DNA of 64,000 bases, from the NCBI RefSeq assembly GCF_963678865.1, contig NZ_OY787459.1, positions 2,446,501-2,510,500 of the forward strand, given 5' to 3'. Of this stretch, positions 1-64,000 are shown piece after piece; positions within the stretch are counted from its first letter, which is position 1, and every line of letters starts with the position of its first letter. The notes beneath the pieces were generated by a model. The model worked only from the letters and a program-made list of their open reading frames with translations, was not told the origin of the DNA and searched no databases. A program made the position numbers and the translations under genes. The DNA comes from Maridesulfovibrio sp. GTDB taxonomy: Bacteria > Desulfobacterota > Desulfovibrionia > Desulfovibrionales > Desulfovibrionaceae.

Positions 1-794
1 CCGTCCCAGACCGGGGTAGGCCATTCGGAAGGTTCCAACACAGCAAGGGCCTCGCGGGCAGCATAACTCTGGCGGGTCACAGACTCTTTCAAACCGTTGA
101 AAGCTTCAGGCCAGTAGCCTGAATAAAAAGCAAAAGCCTGCCCGTCAGAGGCAATGTAATCTTCCTCTTCCAGAAGTTGGATAGCTGCAGCCTTAGCTTT
201 TTTGTCAGCTGTATTAAGAACAAATCCGGCAGCAGGAGGGCATATCTGCGCTTCAAGATATTGCTCAGCCCGATCACGCCCATAGCTTTTCATCCAGAGC
301 TCAACAATCCACTCCGGGCATGAATAGTAAGCGGAAAGAAATTCGATATCGGAATCAGTATTGCGGCGGAAAAATTCATCATCAGCCCCATCTTCAGCCA
401 GCCGGGCCACTTTACGCAGCACAGCATTTGCCAGACCGCCGAGCTTGCCATGGGAAAGACGCTTAGCAGAATCCACCCCCCAATCCACGGAAGCATAAGC
501 TGGAACATCCATATGAAGAAGTTCATAAGCGGCCAGACCCAATACCCTTATTATGGGCTGAGGCAAACCGTCGGGCCGGGAAAGAAAGCAATTCAGCACA
601 GCCTGCAGCCTCAAACGCATGCGCAGGTAGCCATAAAGGATTTCCGTAACAAACCCTCGGTCACGTCCGTCAAGATTTGCCGATGTCAGAGCATTATCAA
701 GAACGGCCTGTGCATCCGCCCCGCCGTCCAGAGCACGAGTCACACACTCGAAGGCAACACCCCTTGGGCCGGGCAAGGCATTCGTTTTCTTCAT
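1..794 (-). CDS. rsmB: 16S rRNA (cytosine-C5) methyltransferase RsmB, C-terminus outside window
   Basis: Translating the minus strand from the ATG at 794 gives an open frame that runs off the left edge, about 264 residues of an expected 430 or so. Residues 1-140 look like the NusB-like RNA-binding domain of RsmB/Fmu (LYGYLRMRLRLQAVL, then LGLAAYELL and GGLANAVLRKV). The next part is the linker into the Rossmann methyltransferase. The SAM-binding motifs and catalytic cysteines lie outside the window. The family methylates C967 of 16S rRNA during small-subunit assembly. The gene starts 15 bp after the DUF116 gene and is the last visible member of def-fmt-DUF116-rsmB, so co-transcription is likely. 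The frame is uninterrupted. Confidence 0.87.
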   Translation of the reverse strand, partial: MKKTNALPGPRGVAFECVTRALDGGADAQAVLDNALTSANLDGRDRGFVTEILYGYLRMRLRLQAVLNCFLSRPDGLPQPIIRVLGLAAYELLHMDVPAYASVDWGVDSAKRLSHGKLGGLANAVLRKVARLAEDGADDEFFRRNTDSDIEFLSAYYSCPEWIVELWMKSYGRDRAEQYLEAQICPPAAGFVLNTADKKAKAAAIQLLEEEDYIASDGQAFAFYSGYWPEAFNGLKESVTRQSYAAREALAVLEPSEWPTPVWD

Positions 795-809
795 TTACGG
801 ATTCCCGGC

Positions 810-1628
810 TTAAAGCCCGGTAAGAGGGGTAAGTGCCACATTCTTGTCCGCATCGGCAGGAAGCTTGTCTTCCTTTAAAAAGCGACGCAAAGCATTCTCC
901 ACATCGATGAGCGCGACCTGTGTATCAAGGCATGGTCCGTTAGGGCGCTCGTTGAGCACACCGTAGACCGGAAGCGGATAGGTATCCTGAATACCACTGG
1001 CAAGATCGCGTTCGCAAGCAATTGCTATGATCATGCGCGGACGGTTCTGCACCACCAGCCTACGGGCAATTGTCCCGCCGGTGGCGACATAAAAATGCAC
1101 CCCGTATTTATCACGCAGATCAAGCAGCCCCTTAATGGAGCACAAGCCGCAGCGCTTGCAGTTATCAATGTCATAGGTCAGGCGCATATCACAACGGCTG
1201 GCCTGTAAACAGTGCGGGGTCAGGATCATAATCTTTTCAGGATCAAACCGCCCCACCTCGGAAAGGACCAATTCGTTATTAACCTTGATGAAAGACCCAC
1301 GGATCTTACTCTTGGAAAGCCCGAAAATACGGCCCAGAATAGTCATCAGAGGGAGAAAAAGCTTAACACTTAATCCACGCGCTTTCTGGGAAAAAGGAAA
1401 TGTACGATGAAACACCACATTGGTGAGCAGCCCAACATAGCCCCAACCGACCAGCACGATGAGCGCGAAAATGAACAGTCCCCAACCCCAGGAAGCCCAA
1501 GAGCCGAATGAATCCAGTCCGGCATAAGGCACATACCAGAGCAGGCCCAGAAACAGGCAGAGCAGCATACAGGTTCCGGTGATCAGGCCGATAAAAAGCC
1601 GCTTTTTGTTATCTTTTTCTACACTCAT
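810..1628 (-). CDS. DUF116 family membrane-anchored cysteine-rich protein
   Basis: 272 residues. Two hydrophobic segments (about 12-33 and 48-70) anchor it in the membrane. The soluble part carries C140, C146, C157, C160 and C163 (C-x5-C then C-x2-C-x2-C, around NCKRCGLC), the typical DUF116 pattern and suggestive of an Fe-S cluster or zinc site. The later segments VATGGTIARR and ACERDLASG are also family hallmarks. Biochemical function is unknown to me. It sits between fmt and rsmB in a translation operon, so a role in rRNA or tRNA modification or formate handling is only an inference. The ATG at 1628 follows a short spacer containing a degenerate intergenic repeat. Confidence 0.82.
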   Translation of the reverse strand: MSVEKDNKKRLFIGLITGTCMLLCLFLGLLWYVPYAGLDSFGSWASWGWGLFIFALIVLVGWGYVGLLTNVVFHRTFPFSQKARGLSVKLFLPLMTILGRIFGLSKSKIRGSFIKVNNELVLSEVGRFDPEKIMILTPHCLQASRCDMRLTYDIDNCKRCGLCSIKGLLDLRDKYGVHFYVATGGTIARRLVVQNRPRMIIAIACERDLASGIQDTYPLPVYGVLNERPNGPCLDTQVALIDVENALRRFLKEDKLPADADKNVALTPLTGL

Positions 1629-1639
1629 TTATTAAAACT

Positions 1640-1700
1640 CATAGTTGAAGCGCTTCGCGATTTTGACGAATAAATTTCGCCTCCGGCAGGGTCGCCGCAG
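1640..1700. repeat. Degenerate copy of a dispersed intergenic repeat
   Basis: The stretch with GCGCTTCGCGATTTTGACGA and TTTCGCCTCCGG, between fmt and the DUF116 gene, closely matches the reverse complement of 63653-63710 (GCGCTTCGCGCTTTTGTCGA, then TTTCGCCTCCGG). It belongs with the elements at 3153, 47837, 51237 and 63477. No coding potential. Confidence 0.55.
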
Positions 1701-1706
1701 GCTTTC

Positions 1707-2657
1707 CTAGCACTTATTCATATAGCCGCACATGAAGGCCTTGCCGTCCATTTCTTTTTTGCCGGCCGGCTTGACCTTGGATGCGAGGTAAATCTTATCC
1801 TGACAGGCAATGCCGAGCATGCCGTCAAATTCTCCGACAATGGTTCCGGGTGCATGATCACCAACTTCATCATCACCGGGCTTGCCGGGTGAAAGCACGA
1901 GGCGGATAGGTTCCTTGCCTTCGGGAGTCCAGAAGTAATAAGCTCCGGGCCATGGATACATGCCCCTTATCTTATTATGCACTTCCTTGACCGGAAGATT
2001 CCAATCAATCAGCCCTTCTTCCTTGCTGAGTTTCTCGGCATAGGTGGCGATGGAATCATCCTGCTCCATGACGGTCAGCCGACCATCCCTGTAGCGCAGC
2101 AGGGTTTCCATAACCAGCGGGCCGCCCATGTCGGCGAGTTCGTCATGCACTTTTCCGGTAAAATCATCCCATGCAATCCCAAGGGCCTGCTGTACCAGAA
2201 TAGGACCGGTATCAAGGCCCGCCTCCATCTTCATGATAGTAATTCCGGTGGCGTGATCTCCGTTGGTAACCGATCTGTGAATAGGAGCGGCACCGCGATA
2301 CTTGGGCAATAGGGAAGCGTGCACGTTGATGGGCATGACCGCCGGGATATCCAGAACGGACTGGGGCAGAATCAGCCCGTAGGCTGCAACCACCAGAAAA
2401 TCAGGTTCCAGAGCACGCAGTGCTTCAACGTCCTTTTCGTCCTTGAAATTCAAGGGCTGGTAGACTGGAATATCATGCTTAACGGCAACATTTTTAACAG
2501 CGGAACAACGCACCTTGTGACCGCGACCGCAGGGGCGGTCAGGCTGAGTATAAGCTGCGATGACTTCACATCCGTCCCATTCCACGAGATATTCGAGAAT
2601 GGTGGACGCAAAGTCCGGTGTTCCCATGAAAACTATTCGCCAGCGCTTTTCAGCCAT
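1707..2657 (-). CDS. fmt: Methionyl-tRNA formyltransferase
   Basis: 316 residues, normal family length. It transfers a formyl group from 10-formyl-THF to Met-tRNA(fMet), making the initiator tRNA. N-terminal formyltransferase domain: VFMGTPDFAS near residue 10, the catalytic region HASLLPKYRGAAPIH near 112-126, and the signature GITIMKMEAGLDTGPIL. The C-terminal OB-like domain begins near residue 210 (KIRGMYPWPGAYY). The start overlaps the end of def by 25 bp, indicating translational coupling of the formylating and deformylating enzymes. Confidence 0.96.
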   Translation of the reverse strand: MAEKRWRIVFMGTPDFASTILEYLVEWDGCEVIAAYTQPDRPCGRGHKVRCSAVKNVAVKHDIPVYQPLNFKDEKDVEALRALEPDFLVVAAYGLILPQSVLDIPAVMPINVHASLLPKYRGAAPIHRSVTNGDHATGITIMKMEAGLDTGPILVQQALGIAWDDFTGKVHDELADMGGPLVMETLLRYRDGRLTVMEQDDSIATYAEKLSKEEGLIDWNLPVKEVHNKIRGMYPWPGAYYFWTPEGKEPIRLVLSPGKPGDDEVGDHAPGTIVGEFDGMLGIACQDKIYLASKVKPAGKKEMDGKAFMCGYMNKC

Positions 2658-3145
2658 TTTTTTACCTTCTTGTCGTACATTGCACGTTTCAGGCGGCCTA
2701 CACGGTCGACAATGAGAGTTCCATCAAGATGATCAATTTCATGCTGCAGAACAATGGCCAGAAAATCATCCGCTTCAATGCGGAGGTCATTGCCGTCAAG
2801 GTCGGTACCGGTGACCGTCACAGTCTCGTGGCGTTTGATCACGCATTTAAAGCCGGGACAGGAAAGGCAGGCTTCCTCGGAATCCACCTTCTGGCTGCTC
2901 TTTTCAACGATTTCAGGGTTGATGATAACCTGCAGGTCAGTGCGCTCTTTGGGACCGGAAGGATCAATAACGATCAGACGTTTCTGGAGTCCGACCTGCG
3001 GGGCGGCAAGGCCTACGCCGTCGTCCTCGTACATGGTCTCGATCATGTTATCGATCTGTTCCTTCAACTCAGGAGTTACTTCTTCAACTCTTGTGCAGAC
3101 TTCTGCCAAAGAAGCTTCAGGATAAGCTAAAATATCTAATTTCAT
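2633..3145 (-). CDS. def: Peptide deformylase
   Basis: 170 residues. Removes the N-formyl group from nascent proteins. All three motifs are visible: GVGLAAPQVG (residues 43-52), EEACLSCPG with metal ligand C93, and QHEIDHLDG with H135, E136 and H139 forming the HExxH metal site. C96 replaces the residue that is usually Val in the second motif (CLSVPG), a small variation. First gene of the def-fmt-DUF116-rsmB operon. The region upstream is occupied by a MITE-like palindrome rather than an obvious strong promoter. Confidence 0.96.
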   Translation of the reverse strand: MKLDILAYPEASLAEVCTRVEEVTPELKEQIDNMIETMYEDDGVGLAAPQVGLQKRLIVIDPSGPKERTDLQVIINPEIVEKSSQKVDSEEACLSCPGFKCVIKRHETVTVTGTDLDGNDLRIEADDFLAIVLQHEIDHLDGTLIVDRVGRLKRAMYDKKVKKWLKSAGE

Positions 3146-3152
3146 ATTAATA

Positions 3153-3404
3153 GCCTCCGGCGGCCCTTCCGGGGGTCCCTTCGGGGACCAGAGAACCTTT
3201 TCTTGGGAAGAAAAGGTTCTCTGGACTCTCCAAAAAAACTTTTTATTAGGGCTTCGCCATCGTTAGCGTAAAATAGTTCTTTGTATATCAAACAAGCAGG
3301 AATCCCCAAGGCAGCCCTAGACCAAAACTATTAAAAGGTTTTGGGAGAGTCCAGAGAACCCTTTTGCAAAAGGGTTCTTTGGCCCCCGGAGGGCCGCCGG
3401 AGGC
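3153..3404. repeat. MITE-like element with about 90-bp inverted arms
   Basis: The whole def-aspS intergenic region is one imperfect palindrome. The ends GCCTCCGGCGGCCCTTCCGG (from 3153) and its complement (3383-3404) match at all but one position. Inside, GGTTCTCTGGACTCTCC on the left pairs with GGAGAGTCCAGAGAACC on the right, and AGGGCTTCGCC pairs with GGCAGCCCT. Each arm also forms its own hairpin: a perfect 17-bp stem with a GGG loop at 3188-3224, and a near-perfect stem at 3351-3382. The centre (about 3246-3320) is AT-rich. The right end lies 5 bp from the aspS stop codon. The hairpins may end transcription of aspS and hisS. It resembles a non-autonomous mobile element, but no target-site duplication is clear. 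Confidence 0.7.
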
Positions 3405-3408
3405 ATTC

Positions 3409-5232
3409 TTATGCTTCTTTCTTTTCTCTAAGGCGGATACCGAGCTCACGGAGCTGGGTAGCGGATACGCCTGCGGGTGCTTCGGTCATCAGGCAGGTGG
3501 CCTTCTGAGTTTTGGGGAAGGCGATAACATCCCTGATGGATTTTGCACCGCACAGAATCATTATAAGTCTGTCCAGACCAAAAGCAATACCACCGTGCGG
3601 CGGTGCACCGAACTGGAGCGCATCCATAAGGAAGCCGAACTTGGCACGGGCTTCTTCTTCGTTAATACCCAGAGCGGCGAACATTTTCTGCTGCATTTCC
3701 GGAGTGTGGATACGGATGGAACCGCCACCAACTTCGTAGCCGTTCATGACGAGGTCGTATGCACGGGCAAGGGCCTCGGCAGGCTTCTCGCCAAGCTCGT
3801 CAATCTGCCCTTCCTGCGGAGAGGTAAAGGGATGGTGACGGGCAACGTAGCGTTTTTCGTCAGGGTTGTACTCAAGAAGCGGAAAATCGGTAACCCAGAG
3901 GGGAGCGAATGCGGACTCATCGATGAGTTCGAAGCGTTCACCCATCTTGATACGCAGAGCGGCGAGAGCGGCGTTAACAATGTCCGCTGCTCCGGCCTGG
4001 AAGAAAAGGATATCACCGGGCTGGCAGTTGGTGAGTTCACGCAGCTTGGTGCATTCTTCTTCGGAGAAGAATTTTACAATGGGAGACTGCCATTCGCCGT
4101 CTTCCTTAACCTTGATCCATGCAAGGCCCTTGGAACCGTAGATTTCAACGAACTTGGTGTATTCGTCGATTTCCTTACGGGAAAGCTCGGCACCGCCCGG
4201 TACGCGCAGAATCTTAATCAGCTCGGAGCTGGCGAAGACCTTGAAGTCGGAACCTTTGAAGATATCGGTGGCTTCCTGAAGCTTGAGCTCGAAACGAACG
4301 TCCGGCTTATCGCAACCGTAATCGCGCATGGCATCAGCGTAGGTCATGCGGGGAAAAGCTGCGGGCAGTTCGGTTTCGATAGTCTCTTTGAAGACAGTGC
4401 GAACCATTTCTTCAGCCATGCCCATGACCTGCTCTTCGTTGACGAAGCTCATTTCGATATCGATCTGAGTAAACTCGGGCTGACGGTCGGCACGGAGGTC
4501 TTCGTCACGGAAACATTTTACGATCTGGAAGTAACGGTCCATGCCGGAAACCATAAGCATCTGCTTGAAGAGCTGCGGAGACTGCGGCAGGGCGTAGAAA
4601 TCGCCGTTATTCATACGGCTGGGTACGAGAAAGTCACGCGCTCCTTCCGGGGTGGACTTGGTCAGCACCGGGGTTTCGATTTCAAGGAAACCGAGGTTGT
4701 CGAGATAACGGCGTACGGACTGGGCTGCCTTGTTGCGCAGGATGAAGTTCTTGGCAAGCACGGGGCGGCGCAGATCCAGAAAACGGTATTTCAAACGCAG
4801 CATTTCGGAAGCATCGCTGCGGTCTTCAATGGCAAACGGGGGAGTTTCGGAAGTGTTGAGCAGCTTCCACTCGTCAACAACGATTTCGATATCACCGGTG
4901 GTCAGGTTGGGGTTGCGCATACCGTCAGGACGTTCACGAACTTCACCTTTAATTGCTACCACATATTCAGAGCGGATGGCATGAGCGCGTTCATGGGCCT
5001 CGAAATTGTGTTCCGGGCTGAAAACAACCTGTGTAAGACCTTCACGGTCACGCAGGTCGATAAAGATCAGACCGCCGTGGTCGCGGCGGAACTGGACCCA
5101 GCCCATAATCAGAACCTTTTCACCCATGTTGGCTGCGGTAATCTGGTTGCAGCTGTGGGTACGTTTCCAATCGCCAAGGGGTTCAATCACCCGGTATTCG
5201 TCGTAATCGCGTTCTTCAATCTGTTCAGACAT
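3409..5232 (-). CDS. aspS: Aspartyl-tRNA synthetase
   Basis: 607 residues from the ATG at 5232, the bacterial-type length. This start is chosen because GGGAGAG lies just upstream and the longer frame (to 5310) would run into hisS. N-terminal OB-fold anticodon-binding domain (GWVQFRRDHGGLIFIDLRDR), class II catalytic core with motif 2 (FRDEDLRADRQPEFTQID), GAD insertion in the middle, and motif 3 (GIAFGLDRLIMIL). It charges tRNA with aspartate; whether it also charges tRNA-Asn depends on gatCAB, not seen here. It follows hisS by 31 bp, a common pairing. Confidence 0.96.
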   Translation of the reverse strand: MSEQIEERDYDEYRVIEPLGDWKRTHSCNQITAANMGEKVLIMGWVQFRRDHGGLIFIDLRDREGLTQVVFSPEHNFEAHERAHAIRSEYVVAIKGEVRERPDGMRNPNLTTGDIEIVVDEWKLLNTSETPPFAIEDRSDASEMLRLKYRFLDLRRPVLAKNFILRNKAAQSVRRYLDNLGFLEIETPVLTKSTPEGARDFLVPSRMNNGDFYALPQSPQLFKQMLMVSGMDRYFQIVKCFRDEDLRADRQPEFTQIDIEMSFVNEEQVMGMAEEMVRTVFKETIETELPAAFPRMTYADAMRDYGCDKPDVRFELKLQEATDIFKGSDFKVFASSELIKILRVPGGAELSRKEIDEYTKFVEIYGSKGLAWIKVKEDGEWQSPIVKFFSEEECTKLRELTNCQPGDILFFQAGAADIVNAALAALRIKMGERFELIDESAFAPLWVTDFPLLEYNPDEKRYVARHHPFTSPQEGQIDELGEKPAEALARAYDLVMNGYEVGGGSIRIHTPEMQQKMFAALGINEEEARAKFGFLMDALQFGAPPHGGIAFGLDRLIMILCGAKSIRDVIAFPKTQKATCLMTEAPAGVSATQLRELGIRLREKKEA

Positions 5233-5263
5233 TTTAGTCTCTCCCGATATTATTTGAAATTTT

Positions 5264-6502
5264 CTACTTAAAATATTCGTCACGGACCACAGTTGCCTGT
5301 TCCCCGCCATCGGTCATTTCTTTAATGGTGACCGTTCCGTTTTCATATTCATCCGCACCGAAGATAAAACACTTCTGCGCGTTAATTTTGTTAGCATACC
5401 TGAGTTGGGCTTTCATGCTTTTGGCTGTGAAGCCGACCTCGCCTTTAAGACCGGAGCGGCGCAGCTTTTCACCGAAGATGAGAGCCTCTCTGGCAGCTCT
5501 TTCGTCCACAAGGGCTACATAAAAATCAGTGGCAGGCTCGAACTCACCTTGCAGCAACATGGCCAGACGTTCCATACCGCAGGCAAAACCGATTGCCGGA
5601 ACCTTCTTGGGTCCGCCGAGGGATTCCACCAGTCCATCATAACGTCCCCCTCCGGCGACAGCTGTCTGGGCCCCGATATCCCCTGAGGTGACTTCAAAGG
5701 CTGTCCTCTGGTAGTAGTCCAATCCGCGTACAAGACGGGGATTGAGGGTGTACTTGAGTCCGGCCTCGTCAATCAGGGCAATTACGGTATCGAAGTGCTC
5801 CCGGCATTCACCGCAAAGATGATCCGGCAGTGTTGGAGCTTTCTCGGTAAGGGCTTTGCAATTCCTGCTTTTGCAGTCAAGTACCCGCAGGGGGTTGGTA
5901 TCCATGCGACGCTGGCAGTCTTCACAGAGCTGTTCCCGGTCAAGAGAACTCAAGAAATCCTTCAAGGCCTGATTATACTTGGGACGGCATTCAGGGCAAC
6001 CAAGAGAATTCAACTCGAAAGAAAGTTTTTCCAAACCGATCTTACTTAAAAAAGAAGAAAGCATAAGCAGAACTTCGGCATCAGCCTGAGGTTCAGCTGC
6101 TCCGAAAATTTCCGAATCGATCTGATGAAACTGGCGCATGCGTCCTGCTTGCGGCCTTTCATACCGAAACATAGGACCGAAAGTGAAATATTTGCTAACC
6201 TTGCCGGGCTGAAAAATCTTGTTTTCAACATAAGCACGGACAATGCCGGCGGTAGCCTCTGGACGCATGGTCAGGGAACGGCCCTTGCGATCGGGGAAGG
6301 TATACATTTCTTTCTGCACCACATCGGTTTCCTCACCGATGGAACGACAGAAAAGTTCCGTTTTTTCCAGAATGGGGACTCTCAATTCCCCATATCCATA
6401 TGAAGAAAAAACATCTCTTGCGGTCTTCTCCATGAACGCATACCTTGCGCTATCTTCTGGAAAGAGGTCTGCAACACCTTTTATTTTCTGTATTTTTGCC
6501 AT
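5264..6502 (-). CDS. hisS: Histidyl-tRNA synthetase
   Basis: 412 residues, class II synthetase. Visible landmarks are GVADLFPEDSARY at the N-terminus, motif 2 (FRYERPQAGRMRQFHQID), the histidine-binding signature VRGLDYYQRTAFEV, and motif 3 (PAIGFACGMERLAMLL), followed by the anticodon-binding domain. A short Cys-containing insert (residues about 168-230, with CPEC, CEDC and CGEC pairs) looks like a small zinc-binding or structural insertion seen in some HisRS. First gene of hisS-aspS. Divergent from the gene at 6696; both promoters must lie in 6503-6695. Confidence 0.95.
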   Translation of the reverse strand: MAKIQKIKGVADLFPEDSARYAFMEKTARDVFSSYGYGELRVPILEKTELFCRSIGEETDVVQKEMYTFPDRKGRSLTMRPEATAGIVRAYVENKIFQPGKVSKYFTFGPMFRYERPQAGRMRQFHQIDSEIFGAAEPQADAEVLLMLSSFLSKIGLEKLSFELNSLGCPECRPKYNQALKDFLSSLDREQLCEDCQRRMDTNPLRVLDCKSRNCKALTEKAPTLPDHLCGECREHFDTVIALIDEAGLKYTLNPRLVRGLDYYQRTAFEVTSGDIGAQTAVAGGGRYDGLVESLGGPKKVPAIGFACGMERLAMLLQGEFEPATDFYVALVDERAAREALIFGEKLRRSGLKGEVGFTAKSMKAQLRYANKINAQKCFIFGADEYENGTVTIKEMTDGGEQATVVRDEYFK

Positions 6503-6695
6503 ATTTCTTCTCTTTGCGAATTTCCGGGAAGTGCTGATATTTTTAGTCCGCCCCCGGTAGGGAGCGTGGAACCAAATTTCGTTAGTCCATTATTATATAA
6601 ATGTCAAAAAGAGCGACAGTAACACAAGCATTCATGCTGACCTTATTGCCAATTCAACAAAGCTGCGGCATTAAGGACCCAGGAGATTAAACATT

Positions 6696-7166
6696 ATGGA
6701 AATGATCACTTCACAAGATTACGAAGAATACATAGGCCCCAATGCAGGCAAATACCTTTTCAACTTTGCCAAATTCCAGCAGCTGCATGACGGTTTTACC
6801 GTAACCTGGCATTGGCCCGCCTTCCTGTTCGGGTTCTGGTGGTTCCTGTACCGCAAAATGTACTTCTGGGCCGCAGTCACCTTTTTGATAGGCTTTCTGC
6901 CCTTCGGAAACTTTATCGCCCAGATCGGATACGGCATGAGCGCATATTTTTTCTACTACCGCGACAGCACCGCCAAAATCGGAGCCATCAAATCCACTGC
7001 TCCGGTGGGAGGAGCATCCGTAATCATGCGCGATACCGGAGGAGTCCACGGCTGGGTTAAAATTGTAGGTCTGATCTGCTTCTTCCTGCAACCCATCTGG
7101 ATATTCTTCATGTCACTTTTCTTCGGAGGTGCCTTCTTCTTTTCTTTCCATCAAGTTATGGTATAA
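6696..7166 (+). CDS. Small multi-pass membrane protein, DUF2628-like
   Basis: 156 residues. After a soluble N-terminus (YEEYIGPNAGKYLFNFAKF) comes FTVTWHWPAFLFGFWWFLYR, the aromatic first transmembrane segment typical of DUF2628, then two or three further hydrophobic segments ending in a Phe-rich tail. No catalytic motif is visible and the function is unknown to me. AGGAGAT precedes the ATG. It is 49 bp upstream of the caspase-like gene on the same strand and may share its transcript. Confidence 0.75.
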   Translation: MEMITSQDYEEYIGPNAGKYLFNFAKFQQLHDGFTVTWHWPAFLFGFWWFLYRKMYFWAAVTFLIGFLPFGNFIAQIGYGMSAYFFYYRDSTAKIGAIKSTAPVGGASVIMRDTGGVHGWVKIVGLICFFLQPIWIFFMSLFFGGAFFFSFHQVMV

Positions 7167-7215
7167 CAGTTGTAGCAACTTTATATTTTTCCTGATTCTA
7201 TGAAGGGGGTTCATA

Positions 7216-8112
7216 ATGAATATGACGTTCTCGCTCAGGCTGTTCTGCTCTTTTCTGCTTACAGCTATGGCAATCATGACCCTTGGCGCAAACGACTGTC
7301 TGGCCCAGAAACGACTGGCACTGCTAATCGGCAACTCAGCCTATAAAAACGGCCCCCTGAAGAATCCGGTCAACGATGTGACGGCCATGGATAAGGCCCT
7401 CAGTAAAGTAGGCTTTGACGTTATGGTTGTTAAAGATGCCGACCGGTCCACCATTGGCCGGGCAATCGATAAATTCGGCAGCAGACTCAAGAATTATGAT
7501 GTAGGACTGTTTTATTTCTCAGGACACGGCCTGCAGGTGGACGGCATCAACTATCTCTGTCCGCTGGGCATGAATGTTCAGGGCCAGTCCGATGTTCCTT
7601 ACGAGGCGATTGATGCCGGGAAAGTGCTGGCCAAGATGGAAGATGCCGGAAACCGCATGAACGTGGTGATCCTTGACGCCTGCCGCAATAACCCCTTCAA
7701 ACGCAGCTTCCGGTCCGGGCGCAACGGTCTGGCACAGATGGATGCACCCACCGGTTCTTTCATAGCCTTTGCAACTTCACCGGGGCGCGTGGCCTATGAC
7801 GGAAAAGGACGCAACAGTCCTTACGTGACCCACATGATAAATAATATGAACAACAAAGGCATGACCATTGAAAAATTCTTCAAACAGGTCCGCCGCGGAG
7901 TGATGAAAGACACCGAAAAAAAACAGGTCCCATGGGAATCCTCTTCAATGGTGGGTGATTTCTACTTTGCCGGCAAGGGATCTTCCTCATCACAAAGCTC
8001 AATCCAGTCTTCCGCAAGCCAGCAGCAACAGACACCTCCTCCTGCTCCGGCCCCCAGGCCGAAGCCCAAGAAAAACAAAGATGAACAAGTTATGGATATG
8101 TTGTTGAATTAA
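7216..8112 (+). CDS. Exported caspase-like protease (peptidase C14 / bacterial metacaspase)
   Basis: 298 residues. Residues 1-31 form a signal peptide (hydrophobic core, NDCLAQ). The caspase domain covers about 32-255: RLALLIGNSAYK opens it, the catalytic His is H104 in FYFSGHG, and the catalytic Cys is C156 in LDACRNNP. IAFATSPGRVAYDG is also typical of the family. Residues after about 256 are a Ser/Gln/Pro-rich tail (QQQQTPPPAPAPRPKPKK), probably disordered. The protease likely acts in the periplasm. The substrate is unknown, and there is no neighbouring TPR, EACC or toxin-like partner that would mark it as a defence protease. GAAGGGGGT precedes the ATG. Confidence 0.88.
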   Translation: MNMTFSLRLFCSFLLTAMAIMTLGANDCLAQKRLALLIGNSAYKNGPLKNPVNDVTAMDKALSKVGFDVMVVKDADRSTIGRAIDKFGSRLKNYDVGLFYFSGHGLQVDGINYLCPLGMNVQGQSDVPYEAIDAGKVLAKMEDAGNRMNVVILDACRNNPFKRSFRSGRNGLAQMDAPTGSFIAFATSPGRVAYDGKGRNSPYVTHMINNMNNKGMTIEKFFKQVRRGVMKDTEKKQVPWESSSMVGDFYFAGKGSSSSQSSIQSSASQQQQTPPPAPAPRPKPKKNKDEQVMDMLLN

Positions 8113-8128
8113 GAAACACATATCAAAA

Positions 8129-8162
8129 AAAGGGAGAATCGAATGAACGATTCTCCCTTTTA
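8129..8162 (+). terminator. Rho-independent terminator after the caspase-like gene
   Basis: AGGGAGAATCG pairs with CGATTCTCCCT around a 6-nt loop. An A-run precedes it and TTTTATATTT follows, so it can also serve the convergent cysE transcript. Confidence 0.9.
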
Positions 8163-8182
8163 TATTTGTAAATCACACAAGC

Positions 8183-9067
8183 CTACCGCTGCAACAACCG
8201 CTCTCCGGCATCAACAGAACGGGTCACCCAGACGTTGCCGCCGATGACCGAACCCTTACCGATGGTTACCCGCCCGAGGATGGTGGCCCCGGAGTAAACA
8301 ATTACATCATCTTCCACGATGGGATGACGGGCTATACCCTTGATCAGATTACCTGAATCGTCCTGCGGAAAACTCTTGGCCCCGAGGGTCACGCCCTGAT
8401 AGAGGCGCACGTTACGACCGATGATGCAGGTTTCGCCTATGACAGTACCGGTACCGTGGTCGATAAAAAAGTGCTCGCCCACCTGCGCACCGGGATGGAT
8501 ATCAATTCCTGTCTTGGAATGGGCCATCTCGCCGATGATGCGCGGGATGAGATCCACGTTCAGCTTGTAAAGTTCGTGGGCAATCCGGTGATGGGTCATG
8601 GCTATGATGCTGGGATAGCAGAAAATGGTTTCGCCCGGGCTTTTGGAAGCAGGATCACCCACGTAGGCGGCCTGCACATCCGTTGCCAGCAGACGGCGAA
8701 TTTCCGGCAGCTTTTCCATGAACTGCGAGGCAATGCGCCGGGCATCGGACTCGCAGTCCATACAATTGAATTCATCGGCCTTGCAGAAAAAACAGTGTCC
8801 GCGCAGAATCTGCTCTTCCAGAATCCTGTAAGCCGCATCAAGGTTTCCCCCGATGTGGTAGCGCATGGTCTCGGGCCGGATTTCGGAATCACCGAAATAA
8901 CCGGGAAAAAGAACAGCCCGCAGCCTTTCCACAAATTCGCCCAGCGCATCTACTGAAGGCATGGGACGATCATGTTCAGGCATGTGATACACAGTCTGAT
9001 ATGAATCTTCATCGCACAGGGCGTCCACAACCTTCGTCAGCACAGAGCCGCCGATCTTACTAACCAT
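8183..9067 (-). CDS. cysE: Serine O-acetyltransferase
   Basis: 294 residues. It makes O-acetylserine from serine and acetyl-CoA for cysteine synthesis. The helical N-terminal half is followed by a left-handed beta-helix of hexapeptide repeats (GIDIHPGAQVGEHFFIDHG, GTVIGETCIIGRNVRLYQGV, ATILGRVTIGKGSVIGG). The catalytic His-containing HHRIAHELY and FIDHGTG are present. Unusual is a four-cysteine cluster C92-x2-C95-x6-C102-x2-C105 (HCFFCKADEFNCMDC) in the N-terminal half, not found in the classical E. coli CysE. It could bind zinc or an Fe-S cluster, or be redox-responsive. It is 10 bp downstream of cysK and last in the nifU-nifS-cysK-cysE group. Confidence 0.93.
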   Translation of the reverse strand: MVSKIGGSVLTKVVDALCDEDSYQTVYHMPEHDRPMPSVDALGEFVERLRAVLFPGYFGDSEIRPETMRYHIGGNLDAAYRILEEQILRGHCFFCKADEFNCMDCESDARRIASQFMEKLPEIRRLLATDVQAAYVGDPASKSPGETIFCYPSIIAMTHHRIAHELYKLNVDLIPRIIGEMAHSKTGIDIHPGAQVGEHFFIDHGTGTVIGETCIIGRNVRLYQGVTLGAKSFPQDDSGNLIKGIARHPIVEDDVIVYSGATILGRVTIGKGSVIGGNVWVTRSVDAGERLLQR

Positions 9068-9077
9068 TTTCTAAACC

Positions 9078-10007
9078 TCAGTCCTTGAACAAAGCGGTGC
9101 TCAGATAACGCTCCCCGGTATCGGGAACAATAAACACCACAAGCTTGTCCTTGTTTTCTTCTTTCTTTGCGATCTCCACAGCCGCATGGGCCGCTGCCCC
9201 GGCTGATATACCGCACAAAATACCTTCTTCCTGTATAAGCCTGCGCGACATGGCAATGGCATCTTCATCCGCAACTTTGACAATCTCGTCGATAAGCCCG
9301 GTCTGTAGGACCTCAGGCACAAATCCGGCCCCGATGCCCTGAATGCCATGCGGACCGCCGGAACCTCCAGAGAGAACCGGGGATTTTTCAGGCTCAACCG
9401 CAACAATCCTGACCGCCGGGTTGCGTTTCTTCAGTTCGGCACCGACTCCGGTAAGGGTTCCCCCGGTACCGACTCCGGCCACGAAAATATCCACTTGTCC
9501 GTCAGTATCATCCCATATTTCATTGACGGTTGTATTGCGATGGGCCAGAGGATTGTCCGGGTTGTCGAATTGCAAAGGCAGAAAGGCATCCGGATCACTC
9601 TCCGCAATCTCTTTGGCCTTGTTCACCGCCCCGGTCATGCCCTGAGCTGCCGGGGTAAGCACCAGCTCCGCACCGAACCCCTTGAGCAGGTCCTTGCGCT
9701 CCTGACTCATTGATTCCGGCATGGTCAGGACCAGCTTATAACCTTTCACAGCGCAGACAAAAGCCAACCCGATTCCGGTATTGCCGCTGGTCGGTTCAAC
9801 AACAGTGGCTCCCGGCTTTAGCTCCCCTCGCTTCTCCGCTTCCTCGATCATGGAAACGCCTATGCGGTCTTTAACCGATGAGCACGGGTTAAAAAATTCC
9901 AGTTTGGCTACTACCTGCCCGACACAACCTTCAGTCACTTTATTCAACTTCACCAGCGGAGTATTTCCAACCAGTGTGATCATGGATTCATGGATCTTCA
10001 TGTTCAA
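9078..10007 (-). CDS. cysK: Cysteine synthase (O-acetylserine sulfhydrylase)
   Basis: 309 residues, fold-type II PLP enzyme. The PLP lysine is K46 in [11 protein letters not shown]. The substrate loop is [14 protein letters not shown] and the phosphate-binding loop is [12 protein letters not shown]. It combines O-acetylserine with sulfide to make cysteine, fitting a sulfide-producing host. It sits directly before cysE and after nifS with a 91-bp gap, so cysteine supply and use share a transcription direction. Assignment to CysK rather than cystathionine beta-synthase follows from length and the lack of a CBS domain. Confidence 0.95.
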
Positions 10008-10098
10008 CTCACTTGTTTTCTAAATCCCTGCCTGATTTCAACGCAAAAAGCAAAATTTGGACGAAATTTTACTGCAAATAAAATTTCGCCCTTTAAAT

Positions 10099-11289
10099 TT
10101 AATGGTCGTGATCTTCTACCCAATCCAAGCCTTCGTCGCCGCGCCTGAAGGGAGACATCTCACGCAGCCTGCTGATAATGGGCGGCAGCTCCTTGAGCAC
10201 CAGATCAATATCCTCGTCGGTGTTGTAGGTGGACAAGGAAAAACGAAGCGAACCGTGGGCAAATGTGAACGGCACGCCCATGGCACGAAGCACATGAGAC
10301 GGCTCCAGCGAACCGGAAGTACAGGCCGAACCGGAACTGGCGGCAATCCCGAACTGGTCAAGCATGAGCAGCATGGCCTCGCCTTCGATATACTTGAAAG
10401 CGATGGACAGTGTATTGGGCAGCCTCATTTCCTGATCGCCGTTAATGATGGCCTCGGGGATAGCATCCATAAGTCCCTTTTCGAGACGGTCACGCATGGC
10501 CTTCACACGGGTATTTTCATCCTCGATATTTTTTGCGGCCAGTTCCATGGCAACACCTAGTCCGACAATACCGGGCAGGTTTTCTGTTCCGCCGCGCCTG
10601 CCATGTTCCTGATGCCCGCCGAGCATGAAAGGTCGGAAGGGAGCGTTCTTGCGCACGAACAGGGCGCCGATTCCCTTGGGGGCATGAATCTTGTGCCCGG
10701 AGAGAACAAGATAATCAACAGGCAGTTTCTGAAGATCGATAGCGACTTTACCCACGGCCTGCACGGCATCTGTATGAAAGAGCACACCGCGCTCCTTGGC
10801 TATTTCGGCCATTTCCTGAACAGGAGAAATCACCCCGGATTCGTTGTTGGCATACATGACCGATACAAGAGCGGTATCAGGACGAAAAGCAGTCCGGTAC
10901 TGGTCCATGTCGAACCTGCCCTTGGAATCCACGCTCAAAAAAGTAACATCATAGCCCTTGCGTTCATAATGTTTAGCGACATTGAGAACCGCAGGATGCT
11001 CCACACGAGTGGTTATGAGATGCTTCTTATCCGGCTGTGCTTCAAGGGCGGAGAATATTGCGGTGTTGTCGCCCTCGGTTCCACAGGAGGTAAAAATGAT
11101 CTCAGCAGGATCACAATTCAATCCGGCAGCAACTTTCTGACGGGCCTGCTCCATAAGCATGCCGGACTGACCACCGAGACGGTGCATGGATGAGGGGTTT
11201 CCATATTCCTCTGCAAGCAGGGGCAGAATTGCTTCACGCACTTCAGGAGCGACCATGGTCGTGGCGTTGTTATCGAGATATGCTGTCAT
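10099..11289 (-). CDS. nifS: Cysteine desulfurase, NifS/IscS type
   Basis: 396 residues, aminotransferase class V. The PLP lysine is K200 in LSGHKIHAPKG. The persulfide cysteine is C323 in SSGSACTSGSLEPS. The N-terminus (YLDNNATT) is typical. It removes sulfur from cysteine and passes it to the scaffold encoded 2 bp upstream. The C-terminal tail (after about residue 375) is short and acidic/histidine-containing (EDHDH). The symbol nifS is by context with the three-domain NifU; housekeeping iscS is an equally fair name, since no nitrogenase genes are in view. Confidence 0.93.
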   Translation of the reverse strand: MTAYLDNNATTMVAPEVREAILPLLAEEYGNPSSMHRLGGQSGMLMEQARQKVAAGLNCDPAEIIFTSCGTEGDNTAIFSALEAQPDKKHLITTRVEHPAVLNVAKHYERKGYDVTFLSVDSKGRFDMDQYRTAFRPDTALVSVMYANNESGVISPVQEMAEIAKERGVLFHTDAVQAVGKVAIDLQKLPVDYLVLSGHKIHAPKGIGALFVRKNAPFRPFMLGGHQEHGRRGGTENLPGIVGLGVAMELAAKNIEDENTRVKAMRDRLEKGLMDAIPEAIINGDQEMRLPNTLSIAFKYIEGEAMLLMLDQFGIAASSGSACTSGSLEPSHVLRAMGVPFTFAHGSLRFSLSTYNTDEDIDLVLKELPPIISRLREMSPFRRGDEGLDWVEDHDH

Positions 11290-11291
11290 GA

Positions 11292-12131
11292 CTAGCCCTC
11301 CTGCACGTTTATTTCAGGTTCCACGGTTTCCCTTAAACGGCGCTCTACAAAGTCCTTGAGGGTCCGTCCGCTGGAAGGACAGCCGACACAGGCTCCGCGC
11401 AGGGAGACGATAACTTCATGTCCATCGATGTCGATGAGCTCAATATCTCCGCCATCCTTGTTCAGAGCCGGACGGATTTCCTCGTCAATAACCTTGGTTA
11501 CCAGCTGGAACCGCTTGATATTAGTCAGCTTGGCAGGCTTTTCCGGTTCCGGAACAGGCTTTGAGGACTCACCGGTAAGAACTTCATTGAGGATTTCCTC
11601 GATGCGTCCGTGACATTCCTCGCAACCGCCACCGGCCTTGGTGAAGTTGGTCACCTCTTCAAGGGTGGTAAGCTTGTTTTCCTTTACAGCACGTATGATC
11701 TGGACGTCAGTAACGCCAAAGCACTTACAGACAATTTCACCTTCAGGTGCCGGAGCAGCTTCAAGCCCCCGGTACTTACGGATAGCATCTTCAAGAGCTT
11801 CCTGCCCCATTACGGAACAGTGCATCTTCTCCTTGGGCAATCCCCCAAGAGCCTCGGCAATCTCCTTGTTGGTCACTTTTGAAGCTTCATCAAGGGTCAT
11901 CCCCTTGATCAACTCAGTAAGTACGGAACTGGAGGCGATGGCACTGGCACAGCCGAAAGTTTGAAACTTGGCATCTACAATACGTTCCTGATCATCAATT
12001 TTTAGAAACAGCCTAAGTGCATCACCACAGGAGAGTGAACCTACTTCACCGATGGCATCTGCGTCTTCAATCACCCCGACATTCTTGGGGTTGAGAAAAT
12101 GCTCTTGAACCTTACTTGTATATTCCCACAT
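11292..12131 (-). CDS. nifU: Three-domain Fe-S cluster scaffold NifU
   Basis: 279 residues with the full NifU architecture. An IscU-like domain (residues 1-125) has ligand cysteines C35, C61 and C105. A BFD-like [2Fe-2S] domain has C135, C137, C170 and C173. A C-terminal NifU domain (about 207-275) has the CVGC pair C248/C251. It builds clusters from sulfur delivered by the adjacent desulfurase. First gene of the nifU-nifS-cysK-cysE direction; AGGAAAA precedes the ATG. The 375 bp upstream hold a palindromic operator candidate and a hairpin, listed separately. Confidence 0.95.
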   Translation of the reverse strand: MWEYTSKVQEHFLNPKNVGVIEDADAIGEVGSLSCGDALRLFLKIDDQERIVDAKFQTFGCASAIASSSVLTELIKGMTLDEASKVTNKEIAEALGGLPKEKMHCSVMGQEALEDAIRKYRGLEAAPAPEGEIVCKCFGVTDVQIIRAVKENKLTTLEEVTNFTKAGGGCEECHGRIEEILNEVLTGESSKPVPEPEKPAKLTNIKRFQLVTKVIDEEIRPALNKDGGDIELIDIDGHEVIVSLRGACVGCPSSGRTLKDFVERRLRETVEPEINVQEG

Positions 12132-12256
12132 ATTTTCCTCCGCATATCATCCGTTTTCGGATAGCTTGATTCATGTTTATTAGATTATTCTGATTATATC
12201 CTCTTCCGCTAAACTTCGGAAGGGAAACGATCAGTCTCGTATTAAGTTCTAATTCT

Positions 12257-12271
12257 ATACCATTTTGGTAT
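12257..12271. promoter_or_regulatory. Palindromic operator candidate upstream of nifU
   Basis: ATACCA-TTT-TGGTAT is a perfect 6-bp inverted repeat in the AT-rich region 126 bp before the nifU start. Rrf2-type (IscR-like) regulators commonly control such operons, but this sequence does not clearly match any motif I can recall, so the regulator is unknown. Confidence 0.4.
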
Positions 12272-12353
12272 GAATTATTTTACGCTCAAGACCTTTGCTT
12301 AGCAAGTATTTTATACCTTTACAGTAGATATTAGGTTGCAATCCTTAAATGGC

Positions 12354-12382
12354 AAGTGGGGAGAACTGAGTTCTCCCCACTT
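12354..12382. terminator. Strong hairpin between butyrate kinase and nifU
   Basis: AAGTGGGGAGAA pairs perfectly with TTCTCCCCACTT around a 5-nt loop. It lies downstream of the butyrate kinase gene on the minus strand and probably ends that transcript, although no clean T-run follows on either strand. The rest of 12132-12506 shows no coding potential. Confidence 0.6.
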
Positions 12383-12506
12383 GTTATCAACAAAAACAAC
12401 AAAATTATATTAAAAGTCTGCGGAACTTAAACCCAGTTGCATAAATCTGCAGAACAAAAAAATTCAGCTCGCCGAGAGCAACCAATCCAGCACCTACGCC
12501 AACGTC

Positions 12507-13595
12507 TTAACTATGGTATTGCTGCGGTTGCATCTCTCCGCGCAATACAGCCAATCCACCCCGGCCCATCACTTCCATTTCTTCGAGGCCGGTGACTACT
12601 TTTACCGGGGCAATAAATCCGAGCACATCCTCCACCGCCTTAACCAGCAATTCACTGCGCGCAACACCGCCGGTAAGGATAATGGCATCTACAGGACGCT
12701 TCTCTGGATCATCCTTCATCAATGCCGGGATAAAGGAGCAAATATGCTTACAGGAATTGTAAACCAGCGCCTCCAGTACAAGACGGGCATCCTCATCCCC
12801 TTCTTCCATGCGGGCCTGGGCTTCACGCATATCGTTGGTTCCAAGCAATCCCAGAACCCCGGACCGGGAAGTGATCACCTTACGCATTTCATCAAAAGTA
12901 TACTGACCGGACTCCACAAGATTGAGAACCGGCAGGATAGGCAATGAACCGGACCGCTCGGGGCTGAACGGCCCCTCCCCGTCAAGGGCATTGATGACAT
13001 CAACAACCTTGCCGTACCTGTGGGCTCCAATGGAAACACCGCCACCCATATGGCTGACAATGAATTTTGCCCGTTCGTACTCCAGCCCCATTTCAGCGGC
13101 AACACTGCGGGCAACTCCCCGCTGGCTCAAGGCATGGAAAACACTGCGCCTCTTAATCTCCGGCAACCCGGTAACCTTGGCCACAGGATCCATTTCATCT
13201 GTAACTACCGGGTCCATGATCATGGACGGCACACTCCAGTATTCCGCAAATTCACGGGCGAGTATGGCTCCGAGATTACAGGGGTGGGCACCGTAACGTG
13301 CGTTCTCAAGATCTGAAATCATTTCATCGTTGATTGAATACGGACCGCCGGAGATGGGCTTAAGCAAACCTCCGCGGCCAACTACCATATCAGGTGTTCC
13401 TTCCTCAATCTTATCTTTAATAAGCTCCATAACAGCTGCACTGCGAAACTCTTTCTGCTCCATTACAGAGGAAAATCTATCTATTCTTTCACGGGGATGG
13501 CTTACTTCAGCATCAAAGCACAGCTTCTCTTCGTTGAATATCGCCACTTTGGTTGATGTTGATCCGGGATTAATTACAAGAATTCTCGAACCCAT
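12507..13595 (-). CDS. buk: Butyrate kinase
   Basis: 362 residues of the acetate/butyrate kinase (ASKHA) family. Landmarks are the N-terminal phosphate loop ILVINPGSTSTKVAIF, SHMGGGVSIGAHRYGKV, and AIILTGGVARSELLV near the C-terminus. It interconverts butyrate plus ATP and butyryl phosphate. Length and motifs fit Buk rather than acetate kinase (about 400 residues). No phosphotransbutyrylase gene is adjacent, so a branched-chain or other short-chain acyl kinase role is possible. Divergent from the TetR gene at 13775, its likely regulator by position. Confidence 0.9.
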   Translation of the reverse strand: MGSRILVINPGSTSTKVAIFNEEKLCFDAEVSHPRERIDRFSSVMEQKEFRSAAVMELIKDKIEEGTPDMVVGRGGLLKPISGGPYSINDEMISDLENARYGAHPCNLGAILAREFAEYWSVPSMIMDPVVTDEMDPVAKVTGLPEIKRRSVFHALSQRGVARSVAAEMGLEYERAKFIVSHMGGGVSIGAHRYGKVVDVINALDGEGPFSPERSGSLPILPVLNLVESGQYTFDEMRKVITSRSGVLGLLGTNDMREAQARMEEGDEDARLVLEALVYNSCKHICSFIPALMKDDPEKRPVDAIILTGGVARSELLVKAVEDVLGFIAPVKVVTGLEEMEVMGRGGLAVLRGEMQPQQYHS

Positions 13596-13705
13596 TCATT
13601 CTCTCCGTAAGTTTGTTACAAGTTTGAGTTTCAGCATTATGTGCTAAAATAGGAAAAAACAAAAGCAACACTCTACGATCCCGGACTCCTTGACTAAAAT
13701 CAGCA

Positions 13706-13734
13706 GAGAGTTACAGTCTAAAATATGGTATAAT
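13706..13734 (+). promoter_or_regulatory. Promoter for the TetR gene at 13775, extended -10 type
   Basis: TATAAT at 13729-13734 is preceded by TGG, giving an extended -10. The -35 (around 13706, GAGAGT) is weak with a 17-bp spacer. The site is about 40 bp before the ATG, in the divergent buk/TetR region. Confidence 0.55.
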
Positions 13735-13774
13735 TATAAATACAAACAAAATCTTTCAACAAAAGGCCGCCAAT

Positions 13775-14413
13775 ATGACTTTAAAAGTAGTGCCCATCAA
13801 TACCCTGACTGCAACACGCAGAAAAATCCTGCATGCTGCCTACAGATGTGCAGCCAAAAAAGGATTCAATAATCTTGATGTGGATGAAATTACACTCAAG
13901 GCCGGGGTAACCCGCAAGACCCTTTACAGCTACTTTAACGGTCTGGAAAAACTGATGAGTGAATTGGCTGTATCCGGAATCTACTGGCCGACCACCGAAG
14001 AACTGCTGTCCAATGCCCCTGAAGAATTCCCTGAAATAGAGCCGGAAAAACAGGTCGCGGCTTTTTTCACCGCCCTGCGCAGAACCCTTGAAACCAGACC
14101 GGACACCTTACGTCTGCTGGCTTGGGAAATGCTGGAACGCACACCGCTCTCTGACCTACTGGAAGATGTAAGGGTGCGAACCGCACTGGAATTCTTCGAA
14201 CACATGACCCCGGATGTACCCGATGACGTGGATCTGGCCGCAGCTGTTGCAATTCTCGGCGGGGCAATTTCATACCTATCCATTCGCTCGCTGAATACCA
14301 AACATTACGGAGGAGTCAGCCTGCAGGACGAGATCGGCTGGGACCGCATGGAAGCGAGCATGCAGAATATGTTGAGAGGGCTGCTCTGTTTAAAGCAGGA
14401 GCCCGTGGATTAA
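13775..14413 (+). CDS. TetR/AcrR family transcriptional regulator
   Basis: 212 residues. The N-terminal helix-turn-helix spans about residues 12-58 (RRKILHAAYRCAAKKGFNN, then GVTRKTLYSYFNGLEKL). The C-terminal ligand domain is divergent. Its gene faces away from the butyrate kinase gene, so it may control that gene or itself. It ends 5 bp before the end of a convergent small membrane-protein gene. The ligand cannot be told from sequence. Confidence 0.88.
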   Translation: MTLKVVPINTLTATRRKILHAAYRCAAKKGFNNLDVDEITLKAGVTRKTLYSYFNGLEKLMSELAVSGIYWPTTEELLSNAPEEFPEIEPEKQVAAFFTALRRTLETRPDTLRLLAWEMLERTPLSDLLEDVRVRTALEFFEHMTPDVPDDVDLAAAVAILGGAISYLSIRSLNTKHYGGVSLQDEIGWDRMEASMQNMLRGLLCLKQEPVD

Positions 14414-14418
14414 ATCCG

Positions 14419-14718
14419 TTACTTACGCATTCTGAAAAACATAACCAGCGGCGAAAAAACAACCATGACCAGCATGGCGAGCTGTGCGGACAAGACCTGC
14501 TGCGCTCCGAGACTGACCCCGAGCACAATCAGGAACCAGGGAATCCAGCCCGCTACATAGACCTGTCCAGCTGGCCCGAAAATAAAACAAAGCAGCAATC
14601 CGATCCAGAGAACGCCCGGCTTTGAACGACGCAGCCTGGTCCCCAGCACGAAGGGCAGCACTGTTGCGCCGAGAATAATGATCACGGTCAGAATAATATT
14701 CAGAGTAGATGGGTCCAT
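14419..14718 (-). CDS. Small multi-pass membrane protein
   Basis: 99 residues, strongly hydrophobic. Segments at about 7-26, 36-57, 59-75 and 78-95 could cross the membrane, separated by a basic loop (GTRLRRSKPG). AAGGAGCC precedes the ATG. I do not recognise a family. It is convergent with the TetR gene. A 297-bp gap separates it from the next TetR gene at 15016; I see no further gene there. Confidence 0.65.
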   Translation of the reverse strand: MDPSTLNIILTVIIILGATVLPFVLGTRLRRSKPGVLWIGLLLCFIFGPAGQVYVAGWIPWFLIVLGVSLGAQQVLSAQLAMLVMVVFSPLVMFFRMRK

Positions 14719-15015
14719 ACTGGCTCCTTTTTAGTGGTGAATGGAGATTATCAGGAGTGTTTTTTGTGGGCAAGTAAAGGAGTTCACAAAAACAGAATAG
14801 TTCCGGCAAGGCTTAATGTGTCCTGTTAATGCAATTTAACGTCATTATACCCTGATTCATCATGCAGGTTATCCCAAAAAAGCACTACCCTATTTGACCG
14901 CACAATCAATCCGGCCTATAAAAGCGCAAGCGAGCAAACATATAACGGCAGACTTTTTCCGGTCCATTCCGAGAGTGAGCCTGATCGTAAACCTTTAACG
15001 TGCCAGCGAGGGGCC

Positions 15016-15600
15016 ATGAAAGGTAAAAACAAAAAAGACGCAATTCTGTATGCGGCTCAAGAAATTTTCGGGCGTTACGGCTATGCCGGAACCACTGTGA
15101 AAATGATCTCTGAACGGGCGGGCGTGGCATTCGGACTTGTCTCTCATTATTTCGGGTCAAAAGAGGAGCTGTTCATCACTGCCGGGGTGGCAATTGTTGA
15201 GGACCTCACAGAATATCTGAGCGCGGAAACCCGCAAGGCGGAGAGTGGACTGGAAGGTATTCAGACCTTCATGCGCAGCTATCTGAGCTATACCCTGCAA
15301 CACCGCAATACCTTTCCGGTGCTGCTGCGCTGCTCCCCGTTTTCCGACGTTCAGATTGAGTTGGACCGGACCCGCATTGCTGTGAAATTCCAGCAGCTTT
15401 TAAATGTCATCCGCGAATCGGTCGAACGCGGCATTGAGGACGGTTCCATCCGCGGTCTTTCTGTCGACGATACCACCACAATTGTCTACTCCAACATAGT
15501 AGGTACAGTCAGGACCAGATTTCTCTCCCCTTACGACCTGCCCAACCTCTACGAAGAGACCACCGACTTCGTGGTCCGCAGCATACGGTCCCGAGACTAA
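15016..15600 (+). CDS. TetR/AcrR family transcriptional regulator
   Basis: 194 residues. HTH at about 8-55 (ILYAAQEIFGRYGYAGTTV, then FGLVSHYFGSKEELF), followed by a TetR_C-like ligand domain. It is separated by a good terminator from the DUF1007/NicO pair on the same strand; control of that metal-export pair is a positional guess only. The region before the ATG has GCGAGGGGCC as ribosome-binding site. Confidence 0.87.
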   Translation: MKGKNKKDAILYAAQEIFGRYGYAGTTVKMISERAGVAFGLVSHYFGSKEELFITAGVAIVEDLTEYLSAETRKAESGLEGIQTFMRSYLSYTLQHRNTFPVLLRCSPFSDVQIELDRTRIAVKFQQLLNVIRESVERGIEDGSIRGLSVDDTTTIVYSNIVGTVRTRFLSPYDLPNLYEETTDFVVRSIRSRD

Positions 15601-15624
15601 ACATTCCGCTTTTAAAAAATTGTT

Positions 15625-15655
15625 GCCGCACATCCTCTGGCTGTGCGGCTTTTTT
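15625..15655 (+). terminator. Rho-independent terminator after the TetR gene
   Basis: GCCGCACA pairs with TGTGCGGC around a 9-nt loop and is followed by TTTTTTG. Confidence 0.92.
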
Positions 15656-15699
15656 GTTCCCTGCTTGACAGTTTTTATATCATCCTCCATCTTGCCTGC

Positions 15700-16335
15700 A
15701 TGCAAATTCTTTTCGACAATAATTCAGGAAAACGCACGGCTGTTTTCTATTCTTTTATTCTAGCGTGCGCCCTGCTCTCATGCCTGTTTGCCCCCGTAAA
15801 AGCGTCCGCCCATCCGCACGTATTTGTGGACTGTTCCCTGACCTTTGAATTCAACGACAAAGGCCTTGCCGGTGTACGTCAAAAGTGGTGGTTCGACGAA
15901 ATGTTCGCGACTATGATCCTCGGAGACTTCGACAAGAACCACGATAACAAACTCACCCCGGACGAGGCTTCCGCCCTTGAGCAGGGGGCTTTTGTCAACC
16001 TCAAGAACTTTAACTACTTCACACGCATCCTTGTGGATGGCAAAGAGCAAAGCCCTATTGAAGCCGTTGAATTCAAGCCCACTGTTGAAGACGGCACTCT
16101 TGTTTATGATTTTTTCGTACCCCTGAATATTACCGACAGCGACAAGCACGTGGTTATGGTCGCCATTTTTGATGAGAGCTTCTACACATCAGTACAGATG
16201 GACCCCCAAAACAAACTGCTGGGAACTAACGGACAATTTCAGACCAGCCTCACTTTGAAGCCGGTTGCGGAAATGGCTTATTTCTTCGACCAGATAGTTC
16301 CTGAAGCCGCCGTACTGACCTTCCAGCCCAAGTAA
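15700..16335 (+). CDS. Exported DUF1007 family protein, partner of a NicO transporter
   Basis: 211 residues from the ATG at 15700. The open frame extends back to 15643, but that would start inside the preceding terminator. A signal peptide ends near ASAHPHVFVD, the conserved DUF1007 start. An EF-hand-like loop DFDKNHDNKLTPDE is visible near residue 80, suggesting calcium binding. DUF1007 proteins are regularly found with NicO/RcnA-type nickel-cobalt transporters, as here (stop and start overlap by 1 bp). It probably acts in the periplasm as an accessory or metal-binding subunit. Confidence 0.8.
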   Translation: MQILFDNNSGKRTAVFYSFILACALLSCLFAPVKASAHPHVFVDCSLTFEFNDKGLAGVRQKWWFDEMFATMILGDFDKNHDNKLTPDEASALEQGAFVNLKNFNYFTRILVDGKEQSPIEAVEFKPTVEDGTLVYDFFVPLNITDSDKHVVMVAIFDESFYTSVQMDPQNKLLGTNGQFQTSLTLKPVAEMAYFFDQIVPEAAVLTFQPK

Positions 16336-17324
16336 TGATAATTATGAAAAATACATACATCCTGACTATCTTGATATTGACTCTTACTTTCGCATTCGCC
16401 GCATCCACGGCAAAAGCGCAGCAGAACAATCCCTTTCTGGCTCCGCAAAAGCAGGAAACCAATCAACATAAAATCAGTCAAGGCTCAGCCTCCTCCCCTT
16501 TCGGAACTAAAGCTCCGGCGTCAAAAGTGGCACCAAAAGACTGGACCGGCGGGGCCTACGCCAAGGTCATGTTCAAAATTACCATGATGCAGAAAGAAAT
16601 ACGGACCAGACTGACCGGTTTTGCCCGAGACATAAAAAACGATCCCTACGGAAAGTCGCTCTGGATGTTCCTCATTTTTGCATTCATGTACGGAATCGTC
16701 CATGCAGTGGGGCCGGGACACGGCAAATCTGTAGTCTGCGCCTATTTCATATCAAGGGGGGGCTCCATGTTCGCCGCAGCTTTCATGTCGTGGGTTATAA
16801 CCATTGTACATGTCGGTTCAGCAACTCTGGCTGTCTGCCTTGCCTATTTATTCCTGAAAAACGGCATGGCCGGTTTTGAAACCTTCAACCGCCACCTCCA
16901 GACAGCAAGCTACGGGCTGGTGGCACTGATCGGTCTCTGGCTACTGCTTGAGGCTTTACGCTCTTTCAATAAAAATGAACGGGACAAATGCGAAGCCGAA
17001 GGTCAGGGGTCCCTCAAAGAAATAGCCACAGTCGCCTTTGTAACCGGGATTATCCCCTGCCCGGGAGCGGCCATCATACTGGTTTACACTCTTTCCACCG
17101 GAATACTCCCGGCCGGACTCATAGCCATGTTTTTTATGGCGACGGGCATGGCCGTAACAACCTCCGGTTTTGCCCTTATTGCCGCAAAAGCACGTAATGT
17201 TATGGACCGCAGCAGCTTCGCCCGAAGCGTCAGAATAGTTTACTCTGTAATCTCTCTGCTTGGAGCAGTTGTGGTGACCGGATTCGGCCTGATCATGCTC
17301 TCGGCTCATCTCTCCCTGATCTAA
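16335..17324 (+). CDS. Nickel/cobalt transporter, NicO/RcnA family
   Basis: 329 residues. N-terminal signal or first membrane segment, then a Pro/Gln-rich periplasmic linker (30-95). Six or so transmembrane helices follow from about residue 112. The family signature HAVGPGHGKS sits near 125-134 and the second-half motif GIIPCPGAAI near 240. It probably exports Ni(II) or Co(II), or moves another divalent metal. The ATG overlaps the stop of the DUF1007 gene; a second ATG lies 9 bp downstream. Which metal it carries cannot be decided from sequence. Confidence 0.85.
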   Translation: MIIMKNTYILTILILTLTFAFAASTAKAQQNNPFLAPQKQETNQHKISQGSASSPFGTKAPASKVAPKDWTGGAYAKVMFKITMMQKEIRTRLTGFARDIKNDPYGKSLWMFLIFAFMYGIVHAVGPGHGKSVVCAYFISRGGSMFAAAFMSWVITIVHVGSATLAVCLAYLFLKNGMAGFETFNRHLQTASYGLVALIGLWLLLEALRSFNKNERDKCEAEGQGSLKEIATVAFVTGIIPCPGAAIILVYTLSTGILPAGLIAMFFMATGMAVTTSGFALIAAKARNVMDRSSFARSVRIVYSVISLLGAVVVTGFGLIMLSAHLSLI

Positions 17325-17517
17325 CAGGAACATCCTGCCCATACCTTTTAAATCCGGCGATGACAGAACCTATCAATAGTGCTATAAAAGAAATCAGCCT
17401 CCTTTTTTTCATGGAGCTGAAACAGGATATCCAGACGATCCCCAGAGACTGACGTAAAAACAGCTGCAACCGCGACATTCTTAAATCGCACAGGCCGAGA
17501 CGGGAGAGATTCGAATA

Positions 17518-20500
17518 ATGATCAACCTTGCCGGATATGAAAATGTTTCCCCCCTCTACAAAGGGAATGACATGACATTATGCAGGGCTGTCAGGGATTA
17601 TGACGATTTTCCTGTTCTTATAAAATACCCAAACACAAAACTTCCTTCTCCCCGCCTGCTGAACGGACTGAAAAACGAATATGCCACTGCTCAGGAAATC
17701 GGCAGCAATGGGATAATACAGGCCGTTACCCTGCACCGTACCGACAATTCTCTGGCCCTGATCATGGAGGACAAAGGCTATAATCTGCTTAACTCCATGA
17801 TTCCCGCTTCCACTGCAAATCTCAGCCAGAAAATTCAGATAGCGCTGAAGATTGTCAGCTCCATCAATCATATCCACACAAAAGGATTCCTGCACCGCAA
17901 TATCCGGCCGGACAGCATAGCCATTACCCCGGACTACAAGGAAGCCCTGCTGACCAATCTGCAGAACAGCTCCAGAATTTCAGAATCATTTACACTTTCC
18001 TCGTCTGAACTTATTTCCAGCGACAATATCGCTTATATCTCACCGGAACAAAGCGGCAGAGTCAGCACCGAACTGGACAGACGCTCAGATTTCTACTCGC
18101 TGGGAGTGACCCTGTTTGAATTTTTCACCGGACGCAAGCCTTTCACCGCAGAGTATGACCTGGAGTTAATTCACTGCCATCTGGCCAAAGAACCGCCCGA
18201 TCCGCAAAGTATCAACCCGGAAATTCCACCATCTCTTTCTGCAGTGATTATGAAACTGCTCTCCAAAAATCCCGGCGACCGCTACCAGTCCGCCCACGGT
18301 ATCAAGCAGGATCTGAAATCATGTCTACGGATTATCAGTTCTGAGAGCATGGCAGACAACTTCACGCCCGGCCATCAGGATATCTCAGATATATTCACTC
18401 TCTCGCAAAAGCAGTTCGGACGCCAAAAGGAACTGGTGGAACTCAAGGATGCTTTCAGCAAAGTAATACTGGGCAGTTGTGAAATTGTCTTTATCCGTGG
18501 GGAAACAGGAAACGGCAAAACATCGCTGGTACAATCATTCAGAAAAAATGTTTTCAGGGAAAACGGGGAATTTATATCCGGAAAATTCGACCAGTTCAGA
18601 CGGAACCGTCCCTACAGTGCACTGATCCAAGCCTTTAAAGAACTGCTGCACAAAAGACTTGCCAGCCCGACACCGGTAATCAATGCCTGGAAAACACGGA
18701 TTACCAGCGTTCTGGAGCAAAACGCCAGCCTGATAAGCGAAGTTCTCCCGGAACTGGAGCTGCTCATCGGGCAGCAACAGCCCCCTGCAGAGCTGGGTTC
18801 CACCGAATCCCGCAACAGATTCAATCTTGCTTTCAAAAATTTTATCAAAGTCTTCCCCAGCATCGACAAGCCTCTGGTCCTGTTTCTGGATGACCTGCAA
18901 TGGGCGGATATATCGACTCTGCAACTCCTGAAACGTCTTCTTGAAGATCAGGAGACTTCCCACCTGATGCTCATATGTGCCTACAGGACCAACCAGCCAA
19001 TGGAAGACGGCATTCAGGAACGCATAAACGATATTGTGGAACTCAGCCCCAAGGTGCGAACAATAACCTTGAACAGGCTTAGGCTTAGCCATGTTCACGG
19101 CCTGATCAGCAGCACCCTGCGAACCGACCGAAAGCGAACGGAAGAACTGGCCCGGATGGTTTACAGCCGGACAGGCGGCAATCCTCTGTTCGTCCGCGAA
19201 TACCTGCTCAACATGTACCGGGCCGGTCTTATAAACTTCAACAACAATAAAACCCGCTGGGAATGGGATATCAATGCCATCCGCAACCTCTCCATGGACG
19301 GCAATCTGGTTGAGCTCATGGCGGATAAAATTCTGACCCAACCTCCTGAAGGGCAGGAGATTCTCAAGGCTGCGTCAGGGATCGGGTGCAAATTCGATCT
19401 GCGCATCCTCATGGAGATTGTTGAACTCCCTGACCAGATTATCATGGACTATCTGGGGCTGGCGCAACAGGAAGGGCTGGTTGTCGCTGATGCCGGGGCT
19501 TCAGCCTTGAACTCTGAATTCAACCCTCTCGCAGGTCCGCAAACATTCTCTTTCATGCATGACCGGGTACAAAAAGCTGCTTACTCGATGCTTAACGCTT
19601 CTGAAAAAAACAATCTGCATATCGATATCGGGCAAGCCATGCGCAAAGTCTTTTCTAAAACGGAATTGGAAGATGCGACCTTTGAGCTTGCCACCCAATA
19701 CAGCCTATGCATCAGCGCTCTCAACGAGTCGCAGGATAAGCATGGGATAGCCACAATATTCATAAATGCAGGACGCAAGGCAAAAAGAAGTTCCGCTTTT
19801 GAACTGGCTGCCGGATACCTGTCAAAGGCGGCACGCCTGCTGGGCGAGGAAGGATGGACCTCCGACTACAGGATAAATTTCGACCTGTACCTTAATTGGT
19901 ATGAATGTGAGTTCCTGAACGGGACAATCAAACAATCTGAAAAAGTGTTCGATAAAATTATTGAACACTCGCAGGACCGCCGGGACATCACCAAAGCACA
20001 GCTCTCCAGAATACAGCTTTATTCCGACCAGAGCAGGTACCACGAAGCGGTAAAAATCGGTCTGGAAACCCTGCGGGCGTACAATGTTATGATTCCCGAA
20101 AGCCCGGGCAAACTGGCTCTGGGTGCCGAACTGTTGAAAACACGGATGTCCATCGGCACCAAAAGCACTGCCCAGTTATACAATCTGCCGGACATGGATT
20201 CCGAATATCATCTGGAAACCATGAAGCTTTTAATGAGCACCATTACTCCGGCTTACATGTACAATAAAAGTCTTGTTTTTTATATTATCCTCCTGATGAT
20301 CCGCCTTTCGATCAGACACGGCAATGCCCCTTTTTCGCCGTTCAGCTATATGTTTTATGCCATGTTTCTGGCTTCCAGGGAGTTTTCATTCAAAAAATCA
20401 AAGGAATTTACGAAACTGGCTGTGGATCTGAATAAAAAATTCGGCACCACCGGACTGGAAACCAAAATCAACATGCTCCGCGGGGGCATGCACGACCACT

Positions 20501-23500
20501 GGCATATTCCTCTGCAGGAGAACATCAAAACTCTGGACAAAGCCTTCCACAGTGGACTCATGCATGGAGACAACACCTTTGCCCGCTATGCCGGATACTT
20601 CGCGGTACACCTGACATTCATGCAGGGCCAAGCCCTTTCCGAAGTATACAGCCTTGCTGACCGGTATTTAAATTTCATCCGTAAAAACAAGAACTCCCTG
20701 AGTTCCGGGACAATCAACCTCCCCTTGCAGATGTGTAAAAGCATGCAAGGCAAGACATACACACCGGGTTACCTTGATGATGACAATTTTCAGGAAAGCA
20801 AACTCATCAGTGCCGCCAAAAGCAGCGGATCGGAAGTGCTGGAGAACTGGACCGCCATATCGAAAATGATTTCACTCTCGTTCTTCGGCTATCACGCCAA
20901 AGCTTTGGAACAGATAAATCCCCTTTACGAGAAAGTGGAAGAAGCCCTTTTCGGCATGTATTCAGTTGCTGTTTTCCATTTCTTCTGCATCGTAAACATG
21001 GCTGCCCTCTACGAATCAGCCGACACCAAAACGCAGAAGATTTATCTCAATCGCATCAACCACTCTCTCGCGCGTCTTAAGAAATGGGAAAAGAGCTGTC
21101 CTGAAAACTTCCGCCACCTCTACCTGATTGCCACTGCTGAATACGCAAGACTGAACAAAGACAACAGCAACGCGATGGCCCTGTATGAAGAAGCCATCAA
21201 AACATGCTCCAAATCTGGATACAATAACTTCGGCGGACTGGCCTGTGAACTGGCCGGAAAATTCCATTCCGCCATAGGTGGAACCTATTCGGCCACGGCA
21301 CTTTTTTCAGAAGCATGCCGCTATTACCGGGAATGGGGTGCTTCTGCAAAAGTTCAACGAATGCTCAACGAATATCCACAACTGAGCGAAGACTCCCAAA
21401 ATCCCTTCAACTCTTACTTCCATACCGGGGACAAGGCAGCCAGCTCCCTTGATATTTCCGCAGTTGTCAGAGCTTCACAGGCTATCTCAGGGGAAATCGT
21501 TCTTGACCGGCTGCTGGACAAGCTCATGCGCATAGTCATTGAAAATGCCGGAGCGCAAAAGGCCACCCTGCTCCTGAACAACAAGAACGCCCTTGAACTC
21601 ACCGCCCATGCCTTTGTTTCCGAGCACGGCGTAACCACCCAGCCCAATCCGGACCCGAATCAGGAGCTTTACTGCCGGAGCATCGTCAACTACGTGCTAC
21701 GTTCCAAAGATAACATTGTTCTGCGAGATGCCGGAACCCAAGGGGCATTCTCAATTGACAGCTACATCATCAGGACCAAACCGAAATCCATACTGGCCAT
21801 GCCGGTTATCAACCAGCAGATCATGCGCGGGGTTCTCTACCTTGAGAATAACCTCAGTCCGGGAGTCTTTACCGACGACCGCCTTGAAGTGCTGAACCTG
21901 CTCTGCTCACAGGCGGCAATTTCCATCCAGAACGCCCGGCTCTATTCCGACCTGCGAGATTCGGAAACCCAGTACCGCACCCTCCTTGAAAGCATCAATG
22001 TCGGTGTTTTCAGATCAGAGGTAAATACTGACGGCATACTGCTGAAAGCCAACCGGGCTCTGGCAGAAATGTTCGGCTACAAGGGCTGGAATGAAATCAG
22101 GAAAACTCAGCTCAGAAGCCTTTACGTAAAGCCGGAAGAGCATAAAGCCATGATCAAAGAACTGCTGGAAGGTGGTATTGTTCGTGACCGGGAAATGAAT
22201 ATGAGACGTCAAGACGGAACCCCCATCTGGGTGAACATGACTGTTTCCCTTGAGAAAGACGGAAACAAGCAGGACTGCCTCGAAGGGGTGCTTGAAGACA
22301 TTACCGAAAAAAGAAAAGCTCAGGAGTTTGAAAAAGCCAAGGTGGCTGCGGATGCGGCCAACAAGGCCAAAAGCGACTTTCTGGCCAGCATGTCCCACGA
22401 AATCAGAACACCCATGAATGCCATTCTGGGAATGGCTGATCTGCTCTGGGAATCCCGGTTGAGCAAGATTCAGCGCAGCTACGTAAAAATTTTCAAAAAC
22501 GCAGGAGAAAACCTGCTCCTGCTCATCAATGATATTCTCGATCTTTCAAAAATCGAGGCCGGGCAGATTGATCTTGAAGAAATAGACTTCAACCTTGAAG
22601 AATTATTTGAAGAAATCGGTTCCATCTTCGCTCTCAGAGCCCAGGTCAGGGGAATCAATCTCTGCTGGCACATCGCACCGGTTGTCCCCCGGATCATAAC
22701 CGGAGACCCGACCAGATTGCGACAGGTGATTGTCAATCTGATCGGAAACTCACTTAAATTCACGGACAAAGGGACGATTACTTATGAAGCCGACCTGACT
22801 GAAGCCGGCTACCTTCGCTTCATCGTCATTGATACGGGGGTGGGTATTCCAGTTGAAAAAATGAATTCTATTTTCGAGACCTTTTCTCAAGCGGATTCAT
22901 CCACTACCCGCAACTATGGCGGAACCGGCCTTGGCCTCTCCATATGCAGCCGCATGGTGGAAAGCATGCAGGGCGGAATTTTCGTCTCAAGTATTGAAGG
23001 GGAAGGAGCTTCATTCGCTTTCACAATCAGTGCGGAATTTCCCATCCAGCCGGAGATAGCTCCTCCTCTGGAAGACTGTGCAATACTCCTTGTGGATAAA
23101 GAGAGCATATGCCGGGATTATCTGGGTCACAGCCTGACCGATCTTGGTGCAAAAGTATATGCTGCCGACAATCTAGGGGAATCGTCCGCATATGCAGCTG
23201 AGATTGCACTCTCATCCTATAAGAACAGCATTCTTCTTGTTGGACAGCCATGCGGAGAAGAGGATCGTTTTGACATACTGAAAAAATTAAAGCACGGCCC
23301 CTGCACGGACTGGAAACTGATTATGATCATGGAAGCAAAGCCCCAGCCTCGGGCAACGGCACGGGCCAAACAGCTGGGCGCCTCCTATGTGCATCGCCCG
23401 GTCCACCCGCAGGCAATTGTCGAGGACATCCGCTATACCTTTACCAGAACTTCAGGCCCTGCATTGAATGAGGAAAACGATCAAACGCTGGACGTAGAGC

Positions 23501-23931
23501 TGTCTGAAATGCAGGAATCAACCAATGTTCAACACCATGATTCAGGCGAAGAGATGAATATCCTTCTGGTTGAGGACTCCGAGGACAACCGTATGGTTAT
23601 AGATCTTTTCCTCAAAGAAACACCATACCGGATAACATATGCCGAGAACGGGCAGGAAGGTTTTGAAAAGTTCAGGGAAAAAAAATTCGGCATAGTTCTC
23701 ATGGATATTCAGATGCCGATAATGGATGGTTACGAAGCAACAAAAGCCATCAGGGAATATGAAAAAGAAAATGATCTGTCCCCGACCCCGATCTTGGCCC
23801 TGACCGCCAATGCCTTCCAGGACGATGAACAAAAGGCACTGGAATCAGGCTGTACCGCCCACATGTCCAAACCGGTCAAAAAGAAAAAACTCCTTCAAAC
23901 TCTGGAGGAGTATCTGGGACGGGTCAACTAG
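17518..23931 (+). CDS. Giant hybrid sensor kinase: pseudo Ser/Thr kinase, AAA ATPase, GAF, PAS, HisKA, HATPase, two receivers
   Basis: 2137 residues. Order seen: Ser/Thr-kinase fold (about 1-270); AAA/STAND ATPase with Walker A GETGNGKTS (328-336) and Walker B LVLFLDDLQ (from 453); a long helical TPR-like region (about 640-1310); GAF (about 1320-1475); PAS (about 1482-1605); HisKA with phospho-His H1627 in SHEIRTPMN; HATPase (N-box near 1735, DTGVGIP near 1771, GGTGLGLSIC near 1801); a first receiver (about 1855-1970) without the acceptor Asp (ILLVGQP); a second receiver with D2063 in VLMDIQMP. The kinase domain keeps the ATP lysine region but has HRN (126-128) for HRD and NLQ (147-149) for DFG, so it is probably inactive. 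No cognate output gene lies nearby. Cytosolic by sequence. Confidence 0.92.
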   Translation: MINLAGYENVSPLYKGNDMTLCRAVRDYDDFPVLIKYPNTKLPSPRLLNGLKNEYATAQEIGSNGIIQAVTLHRTDNSLALIMEDKGYNLLNSMIPASTANLSQKIQIALKIVSSINHIHTKGFLHRNIRPDSIAITPDYKEALLTNLQNSSRISESFTLSSSELISSDNIAYISPEQSGRVSTELDRRSDFYSLGVTLFEFFTGRKPFTAEYDLELIHCHLAKEPPDPQSINPEIPPSLSAVIMKLLSKNPGDRYQSAHGIKQDLKSCLRIISSESMADNFTPGHQDISDIFTLSQKQFGRQKELVELKDAFSKVILGSCEIVFIRGETGNGKTSLVQSFRKNVFRENGEFISGKFDQFRRNRPYSALIQAFKELLHKRLASPTPVINAWKTRITSVLEQNASLISEVLPELELLIGQQQPPAELGSTESRNRFNLAFKNFIKVFPSIDKPLVLFLDDLQWADISTLQLLKRLLEDQETSHLMLICAYRTNQPMEDGIQERINDIVELSPKVRTITLNRLRLSHVHGLISSTLRTDRKRTEELARMVYSRTGGNPLFVREYLLNMYRAGLINFNNNKTRWEWDINAIRNLSMDGNLVELMADKILTQPPEGQEILKAASGIGCKFDLRILMEIVELPDQIIMDYLGLAQQEGLVVADAGASALNSEFNPLAGPQTFSFMHDRVQKAAYSMLNASEKNNLHIDIGQAMRKVFSKTELEDATFELATQYSLCISALNESQDKHGIATIFINAGRKAKRSSAFELAAGYLSKAARLLGEEGWTSDYRINFDLYLNWYECEFLNGTIKQSEKVFDKIIEHSQDRRDITKAQLSRIQLYSDQSRYHEAVKIGLETLRAYNVMIPESPGKLALGAELLKTRMSIGTKSTAQLYNLPDMDSEYHLETMKLLMSTITPAYMYNKSLVFYIILLMIRLSIRHGNAPFSPFSYMFYAMFLASREFSFKKSKEFTKLAVDLNKKFGTTGLETKINMLRGGMHDHWHIPLQENIKTLDKAFHSGLMHGDNTFARYAGYFAVHLTFMQGQALSEVYSLADRYLNFIRKNKNSLSSGTINLPLQMCKSMQGKTYTPGYLDDDNFQESKLISAAKSSGSEVLENWTAISKMISLSFFGYHAKALEQINPLYEKVEEALFGMYSVAVFHFFCIVNMAALYESADTKTQKIYLNRINHSLARLKKWEKSCPENFRHLYLIATAEYARLNKDNSNAMALYEEAIKTCSKSGYNNFGGLACELAGKFHSAIGGTYSATALFSEACRYYREWGASAKVQRMLNEYPQLSEDSQNPFNSYFHTGDKAASSLDISAVVRASQAISGEIVLDRLLDKLMRIVIENAGAQKATLLLNNKNALELTAHAFVSEHGVTTQPNPDPNQELYCRSIVNYVLRSKDNIVLRDAGTQGAFSIDSYIIRTKPKSILAMPVINQQIMRGVLYLENNLSPGVFTDDRLEVLNLLCSQAAISIQNARLYSDLRDSETQYRTLLESINVGVFRSEVNTDGILLKANRALAEMFGYKGWNEIRKTQLRSLYVKPEEHKAMIKELLEGGIVRDREMNMRRQDGTPIWVNMTVSLEKDGNKQDCLEGVLEDITEKRKAQEFEKAKVAADAANKAKSDFLASMSHEIRTPMNAILGMADLLWESRLSKIQRSYVKIFKNAGENLLLLINDILDLSKIEAGQIDLEEIDFNLEELFEEIGSIFALRAQVRGINLCWHIAPVVPRIITGDPTRLRQVIVNLIGNSLKFTDKGTITYEADLTEAGYLRFIVIDTGVGIPVEKMNSIFETFSQADSSTTRNYGGTGLGLSICSRMVESMQGGIFVSSIEGEGASFAFTISAEFPIQPEIAPPLEDCAILLVDKESICRDYLGHSLTDLGAKVYAADNLGESSAYAAEIALSSYKNSILLVGQPCGEEDRFDILKKLKHGPCTDWKLIMIMEAKPQPRATARAKQLGASYVHRPVHPQAIVEDIRYTFTRTSGPALNEENDQTLDVELSEMQESTNVQHHDSGEEMNILLVEDSEDNRMVIDLFLKETPYRITYAENGQEGFEKFREKKFGIVLMDIQMPIMDGYEATKAIREYEKENDLSPTPILALTANAFQDDEQKALESGCTAHMSKPVKKKKLLQTLEEYLGRVN

Positions 23932-23939
23932 ACTTCTAT

Positions 23940-24914
23940 CTACCAGCGCCGGGTCAGAACGTTCCTCCAACTGGCAGGAATGTAATCCTCATACTCCTTA
24001 CCGACTTCTTCAAGTCCGGTCATTTCACCGGAAAGGCTGATGGCAAAAGGTTTCATAAGCCGCAGGGGATATTTTTCGTTTTCGAGCTGAAAACCTGAAG
24101 ATCTGTCCAGCACGGTCAGCATCTCCTCGGAATTTCTCCCCACCAGCACAGCCTCGGGAAAGAAAACAGCTTCAGCGGTATGTTTTCCCAGACCGTCGAA
24201 AAGGGTCTTACTGATAAAAATAAAATCTTCCTTCCACAGGCTGCGGCCTGAACTCGGGAGGGTTTCATTGCAGATGTAATGCAGCTTGCGCCCTTCCAGA
24301 AAACCATAGCTTTCAATCTTTTTGGCGTCGGCCACAATTACATTACCCAACCCCATGTTTCCCAGCACATCATTCGTCCGCTCGGCAACAATCTGATTGC
24401 GTTCAATGCCCACCAGAGAAGAGCTTTCAAAGCCGTTACGTCTGGCCTGAACTTCCATGGCCAGCATCAGAATCCCGGTTCCTGAGCCTATGTCCAGACC
24501 GGTAAAAGGATCTCCGCCCAATTGCGGTTCAGCATCGGCAATGGCCTTGAAAATATGCACACTTTTAGGAAGATCGGCCAGCATGCATAATGCGAACCCG
24601 TAAGACAAAAGCTGCTTGCGCAATTCAAGGCAGTTCTCCAGCACATCACTTCCCAGCCTGCGATGCACAAAACGGTCGAAAAGCAGGGAAATATCTTTAA
24701 GTTCCAAAACCTGCTCATGGGATCCGGGATAAACGTAGGCATGGAAAAACTTGACCATAATATTCAGCAGCAAAGGCCCATCCAGCTCCACCGCCGGATC
24801 TCCGGCCAGAGCAAGGTCTTCACTGAGAGAAGTCCTGCGGTATATTTTTTCCGCTAAAACAGTCTCTTCCATTGCCGGGCGCTGCAACAAACGCAAACTG
24901 GCTTTTTTGATCAT
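23940..24914 (-). CDS. SAM-dependent methyltransferase-like protein
   Basis: 324 residues. An all-helical N-terminal part (1-130) precedes a Rossmann methyltransferase core with motif I LDIGSGTGILMLAME near residue 141 and an acidic residue at the end of strand 2 (LVGIERNQ). Motif IV appears as CNETLPSSG, unlike protein or small-molecule N-methyltransferases of the NPPY type. The substrate is unknown; I do not recognise a named subfamily. Convergent with the giant kinase gene (8 bp apart). Divergent from prfC. Confidence 0.7.
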   Translation of the reverse strand: MIKKASLRLLQRPAMEETVLAEKIYRRTSLSEDLALAGDPAVELDGPLLLNIMVKFFHAYVYPGSHEQVLELKDISLLFDRFVHRRLGSDVLENCLELRKQLLSYGFALCMLADLPKSVHIFKAIADAEPQLGGDPFTGLDIGSGTGILMLAMEVQARRNGFESSSLVGIERNQIVAERTNDVLGNMGLGNVIVADAKKIESYGFLEGRKLHYICNETLPSSGRSLWKEDFIFISKTLFDGLGKHTAEAVFFPEAVLVGRNSEEMLTVLDRSSGFQLENEKYPLRLMKPFAISLSGEMTGLEEVGKEYEDYIPASWRNVLTRRW

Positions 24915-25144
24915 TGTCCATACCTGCCTTGTTTTATACTGCTGGGGAAATTCAAATATAACGTTTTTTTAAGTTCATTACCACTTAATTGGAATCGGAA
25001 CCATGAATGTATTACTTGACCTTTGTGCTAATCCTGATACGGACAATCCAGCACTTGCATGAACGCATCTATAACTAATGGACAAAAATCCTTTAGCAGA
25101 GTTCAGCACCACTATCAAAATAAGCCATACGCAGGAAATATATC

Positions 25145-26746
25145 ATGTCCCAGAATGTAGACCCCAAAATCAAGAAAGAAGTCGAACGCCGCAGGACCTT
25201 CGGCATTATCAGCCACCCGGATGCAGGTAAGACCACCCTGACCGAAAAGCTCCTCCTCTATGGTGGAGCAATCCAGATGGCCGGGACCGTAAAATCAAGA
25301 AAAGCCGCCCGCCATGCTACATCCGACTGGATGGCCATGGAACAGGAGCGCGGAATTTCCGTTACCACCTCAGTCATGAAATTCAACTACAAAGACTATG
25401 AGGTAAACCTGCTGGACACCCCCGGTCACCAGGATTTTTCCGAAGACACCTATCGCGTGCTTACCGCCGTGGACTCCGCGCTCATGGTCATCGACTGCGC
25501 CAAGGGGGTAGAAGTCCAGACCAAAAAACTGATGGAAGTCTGCCGCATGCGCGACACTCCGATCATCACTTTCATCAACAAGATGGACCGCGAGGGAATA
25601 GACCCCTTCGACCTGCTGCAGGACATTGAAGACACTCTGCAGATTGAATGCGCCCCCCTGAGCTGGCCTATCGGAATGGGTTCAGACTTCAAAGGCACAT
25701 ACAACATCCATAAAGGCGAACTACACCTTTTCTCCGCCATCCACGGCGGGGGCATCCAGAAGGGAGAAGTGATCAAAGACCTTTCCGACCCCCGTCTCGA
25801 TGAACTTCTCGGTGATCAGGCCGAACAGTTGCGCGAAGAACTGGAACTGCTCGATGGCGCAGGATATCCATTTGACAAGGAACGCTATCTGGCGGGCAAG
25901 CAGACCCCTGTTTTCTTTGGCAGTGCCATTAACAACTTCGGGGTGCAGGAAATGCTGGATTCCTTCGTTGAACTTGCCCCGCACCCCAAAGGACGGGCGA
26001 CCACAACCCGCGAAGTCTCGCCCTTTGAATCCGACTTTTCCGCTGTGGCCTTTAAAATTCAGGCCAACATGGACCCGGCACACCGGGACCGCATTGCTTT
26101 CATGCGTATCTGTTCCGGTAAATTCAAACGCGGCATGAAGGTCCACCACCACCGTATCGGAAAAGAAGTACAGATAGCCAACGCCACCATCTTCATGGCT
26201 CAGGACCGCACCGGGGTCGAAGAAGCCTATCCCGGTGACATCATCGGGGTCCACAACCACGGGACCATCAAGATCGGCGACACCTTCACCTCATCCAAGG
26301 AAGAGTTGAAATTCACCGGAATCCCCAACTTTGCCCCTGAACATTTCCGCCGGGTAATCCTGAAAGATCCTCTTAAAAGCAAACAGCTCGACAAAGGTCT
26401 GCACCAACTGGCCGAAGAAGGTGCCGTACAGCTATTCAAACCTCTTGGCAACAATGATAAAATTCTCGGAGCCGTAGGTCTGCTTCAGTTTGATGTAATC
26501 ATGTCCCGCCTAAAGGACGAATACAGTGTTTCCGCCCTCTACGAACCAGTTGAATACCACACCGCCCGCTGGATCTGTAGCGATGATCAGAAAGAAATTG
26601 ACGGGATCAAGAAACGCTATCCCCGTTTTGTGGCTCTCGACGGAGACGACAACCTGACCTTCCTCGCCCCCAGCCAGTGGCGTTTGCAGCAGGCGGAAGA
26701 GGAATGGCCTAAAATTACTTTTAACAAAACCCGCGAACATCAATAA
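25145..26746 (+). CDS. prfC: Peptide chain release factor 3
   Basis: 533 residues, the usual RF3 length. Translational GTPase with G1 [12 protein letters not shown] (22-33), G3 [14 protein letters not shown] and G4 FINKMDREG, followed by domains II and III ([19 protein letters not shown]). It recycles RF1/RF2 after termination. RF3 differs from EF-G by length and by lacking domains IV and V, as here. The ATG has GCAGGAAA upstream. Transcribed alone as far as can be seen. Confidence 0.96.
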
Positions 26747-26772
26747 TTTGATGTATTTCGTGCTGCTGGAAC

Positions 26773-26810
26773 ATGAGAATCCTTCGGCGATCCTGCCGGA
26801 GGCTTCTCAT
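26773..26810 (+). terminator. Hairpin 3' of prfC
   Basis: ATGAGAA/TTCTCAT, CCT/AGG and CGGC/GCCG pair with single mismatches around a short loop. No T-run follows, so it may be a 3'-end or processing structure rather than a classical terminator. The CTGCCGGAGGC part resembles the ends of the dispersed repeat. Confidence 0.55.
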
Positions 26811-26863
26811 AGAGCAGGCAATTCATCTTACACAGCAGATGGAGCTTATAAACGGTCTGGGGG

Positions 26864-26892
26864 TTGACGAAGGGCTGTTTGGCTAATATCCA
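26864..26892 (+). promoter_or_regulatory. Sigma-70-like promoter for the leader RNA and exonuclease gene
   Basis: TTGACG (26864-26869), 17-bp spacer, TATCCA (26887-26892). A start near 26899 would give a leader of about 120 nt before the ATG at 27021. Confidence 0.5.
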
Positions 26893-26916
26893 AAAGGGAT
26901 ACCATTCGTCCTGCCC

Positions 26917-27008
26917 GCCCGTGATTTTTCAGGGAGCTGACCACCTGAAGCATCACGGGCCGGTAGGAATTCTTTGTTTCCCCTAGCAGGGGAGTTAATT
27001 ACTACCGG
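26917..27008 (+). ncRNA. Candidate structured leader RNA with two adjacent hairpins
   Basis: Hairpin 1: GCCCGTGAT (26917-26925) pairs with ATCACGGGC (26952-26960); after a 2x2 internal loop TTCAGG (26928-26933) pairs with CCTGAA (26944-26949), leaving a 10-nt loop. Hairpin 2 starts at once: CGGTAG (26961-26966) pairs with CTACCG (27002-27007), and an inner stem CCCCT/AGGGG (26980-26992) has a 3-nt loop. The pair ends 12 nt before the exonuclease start codon, with a T-rich stretch between. It could be a riboswitch, a protein-binding leader or an attenuator. It matches no RNA family I can name. Confidence 0.5.
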
Positions 27009-27020
27009 GCTTATTATTTT

Positions 27021-27617
27021 ATGCAAATACCTGAACAATATAAGAAAAAGTTTACAAAAGACGAAATCAACGAGCTGCCCCTTCGCCAATATGAAGGACC
27101 GATCAAGCTCATTGACCGGGAAGATGACGTTCCGTTTGCCATCGAGGAATTAAGCCGTTGCCGACTGCTCGGCTTCGATACTGAAACCCGCCCTGTCTTC
27201 CGTAAAGGGGTATCCTACCCCCCTTCACTGATCCAGTTGGCGACCGACGATTGTGTCTACCTTCTGCATCTCAATCATATTTCCCTTTCAGACCATATTA
27301 AGGAACTTCTGTCCTCTGCCGATATAATCAAAACCGGGGTGGCGGTTATCAATGATGTCAAAGAGCTACGCGATGTTTCTCCCTTTGACGGCAAAGGATT
27401 CGTAGACCTTGGGGATCTTGCTAGATCACTTGAAATGCAGACCAACGGACTGCGCAATCTGGCCGCCAACCTGCTCGGATTCCGAATCTCCAAGGGCGTG
27501 CAGTGCTCAAACTGGGGGCGCAAGGAACTGACTCCGCAACAGATCACCTACGCTGCCACCGACGCCTGGGTAAGCCGTGAAATTTATCTCAAATTTCAGG
27601 AACTCGGAGTACTCTAA
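27021..27617 (+). CDS. 3'-5' exonuclease, RNase D / DnaQ-like (DEDDy)
   Basis: 198 residues, only the exonuclease domain; the HRDC domains of RNase D are absent. The DEDDy residues are visible: D and E in GFDTETRP, D in VAVINDVKELRD, and Y-x3-D in TYAATDAW. A role in 3'-end trimming of RNA or DNA is likely from the family. The start is the ATG just after the structured leader; the ribosome-binding site is weak (GGGCTTATTATTTT), so the leader could control translation. Confidence 0.87.
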   Translation: MQIPEQYKKKFTKDEINELPLRQYEGPIKLIDREDDVPFAIEELSRCRLLGFDTETRPVFRKGVSYPPSLIQLATDDCVYLLHLNHISLSDHIKELLSSADIIKTGVAVINDVKELRDVSPFDGKGFVDLGDLARSLEMQTNGLRNLAANLLGFRISKGVQCSNWGRKELTPQQITYAATDAWVSREIYLKFQELGVL

Positions 27618-27666
27618 CTGTTTTATCGCAGGTAAACATCTGCTACCGGAAAGGATCAGGACCGCC

Positions 27667-28827
27667 ATGAAAGCCAGATTTATTCTCACCTCACTGCTCA
27701 TTTTCATATTTTCAACACTTCCCGCTTTTGCACAGGGGAACTGCTCTGATATCTTTAAAGCCGAACTCGAAAATATTTCCGGTGTAGATACCGTAATCGC
27801 AAGCGATAACGGCTTTCTTGCCATCCTCAAAGAGGGGAGTAAAAAACAAACCGTCAGTGCGGTTTCGCAGATCAACAAGCTGCGGATAAACAACTCAGGC
27901 GGATGTAATTTCTCAGACACTGCCGTAGCAATCATGAACAGTGACTTTGAACAGGTAAAAAGCGCTTCTTCAGCATCCATGCCCATTAAGGATGTGGCCA
28001 GGCTGCTTTATGATTACGTTTACAAACTCAGTCCGGTTCAGGTTGAAGAGAACCTGAAAGGATATGAAAAGCTTTCCGAACTGGACCCGAAAAACAACTA
28101 CTACAAAGCCCGTGTAGAACATTATACCCAAAGGGCTGAGCTGGTTAAAACCAGATCTGAATTCATTTCCCGTTGCCTTAAACAGTTTCCCGGCGATAAG
28201 ACAATCAGTGATTTAAAAATAAAAAGAGATTTCTATCTCTTTGTGGTTGATAAAGACAGCCCGCTCAAAACGGCTGAGGCCTTCATAGATAAAGTAGCCC
28301 AGGAAAGCCCGCGCCCGGACAAAAAAATGTGCGTCATCGCTTATTCTGCAGATCTGGACAACAGGCAGACAAGTTGTCCGGCTGAATATCAGAAAATCCT
28401 GAACTCCAATGAAGAAGAGCTGCTCATGCGCCATGTTCAATCCCTGCCCGGATACCAATTACAGCTGAACATCAACGGCTACAAGGCACTGAATAAACTG
28501 GCTCCCCACTCCGCTCTGTACACTAATAAACTGGCCGCCTACGAAGCCAAAGAACAGGGCCTGCAGCGCTTGCTCAACTTGAGAACTGTTTCTGGAGAAA
28601 AATTAATCAGCAAGAGCAGCAACCGGGGCAACACCCTTTACGCAACAATCACCAATGAAGCCCTAGACGGTAAATCTGTTTCCGCAAACCGCAAGCTCTT
28701 CAGGTTGCTCACCGACTACTACGCTGCAAGCGGATATGCATACAAAAAATGCGTTCTCAAAAATTCTGCCGGAAAAACCCTCGGAACCATTTCCTGCAGC
28801 AATTCAGAATGTACTTTCAAGCAGTAA
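27667..28827 (+). CDS. Exported protein of unknown function
   Basis: 386 residues from the ATG at 27667, chosen because AAAGGATCAGGA precedes it and a signal peptide follows (MKARFILTSLLIFIFS, ending near PAFAQG). The mature part is charged, with two similar segments around LLYDYVYKLSP...YEKLSELDPKN (residues about 105-135) and ...LNINGYKALNKLAPHS (near 270), perhaps a repeated helical module. Cysteines are few and paired (GGCNF, CSNSECTF). No known domain recognised. Likely periplasmic. Ends at a strong terminator. Confidence 0.72.
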   Translation: MKARFILTSLLIFIFSTLPAFAQGNCSDIFKAELENISGVDTVIASDNGFLAILKEGSKKQTVSAVSQINKLRINNSGGCNFSDTAVAIMNSDFEQVKSASSASMPIKDVARLLYDYVYKLSPVQVEENLKGYEKLSELDPKNNYYKARVEHYTQRAELVKTRSEFISRCLKQFPGDKTISDLKIKRDFYLFVVDKDSPLKTAEAFIDKVAQESPRPDKKMCVIAYSADLDNRQTSCPAEYQKILNSNEEELLMRHVQSLPGYQLQLNINGYKALNKLAPHSALYTNKLAAYEAKEQGLQRLLNLRTVSGEKLISKSSNRGNTLYATITNEALDGKSVSANRKLFRLLTDYYAASGYAYKKCVLKNSAGKTLGTISCSNSECTFKQ

Positions 28828-28852
28828 ATTCAAGTAAAATGACCCAATAGAT

Positions 28853-28892
28853 AACGGTGAAGCGGCTTTCCTGCTGCTTCACCGTTTTTTTA
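28853..28892 (+). terminator. Rho-independent terminator
   Basis: AACGGTGAAGC pairs with GCTTCACCGTT and is followed by a run of T residues (TTTTTT). Ends the transcript of the exported protein gene at 27667. Confidence 0.93.
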
Positions 28893-28986
28893 TACTGACA
28901 ATCTGTAAACACTTATTGCTTATTTTCTTTGACTAAACAGCACTTACATATACAATCAATCAGCACTCTTGCTATCGAGACTCCCT

Positions 28987-30819
28987 ATGACTGCACGCAA
29001 AACAGTTATTTTTATTCTGATATTAATATTTTCCATTGCCGCACCAAGTTCAGTTTTCGCGGATACGCCCCTGAACCTTATCGGCAATGACAAGTCTTAC
29101 CCTCTGGAAAATCATTTTTCATATTTAATTGATAATTCCGGACAAATGTCTTTGGAACAAATTCTCTCAGCAGAAACAGACTCAGAGTACAAGCCTTCTG
29201 CAGGCAGGACTTTGAATGTCGGGGTAACCGACAGTGCATGTTGGGTAAAATTCACCCTCCACAATCCTGAAAACTCTGTAAGGGATCTTGTACTCGAACT
29301 TGGCACCTCGACCATTAATTCTGCAACATTATTCATCCCGAACAGTACAGGAGGATACTCCCGTAAAACAACCGGAGACATGTACCCTATTGAGGAAAGG
29401 GATTTTTTTCATAGAAAACCCTGCTTTAGTTTTCAACTGGGGCCGCAGGGCACCGAAACCTTATACCTGCGCCTCAAAACCAATGCCATCCTTGAAACAT
29501 CATTGACGATCCTTGACCGGGATCATTTTCTGGCCGGACTGCCTGTGGAATACCTGCTTCTGGGCATGTTTTACGCGGCATTCATTGTGGCTATCGCCTA
29601 CAACATTTTTCTTTTCAGCTCGCTAAAGGATTTCAGTCGCCTGCTATACGTTCTTTACGCACTCATTTTCTGTTCCCTATGGATATTTATTGACGGATTA
29701 TGGCATATGTCCGGTTTGTCGCTGCAAACCTTTGACCAGTTGACCGGTGCTCGAGTTGCCAATGCAGGGACATGGCTGACCATGGTCCTTTTTACCAGCT
29801 GGTTTTTCAACTGCCGGCGGAATGCTCCGAGGCTTCACCTGTGGTTTATGTTCATAGCCGCATGGAGCCTTATCAACATCATAATGATCTGCATTCTTCC
29901 TCTTGCCGAATACAAAACACCGGTACGACTGGTCTGGGTTGTTTCAATTCCATCTGTATTATTCTGTGCAGCTTTATTTTTAAAACGAGGTTTCATGCGC
30001 GCCAGATACTTTCTTGCTGCATGGCTGCTTGTTCTGCTCGGAGCAGCCGTCATCTTTATGGATATGTACCTGAACATCATCCCCAGTACATTTATAAGCC
30101 GTTATGCATGGCGAATTGCATCGGTATTTGAAATCATCCTGCTGAGTCTGGCCCTTGCCGACCGCATTAATGAACTTAACCGGGACAAGGAATTAGCCCA
30201 GAACCGTGCTCTTGAAGCAGAACAAAAACTCAAAGAAGGACTGGAGGAAATCGTAACTGAAAGGACTAAAGAACTTAAGAACGCAAACCGCAAACTGAAA
30301 CTATTATCCCAGATGGATGAACTCACTGGATTATACAACAGAAGATACTTTGATCTGTCCCTTGAGCGGGAATGGAAAAGAATGCAGCGCAGCAAGGAGC
30401 AGATCTGCCTGATGATGATTGATGTAGACCATTTCAAATCTTACAACGATACCTACGGACACCAAAGCGGCGATACCTGTCTGCAGAGTATCGCCCAAAG
30501 CATCCGCACCGGAGCAGGACGCAGTTCCGACATCTGCGCCCGATACGGAGGAGAAGAATTCGCACTCATCCTGCCCTCTACTGATTTACCCGGAGGAATT
30601 GCCATTGCCGAAAACATCCGCATGCACATAGAAAAAAAACATGTCCCCCACACAACAGACAAAGGCATTGTCACTGCCAGCATAGGGGTGGCGGCAATCA
30701 CACCGGATGCAGATACTTCTCCGCAACAATTGGTCCAGCTTGCGGATAAAGCCCTCTACAAAAGTAAGCAACAGGGACGTAACCGGACTTCATACTATGC
30801 AGAAGCGCAGGATGAATAG
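28987..30819 (+). CDS. Diguanylate cyclase with 7TMR-DISM sensor
   Basis: 610 residues from the ATG at 28987 (a TTG 18 bp upstream is also in frame). Signal peptide (1-25), then a periplasmic DISM extracellular domain (about 28-180), seven transmembrane helices (about 185-395), a coiled-coil (about 395-440) and a GGDEF domain (about 445-605) with the active site RYGGEEF. An RxxD inhibitory site (RSSD) lies five residues before GGEEF, so product inhibition is expected. It probably makes c-di-GMP in response to a periplasmic ligand, perhaps a carbohydrate. Convergent with the gene at 30824, 4 bp apart. Confidence 0.92.
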   Translation: MTARKTVIFILILIFSIAAPSSVFADTPLNLIGNDKSYPLENHFSYLIDNSGQMSLEQILSAETDSEYKPSAGRTLNVGVTDSACWVKFTLHNPENSVRDLVLELGTSTINSATLFIPNSTGGYSRKTTGDMYPIEERDFFHRKPCFSFQLGPQGTETLYLRLKTNAILETSLTILDRDHFLAGLPVEYLLLGMFYAAFIVAIAYNIFLFSSLKDFSRLLYVLYALIFCSLWIFIDGLWHMSGLSLQTFDQLTGARVANAGTWLTMVLFTSWFFNCRRNAPRLHLWFMFIAAWSLINIIMICILPLAEYKTPVRLVWVVSIPSVLFCAALFLKRGFMRARYFLAAWLLVLLGAAVIFMDMYLNIIPSTFISRYAWRIASVFEIILLSLALADRINELNRDKELAQNRALEAEQKLKEGLEEIVTERTKELKNANRKLKLLSQMDELTGLYNRRYFDLSLEREWKRMQRSKEQICLMMIDVDHFKSYNDTYGHQSGDTCLQSIAQSIRTGAGRSSDICARYGGEEFALILPSTDLPGGIAIAENIRMHIEKKHVPHTTDKGIVTASIGVAAITPDADTSPQQLVQLADKALYKSKQQGRNRTSYYAEAQDE

Positions 30820-30823
30820 CAGA

Positions 30824-31783
30824 TTACATGGTCAGCACAAAATAAACCGCCCCCACCAACACAAGGCTGGCCGCACGCAAGCACTGATTGTAGACGATAA
30901 GTTTCAGAGCCATCCTGCCCCTGAAAATTCCGGCATAGTATGGGAGCTGATGGCGCAGGGCGCGCACCGGAGTTGACAGCAGATTGCCGATAACCAGTGC
31001 CAGCACGATTCCCCGGGGATCGATGGCTCCGGAACCGAGCAGCGAACCTGCGGCTGCGAGTCCGGCGGTAAATTCAGCGGCAAGGCTGAAAGCTATGATC
31101 CCGAAGACATGCGGATCCAACCACGCAAGAAAGCCCAGATGTTCGCTGAGATATGCTTCAAAAGATGTGAACACGCCGTAATGCCGGAGAAAGAAAAAAG
31201 CCGTGTATATAGGAATAGTCAGGTAAATAACCTTTGGGAGCCTGCGCTTGAGACGCTTCAGGGCTTTATCCAAAACATCACGGAAAGACTTAGCTTCATG
31301 ACCCTTTAACCGCTCAGCAACATCTCCGCAGCCGGCATCGGCAGGAAGGGAAAAACGCCCCCAGAGCACAATGGCTCCGGTACGTATAATCGCTGCAATC
31401 AAAGTCAATCCCACATAAATAAAAGCCACATTGCCGATGAACGGAGCGGCAATAAAAAAGACCGTGGGCATATGCAGAAAATAGGTAGGCAGACTGTTGA
31501 AAAGGTTGGAAATAACCAGTTCCCGGTCATTAATTTCACCCTTTTCGTAAGCCTCGGAAAGCATGGAGTTGGCAGCAACCCCCGAAAAAAAGGCCAGAGC
31601 AAAACTGGCCCCGCTTATATCCTTGAGCCGGCCGGCCCTGATCATGGGGGTGGCAATCCGTCCCATAGCGCGTGTCCAGCGCAATCCTTCAACAACGTTA
31701 CCTACCAGCAGCCCAAGACTGATGAACAGCAAAAGCCGGATCAGGGGCCAGCCCAATCCACTCCAGAGAAGATCTAAAGACAA
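30824..31783 (-). CDS. Multi-pass membrane protein with nucleoside-recognition (Gate) domain
   Basis: 319 residues with about eight hydrophobic segments. ALAFFSGVAANSMLSEAY and the second half resemble Gate/nucleoside-recognition domains, which occur in SpmA/SpmB proteins and FeoB. The two halves (30-165 and 190-315) look like a duplicated Gate pair separated by a basic loop. The transported substrate, if any, is unknown. It follows a small conserved gene (31790) on the same strand by 6 bp; both probably share a transcript. Confidence 0.72.
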   Translation of the reverse strand: MSLDLLWSGLGWPLIRLLLFISLGLLVGNVVEGLRWTRAMGRIATPMIRAGRLKDISGASFALAFFSGVAANSMLSEAYEKGEINDRELVISNLFNSLPTYFLHMPTVFFIAAPFIGNVAFIYVGLTLIAAIIRTGAIVLWGRFSLPADAGCGDVAERLKGHEAKSFRDVLDKALKRLKRRLPKVIYLTIPIYTAFFFLRHYGVFTSFEAYLSEHLGFLAWLDPHVFGIIAFSLAAEFTAGLAAAGSLLGSGAIDPRGIVLALVIGNLLSTPVRALRHQLPYYAGIFRGRMALKLIVYNQCLRAASLVLVGAVYFVLTM

Positions 31784-31789
31784 TTTAAC

Positions 31790-32059
31790 CTACTTTTTCT
31801 TCCAATTATCAACAGCTAGAATTCTGAATACGGAATCTTCCTCGGCAAGGACTCCGGCATCTATGAGTTCCTTCATGGCGACCAGAAAATCATTTTCCTC
31901 GCCGCTCCATTTTGCCAGACAGGCCGCGTAGGTGATATCGGTAGCAGCAGCCTTACAATTTTTTTCAGGATCAATCTTGCTACCCTGCATACCTTCGATC
32001 AGCAGAAAGAGAGAATTCGCTTCAACGGATAGTCCGAGATCAAAAATAGAAACAGCCAT
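31790..32059 (-). CDS. Small soluble protein, unknown function
   Basis: 89 residues from the ATG at 32059, chosen because GGAGGAAGCG precedes it; an upstream ATG at 32089 has no such site. Sequence is acidic and helical (GLSVEANSLFLLIEGMQGS, LAKWSGEENDFLVAMKELID). No motif I recognise. It sits directly before the Gate-domain membrane protein gene, so it may be its cytosolic partner. Confidence 0.65.
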   Translation of the reverse strand: MAVSIFDLGLSVEANSLFLLIEGMQGSKIDPEKNCKAAATDITYAACLAKWSGEENDFLVAMKELIDAGVLAEEDSVFRILAVDNWKKK

Positions 32060-32139
32060 CGCTTCCTCCAGAATTGGTTGGTTATGCAATAAAAGTATAC
32101 TTGAATAGCTTTATGGGCCAGAAAAAACCACGCCCGTGA

Positions 32140-32988
32140 CTACACTTTTCCCTGCAGCAAGGATTTAAACTGCTTAAGCTCTTCCGCATCCATACGGCTG
32201 AAATTATCTTCAGCCGGGAAAGACCCGTTATCGACTTCAGTTATGTATCGTTTGACCGCTTCAATGCTCTCACCACGCAACTGAGCGAATTTTTTTACAA
32301 ACTTAGGTACAAAACGGTCAAAAAGTCCGAGAATGTCGTGGTATACCAGCACCTGCCCATCCGTATCAGGACCGGCTCCGATACCTATGGTGGGAACCGA
32401 AACCCGGCGGGTAACTTCCTGAGCGACCTCATGTGGAACCGCTTCCAGAACAATGGAAAAACACCCTGCAGCCTCAAGAGCCAACGCTTCATCCACAAGG
32501 GCAGCTGCAGAACGGGCATTCTTGCCCTGTGCCTTGAATCCACCAAAGCGGGCTACGTGTTGCGGAGTCAACCCTATATGACCCTGTACCGGGACACCGG
32601 AATCTACAATAGCCCGTACATGCTCCAGAAAAGGAAAGCCACCTTCAAGCTTAACCGCCCGCGCACCGGTCCGGCTTAAAAATTTACCTGCATTCTCCAC
32701 TGCCGCCTGCACAGAAGGCTGGTAGGACATGAACGGAAGGTCGCCGACAATGAGCGCTCTTTTTGCCCCGCGCGAAACAGCAGCCGCATGATGCAGCATA
32801 TCGTCCATGGTAACGGAAAGGGTATCTTCATAACCAAGCACGACCATGCCCAATGAATCCCCTACCAAGATCATATCCACTTCCGCAGCATCCACAATCT
32901 GCCCGGAAGGATAATCGTAAGCGGTTACCATGGAAATTTTACGCTGTCCCTTAAGGGCGGTGATGTCCGGGGCTGTTATTTTCTTCAT
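32140..32988 (-). CDS. panB: 3-methyl-2-oxobutanoate hydroxymethyltransferase
   Basis: 282 residues. First step of pantothenate synthesis: adds a hydroxymethyl group from methylene-THF to alpha-ketoisovalerate. Signature sequences are MVTAYDYPSGQIVDAA, LVGDSLGMVVLGYEDTL, VKLEGG, and VQGHIGLTPQH, with the C-terminal GIGAGPDTDGQVLVYHD. The metal-binding Asp of VGDSLGM is present. No panC or panD nearby. Confidence 0.95.
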   Translation of the reverse strand: MKKITAPDITALKGQRKISMVTAYDYPSGQIVDAAEVDMILVGDSLGMVVLGYEDTLSVTMDDMLHHAAAVSRGAKRALIVGDLPFMSYQPSVQAAVENAGKFLSRTGARAVKLEGGFPFLEHVRAIVDSGVPVQGHIGLTPQHVARFGGFKAQGKNARSAAALVDEALALEAAGCFSIVLEAVPHEVAQEVTRRVSVPTIGIGAGPDTDGQVLVYHDILGLFDRFVPKFVKKFAQLRGESIEAVKRYITEVDNGSFPAEDNFSRMDAEELKQFKSLLQGKV

Positions 32989-33255
32989 TTTTTCCTCACA
33001 GATTATATGTAGACTGATTTAGGAAGAATTTTGGGTACAGCATATTGATATGGGCAGTAGAAAACTAAATCAAGTCTAGTGAAAAATGTATCATTGTTTA
33101 ACAAATGTCGTTCTCCAACCTCACCCTTCTGCCATGCTGCTGATAAAGCGCCAGATACAAGTCGCAAAAAAAAACAGAAACAAAGCGTGTATAGATGCGC
33201 AAGTTTCTGTCTTTTTTGCAGCTACGCCGCAGAAGATGATTTTTAAACCGTCTGA

Positions 33256-33942
33256 CTACAATTCCTGCATGACCCAGACAACCCGTCCGACCACGTGTTT
33301 CTCATGGTTTTCGACCGGGATATACTGTTCAGGATGCTGTGAATCATCGGGACGGAGAATGAATCTGGAGTTCTCGGGATCAAAGAAAACCCTGCGGATA
33401 ACAACCCCCTGATGCGGGACATGGATAGCGTAAATATCGCCAGCCATAAGCCTTTTCTGGGAGTCATCAACACCTACGAACGCATCCCGGCGCACCGAGG
33501 GCTCCATAGAAGAACCTTCAGCCCTGAGGACTACCAAGGATGAGCGGTAGTAGGTTTCAGGGATATTAAGTTCTGAAACCTGCTGAGGCTTCCAGATATC
33601 GGCCCCTGCGTCCTCGCCAGCCATGGATGAAACCGGCACGATTCTGCCCCGGGACTGCACTTGTCCATACTGGGCGGTTGTCTCGCTCAAGATCTGGTCA
33701 GCGGCTATTTTTCCCTTGCCCGGCTTAAGATAAACGGGTTCGATTCCGTCGGAAAGCCATTCCGGGTTCAGGCCATGAGTCCTGTATAATTTTATAAACC
33801 ATTCCGCTGGTATAGAGCTTCTGCGCTTCGCGTCAGAAATACTTGACTGTCGAATATTCAAAATTTCGGCAAGCTGAACCTGAGTTCTTGTTCCGGTAGC
33901 CTTCTTGATTCTCTCCAAGCTTTCATCAAACCACTTTGACAC
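33256..33942 (-). CDS. CI-like repressor: HTH plus S24 peptidase-fold domain lacking the catalytic lysine
   Basis: 228 residues. N-terminal HTH of the phage CI type (RTQVQLAEILNIRQSSISD, then IPAEWFIKLYRTHGLNPEWL; residues about 18-65). C-terminal S24/LexA fold: the nucleophile is S145 in EGSSMEPS. The general-base lysine expected about 37-38 residues later is replaced by R183 in VVIRRVFF. It may therefore not cleave itself and may act as a SOS-independent repressor. Usual phage companions are missing, so it could be a captured phage regulator. The upstream 366 bp are AT-rich and may hold its operators. Confidence 0.85.
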   Translation of the reverse strand: MSKWFDESLERIKKATGTRTQVQLAEILNIRQSSISDAKRRSSIPAEWFIKLYRTHGLNPEWLSDGIEPVYLKPGKGKIAADQILSETTAQYGQVQSRGRIVPVSSMAGEDAGADIWKPQQVSELNIPETYYRSSLVVLRAEGSSMEPSVRRDAFVGVDDSQKRLMAGDIYAIHVPHQGVVIRRVFFDPENSRFILRPDDSQHPEQYIPVENHEKHVVGRVVWVMQEL

Positions 33943-34308
33943 GCCTACCTCCTATGCAAACAAAATAAAAACATCTAATAATCATACGAAGTAAAATAAC
34001 CCTTATAAAACAGATCGTTTTTTTTGCACTCAATCGGCTATTCTAATACCAATTTTACACTCTGCTATCACGAAATTTATAAACTAGCAAAACTTTAAAA
34101 TAACGCCTGCTACTACAGGCTACAGAGAATGTAAAACCATAAAGATAAATCAATCATACCTGCAGAAGAGATAGTACAATTGCAATTTATATTAACTCAC
34201 ACATTTTATAGCAAACAAAATATAGCAAAGCAGTATACGTAAGACCTATTATGTTGCGGAGAACACCTTTAAAGACACAGTCGCAATTATAAATAGACAA
34301 CACAGATA
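33943..34308. other. AT-rich intergenic region without genes
   Basis: 366 bp of clearly lower GC than the neighbours between two minus-strand genes. I see promoter-like AT tracts but no confident gene; GCCTGCTACTACAGGC forms a small hairpin. The composition hints at horizontal transfer or an operator region for the repressor at 33256-33942. Confidence 0.45.
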
Positions 34309-35739
34309 TCAGCCCTCGCCCAGAGGGAGGATAAAATAAAAATTGTTCCCACCGTCCTGCGGTTCGTAACCCACTTCTCCCCCGTGCAGCTCCACAACCT
34401 GCCGGACAAAAAACAACCCATGCCCGGAACCGTATTCATTACCCACATTGTCACTGCGGAAGCCGGGCTGAAAAAGTTTATCCCGATCCTCTTCGGATAG
34501 ATGAGGGCCGGTGGTAAAAACATTCAGCTTAAGCCCGTTCCAGCCATTTCTGAAATAATTCTCCACAACCTCCCAGCCGTAAGCTGCAAACTTATCCCGA
34601 CGTCCGTCGCACATGCTTTCTTCACGGGTATATTTCACTGCGTTGGAAAAAAGATTGGCATAAACCTGCGAAATCAAGCCTACATCGGCAACAATGCGCA
34701 CCTCACGGTCCGGCACTCCCCCCATACTTATATCCAGCCGGATACCTCGGTCTTCGAACCTTGAGCGGTAGCGTTCCAGTTGCGGTTCAATAATTTTCTT
34801 AAGCAGATTGCAGGGCCGCTTTTCAACTATATAACGCCCTTCTTCAAAATGCTGCCTGCGCAACAAGGTTTCAAGAAACAGGCTGGTCTGCTCATAATGC
34901 CTGTGAATTTCATTAAACTGGAGAACCAGACCGTTATACAAAAGGTCAAGGTCGTGACTGACTTCGTCTACTGACTTCCTGTAAACCTCACTACGCAGTT
35001 GCCGGATATTTTCAATCCGGTCACGCAGCCGATTATAAAACAATTTGAAATACATATTGGGGACAATGACGTTATGCCCGACATCCTTTACCAGATTGCG
35101 GACAAAATCCAGATGTTCCTGGCCCTTGCGGCGCAGGAGTTTGCTGTGCAGCTGAAAACCGACCCGGTTGACGAATTTCTCAAAAAACAGCGACTGGTGA
35201 TCGGAAAGCTTCTCAAGCTTGTAAAATTCAAAACAGCCGATGACATCTCCGGCAGGCTTAAAAGGAAGCTGGTCAACCAGTTCAATATTTCCCCGGATAG
35301 GAATAAAGAGATGCCCGGCATTAAGCACCTTTTCAAGGGGTACTGAGCTGCATACCGGAGCACGGTTTTCCGTACGTCCTACAGTGATAAAATCATCCGG
35401 ACCCATCGCAAGATAAAGCCTGCAGTCCAAATCAAAAAGCGATCTGGGTACGGCTGTACAGACTGCAAAAAAATCTTCAAGAGAATCAAACTCCTGTGCA
35501 AGATCAAAGAAAATCATCAGCGCCCGCTTTTCCGTTGCGGAAAAACTGTAATCTTTATAATCTTCCATTTTTTCATGGATACGCCGCTGGATATTAAGCA
35601 TTTTTTCAGGCCCTGGTGCGGCAGAAAGGTGGAAACCTTCTCCCAGCGGGCCTTCCGGCTCGTACGAAGACACATCTGCGCTTTTCTTTTCACTACTCAT
35701 GGCATCTATCCGGTGTTCAATATAGAAAGGGACTTTCAC
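34309..35739 (-). CDS. Sensor histidine kinase without membrane segments
   Basis: 476 residues from a GTG at 35739; an ATG at 35700 (MSSEKKS) is an alternative start, and neither has a strong ribosome-binding site. The middle (about 75-220) looks like a GAF-type sensor domain. The H-box is unusual: LVKDVGHNVIVPNMYFKL. A coiled-coil and HATPase_c domain follow (N-box SQVYANLFSNAVKYT; GSGHGLFFVRQVVELHGG). It lacks transmembrane helices and a response regulator in the same operon, so its partner is elsewhere. Divergent from serB. Confidence 0.85.
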   Translation of the reverse strand: MKVPFYIEHRIDAMSSEKKSADVSSYEPEGPLGEGFHLSAAPGPEKMLNIQRRIHEKMEDYKDYSFSATEKRALMIFFDLAQEFDSLEDFFAVCTAVPRSLFDLDCRLYLAMGPDDFITVGRTENRAPVCSSVPLEKVLNAGHLFIPIRGNIELVDQLPFKPAGDVIGCFEFYKLEKLSDHQSLFFEKFVNRVGFQLHSKLLRRKGQEHLDFVRNLVKDVGHNVIVPNMYFKLFYNRLRDRIENIRQLRSEVYRKSVDEVSHDLDLLYNGLVLQFNEIHRHYEQTSLFLETLLRRQHFEEGRYIVEKRPCNLLKKIIEPQLERYRSRFEDRGIRLDISMGGVPDREVRIVADVGLISQVYANLFSNAVKYTREESMCDGRRDKFAAYGWEVVENYFRNGWNGLKLNVFTTGPHLSEEDRDKLFQPGFRSDNVGNEYGSGHGLFFVRQVVELHGGEVGYEPQDGGNNFYFILPLGEG

Positions 35740-35863
35740 CTATCATACGGCCCCCAGTGAAAAGGAGCAAGCATGAAGATATTTTTTTGCCCTTTTAGTC
35801 ATGTTTACTGCGGGTTCATTTTATGCGACAGTCCGCCATCAAAACTACTTCAGGGAAATTACC

Positions 35864-37075
35864 ATGCCCGAAATAATACTCATTCAAATATCCGGCGAGG
35901 ACAAACCCGGCCTTACATCCTCCCTTACCGGGGTTCTGGCGGGTTACGGAATTGATATTCTGGACATCGGCCAGTCTGTAATCCACAATCAGCTTGTGCT
36001 GGGGATACTGATCAGAATCCCGCGCGAAGCTGAGTCCGCTCCTGTGCTCAAGGACATCATGTTCAAAGGGTACGAGCTGGGTGTCACCGTCAAGTTCAAA
36101 CCCATTGAGGCAGACCAATATATGGACTGGGTCAACGCTCAAGGTAAACCCAGACACATTGTCACTCTGGTGGGTGATAAAATTACCGGATCACATATTT
36201 CACGCATTACGCAGATCATTGCAGACAATGGATTGAATATAGATATGATCCACCGTCTTTCCGGTCGCATCCCCATGAACGGAGAACCTGCACCGCGACA
36301 TGCCTGTGTAGAATTCTCCATTCGCGGAGTACCCGAAGATCTGGACCGCATGCGCTCCAATTTTCTGGAAATGGCCGCGCAGGACCAAGTGGATATTGCC
36401 CTGCAGGAAGACAACGTTTTCCGCAGAAACAGAAGGCTGGTGGCCTTTGACATGGACTCCACCCTCATTCAGACCGAAGTCATTGACGAACTGGCCAAAG
36501 CTGCCGGTTCAGGTGATACAGTAAGCAGAATTACCGAGTCTGCCATGCGTGGGGAGATCGATTTCAAGGAAAGCCTGCGCCAGCGGCTGGCGACCCTTAA
36601 AGGGCTCGACGAATCAGTGATGGAAGGAATCGCCCGGAAATTACCCATTACCGAAGGTGCCGAGCGACTCATAACCAACCTGAAGAAGTTCGGCTACAAG
36701 ACAGCCATTATTTCCGGTGGATTCACCTACTTCGGCGAAAAACTGCAGGAGAAACTTGGTGTGGATTACGTCTACGCCAACCGCCTTGAAATAAAAGACG
36801 GCAAACTGACCGGCGGGGTTATCGGTGATATTGTGGACGGTGCCAAAAAAGCGGAGCTGCTGCGCAAAATAGCGGAGAAAGAACAGATCAGCCTGCAGCA
36901 ATCCATTGCGGTCGGCGACGGCGCCAACGACCTGCCCATGCTCTCCATCGCCGGTCTGGGAATAGCCTTCCACGCCAAGCCCAAAGTCAAACAGGATGCC
37001 CGCCAGTCCATTTCCCATTTCGGGCTGGATTCAATTCTCTATCTTATAGGTCTGCGGGACCGGGATACAGATTAG
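35864..37075 (+). CDS. serB: Phosphoserine phosphatase with two ACT domains
   Basis: 403 residues from the ATG at 35864 (CAGGGAA upstream); a longer frame starts at 35801. Two ACT domains (about 1-85 and 95-180) precede the HAD phosphatase, whose nucleophile motif is FDMDSTLIQTE. Later HAD motifs are IISGGFTYF and VGDGANDLPML. Last step of serine synthesis: hydrolyses phosphoserine. The ACT domains probably bind serine for feedback. Followed by a strong terminator. Confidence 0.94.
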   Translation: MPEIILIQISGEDKPGLTSSLTGVLAGYGIDILDIGQSVIHNQLVLGILIRIPREAESAPVLKDIMFKGYELGVTVKFKPIEADQYMDWVNAQGKPRHIVTLVGDKITGSHISRITQIIADNGLNIDMIHRLSGRIPMNGEPAPRHACVEFSIRGVPEDLDRMRSNFLEMAAQDQVDIALQEDNVFRRNRRLVAFDMDSTLIQTEVIDELAKAAGSGDTVSRITESAMRGEIDFKESLRQRLATLKGLDESVMEGIARKLPITEGAERLITNLKKFGYKTAIISGGFTYFGEKLQEKLGVDYVYANRLEIKDGKLTGGVIGDIVDGAKKAELLRKIAEKEQISLQQSIAVGDGANDLPMLSIAGLGIAFHAKPKVKQDARQSISHFGLDSILYLIGLRDRDTD

Positions 37076-37143
37076 ATATAGCCTCAAACGGCTCTTAGAG
37101 GACAAAATCTTCTTATCAAGAGCGCGTTGCCAGTTAAAAAGCA

Positions 37144-37175
37144 GGCCCCGCAGAATCGCTTCTGCGGGGCCTTTT
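37144..37175 (+). terminator. Rho-independent terminator after serB
   Basis: GGCCCCGCAGAA pairs perfectly with TTCTGCGGGGCC around TCGC, then TTTT. It is a 12-bp stem between convergent serB and the DUF4198-type gene, so it may serve both. Confidence 0.93.
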
Positions 37176-37199
37176 CCATACTCTATCCAAAAATCCGGA

Positions 37200-38024
37200 C
37201 TACATGTCCACGGCTTTGATCCAGATTACAGCATCCTGAGAGAGTTCTTTACCTTTGTACTCTTTGTCAGGGCCGGAACCCAGTGCGCAGAAACCCCACC
37301 ATCCGGCTTTGGGAACAGCGAATGTGATATAACCCTGATCATCGGTTTTAACACCCATGGTTACGAAGGCATCATGGGGAGCGTGGGCCTTTTCTTCTTT
37401 TTTGAACGAATTGTTTTTCATGTCCGGCTCATGATTCATGTATTCCACTTCAACATCAGCATTGGGAATGGGCTTGCCGTTGGCAAGGAGTTGAGCCTTG
37501 AAGGTCATGCCGGTCCACATGGCATAGGGCTTCACAAGGGGAACCCATTCGGTTTTCAAGCCTGCGGGAGCAGCCCAGTTGCCGGGCAGACCACCGACAT
37601 TCATGTAAGTCTTGGTAATCTGCTGAATATAAATGTCTTCTTCACCCTCATAGTAAGGAGCGGGAACAAGCACCAGAGTGTAGTCGCCCATGGAACGTAC
37701 AATTTTCTTAGGCAAGGTTGCTTCATAAGCTTCGCCGGAATTGGTCAGGCTGGTCCAGGTAATGGGCTTAAGCAGCTTTTTGAGGTCATATTTTTTGGTT
37801 TTGCCCTCTTCACCTTTCTGGTGCAGCATGTAAAATTCTTCCGGCATGCCCATTTTCATGGTGTGACCTGCTTCAAATGGATGGGTAAAAACCAGTTTAA
37901 ACTGGGTTTCTGCCCCTTTACTCTTTGCAATTTCCGGGGTGTAAACCATCTGGAAATGGGCTGAAGCAGGAACTGCCATGGCTACCACTAACAACAAGTT
38001 AAGAAAAATAATTTTCATCTTCAT
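37200..38024 (-). CDS. Exported DUF4198-like protein of the Feo locus
   Basis: 274 residues from the ATG at 38024, chosen for AGGAGAAGTG upstream. Signal peptide MKMKIIFLNLLLVVAM ending at PASAHFQM; the mature protein starts with the HFQMVYTPE typical of DUF4198. The C-terminal half has a CnaB-like or Ig-like fold (GKPIPNADVEVEYMN, DDQGYITFAVPKAGWWGF). DUF4198 proteins accompany Ni/Co and Fe uptake systems, and here it follows feoAB on the same strand. It may bind metal in the periplasm and hand it to FeoB; this is inference from position. Confidence 0.78.
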   Translation of the reverse strand: MKMKIIFLNLLLVVAMAVPASAHFQMVYTPEIAKSKGAETQFKLVFTHPFEAGHTMKMGMPEEFYMLHQKGEEGKTKKYDLKKLLKPITWTSLTNSGEAYEATLPKKIVRSMGDYTLVLVPAPYYEGEEDIYIQQITKTYMNVGGLPGNWAAPAGLKTEWVPLVKPYAMWTGMTFKAQLLANGKPIPNADVEVEYMNHEPDMKNNSFKKEEKAHAPHDAFVTMGVKTDDQGYITFAVPKAGWWGFCALGSGPDKEYKGKELSQDAVIWIKAVDM

Positions 38025-38091
38025 ATCACTTCTCCTGATTATGATTTTGACTCTTCTTTTCAATTAAAGAAAAGGTTTATACTACTGCTGA

Positions 38092-38415
38092 TTATTCAAC
38101 TATATCAGAGCCATCGATTTCGATGGAATGACCTTCACCACCATCAAAAGTCACAGAGTAATGGCCTGCGGGCTTTTTGAACTCAAATTCGCTATTCTCA
38201 TTCATTGCTCCCTTAAGGACAACGGTACCGGAATCATCACGGACGTACATCTTTACACCAGAAGCAGAAGAACCGTCAGAGAATCCTCCCTCGCAGAGCA
38301 CGGTACCATCACCGTTATCAAAACAACTGCAAAGAGGGGAATGGGCCAGAGCGGAAGTAGCGGATAGAGCAATCAGCCCACCAGCCACGACTAGTTTTGC
38401 AAATTTGCTTTTCAT
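38092..38415 (-). CDS. Small exported protein of the Feo locus
   Basis: 107 residues. Signal peptide (1-24, ending SALAHSPLC), then a small beta-rich domain with cysteines in CSCFDNGDGTVLCEGGF. It resembles short periplasmic carboxypeptidase-regulatory-like or DUF4198-related domains. It lies between feoB (25 bp) and the DUF4198-like gene (67 bp) on the same strand, so it is probably part of the feo transcript. AAGGAGAAAGAT precedes the ATG. Confidence 0.72.
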   Translation of the reverse strand: MKSKFAKLVVAGGLIALSATSALAHSPLCSCFDNGDGTVLCEGGFSDGSSASGVKMYVRDDSGTVVLKGAMNENSEFEFKKPAGHYSVTFDGGEGHSIEIDGSDIVE

Positions 38416-38440
38416 ATCTTTCTCCTTAAATATTAATTAG

Positions 38441-40969
38441 TTATTCAGGTTGATATATGTATGACGCTGCAACCTTATCCGAAGAAAATTTATGGACAAG
38501 AGCTATGAACAAGGCAACGCCAAAAGCCACTAAATAAAATCCTTTCATCATGGTTATGCCGCTTGCACCAATGGCATTCCCCAGGGTGAATACCGTGGAG
38601 GCCACACCGAAACCAACTGCTGTGGGAAAAAAGATGGCAAAAAGCATCCATTTCCATGATCCGGTCTGCACTTTGACCATAATGGTAGCCGCAAGACATG
38701 GAGGATAAAGGGCAAAGAACAGAATTACCGCAAGGGCATGGAGTGAATTCATTCCATTATGTTTGCTTTCATTATCCATTCTTTGTTCAAGGGTCTGGTT
38801 GTCATCTGCCCCCTGCTGATAGAGCACACCCATGGTTGCCACGGATGATTCACGGGCGGCAAAAGAACTGATCAGGGCGATATTAACTTTCCAGTCAAAA
38901 CCTGCGTACCGGGTTACCGGCTCAAGTGTACGCCCGATCATACCGAAGAAGGATGTTTTGATCTTTTCTTCCTTGATTTTGCGACGCAGGGATTTCCTTT
39001 TGGACGAGAGTTTGCGCAGAGCACTATTTACCGATTTGGCTTCTTTATCACCACGGGGCTTAAGCAGCACAAACATATCCGGGTTAGCTTCCTTGAAGGA
39101 ACTGTCCACCCGTGCTGCCCCCTCTTTTCCTGAAGAATTCATGCGGGCGCGCTTGTAGTCATCGTACATATTGAGCAGGGGAAGCATATTCTCTCCGGAA
39201 GCAATTCCGGCATAGGGATTAGCGGCAATCTTTGCATCATATACTGCCACGGCTTTGGTCATCTCATCTTTATAATAATCCATACGCTCATTGCTCAGTC
39301 CGGGAAACTGGAGCAGGGAGAAAACGCATAATGAAACCGCGACAACAATCGATCCGACCTTTTTGATGTATTCCCAGGTTCTTTCAAGGGAACGCTGGAC
39401 CACACCAAAAAAAGTAGGCGCGTGGTAGTTGGGCATTTCCATGATAAACGGTGCTGTTTCACGCCCCTTGAGAACGGTGGAGGTTAACAGCTTGGCAATA
39501 ATCAGGGCCATAATGATGGTAATGGTCGAGATAAAGAACATCGCCCAGGACTTGTGCTCCGCAAAATAAATATTCACCAGCAGGGTGTAGAGCGGAATCT
39601 TGGCCAGGCAATTCATAAACGGCACGGTCAGGATTGTTGCCAGCCTTGACCTTTCATCGGGGATACCTTTGGTCGACATGATTCCCGGCACAGCGCAGCC
39701 CCCGGCAAAAACTCCACCCAGAATAAACGGCAGAGTCGATTGCCCGTGCAAGCCGAAGCTGTGGAATATGCGATCCAGAATAAAGGCTATTCTGGCCATG
39801 TATCCTGAATCCTCAAGAATGGCTATTAAGGCAAAAAGAATGAAGAAAATAGGAACATAGTTCAGCAAAGTGTTTGCACTGTCCACCATCCATAAAGCCA
39901 TGGAGCGAAGCAGTGAATCCTCTATCAACCCTGCAGAAGGTAGAAAATTGGCCACAATATCCCTGAACTTGGCAAGGATGGGCCACGTATATTTGGTCAG
40001 TTCATAACCCTGAACTATGGAAAGTTCATATATGATATAAACTGTTGCCAGCAGAAAGAAAGGAGCCAATGCCCGGTTGAGAACCCAGCGATCAATCCTT
40101 TCCGATACAGGTTGCCTGCTGTCATCTTCTTTGCTGACGCAGGCTTCCACAATTTCACCGGCCAACCGGTCTCGGCAGGTCACGATATAATCGCCGGTGT
40201 CCACACCGGATTCGTTTTCAAAATCAAGCCTGCGGCTCAGAGCATCTTCAACAATCAACTTACCTTCAGCATGTTTGGATTCAACAATCCGTCTGGCTTC
40301 AGTGTCATTTTCCAGCAACTTAATTGCCAGCCAGCGCAAGGGATAAAGAACTCCAAGGCTTGCATCCCCTGCCAACATATCTTCAAGAGCCTGGATATGA
40401 ACTTCCAGATCATTATAATCGATGGCCACCGGACGGGAATAAGAATCCTGTTTTACAGACTTGCGGATAGCTGCCTTTAGAGCCTGCTTACCTTTGCCTT
40501 TGCGCCCTACGGTAGCAACAACATCCACTCCGAGCCGGGAAGTCAATTCTTTCAAATCAACAGATATGCCCTGACTTTCAGCAACATCCATCATGTTCAA
40601 GGCTACGGTAACCGGAAAATTCATCTCCAGAACCTGAAAGGTAAAATACAGGCTGCGACGCAGACATGTCGCGTCCATAACATTGACCACTACATCCGGC
40701 TTTTCTTCAAGCAGGAATTCACGGGAAACCCTCTCCTCAAGGGAAAAGGATGTCAGACTGTAAGTTCCGGGCAGGTCCACAACTTCATAACGGACTTTGC
40801 CCTCACGGTAACTGCCGACCTTTTTATCAACTGTTACTCCGGGGTAGTTAGCGACATGCTGGTTGGCCCCGGTAAGCATGTTGTATGTTGTAGATTTACC
40901 GGCATTCTGTTGCCCCGCAAGTGCGATGAGAAAATTATCTTTCATCATACGTTTATCATCAGCGCTCAT
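38441..40969 (-). CDS. feoB: Ferrous iron transporter B
   Basis: 842 residues from the ATG at 40969, chosen for GAGGTGGAAG just upstream; a second ATG lies 12 bp earlier. N-terminal G domain: G1 GQQNAGKST (19-27), unusual in having Gln where FeoB normally has Asn-Pro, G3 DLPGTYS and G4 NMMD. A helical GDI-like region and two Gate domains with about ten transmembrane helices follow (AFILDRIFHSFGLHGQSTLP and AGFDWKVNIALISSFAARES). It imports Fe(II) across the inner membrane, driven by GTP. An insert between residues about 570 and 675 is charged and helical. It overlaps feoA by 11 bp. Confidence 0.95.
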   Translation of the reverse strand: MSADDKRMMKDNFLIALAGQQNAGKSTTYNMLTGANQHVANYPGVTVDKKVGSYREGKVRYEVVDLPGTYSLTSFSLEERVSREFLLEEKPDVVVNVMDATCLRRSLYFTFQVLEMNFPVTVALNMMDVAESQGISVDLKELTSRLGVDVVATVGRKGKGKQALKAAIRKSVKQDSYSRPVAIDYNDLEVHIQALEDMLAGDASLGVLYPLRWLAIKLLENDTEARRIVESKHAEGKLIVEDALSRRLDFENESGVDTGDYIVTCRDRLAGEIVEACVSKEDDSRQPVSERIDRWVLNRALAPFFLLATVYIIYELSIVQGYELTKYTWPILAKFRDIVANFLPSAGLIEDSLLRSMALWMVDSANTLLNYVPIFFILFALIAILEDSGYMARIAFILDRIFHSFGLHGQSTLPFILGGVFAGGCAVPGIMSTKGIPDERSRLATILTVPFMNCLAKIPLYTLLVNIYFAEHKSWAMFFISTITIIMALIIAKLLTSTVLKGRETAPFIMEMPNYHAPTFFGVVQRSLERTWEYIKKVGSIVVAVSLCVFSLLQFPGLSNERMDYYKDEMTKAVAVYDAKIAANPYAGIASGENMLPLLNMYDDYKRARMNSSGKEGAARVDSSFKEANPDMFVLLKPRGDKEAKSVNSALRKLSSKRKSLRRKIKEEKIKTSFFGMIGRTLEPVTRYAGFDWKVNIALISSFAARESSVATMGVLYQQGADDNQTLEQRMDNESKHNGMNSLHALAVILFFALYPPCLAATIMVKVQTGSWKWMLFAIFFPTAVGFGVASTVFTLGNAIGASGITMMKGFYLVAFGVALFIALVHKFSSDKVAASYIYQPE

Positions 40970-41291
40970 CTTCCACCTCAATCTGGTAAGCCTCGGTCCG
41001 CCGCAGGGTCACGCAGTAACCGGCTACCCTTAATTCAATAGGGCAGCCAAGTGTGGCGACCCGAATCACTTCAATTTTTCTACCGGGAACGAATCCCAGA
41101 TCAAGCAGTCTCTGCCTGACAGCTCCTTCCGAAAAGTGTCTGCGAATTACGCCTACCCCACCCACGGGAATATCGAGCAGACTCTTTCCCCGCATGGGGC
41201 AGGCCCTGCCTTGCTTTCTTCCGCCAGAACCACGTCCCTTTCTCCTTCCGGAAAAAACCTCGCGGTTAAAGAAATCAAATTTGTTGAACAT
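40959..41291 (-). CDS. feoA: Ferrous iron transport protein A
   Basis: 110 residues, with a longer and very basic N-terminus (RRKGRGSGGRKQGRAC) than the usual 75-residue FeoA. The SH3-like FeoA domain (about 40-108) has DLGFVPGRKIEVI and LRVAGYCVTLRR. It assists FeoB. First gene of feoA-feoB-38092-37200. The promoter and a Fur-box-like site lie directly upstream, so iron repression is likely. Confidence 0.92.
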   Translation of the reverse strand: MFNKFDFFNREVFSGRRKGRGSGGRKQGRACPMRGKSLLDIPVGGVGVIRRHFSEGAVRQRLLDLGFVPGRKIEVIRVATLGCPIELRVAGYCVTLRRTEAYQIEVEDER

Positions 41292-41318
41292 TGCTAGCTG
41301 CCTCTTTTTTTTCTAAAC

Positions 41319-41337
41319 GATTATGAAAATGAGATTC
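41319..41337. promoter_or_regulatory. Fur-box-like operator of feoA
   Basis: GATTATGAAAATGAGATTC matches the classical 19-bp Fur box (GATAATGATAATCATTATC) at 13 of 19 positions. It lies just downstream of the feoA -10, between the likely start point and the ATG, a place where Fur would block transcription. Confidence 0.6.
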
Positions 41338-41347
41338 GGAATCAATT

Positions 41348-41374
41348 ACTATATAGCTAACATTTTGTTGTCAA
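41348..41374 (-). promoter_or_regulatory. Promoter of the feo operon
   Basis: On the minus strand TTGACA (41369-41374) is followed 15 bp later by TATAGT (41348-41353); TAGTAA at 17 bp is an alternative -10. The start point would fall near 41340, against the Fur-box-like site. The rest of 41375-41657 holds no gene I can support. Confidence 0.6.
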
Positions 41375-41657
41375 CAAGAAATAATAATTCCTTTCAACTA
41401 CAATAAATAGATGACCTTAGAAGACGTGCCGTCTTTAATTTATTTTCAATAATCTATACCTTTCCAGTACACGAGCGAAATAGAAATTCATGCTGTGTTA
41501 GTATTCTCAAAGAACTTTTTACTTGATATTGACTTTCGTTTTCATTAAGCGAAAGAAGTCTGAGGTAAAAAGAATACTGCCCTTTTCCATGAGCCGGCAG
41601 AAACAGTTTCAGCAGACAGCAGAAGATACGATATCAATCCATACCGGGGAGGCTACA

Positions 41658-42647
41658 TTGATCAACTATATGAAAAGTGGTTTTAAAATATTACCCTTAA
41701 TCATTAACAGACAACTAGGAACAAGCAGACTTGCCACGCGCTCAGTAGCTACAATTCTGCTGCTTTTAGTTTTACCCGCCGGAACCATACTGATCGCTGC
41801 CGAATTTACAGATCAATCCGATCTGGCCATGCTTCTCTGCCTGCACTTCAGTCTGTGTATTGCCTTATGCATGCCCATGGCCAGATGGCTTGAAAATTTT
41901 CTGGTCAACCGGGAACTGCGCAAAATGAATAGTTTTTGCGTCAGACTAAAACAAGGTAAACTTGACCAGCGCCTAGAGCTTTTACCCCACAAGAGCGCAG
42001 TAGCAACAGACGAACTGACCCGCTTGCAGCATAATTTAAACTGGCTTGCCCATTCGGTTTCCAAACGGGAACAAAAATTAACCCAGTCACTGGTCAAGAC
42101 CCGCAGGGATAAGGAAAGGCTCAACCTGCTCTCCTACACCGACCATCTTACCGGGCTGTTCAATAAACGTTTTTTTGAACTAAAACTTGTGGAAACATGC
42201 TCCCGCTGTATTTCCTGCAAAACACAACTCCACCTGATGCTCATTGACTGCGATCATTTCAAAGAAGTGAATGACCGTTTCGGTCATCAGGAAGGAGACA
42301 GGCTGCTGGCTAATCTAGGCCAGATTATAACCTCCTCCGTGCGTAACGGCACAGACTTTCCATTCCGCTTCGGCGGTGACGAATTCGGGGCGATACTTGT
42401 CGGCGTGGACTCAACCCGCTGCGAACAGATTGCTGAGCGAATCCGGGCCAAATTCGCGGAAATGAAGATCGGCAGAGCAAGTCTTAGTATCGGAATTTCC
42501 AAACTCTGCCGTCAGGCGGATGACCCTGAAGCAGAAGCCGATGCTTTAATCGCTACTGCAGACAGAGCTTTATATTTCGCAAAAAATACCGGACGGAACA
42601 AAGTTATCAGCCCCGCCCGGCACAGAGAAATTTCCCGGCAACTATAG
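41658..42647 (+). CDS. Membrane-bound diguanylate cyclase (HAMP-GGDEF)
   Basis: 329 residues if it starts at the TTG at 41658, which has GGGGAGG upstream; ATG at 41590 or 41670 are alternatives. Two transmembrane segments (about 26-45 and 52-72) are followed by a HAMP-like linker and a coiled-coil (VSKREQKLTQSLVKTRRDKE), then GGDEF (about 165-325) with active site FRFGGDEFG. No RxxD inhibitory site is visible. It lies between feoA (divergent) and the Fur/small-protein genes (convergent), a hint of c-di-GMP control near iron genes. Confidence 0.87.
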   Translation: MINYMKSGFKILPLIINRQLGTSRLATRSVATILLLLVLPAGTILIAAEFTDQSDLAMLLCLHFSLCIALCMPMARWLENFLVNRELRKMNSFCVRLKQGKLDQRLELLPHKSAVATDELTRLQHNLNWLAHSVSKREQKLTQSLVKTRRDKERLNLLSYTDHLTGLFNKRFFELKLVETCSRCISCKTQLHLMLIDCDHFKEVNDRFGHQEGDRLLANLGQIITSSVRNGTDFPFRFGGDEFGAILVGVDSTRCEQIAERIRAKFAEMKIGRASLSIGISKLCRQADDPEAEADALIATADRALYFAKNTGRNKVISPARHREISRQL

Positions 42648-42651
42648 CCCC

Positions 42652-42879
42652 TTAACCTGCCATATCGGCCTTTGCCTCATCAACAAGGCGTCCGACTTCG
42701 TCTTTTGCAGCGGAGTACTGCTTTGTTGCCCAGCTTCCGGCTTTTACCCCGCCTTTAACCACTTTGGTCACGGCAGGCCTTACCCCGCCAGCTTTATACA
42801 CCGCGTATACAGCCGCCCCTGCGACTGTTGCTGCTGCGGAAACCAGCAACACTCTTCCCAGATTCAAACTCATGCTCAA
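42652..42879 (-). CDS. Small Ala/Gly-rich membrane protein, probable ferrosome-locus component
   Basis: 75 residues. One hydrophobic helix (LLVSAAATVAGAAVYAVY, about 10-27) is followed by a basic amphipathic tail (KVVKGGVKAGSW, then AAKDEVGRLVDEAKADM). AGGAGGAATT precedes the ATG. The same layout, membrane helix plus amphipathic tail, occurs in the plus-strand proteins at 47515 and 46711. It has its own promoter and lies downstream of fur, so it is assigned to the iron-storage locus by context. No known domain recognised. Confidence 0.65.
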   Translation of the reverse strand: MSMSLNLGRVLLVSAAATVAGAAVYAVYKAGGVRPAVTKVVKGGVKAGSWATKQYSAAKDEVGRLVDEAKADMAG

Positions 42880-42906
42880 TTCCTCCTACTGCTCTTTCAC
42901 GCAGCC

Positions 42907-42935
42907 GTTTTAGACACAAAATACATCTATGACAA
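42907..42935 (-). promoter_or_regulatory. Promoter of the small protein gene at 42652
   Basis: Minus strand: TTGTCA (42930-42935), 17-bp spacer, TAAAAC (42907-42912). An imperfect palindrome GCAATTGAAAACGAATTGC lies 15 bp upstream at 42951-42969. Confidence 0.5.
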
Positions 42936-42979
42936 CACAGAACCAAACCCTGCAATTGAAAACGAATTGCTTATGCAAA

Positions 42980-43411
42980 CTATTGTTTGCGGCAATCCGG
43001 GCAAATACCATAAAGCACCATTTTATGCCTCTTGACTGAAAATCCGTATTTGCTGGCCAGCTTTTCCTGCAGATATTCAATACGATCTTCCATGACCTCA
43101 ATCCTGCGATTGCAGCGAATGCAGACAAGATGATCATGGTGATCTCTGTTGTGGCGGCATTCAAAACGCGTCACTCCATCACCGAAATCAAGCGACTCTG
43201 CGATCCCGCTCTCTGCCAAAAGCTTGATGGTCCGGTAGACTGTAGCCGGGCTGATTGAAGGATCTCGCTTGCTGACATGAACATACAGTTCTTCACAAGA
43301 GTGATGCCCCTTGGTTCCGAGAAAAACTTCAAGGACAATGCGGCGCTGTTCAGTGGCGGCCATATTGTTCTTATTCAGAAATTCAAGAAATGTTGTTTGC
43401 GGACTTGACAT
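42980..43411 (-). CDS. fur: Fur family iron-responsive repressor
   Basis: 143 residues from the ATG at 43411, chosen for GGAGGAAAGG just upstream; the frame extends to 43516 but overlaps the operator sites. Winged HTH (about 15-80, SPATVYRTIKLLAESG), then a metal-binding domain with HHDHLVCIRC (C97, C100) and CPDC (C137, C140), the structural zinc site of Fur/Zur/PerR proteins. Position between feoAB and the P1B-ATPase genes, and TGATAAT-type boxes in front of it, point to iron sensing and autoregulation. PerR or Zur cannot be fully excluded. Confidence 0.87.
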   Translation of the reverse strand: MSSPQTTFLEFLNKNNMAATEQRRIVLEVFLGTKGHHSCEELYVHVSKRDPSISPATVYRTIKLLAESGIAESLDFGDGVTRFECRHNRDHHDHLVCIRCNRRIEVMEDRIEYLQEKLASKYGFSVKRHKMVLYGICPDCRKQ

Positions 43412-43434
43412 CCTTTCCTCCGTTGTGGATTTTG

Positions 43435-43449
43435 TGATAATGAAACTGA
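43435..43449. promoter_or_regulatory. Second Fur-box-like site near fur
   Basis: TGATAATGAAACTGA, left half-site perfect (TGATAAT), right half degenerate. 24 bp upstream of the fur ATG. Confidence 0.45.
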
Positions 43450-43463
43450 CGACTATTCTCAAG

Positions 43464-43478
43464 TGATAATGATTGTCA
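43464..43478. promoter_or_regulatory. Fur box in the fur / ferrosome-cluster intergenic region
   Basis: TGATAATGATTGTCA is a near-perfect 7-1-7 inverted repeat (consensus TGATAATNATTATCA, one mismatch). It lies 53 bp upstream of fur and 145 bp upstream of the divergent plus-strand cluster, so it can control both directions. Confidence 0.75.
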
Positions 43479-43622
43479 AGCACTAAGTGCTCACTTACAC
43501 CAAAAATAATCTGCAATTGAAACTCAATCGTATTGCTTTCAAAAAATTAAAATCCCCGGCAATTATCTTAACAATAAAACACAAACTAAAAGACGGATCC
43601 CGTTTAAACTCAGGAGGAACAC

Positions 43623-43967
43623 ATGACCACACCTACAACAACCCGAATTCTTCCGGTTGTGACCGCTTCAGCAGCTGCTACCGGAGCGCTGGTAGGCGGA
43701 ACTGTTGCGGCAGTCCGATCAACCATAGCCGTAAATGAAGGCCGGATAACCAGTTACGAGGCCGTAAAAACCGTAGCCAAAGAATCTGCAGGCACCGGAC
43801 TTGCCACCGCAGCGGGCATCGCAGCAACAGGAGTCCTTGGACTTGGCGGGTTGGCTGGACTGCTCGGCTTCACTGTAGTTGCCACCGGGGCAAAAATACT
43901 CTGGGACAAGGCGGTTCCCACTCCGCTTGACAACAAAAGCAGCAACAAGCTCAAAATAGCCTCATAG
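43623..43967 (+). CDS. Glycine/alanine-rich hydrophobic protein, FezA-like candidate
   Basis: 114 residues. Two hydrophobic segments (about 12-30, TASAAATGALVGGTVAA, and about 62-92, LATAAGIAATGVLGLGG then LAGLLGFTVVATGAKILW) contain dense Gly-x3-Gly packing motifs, between which lies a polar helix (GRITSYEAVKTVAKESAGTG). AGGAGGA precedes the ATG. First gene of the plus-strand cluster. Small Gly-rich membrane proteins with this look are typical of magnetosome and ferrosome gene sets and may bend or pack the vesicle membrane. Function by context only. Confidence 0.7.
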   Translation: MTTPTTTRILPVVTASAAATGALVGGTVAAVRSTIAVNEGRITSYEAVKTVAKESAGTGLATAAGIAATGVLGLGGLAGLLGFTVVATGAKILWDKAVPTPLDNKSSNKLKIAS

Positions 43968-43988
43968 CCGCAATTATTTGTAGATGGA

Positions 43989-44032
43989 GCTCACCGGGCC
44001 TGTATTTCTGGACAAATGCAGGCCCTGTGAGC
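43989..44032 (+). other. Stable hairpin between the FezA-like and first ATPase genes
   Basis: GCTCAC (43989-43994) pairs with GTGAGC (44027-44032), then a single mismatch, then GGGCCTG pairs with CAGGCCC around a 16-nt loop. No T-run follows, so it may be a partial terminator or an RNA-processing or stability element that sets the ratio of the small protein to the ATPase. Confidence 0.6.
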
Positions 44033-44065
44033 AACAGAAGATATCGGGACAAATTGAAATTTACG

Positions 44066-44094
44066 TTGACAAACAGATTGCACATTTGTATTTC
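44066..44094 (+). promoter_or_regulatory. Internal promoter of the first ATPase gene
   Basis: TTGACA (44066-44071), 17-bp spacer, TATTTC (44089-44094). The start would be near 44101, 73 bp before the ATG at 44174. Confidence 0.55.
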
Positions 44095-44108
44095 CACTTT
44101 CTGTGGAT

Positions 44109-44123
44109 TGAAATTCAGTTTCA
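44109..44123. promoter_or_regulatory. Fur-box-like inverted repeat over the ATPase promoter start
   Basis: TGAAATTCAGTTTCA fits a 7-1-7 repeat (TGAAAATNATTTTCA) with two mismatches and lies inside the longer palindrome TTGAAATTCAGTTTCAA. It is just downstream of the -10, a repressing position. Confidence 0.5.
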
Positions 44124-44173
44124 ATTTCACCGGATGTCCAGATTATAGAAATAAGTAAAAACAGGACCTTCAC

Positions 44174-46381
44174 GTGAAAACAGAAAAAAAATACGCAAGT
44201 ATCAAACACTCCATACCGGGTAGGCTGCGGGTCCGTGTACCGAAGCTAAAACGAGACAAACTCCTTTGCAGCACTATTGAACGCAGCATGCAGCGGGTTA
44301 ACGGAGTCAGCCGGACACGGACAAACCACAAGTGCGCAACATTGGTTATCCGCTACAATCCGCATGATATTACACCTGAAATGATCTTCGAGACAGTCAG
44401 GGAACTGGTAGCCATAAATACGGCTGAAATATGTCCTATCAAACAAAAAAATGAATGCGGATGTCCGCAGGTGAAGTCGGCCCTGCGATACTTTTCATTT
44501 GTGTCGGCAGTGGGCGGGGCTGTGTTGATCAGCGAATCCCTGCTGGGAATCACAGTTGCCCAGACCCTGTTCAGCCCGTTGGGTTTCTTGACAGTGCTTG
44601 CGGCAGCCCCACTGGTCAAAGAGGCCGTAAGCAAGCTGCGTGAAAAAAAATTCGGACTTGAGGGCATCCTCGCCGGAGGTATTGTAGCTGCTGTAATTGC
44701 CGGGGAAGCCATGACCGCCTTTGAAATCCTATGGATTAATGCGGGAGCGGAACTGCTGACAGCATGGATCACCGAACGCTCCCGCCGTGCGATTTCCAGC
44801 ATTCTCGATAATACAACTCACCACACCTTTGTACTTAAGGACGGGGTTGAGGTGGAAACCGAAATAAGTGACCTGCAGAAAGGTGACGTGGTAGTCCTGC
44901 ACACCGGTGAAAAAATCTGCGTAGACGGCTCCATTGTGGATGGACAGGGGCTGATCAACGAAGCACCAATCACCGGGCGAGCGGACTTTATTCACAAGCA
45001 GCAGGATGATCAGGTATTTGCCGGAACATTCGTCCGCGAAGGAGTTATATACGTCAAGGCCGAGGAAGTGGGGGATAAAACCTATCTGGCCCGTATCCTT
45101 CACAAAGTAGAGGACTCTCTTGAAAATAAGACCGACATTGAAACCACAGCTGACAAACTTTCTGTCAGACTGGTCAAAATAGGCTTTGTCTGCACCGTAG
45201 GAACATTAGCCCTGACTCTTGACCCGTGGCGGGCATTCACCGTGCTTCTGGTCATGGCCTGCCCTTGCGCTACGGTCCTTTCCGCTTCCACGCCTATCAG
45301 TGCGGCCATAAGCACCGCAGCAAAAAACAATATCCTGATCAAAGGAGGCAGATATCTTGAAGAAGTAGGCCGCTGTGATGTCGCCTGCTTTGACAAAACC
45401 GGAACCCTGACCGGTAGTGAACCCAGCCTTGAGCATTTACACGTTGCCGGTGAGATAACGGAAGAAGAGCTGTTGACTTATGCCCTTTCCGTTGAAACCC
45501 ACAACCATCACCCGCTGGCGCAAGCCATCAAGCATGAAGCAGAAACCCGAAAACTGGCTCCCCTGCCCCACAATGTCTGTGAATATTTCTTAGGCAAAGG
45601 CATGCGCGCCGAACTCACTGAAAATGAGAACCATTCCACTGAAATTCTGGTCGGAAACAAAAAGCTTACCGAGCAATTCGATGTGCGCATCGGCAACTTG
45701 AGCAGGCAGGTTTCTAGCCTTAAACGCAAGGGGCTTACCGTACTGTACGTGGTCAAAGACAAAGAGCCAATAGGCTTGCTGGCTTTTGCCAATACCATCC
45801 GCCAGGAATCTGCAATCACCCTTGCTTCCCTTGAAGCAGGCGGAGTGACTCGCACCGTCCTCGTTACCGGTGATGAACCCGCAACAGCCAACAACCTTGC
45901 GCAGACCCTCGGTATCCCGGAAATTCACGCATCGGCCATGCCCGAAGAAAAAGCCACACTTGTCCGTAACCTTCAGTCAGAAGGGGGCAAAGTCATGATG
46001 ATTGGTGATGGCATTAACGATGCTCTGGCTCTTGCTCAGGCCGATGTCGGCGTAGCCATGGGAACCGGCGGCGCTGAAGTTGCAGTGGAGGCTGCGGACA
46101 TTGCTCTTGTGGATGATGACCTCAAAGGGCTGATGTATGTACAGCAACTTAGTCAGGACACTACAAGAATCGCCTATCAGAACTTCTGGCTGGCGACAGG
46201 ATCAAATATAGCGGGAGTAATTATGGGTGCCACCGGGTACCTTTCCCCGGTAATGGCCGGACTCCTGCACATTCTTCATACTATGGGAGTAATAGCCAAC
46301 TCTTCAAGGCTGCTCCTGCATTCCCCCGAATCAATCAAAATCGAAAAAGGCAAAATCCATGAACTTCCACAAAATTGTTGA
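44174..46381 (+). CDS. P1B-type heavy-metal ATPase with Arg-rich N-terminus, ferrosome type (ATPase 1)
   Basis: 735 residues. An HMA-like N-terminal domain (about 10-75) has PGRLRVRVP (R17, R19, R21) where CxxC would be, then a Cys-rich stretch (CPIKQKNECGC). Membrane motif CPC is C363-P364-C365; the phosphorylated residue is D407 in FDKTGTLTG; HP motif in HNHHPLAQAI; hinge GDGINDALALAQ. The A-domain motif reads TGR (R269) instead of TGE, unusual for an active pump. In ferrosome systems a P1B-6 ATPase sits in the vesicle membrane and is needed for iron loading; FezB-like role is inferred. Overlaps the next gene by 23 bp. Confidence 0.87.
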   Translation: MKTEKKYASIKHSIPGRLRVRVPKLKRDKLLCSTIERSMQRVNGVSRTRTNHKCATLVIRYNPHDITPEMIFETVRELVAINTAEICPIKQKNECGCPQVKSALRYFSFVSAVGGAVLISESLLGITVAQTLFSPLGFLTVLAAAPLVKEAVSKLREKKFGLEGILAGGIVAAVIAGEAMTAFEILWINAGAELLTAWITERSRRAISSILDNTTHHTFVLKDGVEVETEISDLQKGDVVVLHTGEKICVDGSIVDGQGLINEAPITGRADFIHKQQDDQVFAGTFVREGVIYVKAEEVGDKTYLARILHKVEDSLENKTDIETTADKLSVRLVKIGFVCTVGTLALTLDPWRAFTVLLVMACPCATVLSASTPISAAISTAAKNNILIKGGRYLEEVGRCDVACFDKTGTLTGSEPSLEHLHVAGEITEEELLTYALSVETHNHHPLAQAIKHEAETRKLAPLPHNVCEYFLGKGMRAELTENENHSTEILVGNKKLTEQFDVRIGNLSRQVSSLKRKGLTVLYVVKDKEPIGLLAFANTIRQESAITLASLEAGGVTRTVLVTGDEPATANNLAQTLGIPEIHASAMPEEKATLVRNLQSEGGKVMMIGDGINDALALAQADVGVAMGTGGAEVAVEAADIALVDDDLKGLMYVQQLSQDTTRIAYQNFWLATGSNIAGVIMGATGYLSPVMAGLLHILHTMGVIANSSRLLLHSPESIKIEKGKIHELPQNC

Positions 46382-46676
46382 GCTGGAAAAGTACCTTGAC
46401 GTGGCCCACCACATACCGGGCCGGATCAGGGTAAAATTCAGCCCGCTCATTTTAACCAGACCGGCAGCACTTGCGGCCATGAAGGAACACTCCGAAATGC
46501 CCGACGCTATCAAGGATGCCAGAGTAAACATGTCCGCCAGGTCAGTGGTAATTGAGTACGACCCCGATGATATCCGCCCTGAATTAATAGAAGAACTAAT
46601 TCAGGGGACGGACAAAGAAAAAAAAGCACAGATCATCAGCGACCTCTACGGAAGACTGATGAAAAACGCTTCATAA
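46359..46676 (+). CDS. Free-standing HMA-like protein with Arg-rich motif
   Basis: 105 residues. One HMA-like fold with IPGRIRVKF (R22, R24, K26) in place of the metal-binding CxxC, and VVIEYDPDDI as the last strand. This is the same motif as in the N-terminus of ATPase 1 (IPGRLRVRVP). It could bind an acidic partner or a phosphate/iron mineral surface, or dock onto the ATPase. Its start overlaps the ATPase gene by 23 bp, implying translational coupling. FezC-like by context. Confidence 0.75.
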   Translation: MNFHKIVELEKYLDVAHHIPGRIRVKFSPLILTRPAALAAMKEHSEMPDAIKDARVNMSARSVVIEYDPDDIRPELIEELIQGTDKEKKAQIISDLYGRLMKNAS

Positions 46677-46710
46677 CCAACCCCCTGAAACACAATTACA
46701 GGAGCCAGAC

Positions 46711-47511
46711 ATGAGCACTGAAACAAGTCATTCCGAAGCAGAACACACTGCACCGCAGCAGCCCAATACTTCCCAGCCGGTGATGGGGCCGGATCAGGGG
46801 CAGCCTCATTTTTCATACACCACCCCCGGTGACCCTTATCAGGGAGCTCCGGTTTCCGGGTACGTGCAAGCTGCTGACGTTGGCGGACAGCAACCCATAC
46901 AGCAGATGCCACAACAACCGGTACAGCAGCCGGTTTACCAGCAACCTATGCAGCAGGTTCCGCAACAGCCAATGCAACAACCGGCATATCAGCAACCTAT
47001 GCAGCAGGTCCCGCAACAGCCAATGCAACAACCGGCATACCAGCAGCCTATGCAGCAGGTTCCGCAACAGCAGGTATACGGGCAACCAGTCTATTACGGA
47101 CAGCCTGTGTATGGACAAACCGTATACGGACAAACCTACCAGCAGCCGTTGCAACAAGTACCTCAACAGCCGGCACAACAACCTGTGCAGCAGGCCCCGG
47201 CAGTGGCACCCAACACATCCGAAGAACAAATTAAACATTTTGTAGACCTTGTTAAAGACACTGCGGAAGGCAAAGCAGATCCTGCAAGTTTTCTCAGTTT
47301 TTTCAACGGCATTGACGACGGGTTCTGGAAAGGCCTGCTTGTGGGGGCGGGCATAACTTTTGCCTGCACCAGCAAGACCGTAAGGTCCATCTTCACTTCC
47401 GGCGGCAAGGAAGAAATGTCCGCAGAAGAAAAGGAACGTATGGAAGATCTCAAGGCCGAACAAGAATACATGGCCGCACAGACAGCTAAAGAATCAGCAG
47501 AAAAGGAGTAA
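46711..47511 (+). CDS. Pro/Gln-rich repeat protein with C-terminal membrane segment
   Basis: 266 residues. Residues about 50-165 are low-complexity P/Q/Y, with a 17-residue unit (YQQPMQQVPQQPMQQPA) repeated twice plus a part, then VYGQ repeats. The C-terminal third (about 170-240) is ordered: DDGFWKGLLVGAGITFACTS then a basic amphipathic stretch and an acidic tail. KGLLVGAG matches KGFLVGAG in the next gene. The disordered part could form a scaffold or condensate around the mineral; this is inference. AGGAGCCAG precedes the ATG. Confidence 0.75.
   Translation: MSTETSHSEAEHTAPQQPNTSQPVMGPDQGQPHFSYTTPGDPYQGAPVSGYVQAADVGGQQPIQQMPQQPVQQPVYQQPMQQVPQQPMQQPAYQQPMQQVPQQPMQQPAYQQPMQQVPQQQVYGQPVYYGQPVYGQTVYGQTYQQPLQQVPQQPAQQPVQQAPAVAPNTSEEQIKHFVDLVKDTAEGKADPASFLSFFNGIDDGFWKGLLVGAGITFACTSKTVRSIFTSGGKEEMSAEEKERMEDLKAEQEYMAAQTAKESAEKE
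46936..47070 (+). repeat. 51-bp tandem repeat inside the Pro/Gln-rich gene
   Basis: Two near-identical 51-bp units at 46936-46986 and 46987-47037 plus about 33 bp of a third. The unit length is a multiple of three, so copy number can vary without a frameshift. Confidence 0.85.
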
Positions 47512-47514
47512 AGA

Positions 47515-47832
47515 ATGAGTCAGGATTACAACAACGACTACGTATACAATTATCAGGACCCGCAGCTTACCGAGCAACAGCGGGTTGATTCCTTGCAGCA
47601 GGTGGAACCTGCACAGAAGGAAACATCAGTAAAAAGCTGGGTCAATTTTACTGATTCCCGCTACCTGAAAGGATTTCTTGTCGGCGCAGGTGTGGCACTG
47701 GTCGCTTCCAATCCCAAAGTCCAGAAAGCTGTTGTTTCCGGGGTAGTCAAATCATGGTCCGCTGTTCAGGGCGGCATCGAAGAAGCAAAAGAAAAAATTC
47801 AGGACATCAAAGCCGAAGCGCAGTCTTCATAG
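47515..47832 (+). CDS. Small membrane protein sharing the KGxLVGAG motif
   Basis: 105 residues. A Tyr/Gln-rich N-terminus (residues 1-40), then RYLKGFLVGAGVALVAS as membrane segment (about 50-67), VQKAVVSGVVKSW, and a charged coiled-coil tail (EEAKEKIQDIKAEA). It begins 4 bp after the stop of the Pro/Gln-rich gene and looks like a shorter relative of it. Resembles YtxH-like proteins in layout. Probable structural component of the compartment membrane by context. Confidence 0.72.
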   Translation: MSQDYNNDYVYNYQDPQLTEQQRVDSLQQVEPAQKETSVKSWVNFTDSRYLKGFLVGAGVALVASNPKVQKAVVSGVVKSWSAVQGGIEEAKEKIQDIKAEAQSS

Positions 47833-47836
47833 GTTT

Positions 47837-47975
47837 GCCTCCGGCATTTGGGGAAGGGAAATTTTTGAAAAAGTTCCCCTTCCCCAGCCCCCAACCCTTC
47901 AAAATATTTAATATGCTTCGCAACTAGCGCCTTTAAGCGGCCTTAGAAATATTGATCAAAAAACGCGAAGCACAT
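47837..47975. repeat. Dispersed repeat copy within the ferrosome cluster
   Basis: Carries the GCCTCCGGC end, a strong hairpin GGGGAAGGGAA / TTCCCCTTCCCC at 47850-47885, and ACGCGAAGCACATCAAAT, which matches the repeat at 63477 (GCGCGAAGCGCATCAAAT). It splits the cluster into two gene blocks and may weaken read-through. Confidence 0.55.
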
Positions 47976-48008
47976 CAAATTGCATTTAATTCCCTGAGGG
48001 TTATTACG

Positions 48009-48275
48009 ATGAACGCTTTACCTGAAAAAAATGCTTTGATTAAAAGCAAAGACCAAAAGCCATTCCGTCAGTGCAAGGACTGTCCCCTCACTCCCAGTAA
48101 AACCAAGACAGCTGCCAAGGTGGGAATGGTTGCCACGCTTGGAGCCTCAGTTGCTTCCGGTGTGCTTAAGTTCAAAGGGGCGAAACCGCTGCACCTCTGG
48201 GCCTCTTTTGCTTTTGTCGGATTCACAGCTTTGCATTGGGCGGTTTCCAAAAGACCGCAGAGGATCGCCAGATGA
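48009..48275 (+). CDS. Small membrane protein with Cys-containing N-terminus
   Basis: 88 residues from the ATG at 48009, chosen for GAGGG upstream; a longer frame starts at 47952. FRQCKDCPLT has a CxxC pair (residues near 20-23). Two hydrophobic segments follow (VGMVATLGASVASGVLK, about 36-52; LHLWASFAFVGFTALHWAV, about 60-78) with HLWAS and HW histidines, a layout like small haem- or metal-binding membrane proteins. It overlaps the second ATPase gene by 4 bp (ATGA). Confidence 0.7.
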   Translation: MNALPEKNALIKSKDQKPFRQCKDCPLTPSKTKTAAKVGMVATLGASVASGVLKFKGAKPLHLWASFAFVGFTALHWAVSKRPQRIAR

Positions 48276-50395
48276 TCGGAACTCCGAACAGAAAAAAACG
48301 TTTTGAAATTGTCCATGAACTGCCTAAACGGATCAGGCTTAAGTCGCTGATTCTGCTTGCTCCGGATCTGGACCTCAACTATCTGCAGGCCGGTGTGGAA
48401 TCCCTGCCGGGAGTAAAATCGGTCCGTATCAACGGCCCGGCCTTTTCCGTTGCCGTGGAGTATGATGGAACCCGCGAAGTTCGTTCTTCCATTCTGGCCG
48501 CACTGGACTTTATTCCCAAGGAAGCTTTCCTTAAAGGCGCTGAAAAAGAACACGGAGTAGACCTGCTTGAAGTGGGAGCGCGTACGGCTGCGGCTGCTGC
48601 AACCCCTTTCCTGCCCCTGCCTGTGCAAGCGGCAACAAGCTGGATACTGGGAATTCCCGGTATAGTGAACGGGCTTGAAACCCTTTTCTCCCGCGGGGTC
48701 AAAATCGAAGTGCTGGATGGAACAGTCAAAGCACTCTCCCTCTTACGCGGAGATTACTTCACCTCCAACTCCGTGGGCGCCCTGCTCAGCCTCGGCGAAT
48801 ACCTTGAGGATCAATCTGAACAGAAATCAACCGGCTTGCTCAAGACCCTGCTCAAACCTCAGGTAGGAAAAATATGGATAGAAAAAGACGGCCGTGAAAT
48901 AGAAATAGACTTCAACGATCTGCAAGTAGGTGACATTGTTGTCTGCGGTGCCGGGGAACTCATTCCCATTGAAGGGACCATTGTTGAAGGCGACGGTTCA
49001 GTCAACCAGAGCTCCATTACCGGTGAATCCTTTCCCGTCCACCTCCAAACAGGAGATTCCACTCTATCCGGCGCAGTGGTTGAAGAAGGTACCCTGAAAA
49101 TCAGGGCTGATAAGGTCGGAGCTGAAACAGGCATGGCCCGCATCAACCGCTATCTGGAAAACTCCCTGCGTTCACAGTCAAAAAGCCAGATCAAATCAGC
49201 CGAGCTGGCCGACAAACTGGTCCCCCTGACTTTCGGGGCCGGACTAGGTGTATACGCATTGACCGGGGATGCCGCCCGCGCTGCATCGGTCCTGACTGTA
49301 GACTACTCCTGCGCCATAAAACTCTCCACCCCGGTTGCCACCCGTACTTCCATGTACACTGCCAGCCAGTGCGGTGTTCTGCTGAAGGGCGGACAGGCCC
49401 TTGACAACCTCGCGGCAATAGACACCATTGTCTTTGACAAAACCGGAACCCTGACCAAGGGAAAACTCATTGTCACCGACATTGTCCCCATGCCCCTTTA
49501 TGAAGAGAAGGAATTGCTTTCCATTGCCGCCGGAGCTGAAGAACATTACGGACACCCGGTTGCAAAAGCGGTGGTAAACGAAGCAAAGAACCGAGGAATA
49601 GCCCTGCCGGCCGTAAGCGGAGTCGACTTCATCGTAGCCCACGGTGTTTCCGCTTATGTGGATGGTAAACGTGTTCTTGTAGGCAGCCAGCATTTTGTTG
49701 AAGAAGACGAACATGTTGACTGCTCCTATATAGAAAAAAAAGCCCGCCAGTTGCGCAATGCTGGAAAGAATCTTCTCTTTGTAGCCATGGGTGAAGAACT
49801 GATCGGCGTTATTGCCATGCGCGATGAACTGCGTCCCGAAGCCCTTGAGGCCCTCGAAGCATTCAAAGCCTCCGGGATCAAACGAATTGAGATACTGACC
49901 GGGGACCACCGCTCCACGGCATTGGCCCTTGCTGCCCAACTGCCTCCTGTGGACGCAGTACACTGGGAACTCAAGCCCGAAGACAAAGCGAATATCGTCA
50001 AAGAGCTCAAGGAAGGCGGGTCCAGAGTGGCCTTTGCCGGAGACGGGGTCAACGACACCCCGGCCCTTGTCTGCGCAGATGTGGGCATCTGCATGCCCTC
50101 AGGAGCAGACCTTGCCCGCGAATCAGCTCAGGTGGTCATGCTTAATGAAGACATGAGAACCCTTGTGGAAGCCCACCGCATCGCGATTACCAACCGCGAG
50201 ACCTTGAGCAACTGCCTATGGTCCGCAGTGGTCATCAACTCTGCCACCCTGCTGTTGGCCGGGATGGGCAAAATATCGACCCTCGCCGCCGCCATGACTC
50301 ATAACCTCAGCACCGTAGGCATACTCGGCTATGCGGCCATGAAAACCTCTTCCGCAGGGCCAAAAGATCCAGAGTCAGCAAAGGAGATCAACTAA
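48272..50395 (+). CDS. P1B-type heavy-metal ATPase with SCA membrane motif, ferrosome type (ATPase 2)
   Basis: 707 residues from the ATG at 48272, overlapping the previous stop. HMA-like N-terminus with LPKRIRLKS (R20, R22, K24) and no CxxC. A-domain TGES (E252), phosphorylation D389 in FDKTGTLTKG, HP in HYGHPVAKAV, hinge GDGVNDTPALV. The transmembrane metal motif is DYSCAIKLSTP (S346-C347-A348), not CPC. Catalytic residues are complete, so this is probably the working pump. I recall SCA-type, CxxC-less pumps among the ferrosome P1B-6 ATPases, but cannot check it here. Which ion is moved (Fe assumed) is inference. Confidence 0.87.
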   Translation: MIGTPNRKKRFEIVHELPKRIRLKSLILLAPDLDLNYLQAGVESLPGVKSVRINGPAFSVAVEYDGTREVRSSILAALDFIPKEAFLKGAEKEHGVDLLEVGARTAAAAATPFLPLPVQAATSWILGIPGIVNGLETLFSRGVKIEVLDGTVKALSLLRGDYFTSNSVGALLSLGEYLEDQSEQKSTGLLKTLLKPQVGKIWIEKDGREIEIDFNDLQVGDIVVCGAGELIPIEGTIVEGDGSVNQSSITGESFPVHLQTGDSTLSGAVVEEGTLKIRADKVGAETGMARINRYLENSLRSQSKSQIKSAELADKLVPLTFGAGLGVYALTGDAARAASVLTVDYSCAIKLSTPVATRTSMYTASQCGVLLKGGQALDNLAAIDTIVFDKTGTLTKGKLIVTDIVPMPLYEEKELLSIAAGAEEHYGHPVAKAVVNEAKNRGIALPAVSGVDFIVAHGVSAYVDGKRVLVGSQHFVEEDEHVDCSYIEKKARQLRNAGKNLLFVAMGEELIGVIAMRDELRPEALEALEAFKASGIKRIEILTGDHRSTALALAAQLPPVDAVHWELKPEDKANIVKELKEGGSRVAFAGDGVNDTPALVCADVGICMPSGADLARESAQVVMLNEDMRTLVEAHRIAITNRETLSNCLWSAVVINSATLLLAGMGKISTLAAAMTHNLSTVGILGYAAMKTSSAGPKDPESAKEIN

Positions 50396-51108
50396 TGTCC
50401 CTGACACTTGATAAAGCACCACAAGAAAAACCCCTGATACTAAGGGGAATCAGCAGCGATTCGCTCAAAACAAGATTTGAACGCATGGGACTGCACATAG
50501 GTTCAGAACTGGAAATTATGTCCGAGGACTCGGTCCAGCACCCGGTCCGCATCAAAGGACCGCAAGGCGAAGTCCTACTGGCCGCGGGGATGGCTTCGAA
50601 AATAATCGTCCATCACGATGACGGTCACAAAACCCCGGTTTTTGAAATGAATCCCGGCGAAAAAGGACACATTGAAGGACTGACCGCGGGGTCATACCTT
50701 GAAAAAAGCCTCAAAATTCTCGGAATATCCGAAGGCGATGACATTGAACTGATCCGCTGCCTGCCCCCCATGGAATACAAGACCGTGGTCGACGGCAAAA
50801 GGACCAGCCTGACCGAAGGAATGGCCGCAAAACTCTGGGGGGAGTGCGATAAAACCCCCTGCCAACTGGCGACTTGCGGTAAAGGCCGTCCCTTTGAGGT
50901 AAAAAACATCCTCGGCGGCCCGAGGGCTGCCCAATCAATAGCTTCCATCGGCATCAGGCCCGGCGCCACAGTTACACTTGAAACAGTGGAGCCGGCACGG
51001 TCCATCGGCATGACCACCGAAGCCAGAATAATCATTATGACCAAAGAAGGCTTGCGCCTGCACCTGCGACAGGATCAGGCTGAGATTATGTTTGTATCTG
51101 AACTTTAA
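50395..51108 (+). CDS. Protein with three FeoA-like domains
   Basis: 237 residues. Three SH3-like FeoA repeats: about 13-73 (LKTRFERMGLHIGSELEIM), about 82-148 (LEKSLKILGISEGDDIELI) and about 166-235 (AAQSIASIGIRPGATVTLE). Each has the helix-glycine-loop-strand (LGI-x-GD/A-x-I/V) signature of FeoA. A Cys pair and more lie in the linker (C151, C156, C161). No signal peptide or helix, so it is cytosolic. The ATG overlaps the stop of ATPase 2 (TAATG). Last gene of the cluster; it may regulate the pump the way FeoA serves FeoB. Confidence 0.8.
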   Translation: MSLTLDKAPQEKPLILRGISSDSLKTRFERMGLHIGSELEIMSEDSVQHPVRIKGPQGEVLLAAGMASKIIVHHDDGHKTPVFEMNPGEKGHIEGLTAGSYLEKSLKILGISEGDDIELIRCLPPMEYKTVVDGKRTSLTEGMAAKLWGECDKTPCQLATCGKGRPFEVKNILGGPRAAQSIASIGIRPGATVTLETVEPARSIGMTTEARIIIMTKEGLRLHLRQDQAEIMFVSEL

Positions 51109-51175
51109 TGCTCTCCCCGGATCTCATCCCCTTAACAAATCTGCAGGCAAGCAATTTTAAAAAGTGCACCTGTAA

Positions 51176-51216
51176 AAAGACCGTAAAATCTCATGAGATA
51201 TTACGGTCTTTTTTTT
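51176..51216 (+). terminator. Rho-independent terminator of the ferrosome cluster
   Basis: AGACCGTAA pairs with TTACGGTCT; the inner ATCTCATGAGAT is itself palindromic. A run of eight T follows. Confidence 0.93.
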
Positions 51217-51236
51217 GCACATTGGTGAACTCAAAG

Positions 51237-51330
51237 AGGCGAAGCCAAACTAAAAAAGTTTGGGATGCTTAAACCCTTTTCAAAGGGTTTAAACCGCCGG
51301 GGCAAAATCTTTAATAAGAGCGCTTAGCAC
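51237..51330. repeat. Degenerate dispersed repeat
   Basis: Contains AAACCCTTTTCAAAGGGTTT as a hairpin and CCGCCGGGGC, GAGCGCTTAGCACATCAA, which resemble the copies at 3153, 47837 and 63477. Between the cluster terminator and the end of rlmN. Confidence 0.5.
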
Positions 51331-51335
51331 ATCAA

Positions 51336-52388
51336 TTATTTTATCTGATCTGCCTTTAACTGCCCGCAGGCGGCCTTGATATCCTGTCCCATGGATCTGC
51401 GGATGGTTGCAGTTATCTTTTTATCCCAGAGGTATTTTTCAAAGGCGAGCACTTTTTCCCTTGTAGGAGCCTTGTAGAGCGGCTCGTCACCTGGGTTGTA
51501 GGCAATAAGGTTGACCTTGCAGCGGCGATGCCCGAGCAGTTTGACCAACTGCTTGGCATGCTCGATGGAATCATTGACTCCGCCAAGAAGAAGATATTCG
51601 TAGGTAACCTTTTCACGCGGCTTGAGCGGGAAACGGTCCATGGCGGCCAAAAGGTCTTCGATATGGGTTTTGGCTGCCTTGGGCATTATCTTTTCGCGCA
51701 GCTCCTGAGTGGGAGCATGCAGGGAAATGGCCGGAAGGGTCAGCCCTGTCCTGCCCAGTTCTTCAAGCTGTTTGACGAAACCAACCGAAGAAACCGTTAT
51801 GCGCCGGGGAACAAAGGAAAGTCCGTCCGGGTTGTTGAGATTACGCAGAGTACGGATAAGGTTTTCAAGGTTGAGCAGAGGCTCTCCCATCCCCATAAAG
51901 ACTAAATTTTTGAGCGGATCAAGATTGTTCTCACGCAAATATTTGCGCCCGGCCAGAACCTGTCCAAGCATTTCGGACATGGACATATTGCGTTCAAATC
52001 CCATCAACCCGGTGTTGCAGAAGGTGCAAGCCATGGCACACCCAACCTGTGTGGAAAGACACTGGGTGTAGCGCCCTTCCATAGGGATAAGCACCGTCTC
52101 CACAAGGGCTCCGTCACTTAAACGCAGAAGCAGCTTGATGGTGCCGTCCTTGCTGGTCTGAACCACATCCACCTGAGGGTGGTTTATGACCGCTTTACTT
52201 TTCAGGTCTTCACGCAGCTTTTTGGCAAGGTTGGTCATGGAATCAAAATCCTCAACCCCTTTCTGCCAGAGCCACTGCCAGATCTGGGCAGCTCGAAAAC
52301 GGGGAGCCTTCAACTCCTTTGCGACGAATTGTTCCAACTCGCCGTATTCCAAATCAAGTATGTCTATCATTGTATCTTTGTGTGGCAT
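51336..52388 (-). CDS. rlmN: Dual-specificity 23S rRNA/tRNA adenine C2-methyltransferase RlmN
   Basis: 350 residues, radical-SAM enzyme. Its 4Fe-4S motif is C117-x3-C121-x2-C124 (GCAMACTFC). The C-terminal resolving cysteine is C341 in IKAACGQL, and VFMGMGEPLLN is the conserved glycine-rich SAM-binding motif. It methylates A2503 of 23S rRNA and A37 of some tRNAs. The start at 52388 overlaps the stop of the glycosyltransferase gene by one base; a downstream ATG at 52370 (MIDIL) is an alternative. Confidence 0.95.
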   Translation of the reverse strand: MPHKDTMIDILDLEYGELEQFVAKELKAPRFRAAQIWQWLWQKGVEDFDSMTNLAKKLREDLKSKAVINHPQVDVVQTSKDGTIKLLLRLSDGALVETVLIPMEGRYTQCLSTQVGCAMACTFCNTGLMGFERNMSMSEMLGQVLAGRKYLRENNLDPLKNLVFMGMGEPLLNLENLIRTLRNLNNPDGLSFVPRRITVSSVGFVKQLEELGRTGLTLPAISLHAPTQELREKIMPKAAKTHIEDLLAAMDRFPLKPREKVTYEYLLLGGVNDSIEHAKQLVKLLGHRRCKVNLIAYNPGDEPLYKAPTREKVLAFEKYLWDKKITATIRRSMGQDIKAACGQLKADQIK

Positions 52389-54325
52389 TATTTCATTTTA
52401 TCCGGGTTAAAACGGACAACATAAATATTGGTATTAACCCACTTAACTGTCAGCAATTCCATTTCAGCAACCTCCAACGAATCCCTGACCTTGGGGGGCA
52501 GAGAATCCATGAAAGGCTTCAGTTTATAAAAATCTATAGTAGAAAGCAGCAACACCGCATTTTTGAATTCCGTATTCTTCAAATACCGGTAAAGCGGATA
52601 TTTTTCCGTATCCTCCGGATGTTCCTTTTTGAAAAGTTCAGCGGCGATCTGCGGGGTAGCCAAAGCCTGCAACAGGTCCCCAGGACGTGCTGTGGAGCCG
52701 AGCGAGTACATGCTGTTGCCTTCCTTAGCAAGTTTTTTCAGATAAAAAACCACATCCGGAAAAGTCTTAATAAAAAACGGACGGTGCAGTACAAGGGTTT
52801 CCCCGTCTGAAAATTCAGCTAAACGGTCAGTCAAAGCCTGCCCCAGTATGGGTTGGGGACGGTTTTCAGTCAGTGAAGTGTAAGAAGGCAGTGCGTTGTA
52901 GTAAAAAGGCATTACCGCCGTAATTGCCAATGAACCAACCACAATATGCAGGGCCGGACGCTCTGACTGCTTAACGCTCACAATGAGCATGACCAGAAAA
53001 AAAGCACCGAAGGCAATGAAAAACGGAAACATGAATTCCATATACTGGCCCACGGGAACACAATCCGCAAGGTTGACCGAAACACTCATGGATTTGAACG
53101 AACGGTAACCAAGCATAGCCGCCATGGACAAAATCCAGACAAAACCCATTTCAAAGAGGGTGCGGTATATCTTGTCCCGCTTGGCATTGACAAGCCAGTC
53201 ACAAACTATAATGGCAAGCAGCGGCAGGACAGGGAGCATATAACGGTTGGATTTGAGCTTGAAAAGCAAGGTGAAAACCAGCAGGTAGACAAGAAAAACA
53301 CAGGCCATGAACACATATTTTTCATTGAACTTTTCCCGTACGGAACGGTAGATGCCATAAATGGCACCGAACACATATCCGCCCCAGGGGAAAAATATGA
53401 CGGTCAGGGTGTCCAGATAGGGATCAAGCCTGCCCAGCTTTGCCGCCACCTTGGTACTTGTGGAGGCGGTATTAAGGAAGAACTGTCCCAGCAATCCCTG
53501 AGTGTAATCAAAACCGGAAGTAAGCCATGCTCCGTAAAGCCATAGAAAAAAAGGAGCACACCCCGCAACAAACCAAAGCAGCAGGATATTACGGTCAGCC
53601 CACTTGGCTGCCACCAGCCCGCCGGCATTAAACGCGGACAAAAAAGAGACTGGTTGACCAGCTTCTTGTTTCCTTTTGACATTATGGCGTATGCCTACGG
53701 CCAAGGCATAGCCGGCCATGGGCAGAAAAGCGAAAGGCCCTTTTGCCAGTACTCCCAGCGCGGTCAAGACTGCCCCTCCCACAGCTACACGTGGGCTCTT
53801 GCTCCCAAGGTAACGCAGGAGATAAAAATAAGTTGCCCAGGTTACGCAGCAGGCAAAGACCACATCCACCTTCATCATTACTGCCATAAACTTGAAGAGC
53901 ACGGAACTCTGCAGAATCATACCGGCCAGCAATCCGGTTGCAGGACCGAAAAGCTTGCGCCCGGTCAGAGCTGTGCCCAGTACCATAAGCATAGAACAGA
54001 TTACGGTGGGCAGCCGGAACAGGGTAAGGACATTACCGCTGAAATCGCCGAGGGAAGCCAGCCATGCGAAAGGATACATGATCCAGTAAACCAACGGCGG
54101 TTTTTCCATACGGGGCATTCCGTCGAACATGGGTGCCAGCAGGTTGCCGCTATGAATCATTTCATAAACAGCACGGGCATACTTTGGTTCATCAATATCA
54201 TAAAAATAATTCAGCCATATCCCATAAAAAGAGACGACAGCTGAAAACAAAAGCAGCAGACCGAGCAACAAAGCCCAATTCTTACGGCAAAATCCATCCA
54301 GATATGATTCGTTTTTACTATCCAT
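52388..54325 (-). CDS. ArnT-like (PMT family) membrane glycosyltransferase
   Basis: 645 residues from the ATG at 54325; the frame allows a start at 54349. N-terminal signature YFYDIDEPKYARAVYEM and PRMEKPPLVYWIMYPFAW are the conserved lipid-linked sugar donor-binding region of ArnT/PMT glycosyltransferases. Ten to twelve transmembrane helices follow to about residue 450. The C-terminal 180 residues form a periplasmic domain. It probably transfers a sugar from a lipid carrier to lipid A or to another cell-envelope acceptor. Donor unknown. Confidence 0.87.
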   Translation of the reverse strand: MDSKNESYLDGFCRKNWALLLGLLLLFSAVVSFYGIWLNYFYDIDEPKYARAVYEMIHSGNLLAPMFDGMPRMEKPPLVYWIMYPFAWLASLGDFSGNVLTLFRLPTVICSMLMVLGTALTGRKLFGPATGLLAGMILQSSVLFKFMAVMMKVDVVFACCVTWATYFYLLRYLGSKSPRVAVGGAVLTALGVLAKGPFAFLPMAGYALAVGIRHNVKRKQEAGQPVSFLSAFNAGGLVAAKWADRNILLLWFVAGCAPFFLWLYGAWLTSGFDYTQGLLGQFFLNTASTSTKVAAKLGRLDPYLDTLTVIFFPWGGYVFGAIYGIYRSVREKFNEKYVFMACVFLVYLLVFTLLFKLKSNRYMLPVLPLLAIIVCDWLVNAKRDKIYRTLFEMGFVWILSMAAMLGYRSFKSMSVSVNLADCVPVGQYMEFMFPFFIAFGAFFLVMLIVSVKQSERPALHIVVGSLAITAVMPFYYNALPSYTSLTENRPQPILGQALTDRLAEFSDGETLVLHRPFFIKTFPDVVFYLKKLAKEGNSMYSLGSTARPGDLLQALATPQIAAELFKKEHPEDTEKYPLYRYLKNTEFKNAVLLLSTIDFYKLKPFMDSLPPKVRDSLEVAEMELLTVKWVNTNIYVVRFNPDKMK

Positions 54326-54492
54326 CGCTTGATCCAAAATCCTGAGCATATATTTACAATAGGTTTGTATTCACTAAGTGAGGTACCAGTACCAGAGTTC
54401 TTGCGGCAAGTCGAAACATACGGGACTGGATTAAATGACCACAATAGGATACTTATTAAGCCATAACCTATCCTGTTTACAAAGAGGCTTCG

Positions 54493-57177
54493 ATGCGTTC
54501 TCCAATACTCATAAAACTTCTTTTTCTCGCAATTGCCGTTTTTCTGCTGCCGCCAGCAGCCAACGCATCTCCCACCCTCATATCAATCGGTAATTTTTTA
54601 ACCCCTTCGGGACAGCCAGCACCGGAATTCAGGTCCTTTGTACTCCGTAAAATAACCGAATCCGGAATGAACTGCACCAACGGAACAGCCGAATCACCTA
54701 AATCAAGATACGCCCTTTCCGGTTTAATGCTGACAGATGAGCACGGGACCTCCTTTTCTGCTCTGCTGACTGATAATTTTCATCTGGAGCCGGATGTCTT
54801 CATCAAAGGGAAGCAGGTAGGCGGAAGCACTTCCGAACCGGCTGCAGCCAGACTGGCCGATTCTGTGATAAAACTCATTTCAAACCAGTCTGTTGCATCC
54901 ATTGAGGTAAACGGAGACTCCCGGCTGACACCCAATGCAGTAATGGCACTGGCCCAGATTCTGCCCGGAGAAAAAGCCACCCCGCAGAAAATAATTGCCG
55001 GACGGATCATACTTGAAAACTGCGGACTATTTGAAAAGTCCCGTATTTATCTCACCCCCGGCCCGCAAGGACGCAAGGTTAAAATATCAGTCACCGAAAG
55101 AAGCAGCATTATTCCGGGCTCCATTCCCGGTCCGGGCAAAGCCCTGCTGGACAATATTCTGGGACCGCCGGAAACAACTCTGCCCGAATTTCCAATTTCC
55201 GCCGATGCTGATTTTTCCAACATGGGCAACGGAACCTGCTCCGGGTATCTGGCCTACCGGGCCGAAAGTATTCTCACCCGTCTGGGACACAGCGCCCAGG
55301 ACTTCGGCGCAGAAGATATTGAAGATCTGGTCGCAATTGCCGCTGCAATCAGGAACAATATATCAACCTATGACTCCTCATGCCGGGATATGTGCATCAT
55401 CCTGATGAAAATGTGCTCCATGCTGGATTCCAAAACAATTCGGGACATCACTGAAAAACTGCAACAGGACATAAGCCGACATAAAACCGACCCGAAAATT
55501 CTTAAAAAAGACCTTCAGCGTATTGAATTTTTTACTCAGGCATACAGTGCAGCACAAGAAGCACAGCAGATTCTATCATCCAGAATTTTTCATGACCGCA
55601 TCCACTCCCCGGTTGTCCCGTGGGTTCTGTTTTCTCTTGGAGAACAGGCTCTGAAAAACGAAAATATTGCCCGCGCAGCCCCCCTGCTGAGTGGAGCCCT
55701 TTCCGTTTCATCCCTGCCGGTATCGCCTGAAATGCTACTGACCGCAGCAAAAGCGCAATACAGCAACCTTGACCGGGAAGCCGGAGGAGCAGCTACGTCG
55801 CAGCTTAAACCGCTGCTGGCAGACCCTGATCTGAATGACGAATTGCGTGAACAGATCAAGTCCCTGCCAAGGCTGGCCGCACTATGCGAGAAAGCCCTGT
55901 CGATTACCGAGAATGACAATTTCGAACTGCAGCTTGAAAAAGGAAACGCGCTTATCCTTCTGGACAGACCTGATCTGGCAGAACCCCTTTTCCACAGACT
56001 GCACGGCGTAGAGCCTGACGACGCAAGACCATTCACCGGCTTCGCTCGCCTTGCATTCCAAAGGACAGGTAACCTGCTCTCGGTGAGACCATATCTGGAG
56101 CGGGCAGCACGGCTGCATCACAAAGACCGTTTTTTTTATGAACTGGCCCTCGCTTACAGACTTGAACGGATCATTGCCGAAGCCCTGCCCACCATTAAAA
56201 TAGACGGACGAAATTCCGAAGAAGCTTCTGCAACAAGGTTCCTTCTGCCAAAAGCCGCGGAATATGCAGAAGGATATGAAAAATACAACCGTCCGCAGGC
56301 TAAACTTATCAAAGCCGGGATTAATGTTCTCGGAGAATGGCTGTCCTACCCGGCCATGACCACCGACGAAGCTTTTGAAAACATGTTCAGGCAAACTCAA
56401 GAACTGGAAAAGGAGATGGGAGAACAACCGGAAATACTGTCCGCCAGCCTCTATTTCTCCACCAGTGCCAGCGACAAGAATGAAGCCGAAAAGCTGCTCA
56501 ACCGCCCCCTTTCAGTGAAGGCCGGGTCTGAGCCCAGATTTCTCCAACTCAACCTGCTTATCCGCGAAATGGCCATTGCGCCGTCTCCGAAAATTGCTGA
56601 AGTGTTGGAACAAGCCGGAAGGTCAAGTTTCTCAGGTGCCGTCAACAAGGAAAAAGCTGTGATGCTGAAGGCAGATGCACTGGCTGTTGCCGGGATATAC
56701 ACAAATTCAACGGAAACCCTTGAACGGGCACGCTCCCTGTATTCCCTTGCTCTTGACTCTAATGAGACCGGAAACGGAAGACTGTTTAACAATCTGGCCT
56801 GCGTAACTCTGGCTCTCGGTCTGACCGGTGAAGCAGATGACCTTTACGATGAAGCTTTGGACAGATCCCCGGAAATACCTGAGGCTGTATATTTGGGAAA
56901 GGCGATATCTTCCCATTCCGGCGATGAACTGAACCCGGCTTTGGACGAACTTTCAAAAACTGGTGTTCTTGCAAAATTCACCATACCCGACGTGCAAAAC
57001 GGAACAGACTCCGCAACAAATGAGCCCAGGAAAAGAATAAAAACTTTTTTTCTGGATGAGGAGAAAGGTATTTCAAGCGGTTATGACAACTACAGAGGGC
57101 TGTGGATTGAATTCAATTTAAACAGTAATATCTGGTTGTTACCGTCACTGCGCAACGAAACCGTTAAACAGCCCTAA
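54493..57177 (+). CDS. Large exported protein, POTRA-like start and TPR-like helical repeats
   Basis: 894 residues. Signal peptide (1-26, ending PPAANASP). Residues about 135-200 look like a POTRA domain (IEVNGDSRLTPNAVMALAQI, NCGLFEKSRIYLTP). From about 290 on the protein is helical with repeat-like pairs (QLEKGNALILLDRPDLAEPL, FNNLACVTLALGLTGEADDL) typical of TPR arrays. It is probably periplasmic, perhaps with a role in outer-membrane assembly or export of a surface component. Divergent from the ArnT-like gene; ends overlap the convergent 57174 gene by 4 bp. I do not recognise a named family. Confidence 0.65.
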   Translation: MRSPILIKLLFLAIAVFLLPPAANASPTLISIGNFLTPSGQPAPEFRSFVLRKITESGMNCTNGTAESPKSRYALSGLMLTDEHGTSFSALLTDNFHLEPDVFIKGKQVGGSTSEPAAARLADSVIKLISNQSVASIEVNGDSRLTPNAVMALAQILPGEKATPQKIIAGRIILENCGLFEKSRIYLTPGPQGRKVKISVTERSSIIPGSIPGPGKALLDNILGPPETTLPEFPISADADFSNMGNGTCSGYLAYRAESILTRLGHSAQDFGAEDIEDLVAIAAAIRNNISTYDSSCRDMCIILMKMCSMLDSKTIRDITEKLQQDISRHKTDPKILKKDLQRIEFFTQAYSAAQEAQQILSSRIFHDRIHSPVVPWVLFSLGEQALKNENIARAAPLLSGALSVSSLPVSPEMLLTAAKAQYSNLDREAGGAATSQLKPLLADPDLNDELREQIKSLPRLAALCEKALSITENDNFELQLEKGNALILLDRPDLAEPLFHRLHGVEPDDARPFTGFARLAFQRTGNLLSVRPYLERAARLHHKDRFFYELALAYRLERIIAEALPTIKIDGRNSEEASATRFLLPKAAEYAEGYEKYNRPQAKLIKAGINVLGEWLSYPAMTTDEAFENMFRQTQELEKEMGEQPEILSASLYFSTSASDKNEAEKLLNRPLSVKAGSEPRFLQLNLLIREMAIAPSPKIAEVLEQAGRSSFSGAVNKEKAVMLKADALAVAGIYTNSTETLERARSLYSLALDSNETGNGRLFNNLACVTLALGLTGEADDLYDEALDRSPEIPEAVYLGKAISSHSGDELNPALDELSKTGVLAKFTIPDVQNGTDSATNEPRKRIKTFFLDEEKGISSGYDNYRGLWIEFNLNSNIWLLPSLRNETVKQP

Positions 57178-57416
57178 TCAATGGATTCGATTGTAAAATC
57201 CAATTCTTCAGCCATCAACTTCAAAGGTTCAACCCCGCCTGTGATACGCATGATCTCAACAAGGGTTTCCGCGCCAAGCTTGGCCTTCTTGTCCTCTGGA
57301 TTAACCTCTCGAACCAGTGTTTTTGGTGACTTACCCAACATTTCAGCCAGTTCTTCCAATGACACCGGACCGTTCAGGACCAGCTCCTGAATCGCTTTTT
57401 CTATTTTTTCAGACAT
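57174..57416 (-). CDS. Small CII-like regulatory protein
   Basis: 80 residues. AIQELVLNGPVSLEELAEML then GKSPKTLVREVNPED resembles the N-terminal HTH of phage regulatory protein CII (CP76 type). The rest is helical. It could be a small DNA-binding regulator. No phage genes surround it. Its stop overlaps the TPR-protein stop. The 347 bp upstream hold PHO-box-like repeats for the divergent operon. Confidence 0.65.
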   Translation of the reverse strand: MSEKIEKAIQELVLNGPVSLEELAEMLGKSPKTLVREVNPEDKKAKLGAETLVEIMRITGGVEPLKLMAEELDFTIESID

Positions 57417-57565
57417 TGTTATTCAGCCTTTGTTCAGTAATCAGTTCGATTTTCCTGAGGGGACTAATAAACTAAAACCGAACGCCATTCAACATCCCGA
57501 CAGGCTTAAAATTAACCGGGGCAATAATTCTTTCCATCACACGTTTCCATAGCGATTAGAGCAGA

Positions 57566-57583
57566 TTGTCACAGTATCGTAAC
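57566..57583 (+). promoter_or_regulatory. PHO-box-like direct repeat 1
   Basis: TTGTCAC-AGTA-TCGTAAC has the 7-4-7 direct-repeat geometry of PhoB sites (CTGTCAT-N4-CTGTCAC). Confidence 0.5.
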
Positions 57584-57658
57584 AATAATATTTCCCACAC
57601 GAAAGAAATCAAAAACAATATTATCTTTATTTTCAATAGCCTAAACGACAAATCACTT

Positions 57659-57676
57659 TTGTAACAAAACTTGACC
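57659..57676 (+). promoter_or_regulatory. PHO-box-like direct repeat 2
   Basis: TTGTAAC-AAAA-CTTGACC, same 7-4-7 spacing, closer to the coding region. Confidence 0.5.
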
Positions 57677-57682
57677 TATCCA

Positions 57683-57700
57683 TGTTAACATGCTTGTTAC
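57683..57700 (+). promoter_or_regulatory. PHO-box-like direct repeat 3
   Basis: TGTTAAC-ATGC-TTGTTAC, again 7-4-7; the three sites lie in a row before the PhoR-like gene. Confidence 0.45.
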
Positions 57701-57763
57701 TCCCCTGTGACATTCAGAAAGATTCTGCTTCTGTTCAGGACAATCCTCAGGGAGGAATTTTTT

Positions 57764-59584
57764 TTGCCAAAAACATCATTACATATGAAGATTCTGCTAT
57801 GGGGCTGGGCTATTCTGCTCTGCACCCTGCTGCTGACCTTCTGGTTTTACTATGGAACGGTGTCGGAAGAACTTACAGCTTCCGGCAGGCAAAACACTTC
57901 CCGACTCTTGAATTATGTCCGCTGGGAAATAAGCCACAGTCCGGTCAGACCCGGCACACCCCAATTCCAGAATGAAATCAAAGAGCTAGGCTCTCATCTC
58001 GATATCCGCATAACATATATCAAGAACGGCAAGGTTCTCGCTGATTCAGGAGTAGCTGCCGAAAGACTTTCTCAACTGGATGATCACTCCAACCGTCCTG
58101 AAGTAATCGCTGCAGAAGCCGCCGGAACGGGTAAAAATATCCGCTACAGTAAGACCCTGCAGACCCGCATGATCTACGTCGCGCAGGTCATGGATACACA
58201 GGGGGAATTCCTGCGTCTGGCTATGCCCTACTCGGTCATAGGCGAAAGGCTGGACAAAATCATGCTGCATTTCACAGTTATGCTTGCCCTTCTGGCTATA
58301 GGATCGGCAATTCTGCTCATTTTTGTTGGCAAAAGAACGACCTCTGCTGTCAAGGAAGTATCTGCCACCGCACAAGCCATCGGGGAGGGAGATTACGGCA
58401 AACGCATCCGGGTAATCCCCGGCGGCGAATACAAATTAATGGCCGAATCCATCAACTCCATGGCTAAGAAAATACAAGGCCATATACGTATAATCGAAGA
58501 CCAGCGCAACCAGCTTGATGCCATGTTTGAGAACATGACCGAAGGAATCATGGTCCTCGACCCGCAGGGAAAAATCGAGTCGGTCAATAAATCCATGACC
58601 GAGCTGATTCCCGACACGCAAAATTTTATCGGCAGGGTTCCCCTTGAAGTTCTGACCAGACATGAAATTCAGGACTCGGTGGACAAAATTATCAAACACG
58701 ACAGCGAAAAAGATTCGGGCTCACTGATTGTTGATCTTGCGGACGGACGTTCCATGAACATAACCATTTGTTCATACAAGGATTACAAAGCCCGCCGTAA
58801 GCTGATCCTTGTTTTTCACGATATCAGTGAAGTAAGGCGGGTGGAAAAGGTTCTCCGCGACTTTGTATCCAATGCTTCCCACCAACTGCGTACCCCGCTG
58901 ACCAGCATCAAAGGCTACTCTGAAACCCTGATCGACAACCCTCCGCAGGACCGGAAAGTTCTGGTCGGATTCCTCGGGACCATTCTCGATAATGCCAATC
59001 ACATGTCCAAGGTCATCACCGGAATGTTTGCTCTGGCCCGCAGCGAGTACTCAGGAAAAAAACTGCGCACCAGACCGACTGACCTTCAAAAATGCATCGG
59101 GCTGAGTATGACCAACCTGCGTTCCCTTGCTGAAAACAAAAACATAACCATAAGCCACGGCCAGATACCGCAGGTCAATGTGACCGGAACAAATGAAGGT
59201 CTGGTCCAGATTTTCGACAACCTGATCGAGAATGCAATCAAGTACGCTCCCGGTGATACCAAGGTAAATATTCAGGCTGAAATAGATGCCGGTTATGCGG
59301 TTATCAAAGTTGTGGATCAGGGTCCGGGCATTGCCGCTGCGGACAAAGAACGTATTTTCGAAAGATTTTTCAAACTGGATGAAAATGCTGTGGGGCACGG
59401 TAGTTCCGGACTGGGACTGGCACTGTGCCGCAGTCTTGCACGAAACTTTAACGGCGACATCTGGGTGGAAAGCCCGGTTGACGCAGCAACAGGTACCGGA
59501 TCTTCATTTTGTGTGAAACTTCCGGTAACAGCTGAACAAGCTTCTGAATCCGAACAGGATTCACAACAAGGGGATTATATCTAA
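57764..59584 (+). CDS. PhoR-like sensor histidine kinase
   Basis: 606 residues if the start is the TTG at 57764, which has AGGGAGGAA upstream; GTG at 57707 and ATG at 57785 are alternatives. Two transmembrane helices enclose a periplasmic domain (about 30-165), then HAMP (about 190-240), PAS (about 250-355), HisKA with H373 in NASHQLRTPL, and HATPase with DQGPGIAAADKERIFERFF and GLGLALC. It is followed directly by the phosphate transporter gene (stop/start overlap TAATG), so it probably senses phosphate. The PhoB-type regulator is not in the window. Confidence 0.9.
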   Translation: MPKTSLHMKILLWGWAILLCTLLLTFWFYYGTVSEELTASGRQNTSRLLNYVRWEISHSPVRPGTPQFQNEIKELGSHLDIRITYIKNGKVLADSGVAAERLSQLDDHSNRPEVIAAEAAGTGKNIRYSKTLQTRMIYVAQVMDTQGEFLRLAMPYSVIGERLDKIMLHFTVMLALLAIGSAILLIFVGKRTTSAVKEVSATAQAIGEGDYGKRIRVIPGGEYKLMAESINSMAKKIQGHIRIIEDQRNQLDAMFENMTEGIMVLDPQGKIESVNKSMTELIPDTQNFIGRVPLEVLTRHEIQDSVDKIIKHDSEKDSGSLIVDLADGRSMNITICSYKDYKARRKLILVFHDISEVRRVEKVLRDFVSNASHQLRTPLTSIKGYSETLIDNPPQDRKVLVGFLGTILDNANHMSKVITGMFALARSEYSGKKLRTRPTDLQKCIGLSMTNLRSLAENKNITISHGQIPQVNVTGTNEGLVQIFDNLIENAIKYAPGDTKVNIQAEIDAGYAVIKVVDQGPGIAAADKERIFERFFKLDENAVGHGSSGLGLALCRSLARNFNGDIWVESPVDAATGTGSSFCVKLPVTAEQASESEQDSQQGDYI

Positions 59585-60819
59585 TGGATATTTACGATCT
59601 GTTTTTTTACATGTCCCTGTTTGCAGGGTTCATGATGGCTTTCAACCTAGGCGCAAACGACGTGGCCAACTCCATGGCCTCGGCTGTAGGAGCCAAAGCC
59701 ATCACCATCCGGCAGGCAGTACTGATTGCAGGGACTCTTAACTTTGCCGGAGCTGTTTTCCTCGGCTCCCAGGTAACCGCAACAGTCAGTAAAGGGATTA
59801 TCAACCCGGCGGCAATTTCCGATCCGAAAATTATTATGATCGGTATGTTCTCGGCCCTGCTGGCAGCAGGATTATGGGTACTCGTATCAACATTCACGGC
59901 TTTGCCTGTATCATCAACCCACTCCATTGTAGGCGCAATCCTCGGATTCGGACTCGTTGCAGGCGGACCGGACGTGGTCAACTGGTTTAAGATGGTCGGG
60001 ATTGTCATGTCCTGGATCATTTCACCATTCTTCGCCGCAACCATTGCCTATGCCATCTTCACTCACATCAGGAAAACAATCCTTTTCAAAAAAGACTTCA
60101 TCCAGCAGGCAAAGAAGTGGGCTCCCATCTGGATGGGGTTGACAGTCCTGCTGATTTCCCTTTCCTTTTTATACAAAACTCCGGTAGGTAAAAGTTTGAA
60201 GCTCCCCTTTTTGGGATCTCTGGCCCTCGGGTTCGGTATTGCCGCTCTGGTCTGGTTTGCCGGACGCCTAGCTGTAAACAAGCTTGTCGGAGACCCGGAA
60301 GAAGGAGCGGAAGCAGTGGAGAACACATTCCGCAAACTTCAGGTCGGAACTTCCTGTTATGTGGCCCTTTCACAGGGAGCCAACGACGTAGCCAATGCCA
60401 TCGGCCCGGTTGCAGCCATCTACCTTATCTCCAAGGAACACGTACTGCTGGCAAAAGCCGATGTACCTATAGGGCTGCTGATCATGGGCGGTCTGGGCAT
60501 TGCCGTAGGTATTGCTCTTATGGGCCATAAAGTGATGGGCACTGTGGGTGAAAAAATCACCGTATTGACCAACACCCGCGGATTTGCAGTTGACTTTGGT
60601 GCCGCATCGACCGTACTCACTGCGTCCAACCTCGGTCTGCCTGTTTCCTCCACCCACGCCGCAGTAGGCGCGGTTGTCGGTGTAGGTCTCGCAAGGGGGT
60701 TTTCAGCAGTCAACTTTAAAATTCTCGGAAGGATCGTGCTTTACTGGGTACTTACCGTCCCAATTGCAGCGATCACAAGTATAACAATCTTCAGCCTGCT
60801 CAAATGGGCTTTCATTTAG
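59584..60819 (+). CDS. PiT family inorganic phosphate transporter
   Basis: 411 residues, about 10-11 transmembrane helices in two inverted halves. Each half carries the PiT signature: GANDVANSMASAVGAKAIT (residues 23-41) and GANDVANAIGPVAAI (about 263). LPVSSTHSIVGAILGFG and LPVSSTHAAVGAVVGVG are the matching second motifs. It imports phosphate with a proton or sodium ion. The start overlaps the kinase stop; the next gene encodes a DUF47 partner. Confidence 0.93.
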   Translation: MDIYDLFFYMSLFAGFMMAFNLGANDVANSMASAVGAKAITIRQAVLIAGTLNFAGAVFLGSQVTATVSKGIINPAAISDPKIIMIGMFSALLAAGLWVLVSTFTALPVSSTHSIVGAILGFGLVAGGPDVVNWFKMVGIVMSWIISPFFAATIAYAIFTHIRKTILFKKDFIQQAKKWAPIWMGLTVLLISLSFLYKTPVGKSLKLPFLGSLALGFGIAALVWFAGRLAVNKLVGDPEEGAEAVENTFRKLQVGTSCYVALSQGANDVANAIGPVAAIYLISKEHVLLAKADVPIGLLIMGGLGIAVGIALMGHKVMGTVGEKITVLTNTRGFAVDFGAASTVLTASNLGLPVSSTHAAVGAVVGVGLARGFSAVNFKILGRIVLYWVLTVPIAAITSITIFSLLKWAFI

Positions 60820-60838
60820 ATAAAACAAGGAGAACATT

Positions 60839-61516
60839 ATGCACTTTCGTCTTCCTTTCTTAGGTCTTATCGTTAACAAGAACCCCATGGACGGGCTGGT
60901 CAAGCACTACGACAAAATCGCCGAGTGCATTCATATCATCAATGATTCCGTTGAATGCTATGTTGCCGGAAACGACACCTGCCGGGAATTCAGCGAACTT
61001 ATTGAACAGATTGATACTGTTGAAGGCCAGGCAGACAAAATCAAACGCTCCATCCGCAACCACCTGCCTCATTCCATGTTCATGGCTGTGGATAAAGTAC
61101 TTTTCTTCAACTACACCCGTAGTCAGGACAACATTCTGGACAATGCCCAGGAAGCCCTGCACTGGCTGGCCATGCGCAAGGTATCAATCCCTTCTGAATA
61201 CCAGAAAGACCTGATCCTGCTGCTTTCCGAGGTAAATGACACCACGACCAGCCTCGGCCCCGCACTCAAGGCAACAATTGCCCTCAACGAGGGTAAATCC
61301 ATTGACCGTGAAGGCACCAAGAACAAGTTCCGTAAAGTACGCAAGCACTACGCACGTTCAATGGAAATGCGCAGGGAACTGGCCAAAAAAATCTACAATT
61401 CCGACATGGACTTCAAAGACATCTACCAGCTCATGCACTTCGTAGACTGCCTCAACGAAATGGCGCATCAGGCTGAAACCTGCGCTGACATGCTGCGGGC
61501 AATGATCGCCAGATAG
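60839..61516 (+). CDS. PhoU-like DUF47 protein, PiT partner
   Basis: 225 residues, all helical. The DUF47/PhoU-divergent pattern (HIINDSVECYVAGND, IDTVEGQADKIKRSIRNHL, FVDCLNEMAHQAETCADM) is clear. These proteins usually sit next to PiT genes and are thought to regulate transport. AAGGAGA precedes the ATG, 19 bp after the PiT stop. Last gene of the three-gene set, followed by a strong terminator. Confidence 0.92.
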   Translation: MHFRLPFLGLIVNKNPMDGLVKHYDKIAECIHIINDSVECYVAGNDTCREFSELIEQIDTVEGQADKIKRSIRNHLPHSMFMAVDKVLFFNYTRSQDNILDNAQEALHWLAMRKVSIPSEYQKDLILLLSEVNDTTTSLGPALKATIALNEGKSIDREGTKNKFRKVRKHYARSMEMRRELAKKIYNSDMDFKDIYQLMHFVDCLNEMAHQAETCADMLRAMIAR

Positions 61517-61540
61517 CCCAGATTAAGCCGCAATACATAC

Positions 61541-61585
61541 AATTAAAAATGCCCTGCAATATAATATTGCAGGGCATTTTTAATT
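61541..61585. terminator. Bidirectional terminator between the Pit operon and acs
   Basis: AATTAAAAATGCCCTGCAAT pairs with ATTGCAGGGCATTTTTAATT around a 5-nt loop, giving A- and T-rich flanks on both strands. Serves DUF47 (plus) and acs (minus). Confidence 0.94.
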
Positions 61586-61603
61586 GTAAATTTTAAAAAT
61601 CAG

Positions 61604-63472
61604 CTACCCCAACTCACTCCGCTTAATCTTACCACTGGACGTTTTGGGCAGTTCATCCCGGAACTCAATACTGCGCACTATTACAATCGGCCCGAGTTCA
61701 CGACGGATGTGCTCCTTCAATTCGTGATGCAGGTCATCGGATTCCACCACACCATGATTCAAGGTCACGTAACCTTTGGCGACCTGCCCTTTAATCTTAT
61801 CCGCAACCCCGACCACAACCGCTTCTGCTACCTGCGGGTGACGGGTCAGTGCACACTCAACTTCGGCAGTGCCGATGCGGTGCCCAGAAATGATAAGAAC
61901 ATCATCAGCGCGACCCTGAATCCAGAAATAGCCGTCCTCATCCTTGCGAGCCACATCCCCGGCATAAAACATCCCCGGTATGCGTTTCCAATAATTGTCC
62001 ATGACCTCTTCACGGTCCCCGAGCACATCACTGAACATGGCTGGCCACGGCTTTCTTATGACAAGATATCCGCCCTTGCCTTCAGGGACTGGATTGCCAT
62101 CGGCGTCCACCACCTCGGCATCAATGCCGGGCAGGGGCCGGGTCACCGAACCGGGCTTAAGCACAGACACGGGCATGGGGCTGATCATGATCATTCCGGT
62201 TTCAGTCTGCCACCATGTATCCAGCACCGGACACTGGCCCTTGCCGATGTTTTCGTACATCCAGAGCCATGCTTCAGGGTTGAACGGTTCACCCACAGCA
62301 CCGAGGATACGCAGGGACGACAAGTCGTGCTGTTCCGGGTAACGGTGCCCGAAACGCATGAGGGTCCTTATCTGAGTTGGTGAAGTATAAAAAATTGTGA
62401 CCCCGTACTTGGAAATAATATTCCAGAGACGGTCAGCCTGAGGATAAAGAGAATGCCCTTCATACATGACCGTGGTGGTCCCGGCCAGCAACGGGCCGTA
62501 GACAAGATAGCTGTGCCCGGTAATCCAGCCCGGATCAGCTGAACACCAGAAAATGTCAGTAGGTCTTAGATCAAACACCCATTTGAAGGTTCTATGAACC
62601 CCGACCATATACCCACCATGGGAATGGACAAGTCCCTTGGGCTGCCCAGTAGTCCCGGAGGTATGCAGGATAAACAGGGGATCATCCGCAGCCATGATCT
62701 CAGCAGGAGCATGGGAACGTTCATGCCGGACAATATCCGCGTACCAATAGTCCCGAGCGGAATCCATATTAACTTCCACGTTGGCCCGGTGCACAACCAC
62801 AACGGCCTCCAACGCTTCTGCAGGTTCATCCAGCAAGGCACGGTCAACCTCTTCCTTAAGACGTATTACCTGCCCGTTGCGGTAAAAGCCGTCCGCGGTG
62901 ACCACCACACGGGGATTGATTTCGCGGACCCGATCACGCAACAGACGGGCGGAAAAACCCGAAAAAACAAGTGAATGCACTGCCCCGATACGGGCACAAG
63001 CCAGCATGGCAATAACTGTCTCCGGCAGTTGGGGCATATAAAGAACAACCCGGTCCCCTTTTCCGACCCCCAGTCCTTTCAGACCGTTGGCAAACCGATT
63101 AACCGCCCTGTACAGTTCATAATATGTATACTGGCGGGAATCGCCCGGCTCCCCCTCCCATATCAGGGCAAGACGGTTCTTGTTGACGGTCTCAATGTGG
63201 CGGTCAAGGGCGTTGTAGACGATGTTGCAACGCGCACCGCTGAACCAGTGGTAATCAGGGGCGTCGGAAATATCGCAAACTTTTTCCCATTTTTTAAACC
63301 AGTCCAGTTCTTCGGCGGCTTCTTCCCAATAGGAACAGAGATCAACGTCCGCCAGTTCCCGCGCAGCACGCAGATCCTGCGGATTAACACCCGCCTCAAT
63401 GAGCATCTGGGGCAGGGGACGGAAGACCCTCTCTTCATGCAACAGGCTGTCCAGTGTATCTTTATTATCCAT
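61604..63472 (-). CDS. acs: Acetyl-CoA synthetase
   Basis: 622 residues, ANL adenylate-forming family. N-terminal ACS-type region (CSYWEEAAEELDWFKKWEKV), phosphate loop LHTSGTTGQPKGLVHSHGG, GYFWIQGRADDVLIISGHRI hinge and the C-terminal lysine in PKTSSGKIKRSE, the usual acetylation site. Converts acetate, CoA and ATP to acetyl-CoA. Slightly shorter than E. coli Acs. Upstream lies a dispersed repeat, then the LytTR regulator. Confidence 0.95.
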   Translation of the reverse strand: MDNKDTLDSLLHEERVFRPLPQMLIEAGVNPQDLRAARELADVDLCSYWEEAAEELDWFKKWEKVCDISDAPDYHWFSGARCNIVYNALDRHIETVNKNRLALIWEGEPGDSRQYTYYELYRAVNRFANGLKGLGVGKGDRVVLYMPQLPETVIAMLACARIGAVHSLVFSGFSARLLRDRVREINPRVVVTADGFYRNGQVIRLKEEVDRALLDEPAEALEAVVVVHRANVEVNMDSARDYWYADIVRHERSHAPAEIMAADDPLFILHTSGTTGQPKGLVHSHGGYMVGVHRTFKWVFDLRPTDIFWCSADPGWITGHSYLVYGPLLAGTTTVMYEGHSLYPQADRLWNIISKYGVTIFYTSPTQIRTLMRFGHRYPEQHDLSSLRILGAVGEPFNPEAWLWMYENIGKGQCPVLDTWWQTETGMIMISPMPVSVLKPGSVTRPLPGIDAEVVDADGNPVPEGKGGYLVIRKPWPAMFSDVLGDREEVMDNYWKRIPGMFYAGDVARKDEDGYFWIQGRADDVLIISGHRIGTAEVECALTRHPQVAEAVVVGVADKIKGQVAKGYVTLNHGVVESDDLHHELKEHIRRELGPIVIVRSIEFRDELPKTSSGKIKRSELG

Positions 63473-63476
63473 GTAC

Positions 63477-63720
63477 GCCTCCGGCGGCCCTGCCGGGGCG
63501 CCCTGCCGGGGGCCTTAAACCCTTTAAAAAAGGCTTAAGAATCCCAAAACTTTTTAATAGTTTTAGTTTGTTAATCAGTTCGACAAAATATCTTTCACTT
63601 TTCAGCATCGCCCGAGACCTTACCCCCTTAAGGATTCCAAAGGGAATTATACCCTTTGACCTCCGGAGGCGAAATAAAATCGACAAAAGCGCGAAGCGCA
63701 TCAAATCCAAAGCCTCGCGG
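63477..63720. repeat. Dispersed intergenic repeat between acs and the LytTR gene
   Basis: Starts with GCCTCCGGCGGCC (63477-63489), carries CCCAAAACTTTTTAATAG as at 3320-3340, and contains CCTCCGGAGGCGAA and GCGCGAAGCGCATCAAAT as at 1640-1700 and 47950. An open frame across it (63465-63827, minus) is not supported as a gene. The rest of 63721-63823 shows nothing else. Confidence 0.6.
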
Positions 63721-63823
63721 AACCGCCGGATACTTTCATTATATAGATTAGGCCTCTGCACAGTCTTGCGCAGCCCATATTCGACAAACGGCAGATGTAT
63801 ATCGGTAAACGGTACAGCCATGA

Positions 63824-64000
63824 TCACATCCCCAGAATCTGCTTGAGTTTGCTGATCCGCCTACGGCTGATAGGCAGTTCAATCCTTGTCCGTCCGGCAG
63901 TACGAAGCATAAAGTTACTGCCCGGCAAAGATGCTATCTCCGTGACCATTTCCAGATTTACCAAATATTTGCGATGCACCCGAAAAAAACGGTGCGGTCC
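63824..64000 (-). CDS. LytTR-type response regulator or DNA-binding protein, C-terminus only
   Basis: The last 58 residues of a minus-strand gene that enters from the right edge. HRFFRVHRKYLVNLEMV, then LPGSNFMLRT and IELPISRRRISKLKQILG, match the LytTR DNA-binding domain (conserved FFRVHRSYLVN-like strand). The N-terminal part, perhaps a receiver domain, is outside the window. Stop codon TGA at 63824-63826. Confidence 0.85.
   Translation of the reverse strand, partial: GPHRFFRVHRKYLVNLEMVTEIASLPGSNFMLRTAGRTRIELPISRRRISKLKQILGM

Follow-up and report, generated by a model that had tools for sequence, protein, structure and literature searches.

A triple-FeoA protein encoded directly behind a FezB-like P1B ATPase in Maridesulfovibrio sp.: a candidate accessory subunit of a storage pump

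What might a protein made of three FeoA domains do when its gene lies behind a P1B ATPase gene and not beside feoB? The question is raised by a stretch of 64,000 nucleotides from Maridesulfovibrio sp. (here called the window), in which the initial annotation had noted an open reading frame at 50395-51108 on the forward strand. The frame is present at these coordinates and encodes a protein of 237 amino acids, which we call tFeoA. The same annotation had suggested, by analogy with FeoA and FeoB, that the product is a cytosolic regulator or adaptor of a storage pump.

Gene content of the cluster

The genes and sites that bear on this suggestion lie upstream of tFeoA or are tFeoA itself:

38441-40981, - strand: feoB (FeoB_N, E 1.1e-60)
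40959-41291, - strand: single-domain feoA (Pfam)
42980-43516, - strand: Fur-type regulator (PF01475, E 2.9e-33)
43623-43967, + strand: MamC-like protein (NF038051, E 1.3e-11, under the family cut-off)
44109-44123, no strand assigned: Fur-box-like site upstream of ATPase 1, two mismatches to the Desulfovibrio-type consensus
44174-46381, + strand: ATPase 1, a P1B ATPase with a CPC motif and an HMA_2 domain (Pfam, motif)
46359-46676, + strand: HMA_2 domain protein (Pfam)
46711-47511, + strand: P/Q-rich low-complexity protein with a C-terminal hydrophobic segment
47515-47832, + strand: s105, a small membrane protein that only its position and size suggest as a FezA-type candidate
47952-48275, + strand: small membrane protein, DUF4405/FezC-like (Pfam, E 0.0092, under the cut-off)
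48236-50395, + strand: ATPase 2, a FezB-like P1B ATPase with the transmembrane motif VDYSCAIKL, start probably ATG 48272 (Pfam, motif, trees)
50395-51108, + strand: tFeoA, triple-FeoA protein, 237 amino acids (Pfam, AlphaFold2)

The ferrosome fez cluster, with FezA, FezB and FezC, was reportedly described by Grant in 2022 and by Pi in 2023. The window resembles it in having a FezB-like P1B ATPase with an SCA motif, a weak DUF4405/FezC-like match, small membrane proteins and a nearby Fur gene. It also extends the fez set, by a second ATPase of the CPC type, the HMA protein, the P/Q-rich protein, the MamC-like protein and tFeoA. In a tree of 26 rows, ATPase 2 fell on the side of the putative FezB of RS-1, apart from ATPase 1 and the CPC-type pumps (split 100/100); one of these rows, L194, comes from a frame on the wrong strand and was given no weight. 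The putative RS-1 locus, L157, which we take to be a canonical fezABC locus, holds the three fez-type genes alone, with fezA and fezC assigned by eye. FezC is a DUF4405-like cytochrome according to the part of PMC10979944 consulted, and the 47952-48275 protein has two histidines common to its relatives. FezA has several candidates among the small membrane proteins. The N terminus of ATPase 2 is HMA_2-like, below the Pfam cut-off. From gene content, with FezC represented by a sub-cut-off match, we infer that this cluster of sulfate-reducing bacteria may specify a ferrosome-type iron store.

The Fur-box-like site was scored against what we assume to be the Desulfovibrio-type consensus. It matched at 17 places in the window, where 6.35 were expected, a weak excess, and three of the matches precede feoA, fur and ATPase 1. 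The E. coli Fur-box consensus gave no match at up to three mismatches, and the promoter-like sites (4 found, 6.8 expected) were uninformative.

Fold and relatives of tFeoA

Other genera have the reading frame too, at 34-50% identity, and tFeoA is therefore not the product of a chance ORF. The Pfam FeoA family (PF04023) matched it in three stretches (whole-protein E 6e-24; 84.4 bits against a cut-off of 23), and an AlphaFold2 model made with eight homologues (mean pLDDT 90.8, pTM 0.83) repeats the FeoA strand/helix pattern three times, as three predicted FeoA/SH3-like barrels. The domain limits, which are approximate, were read off this model:

50395-50622, + strand: FeoA domain 1, residues 1-76, with H73 at its end (model limits, conservation)
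50623-50850, + strand: FeoA domain 2, residues 77-152 (model limits, conservation)
50851-51105, + strand: FeoA domain 3, residues 153-237 (model limits)

They are compatible with the limits proposed at the outset from sequence (13-73, 82-148 and 166-235), and the three SH3-like folds anticipated there are supported. Confidence was low at residues 201-210 of domain 3 (pLDDT block 60). In VIA-align the solved FeoA structures 2k5f (Z 10.6, rmsd 2.0 over 73 residues) and 3e19 (Z 10.3, rmsd 2.0 over 72) fitted the model, as did the SH3-like domains of DtxR-type repressors (Z up to 11.2). A second family member, L151, 42% identical to tFeoA, was predicted to have the same fold (pLDDT 89.5; solved FeoA chains at Z up to 11.4). 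Foldseek returned no match to the tFeoA model at E <= 0.001. Single FeoA domains align in the VIA rows between model residues 1-10 and 236-242 with an rmsd of about 2-3, whereas contiguous Foldseek alignments gave about 18.5 for 3e19 and about 10 for other FeoA chains. As read from the VIA rows only, the modules would probably close into a pseudo-threefold ring.

How does this architecture compare with known FeoA proteins? With single-domain FeoA, the partner of FeoB, tFeoA shares its FeoA stretches and a model that solved FeoA chains fit. It differs in having three units per chain, a gene behind a P1B ATPase rather than feoB, an LPxMx[YF]-type segment conserved in its domain 2, and histidines specific to the family. 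Proteins with two such units are already on record: one with two FeoA-like domains appears in the portion of PMC8749426 consulted, and PgMntR has twin FeoA domains according to an excerpt of PMC4805248. DtxR/MntR-type repressors, PgMntR among them, carry one or two C-terminal SH3-like FeoA domains that resemble the modules of tFeoA. However, the Pfam scan of tFeoA at E <= 1 gave FeoA and a weak, sub-cut-off MazE match only, with no HTH/DNA-binding or metal-dimerisation domain, and we rejected a DtxR-like repressor as an identity for tFeoA. The iron(II) transport protein A of C. thermocellum (2K5I, 162 amino acids) has the FeoA fold and is shorter than tFeoA; its sequence aligns to tFeoA residues 82-196 (E 0.078), as would be expected if it had more than one FeoA unit.

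Seven more distant triple-FeoA proteins (L029-L035), 24-29% identical to tFeoA, were found in six genomes; a seventh weak genome, G069, had only a short FeoA-type ORF beside feoB and was left out. Three Pfam FeoA stretches were present in all three that were scanned, as in tFeoA, and the order of the domains matches as well: the domain-2 profile scored best on domain 2 in 7/7, the domain-1 profile on domain 1 in 6/7 and the domain-3 profile on domain 3 in 5/7. These proteins all keep Q157 of tFeoA and all lack H73, H92, E94 and M126. The fetched stretches around them contain no P1B ATPase of the ATPase-2 kind, and the architecture is therefore wider than the link to the pump; the neighbours scanned include Nitro_FeMo-Co, DUF2325, DtxR-type and CbiX proteins.

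Linkage of tFeoA to ATPase 2

The stop codon of ATPase 2 and the ATG of tFeoA share one base (TAATG, 50393-50397), and AAAGGAGAT sits a few bases upstream of the tFeoA start. The earlier description of tFeoA as the last gene of the ATPase cluster, coupled to ATPase 2, is thus correct. In 38/38 testable loci (29/29 of one set and 9/9 of a second, with some species possibly common to both) tFeoA lies directly behind an ATPase-2 orthologue on the same strand. One of the 29 (L127) preserves only a 45-residue ATPase end at a contig edge, and the tenth locus of the second set (L156), a fragment at a contig start, was left out of the nine. The expectation that triple-FeoA proteins would have a linked ATPase held in every testable locus of the orthologous family. 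It failed at the level of the architecture, in the stretches fetched around the seven distant proteins described above, an outcome that the initial annotation had named as refuting its proposal.

In a family sample of 149 genomes, tFeoA occurs in 24, all of them among the 27 whose ATPase-2 orthologue is close (E <= 6e-169, a cut chosen after seeing the gap to 1.5e-131). The three close orthologues that lack tFeoA (G474, G446 and G409), together with a more distant one (G156), indicate that the pump can do without it. Over a tree of 80 ATPases built from the fetched loci, the 36 that adjoin tFeoA need four changes, against a mean of 26.5 when shuffled (0/500 as low). None of the 29 rows in the clade that holds the canonical-type loci has tFeoA, nor has any canonical-type fez locus read here, the putative RS-1 locus included. 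At the level of titles and abstracts, with the founding ferrosome papers outside this scope, the literature searches listed no work on a triple-FeoA protein of a fez cluster.

The linkage extends to a Thiohalocapsa MAG (Gammaproteobacteria), whose locus comprises feoAB, an HMA protein, ATPase 2 and tFeoA; the profiles used detected no other cluster proteins in that stretch, the P/Q-rich one included. A contig search with the single tFeoA sequence as query found no relative. Finally, a single FeoA gene precedes a FezB-like ATPase by 0.4-0.7 kb in 8/9 loci of another genus. No feoB was found within the 1.5 kb flanks of these loci, or at the 20 kb scale in four of them. The one protein checked is a plain FeoA by Pfam, and three of the genomes have two FeoA matches each.

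Possible roles of tFeoA

We hold with about even confidence that tFeoA is a dedicated soluble accessory subunit, a regulator or adaptor, of the FezB-like storage pump ATPase 2. The original proposal of a pump regulator gains from the linkage inside a fez-like cluster and from the single FeoA near FezB-like ATPases; it loses from the triple-FeoA architectures that occur free of such an ATPase. The three fused modules would dock on the cytosolic domains of ATPase 2, and possibly also on ATPase 1 or on a second FezB-like pump where one is present. There tFeoA would adjust pump activity to the amount of Fe(II) in the cytosol, in the way that FeoA acts on the G domain of FeoB; the part of PMC8980893 consulted describes a nucleotide-dependent contact of B. 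fragilis FeoA with this domain that stabilises the GTP-bound form, and presents the role of FeoA relative to FeoB as debated and without consensus. The data show the three folds, the overlap with ATPase 2 and the linkage to one ATPase clade, and from there we infer binding, the direction of regulation, the ring, metal sensing and iron storage itself.

A rather unlikely alternative is that tFeoA chiefly binds Fe(II), as a chaperone or buffer, and passes it on to HMA-type domains and the pump instead of acting as a regulator. Conservation runs the full length of the protein, with ten residues invariant across 29 orthologues from several families. H73 is kept in 28/29 and, in domain 2, H92 and E94 in 27/29 each, R121 in 28/29 and P124, M126, G142 and A144 in 29/29. 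For a pump regulator, the family-specific H73, H92 and E94, near the junction of domains 1 and 2, may serve metal sensing. They would also suit a chaperone, as would the HMA_2 domains on ATPase 1 and the 46359-46676 protein and the existence of a zinc-complexed FeoA structure (3mhx, by its title). Against this, no cysteine is found among the conserved positions of the 29 orthologues, and FeoA is described as having a protein-protein interaction fold in the part of PMC8980893 consulted.

The number of modules could also point to a scaffold for assembly of the storage organelle, bridging two or three ATPases, the low-complexity protein and the small membrane proteins. Two ATPases are encoded in the window, an additional FezB-like one immediately follows tFeoA in 12/39 loci, and a proline-rich candidate partner is encoded in the same operon. 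However, PxxP motifs number 0-1 in 11 whole partners from tFeoA clusters and 2-17 in 19, and 2-4 in three partners from clusters without tFeoA, one protein from the latter being cut and two masked or truncated proteins uncounted. Since these counts do not track with tFeoA, we rejected SH3-type binding of the P/Q-rich protein through PxxP. The Thiohalocapsa locus, moreover, keeps tFeoA and the ATPase with no P/Q protein detected, and we consider a scaffold distinctly improbable.

A feoB or feoB-like gene lies in the fetched stretch of 12/29 clusters (6/10 of the named ones), and FeoA is a known partner of FeoB; a role for tFeoA at FeoB, tuning import to storage with the slot behind ATPase 2 reflecting co-regulation only, therefore keeps a small chance. 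It is opposed by the single-domain FeoA already encoded alongside feoB in the window, by the 38/38 adjacency to the ATPase and by the 17/29 stretches, several of them short contigs, that show no feoB. That tFeoA is a cluster passenger with no pump-specific role, as its absence from G474, G446 and G409 might suggest, is barely credible in view of its full-length conservation and its recurrence in the same slot, even in a gammaproteobacterial MAG.

If tFeoA is indeed a pump subunit, the data suggest that FeoA was recruited from a helper of FeoB to a helper of a storage pump. A fuller version of this reading, which we put forward tentatively and with less than even confidence, is that a branch of FeoA left FeoB and came to regulate a P-type ATPase from the cytosol, in the form of a closed pseudo-trimer whose domain 1-2 junction holds an Fe(II) site. 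Ferrosome-like storage would thereby be switched by the type of module that gates import, and the single FeoA near FezB in the other genus would represent this partnership a second time, in simpler form. Through its gene-order link to a P1B ATPase, tFeoA makes it possible to study FeoA apart from any GTPase, and for ferrosome biology it is a candidate control subunit. The MamC-like protein, with relatives in 26/29 loci, suggests that the protein sets of iron storage and of magnetosomes may be connected.

A triple-FeoA gene at the end of an iron-storage-type operon

The open reading frame at 50395-51108, which we call tFeoA, had initially been annotated as three tandem FeoA-like domains coupled to the preceding FezB-like P1B ATPase (ATPase 2), and both parts of this description held. 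Pfam matches FeoA (PF04023, E 6e-24) in three stretches, and an AlphaFold2 model made with eight homologues as input (mean pLDDT 90.8, pTM 0.83) repeats the FeoA strand and helix order three times. The coupling is evident in the overlap TAATG, where the ATPase 2 stop codon and the tFeoA start codon have one base in common; a strong ribosome-binding sequence precedes the start. Foldseek itself gave no match between the model and solved structures at E <= 0.001. When Foldseek's own matches were re-examined with VIA-align, the best-scoring solved FeoA chain was 2k5f (Z 10.6, rmsd 2.0, 73 residues), and among DtxR-type SH3-like domains the top score was Z 11.2 (5zr6, rmsd 2.4, 76 residues); the AlphaFold2 model of a second family member, 42% identical, behaved likewise. 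Genome-wide, Pfam FeoA domains occur at five places: the tFeoA gene and four short open frames. The gene order is as follows.

43623-43967, MamC-like gene ahead of the operon (NF038051, E 1.3e-11, under the cut-off)
44174-46381, +, ATPase 1, P1B ATPase with CPC motif
next in order, HMA_2 protein
46711-47511, P/Q/Y-rich low-complexity protein with one C-terminal hydrophobic segment
47515-47832, +, s105, small membrane protein
next in order, DUF4405-like protein (E 0.0092, under the cut-off)
48236-50395, +, ATPase 2, SCA motif
50395-51108, +, tFeoA, 237 residues

MamC is a magnetosome protein. The MamC-like gene, with relatives in 26 of 29 loci, belongs regularly to this iron-storage-type cluster; on its other side lie fur, a GGDEF gene and feoAB. 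In the P/Q/Y-rich protein the hydrophobic segment is kept across species, while length and composition are highly variable. Gene content suggests that the cluster serves iron storage. The DUF4405-like match is relevant because FezC of ferrosomes is reported to be a DUF4405-like haem protein (PMC10979944). Clostridioides difficile ferrosomes are repressed by Fur and require FezA and FezB, according to PMC12574912. Weak Fur-box-like sites, scored against a Desulfovibrio-type consensus, occur at window positions 41324, 43464 and 44109, ahead of feoA, fur and ATPase 1, respectively.

Linkage of tFeoA to one ATPase clade

Matches to tFeoA were found in 17 of 395 genomes of the phylum sample at E <= 1e-5 (ten near full length, E <= 5e-34, and seven weak), in 45 of 348 of the class sample at E <= 1e-8 with the alignment as query, and in 24 of 149 of the family sample. 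Three class-sample genomes (G690, G691 and G564) have two matches apiece. Using profiles derived from the cluster, we read 29 neighbourhoods (the window, L020-L028 and L111-L129). An ATPase-2 orthologue lay directly upstream on the same strand in all of them (L127, at a contig boundary, retains only the ATPase end), and all six other cluster genes were present in 25, the remaining four being contigs of 5-11 kb. Ten further loci, whose species may overlap with the 29, came from records labelled Pseudodesulfovibrio, Desulfovibrio, Desulfobacteraceae, Thermodesulfobacteriaceae, Humidesulfovibrio, Salidesulfovibrio, Deltaproteobacteria and a Thiohalocapsa MAG; tFeoA directly followed ATPase 2 in 9/9 testable cases, the tenth being a fragment at a contig start.

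ATPase-2 orthologues were present in 27 of the 149 family genomes at E <= 6e-169, a cut-off picked post hoc, once it was seen that the next genome scored only 1.5e-131. tFeoA accompanied 24 of these (absent from G474, G446 and G409) and occurred in none of the other 122 at E <= 1e-5. In three phylum-sample genomes (G156, G363 and G325) ATPase 2 is more distant and tFeoA is lacking. In a tree of 80 ATPases from fetched loci, 36 with adjacent tFeoA (two truncated ATPases with tFeoA fell to the length filter), the adjacency label required 4 changes, against a shuffled mean of 26.5, and none of a 29-row clade of canonical-type (fezABC-like) FezB-like pumps had tFeoA. In G446 and G409 (L131 and L132), feoB and ATPase 2 are separated by a gene for a SpoIIE-type phosphatase.

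Downstream of tFeoA, 12 of 39 loci (L114, L115, L116, L118, L119, L120, L148-L150, L152, L154 and L155) encode an additional FezB-like ATPase, some with an intervening fur gene, so that there tFeoA sits between two pumps. These ATPases carry the motif [FY][AV]C[AS]VK where read, and form a separate clade within the tFeoA-linked side of the tree.

FeoA genes at other loci

Nine canonical-type loci without tFeoA, from one genus of the same family, were compared. In eight (L069, L071, L072, L073, L077, L079, L081 and L082; not L078), the FezB-like ATPase is preceded at 0.4-0.7 kb by a single-domain FeoA gene; the count covers one ATPase copy of the ninth genome, which has a second. Since these loci come from related species, the arrangement may represent one evolutionary event rather than eight. 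The one protein scanned with Pfam was plain FeoA, and three of the genomes have two FeoA matches apiece. No feoB was found in the 1.5 kb flanks of the eight, nor in the four examined at 20 kb. Among the remaining loci of canonical type, examined over 20 kb, FeoA was found only at L142, together with feoB. The locus of G525 (L157), putatively Desulfovibrio magneticus RS-1, has fezA-, fezB- and fezC-like genes, assigned by eye, and no FeoA was found there; its fezC-like protein has a Pfam match to HMA_2 and none to DUF4405.

Seven distant triple-FeoA proteins (L029-L035), 24-29% identical, occur in six genomes. Their domain order is the same, the domain-2 profile scoring best on domain 2 in 7/7, domain 1 in 6/7 and domain 3 in 5/7, and Pfam confirmed three FeoA units in all three scanned. 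No P1B ATPase of the ATPase-2 kind was found in the 9-20 kb fetched around them. The tie to an ATPase proposed initially thus stands for tFeoA orthologues but not for the architecture. With no such ATPase in those stretches, the triple-FeoA arrangement is a broader one, related to iron, and a single branch of it is linked to a FezB-like pump. Ten scanned neighbours gave matches including Nitro_FeMo-Co, DUF2325, DtxR-type and CbiX. Nitro_FeMo-Co and DUF2325 genes stand beside several of the seven, and L029 adjoins a short DtxR-type repressor. feoAB lies near three (L031, L032 and L035).

Possible function, conserved residues and shape

The FeoA folds, the order of genes in the operon, the overlap, the tie to a single ATPase clade and the absence from a few genomes are observed. 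The analogy with FeoA and FeoB would make tFeoA a regulator or adaptor dedicated to the pump, a reading to which we give an even chance; rival readings are Fe(II) delivery, a scaffold, a partner of FeoB and a passenger. By that analogy, drawn from FeoA-FeoB biochemistry (PMC8980893), tFeoA would contact the transporter directly at its cytosolic, nucleotide-driven part. There is precedent for FeoA domains, for tandem FeoA proteins and for fez clusters; no description of a triple-FeoA subunit recurring in extended fez-like clusters was found in the literature searched, whose reach excluded the two founding ferrosome papers (Grant 2022; Pi 2023).

Ten residues are invariant over 29 tFeoA orthologues (A8, G88, G110, P124, M126, G142, A144, Q157, L220 and V234). 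H73 is present in 28 (a gap in the other), R121 in 28, and H92 and E94 in 27 each. The seven distant proteins all replace H73, H92, E94 and M126, and all have Q157. Candidates for a function specific to this family are H73, H92, E94, R121 and the LPxM segment in domain 2. Any metal site would be conjecture.

In both models, matches to single-domain FeoA chains reach from residues 1-10 to residues 236-242 while aligning only 66-79 residues, a pattern that would fit a first strand completing domain 3 and closing a ring of three barrels. We infer from the models that tFeoA may form such a closed ring. Spindlin, a triangular triple-Tudor protein, was among the structural matches of the second model at low Z (3.3-4.2).
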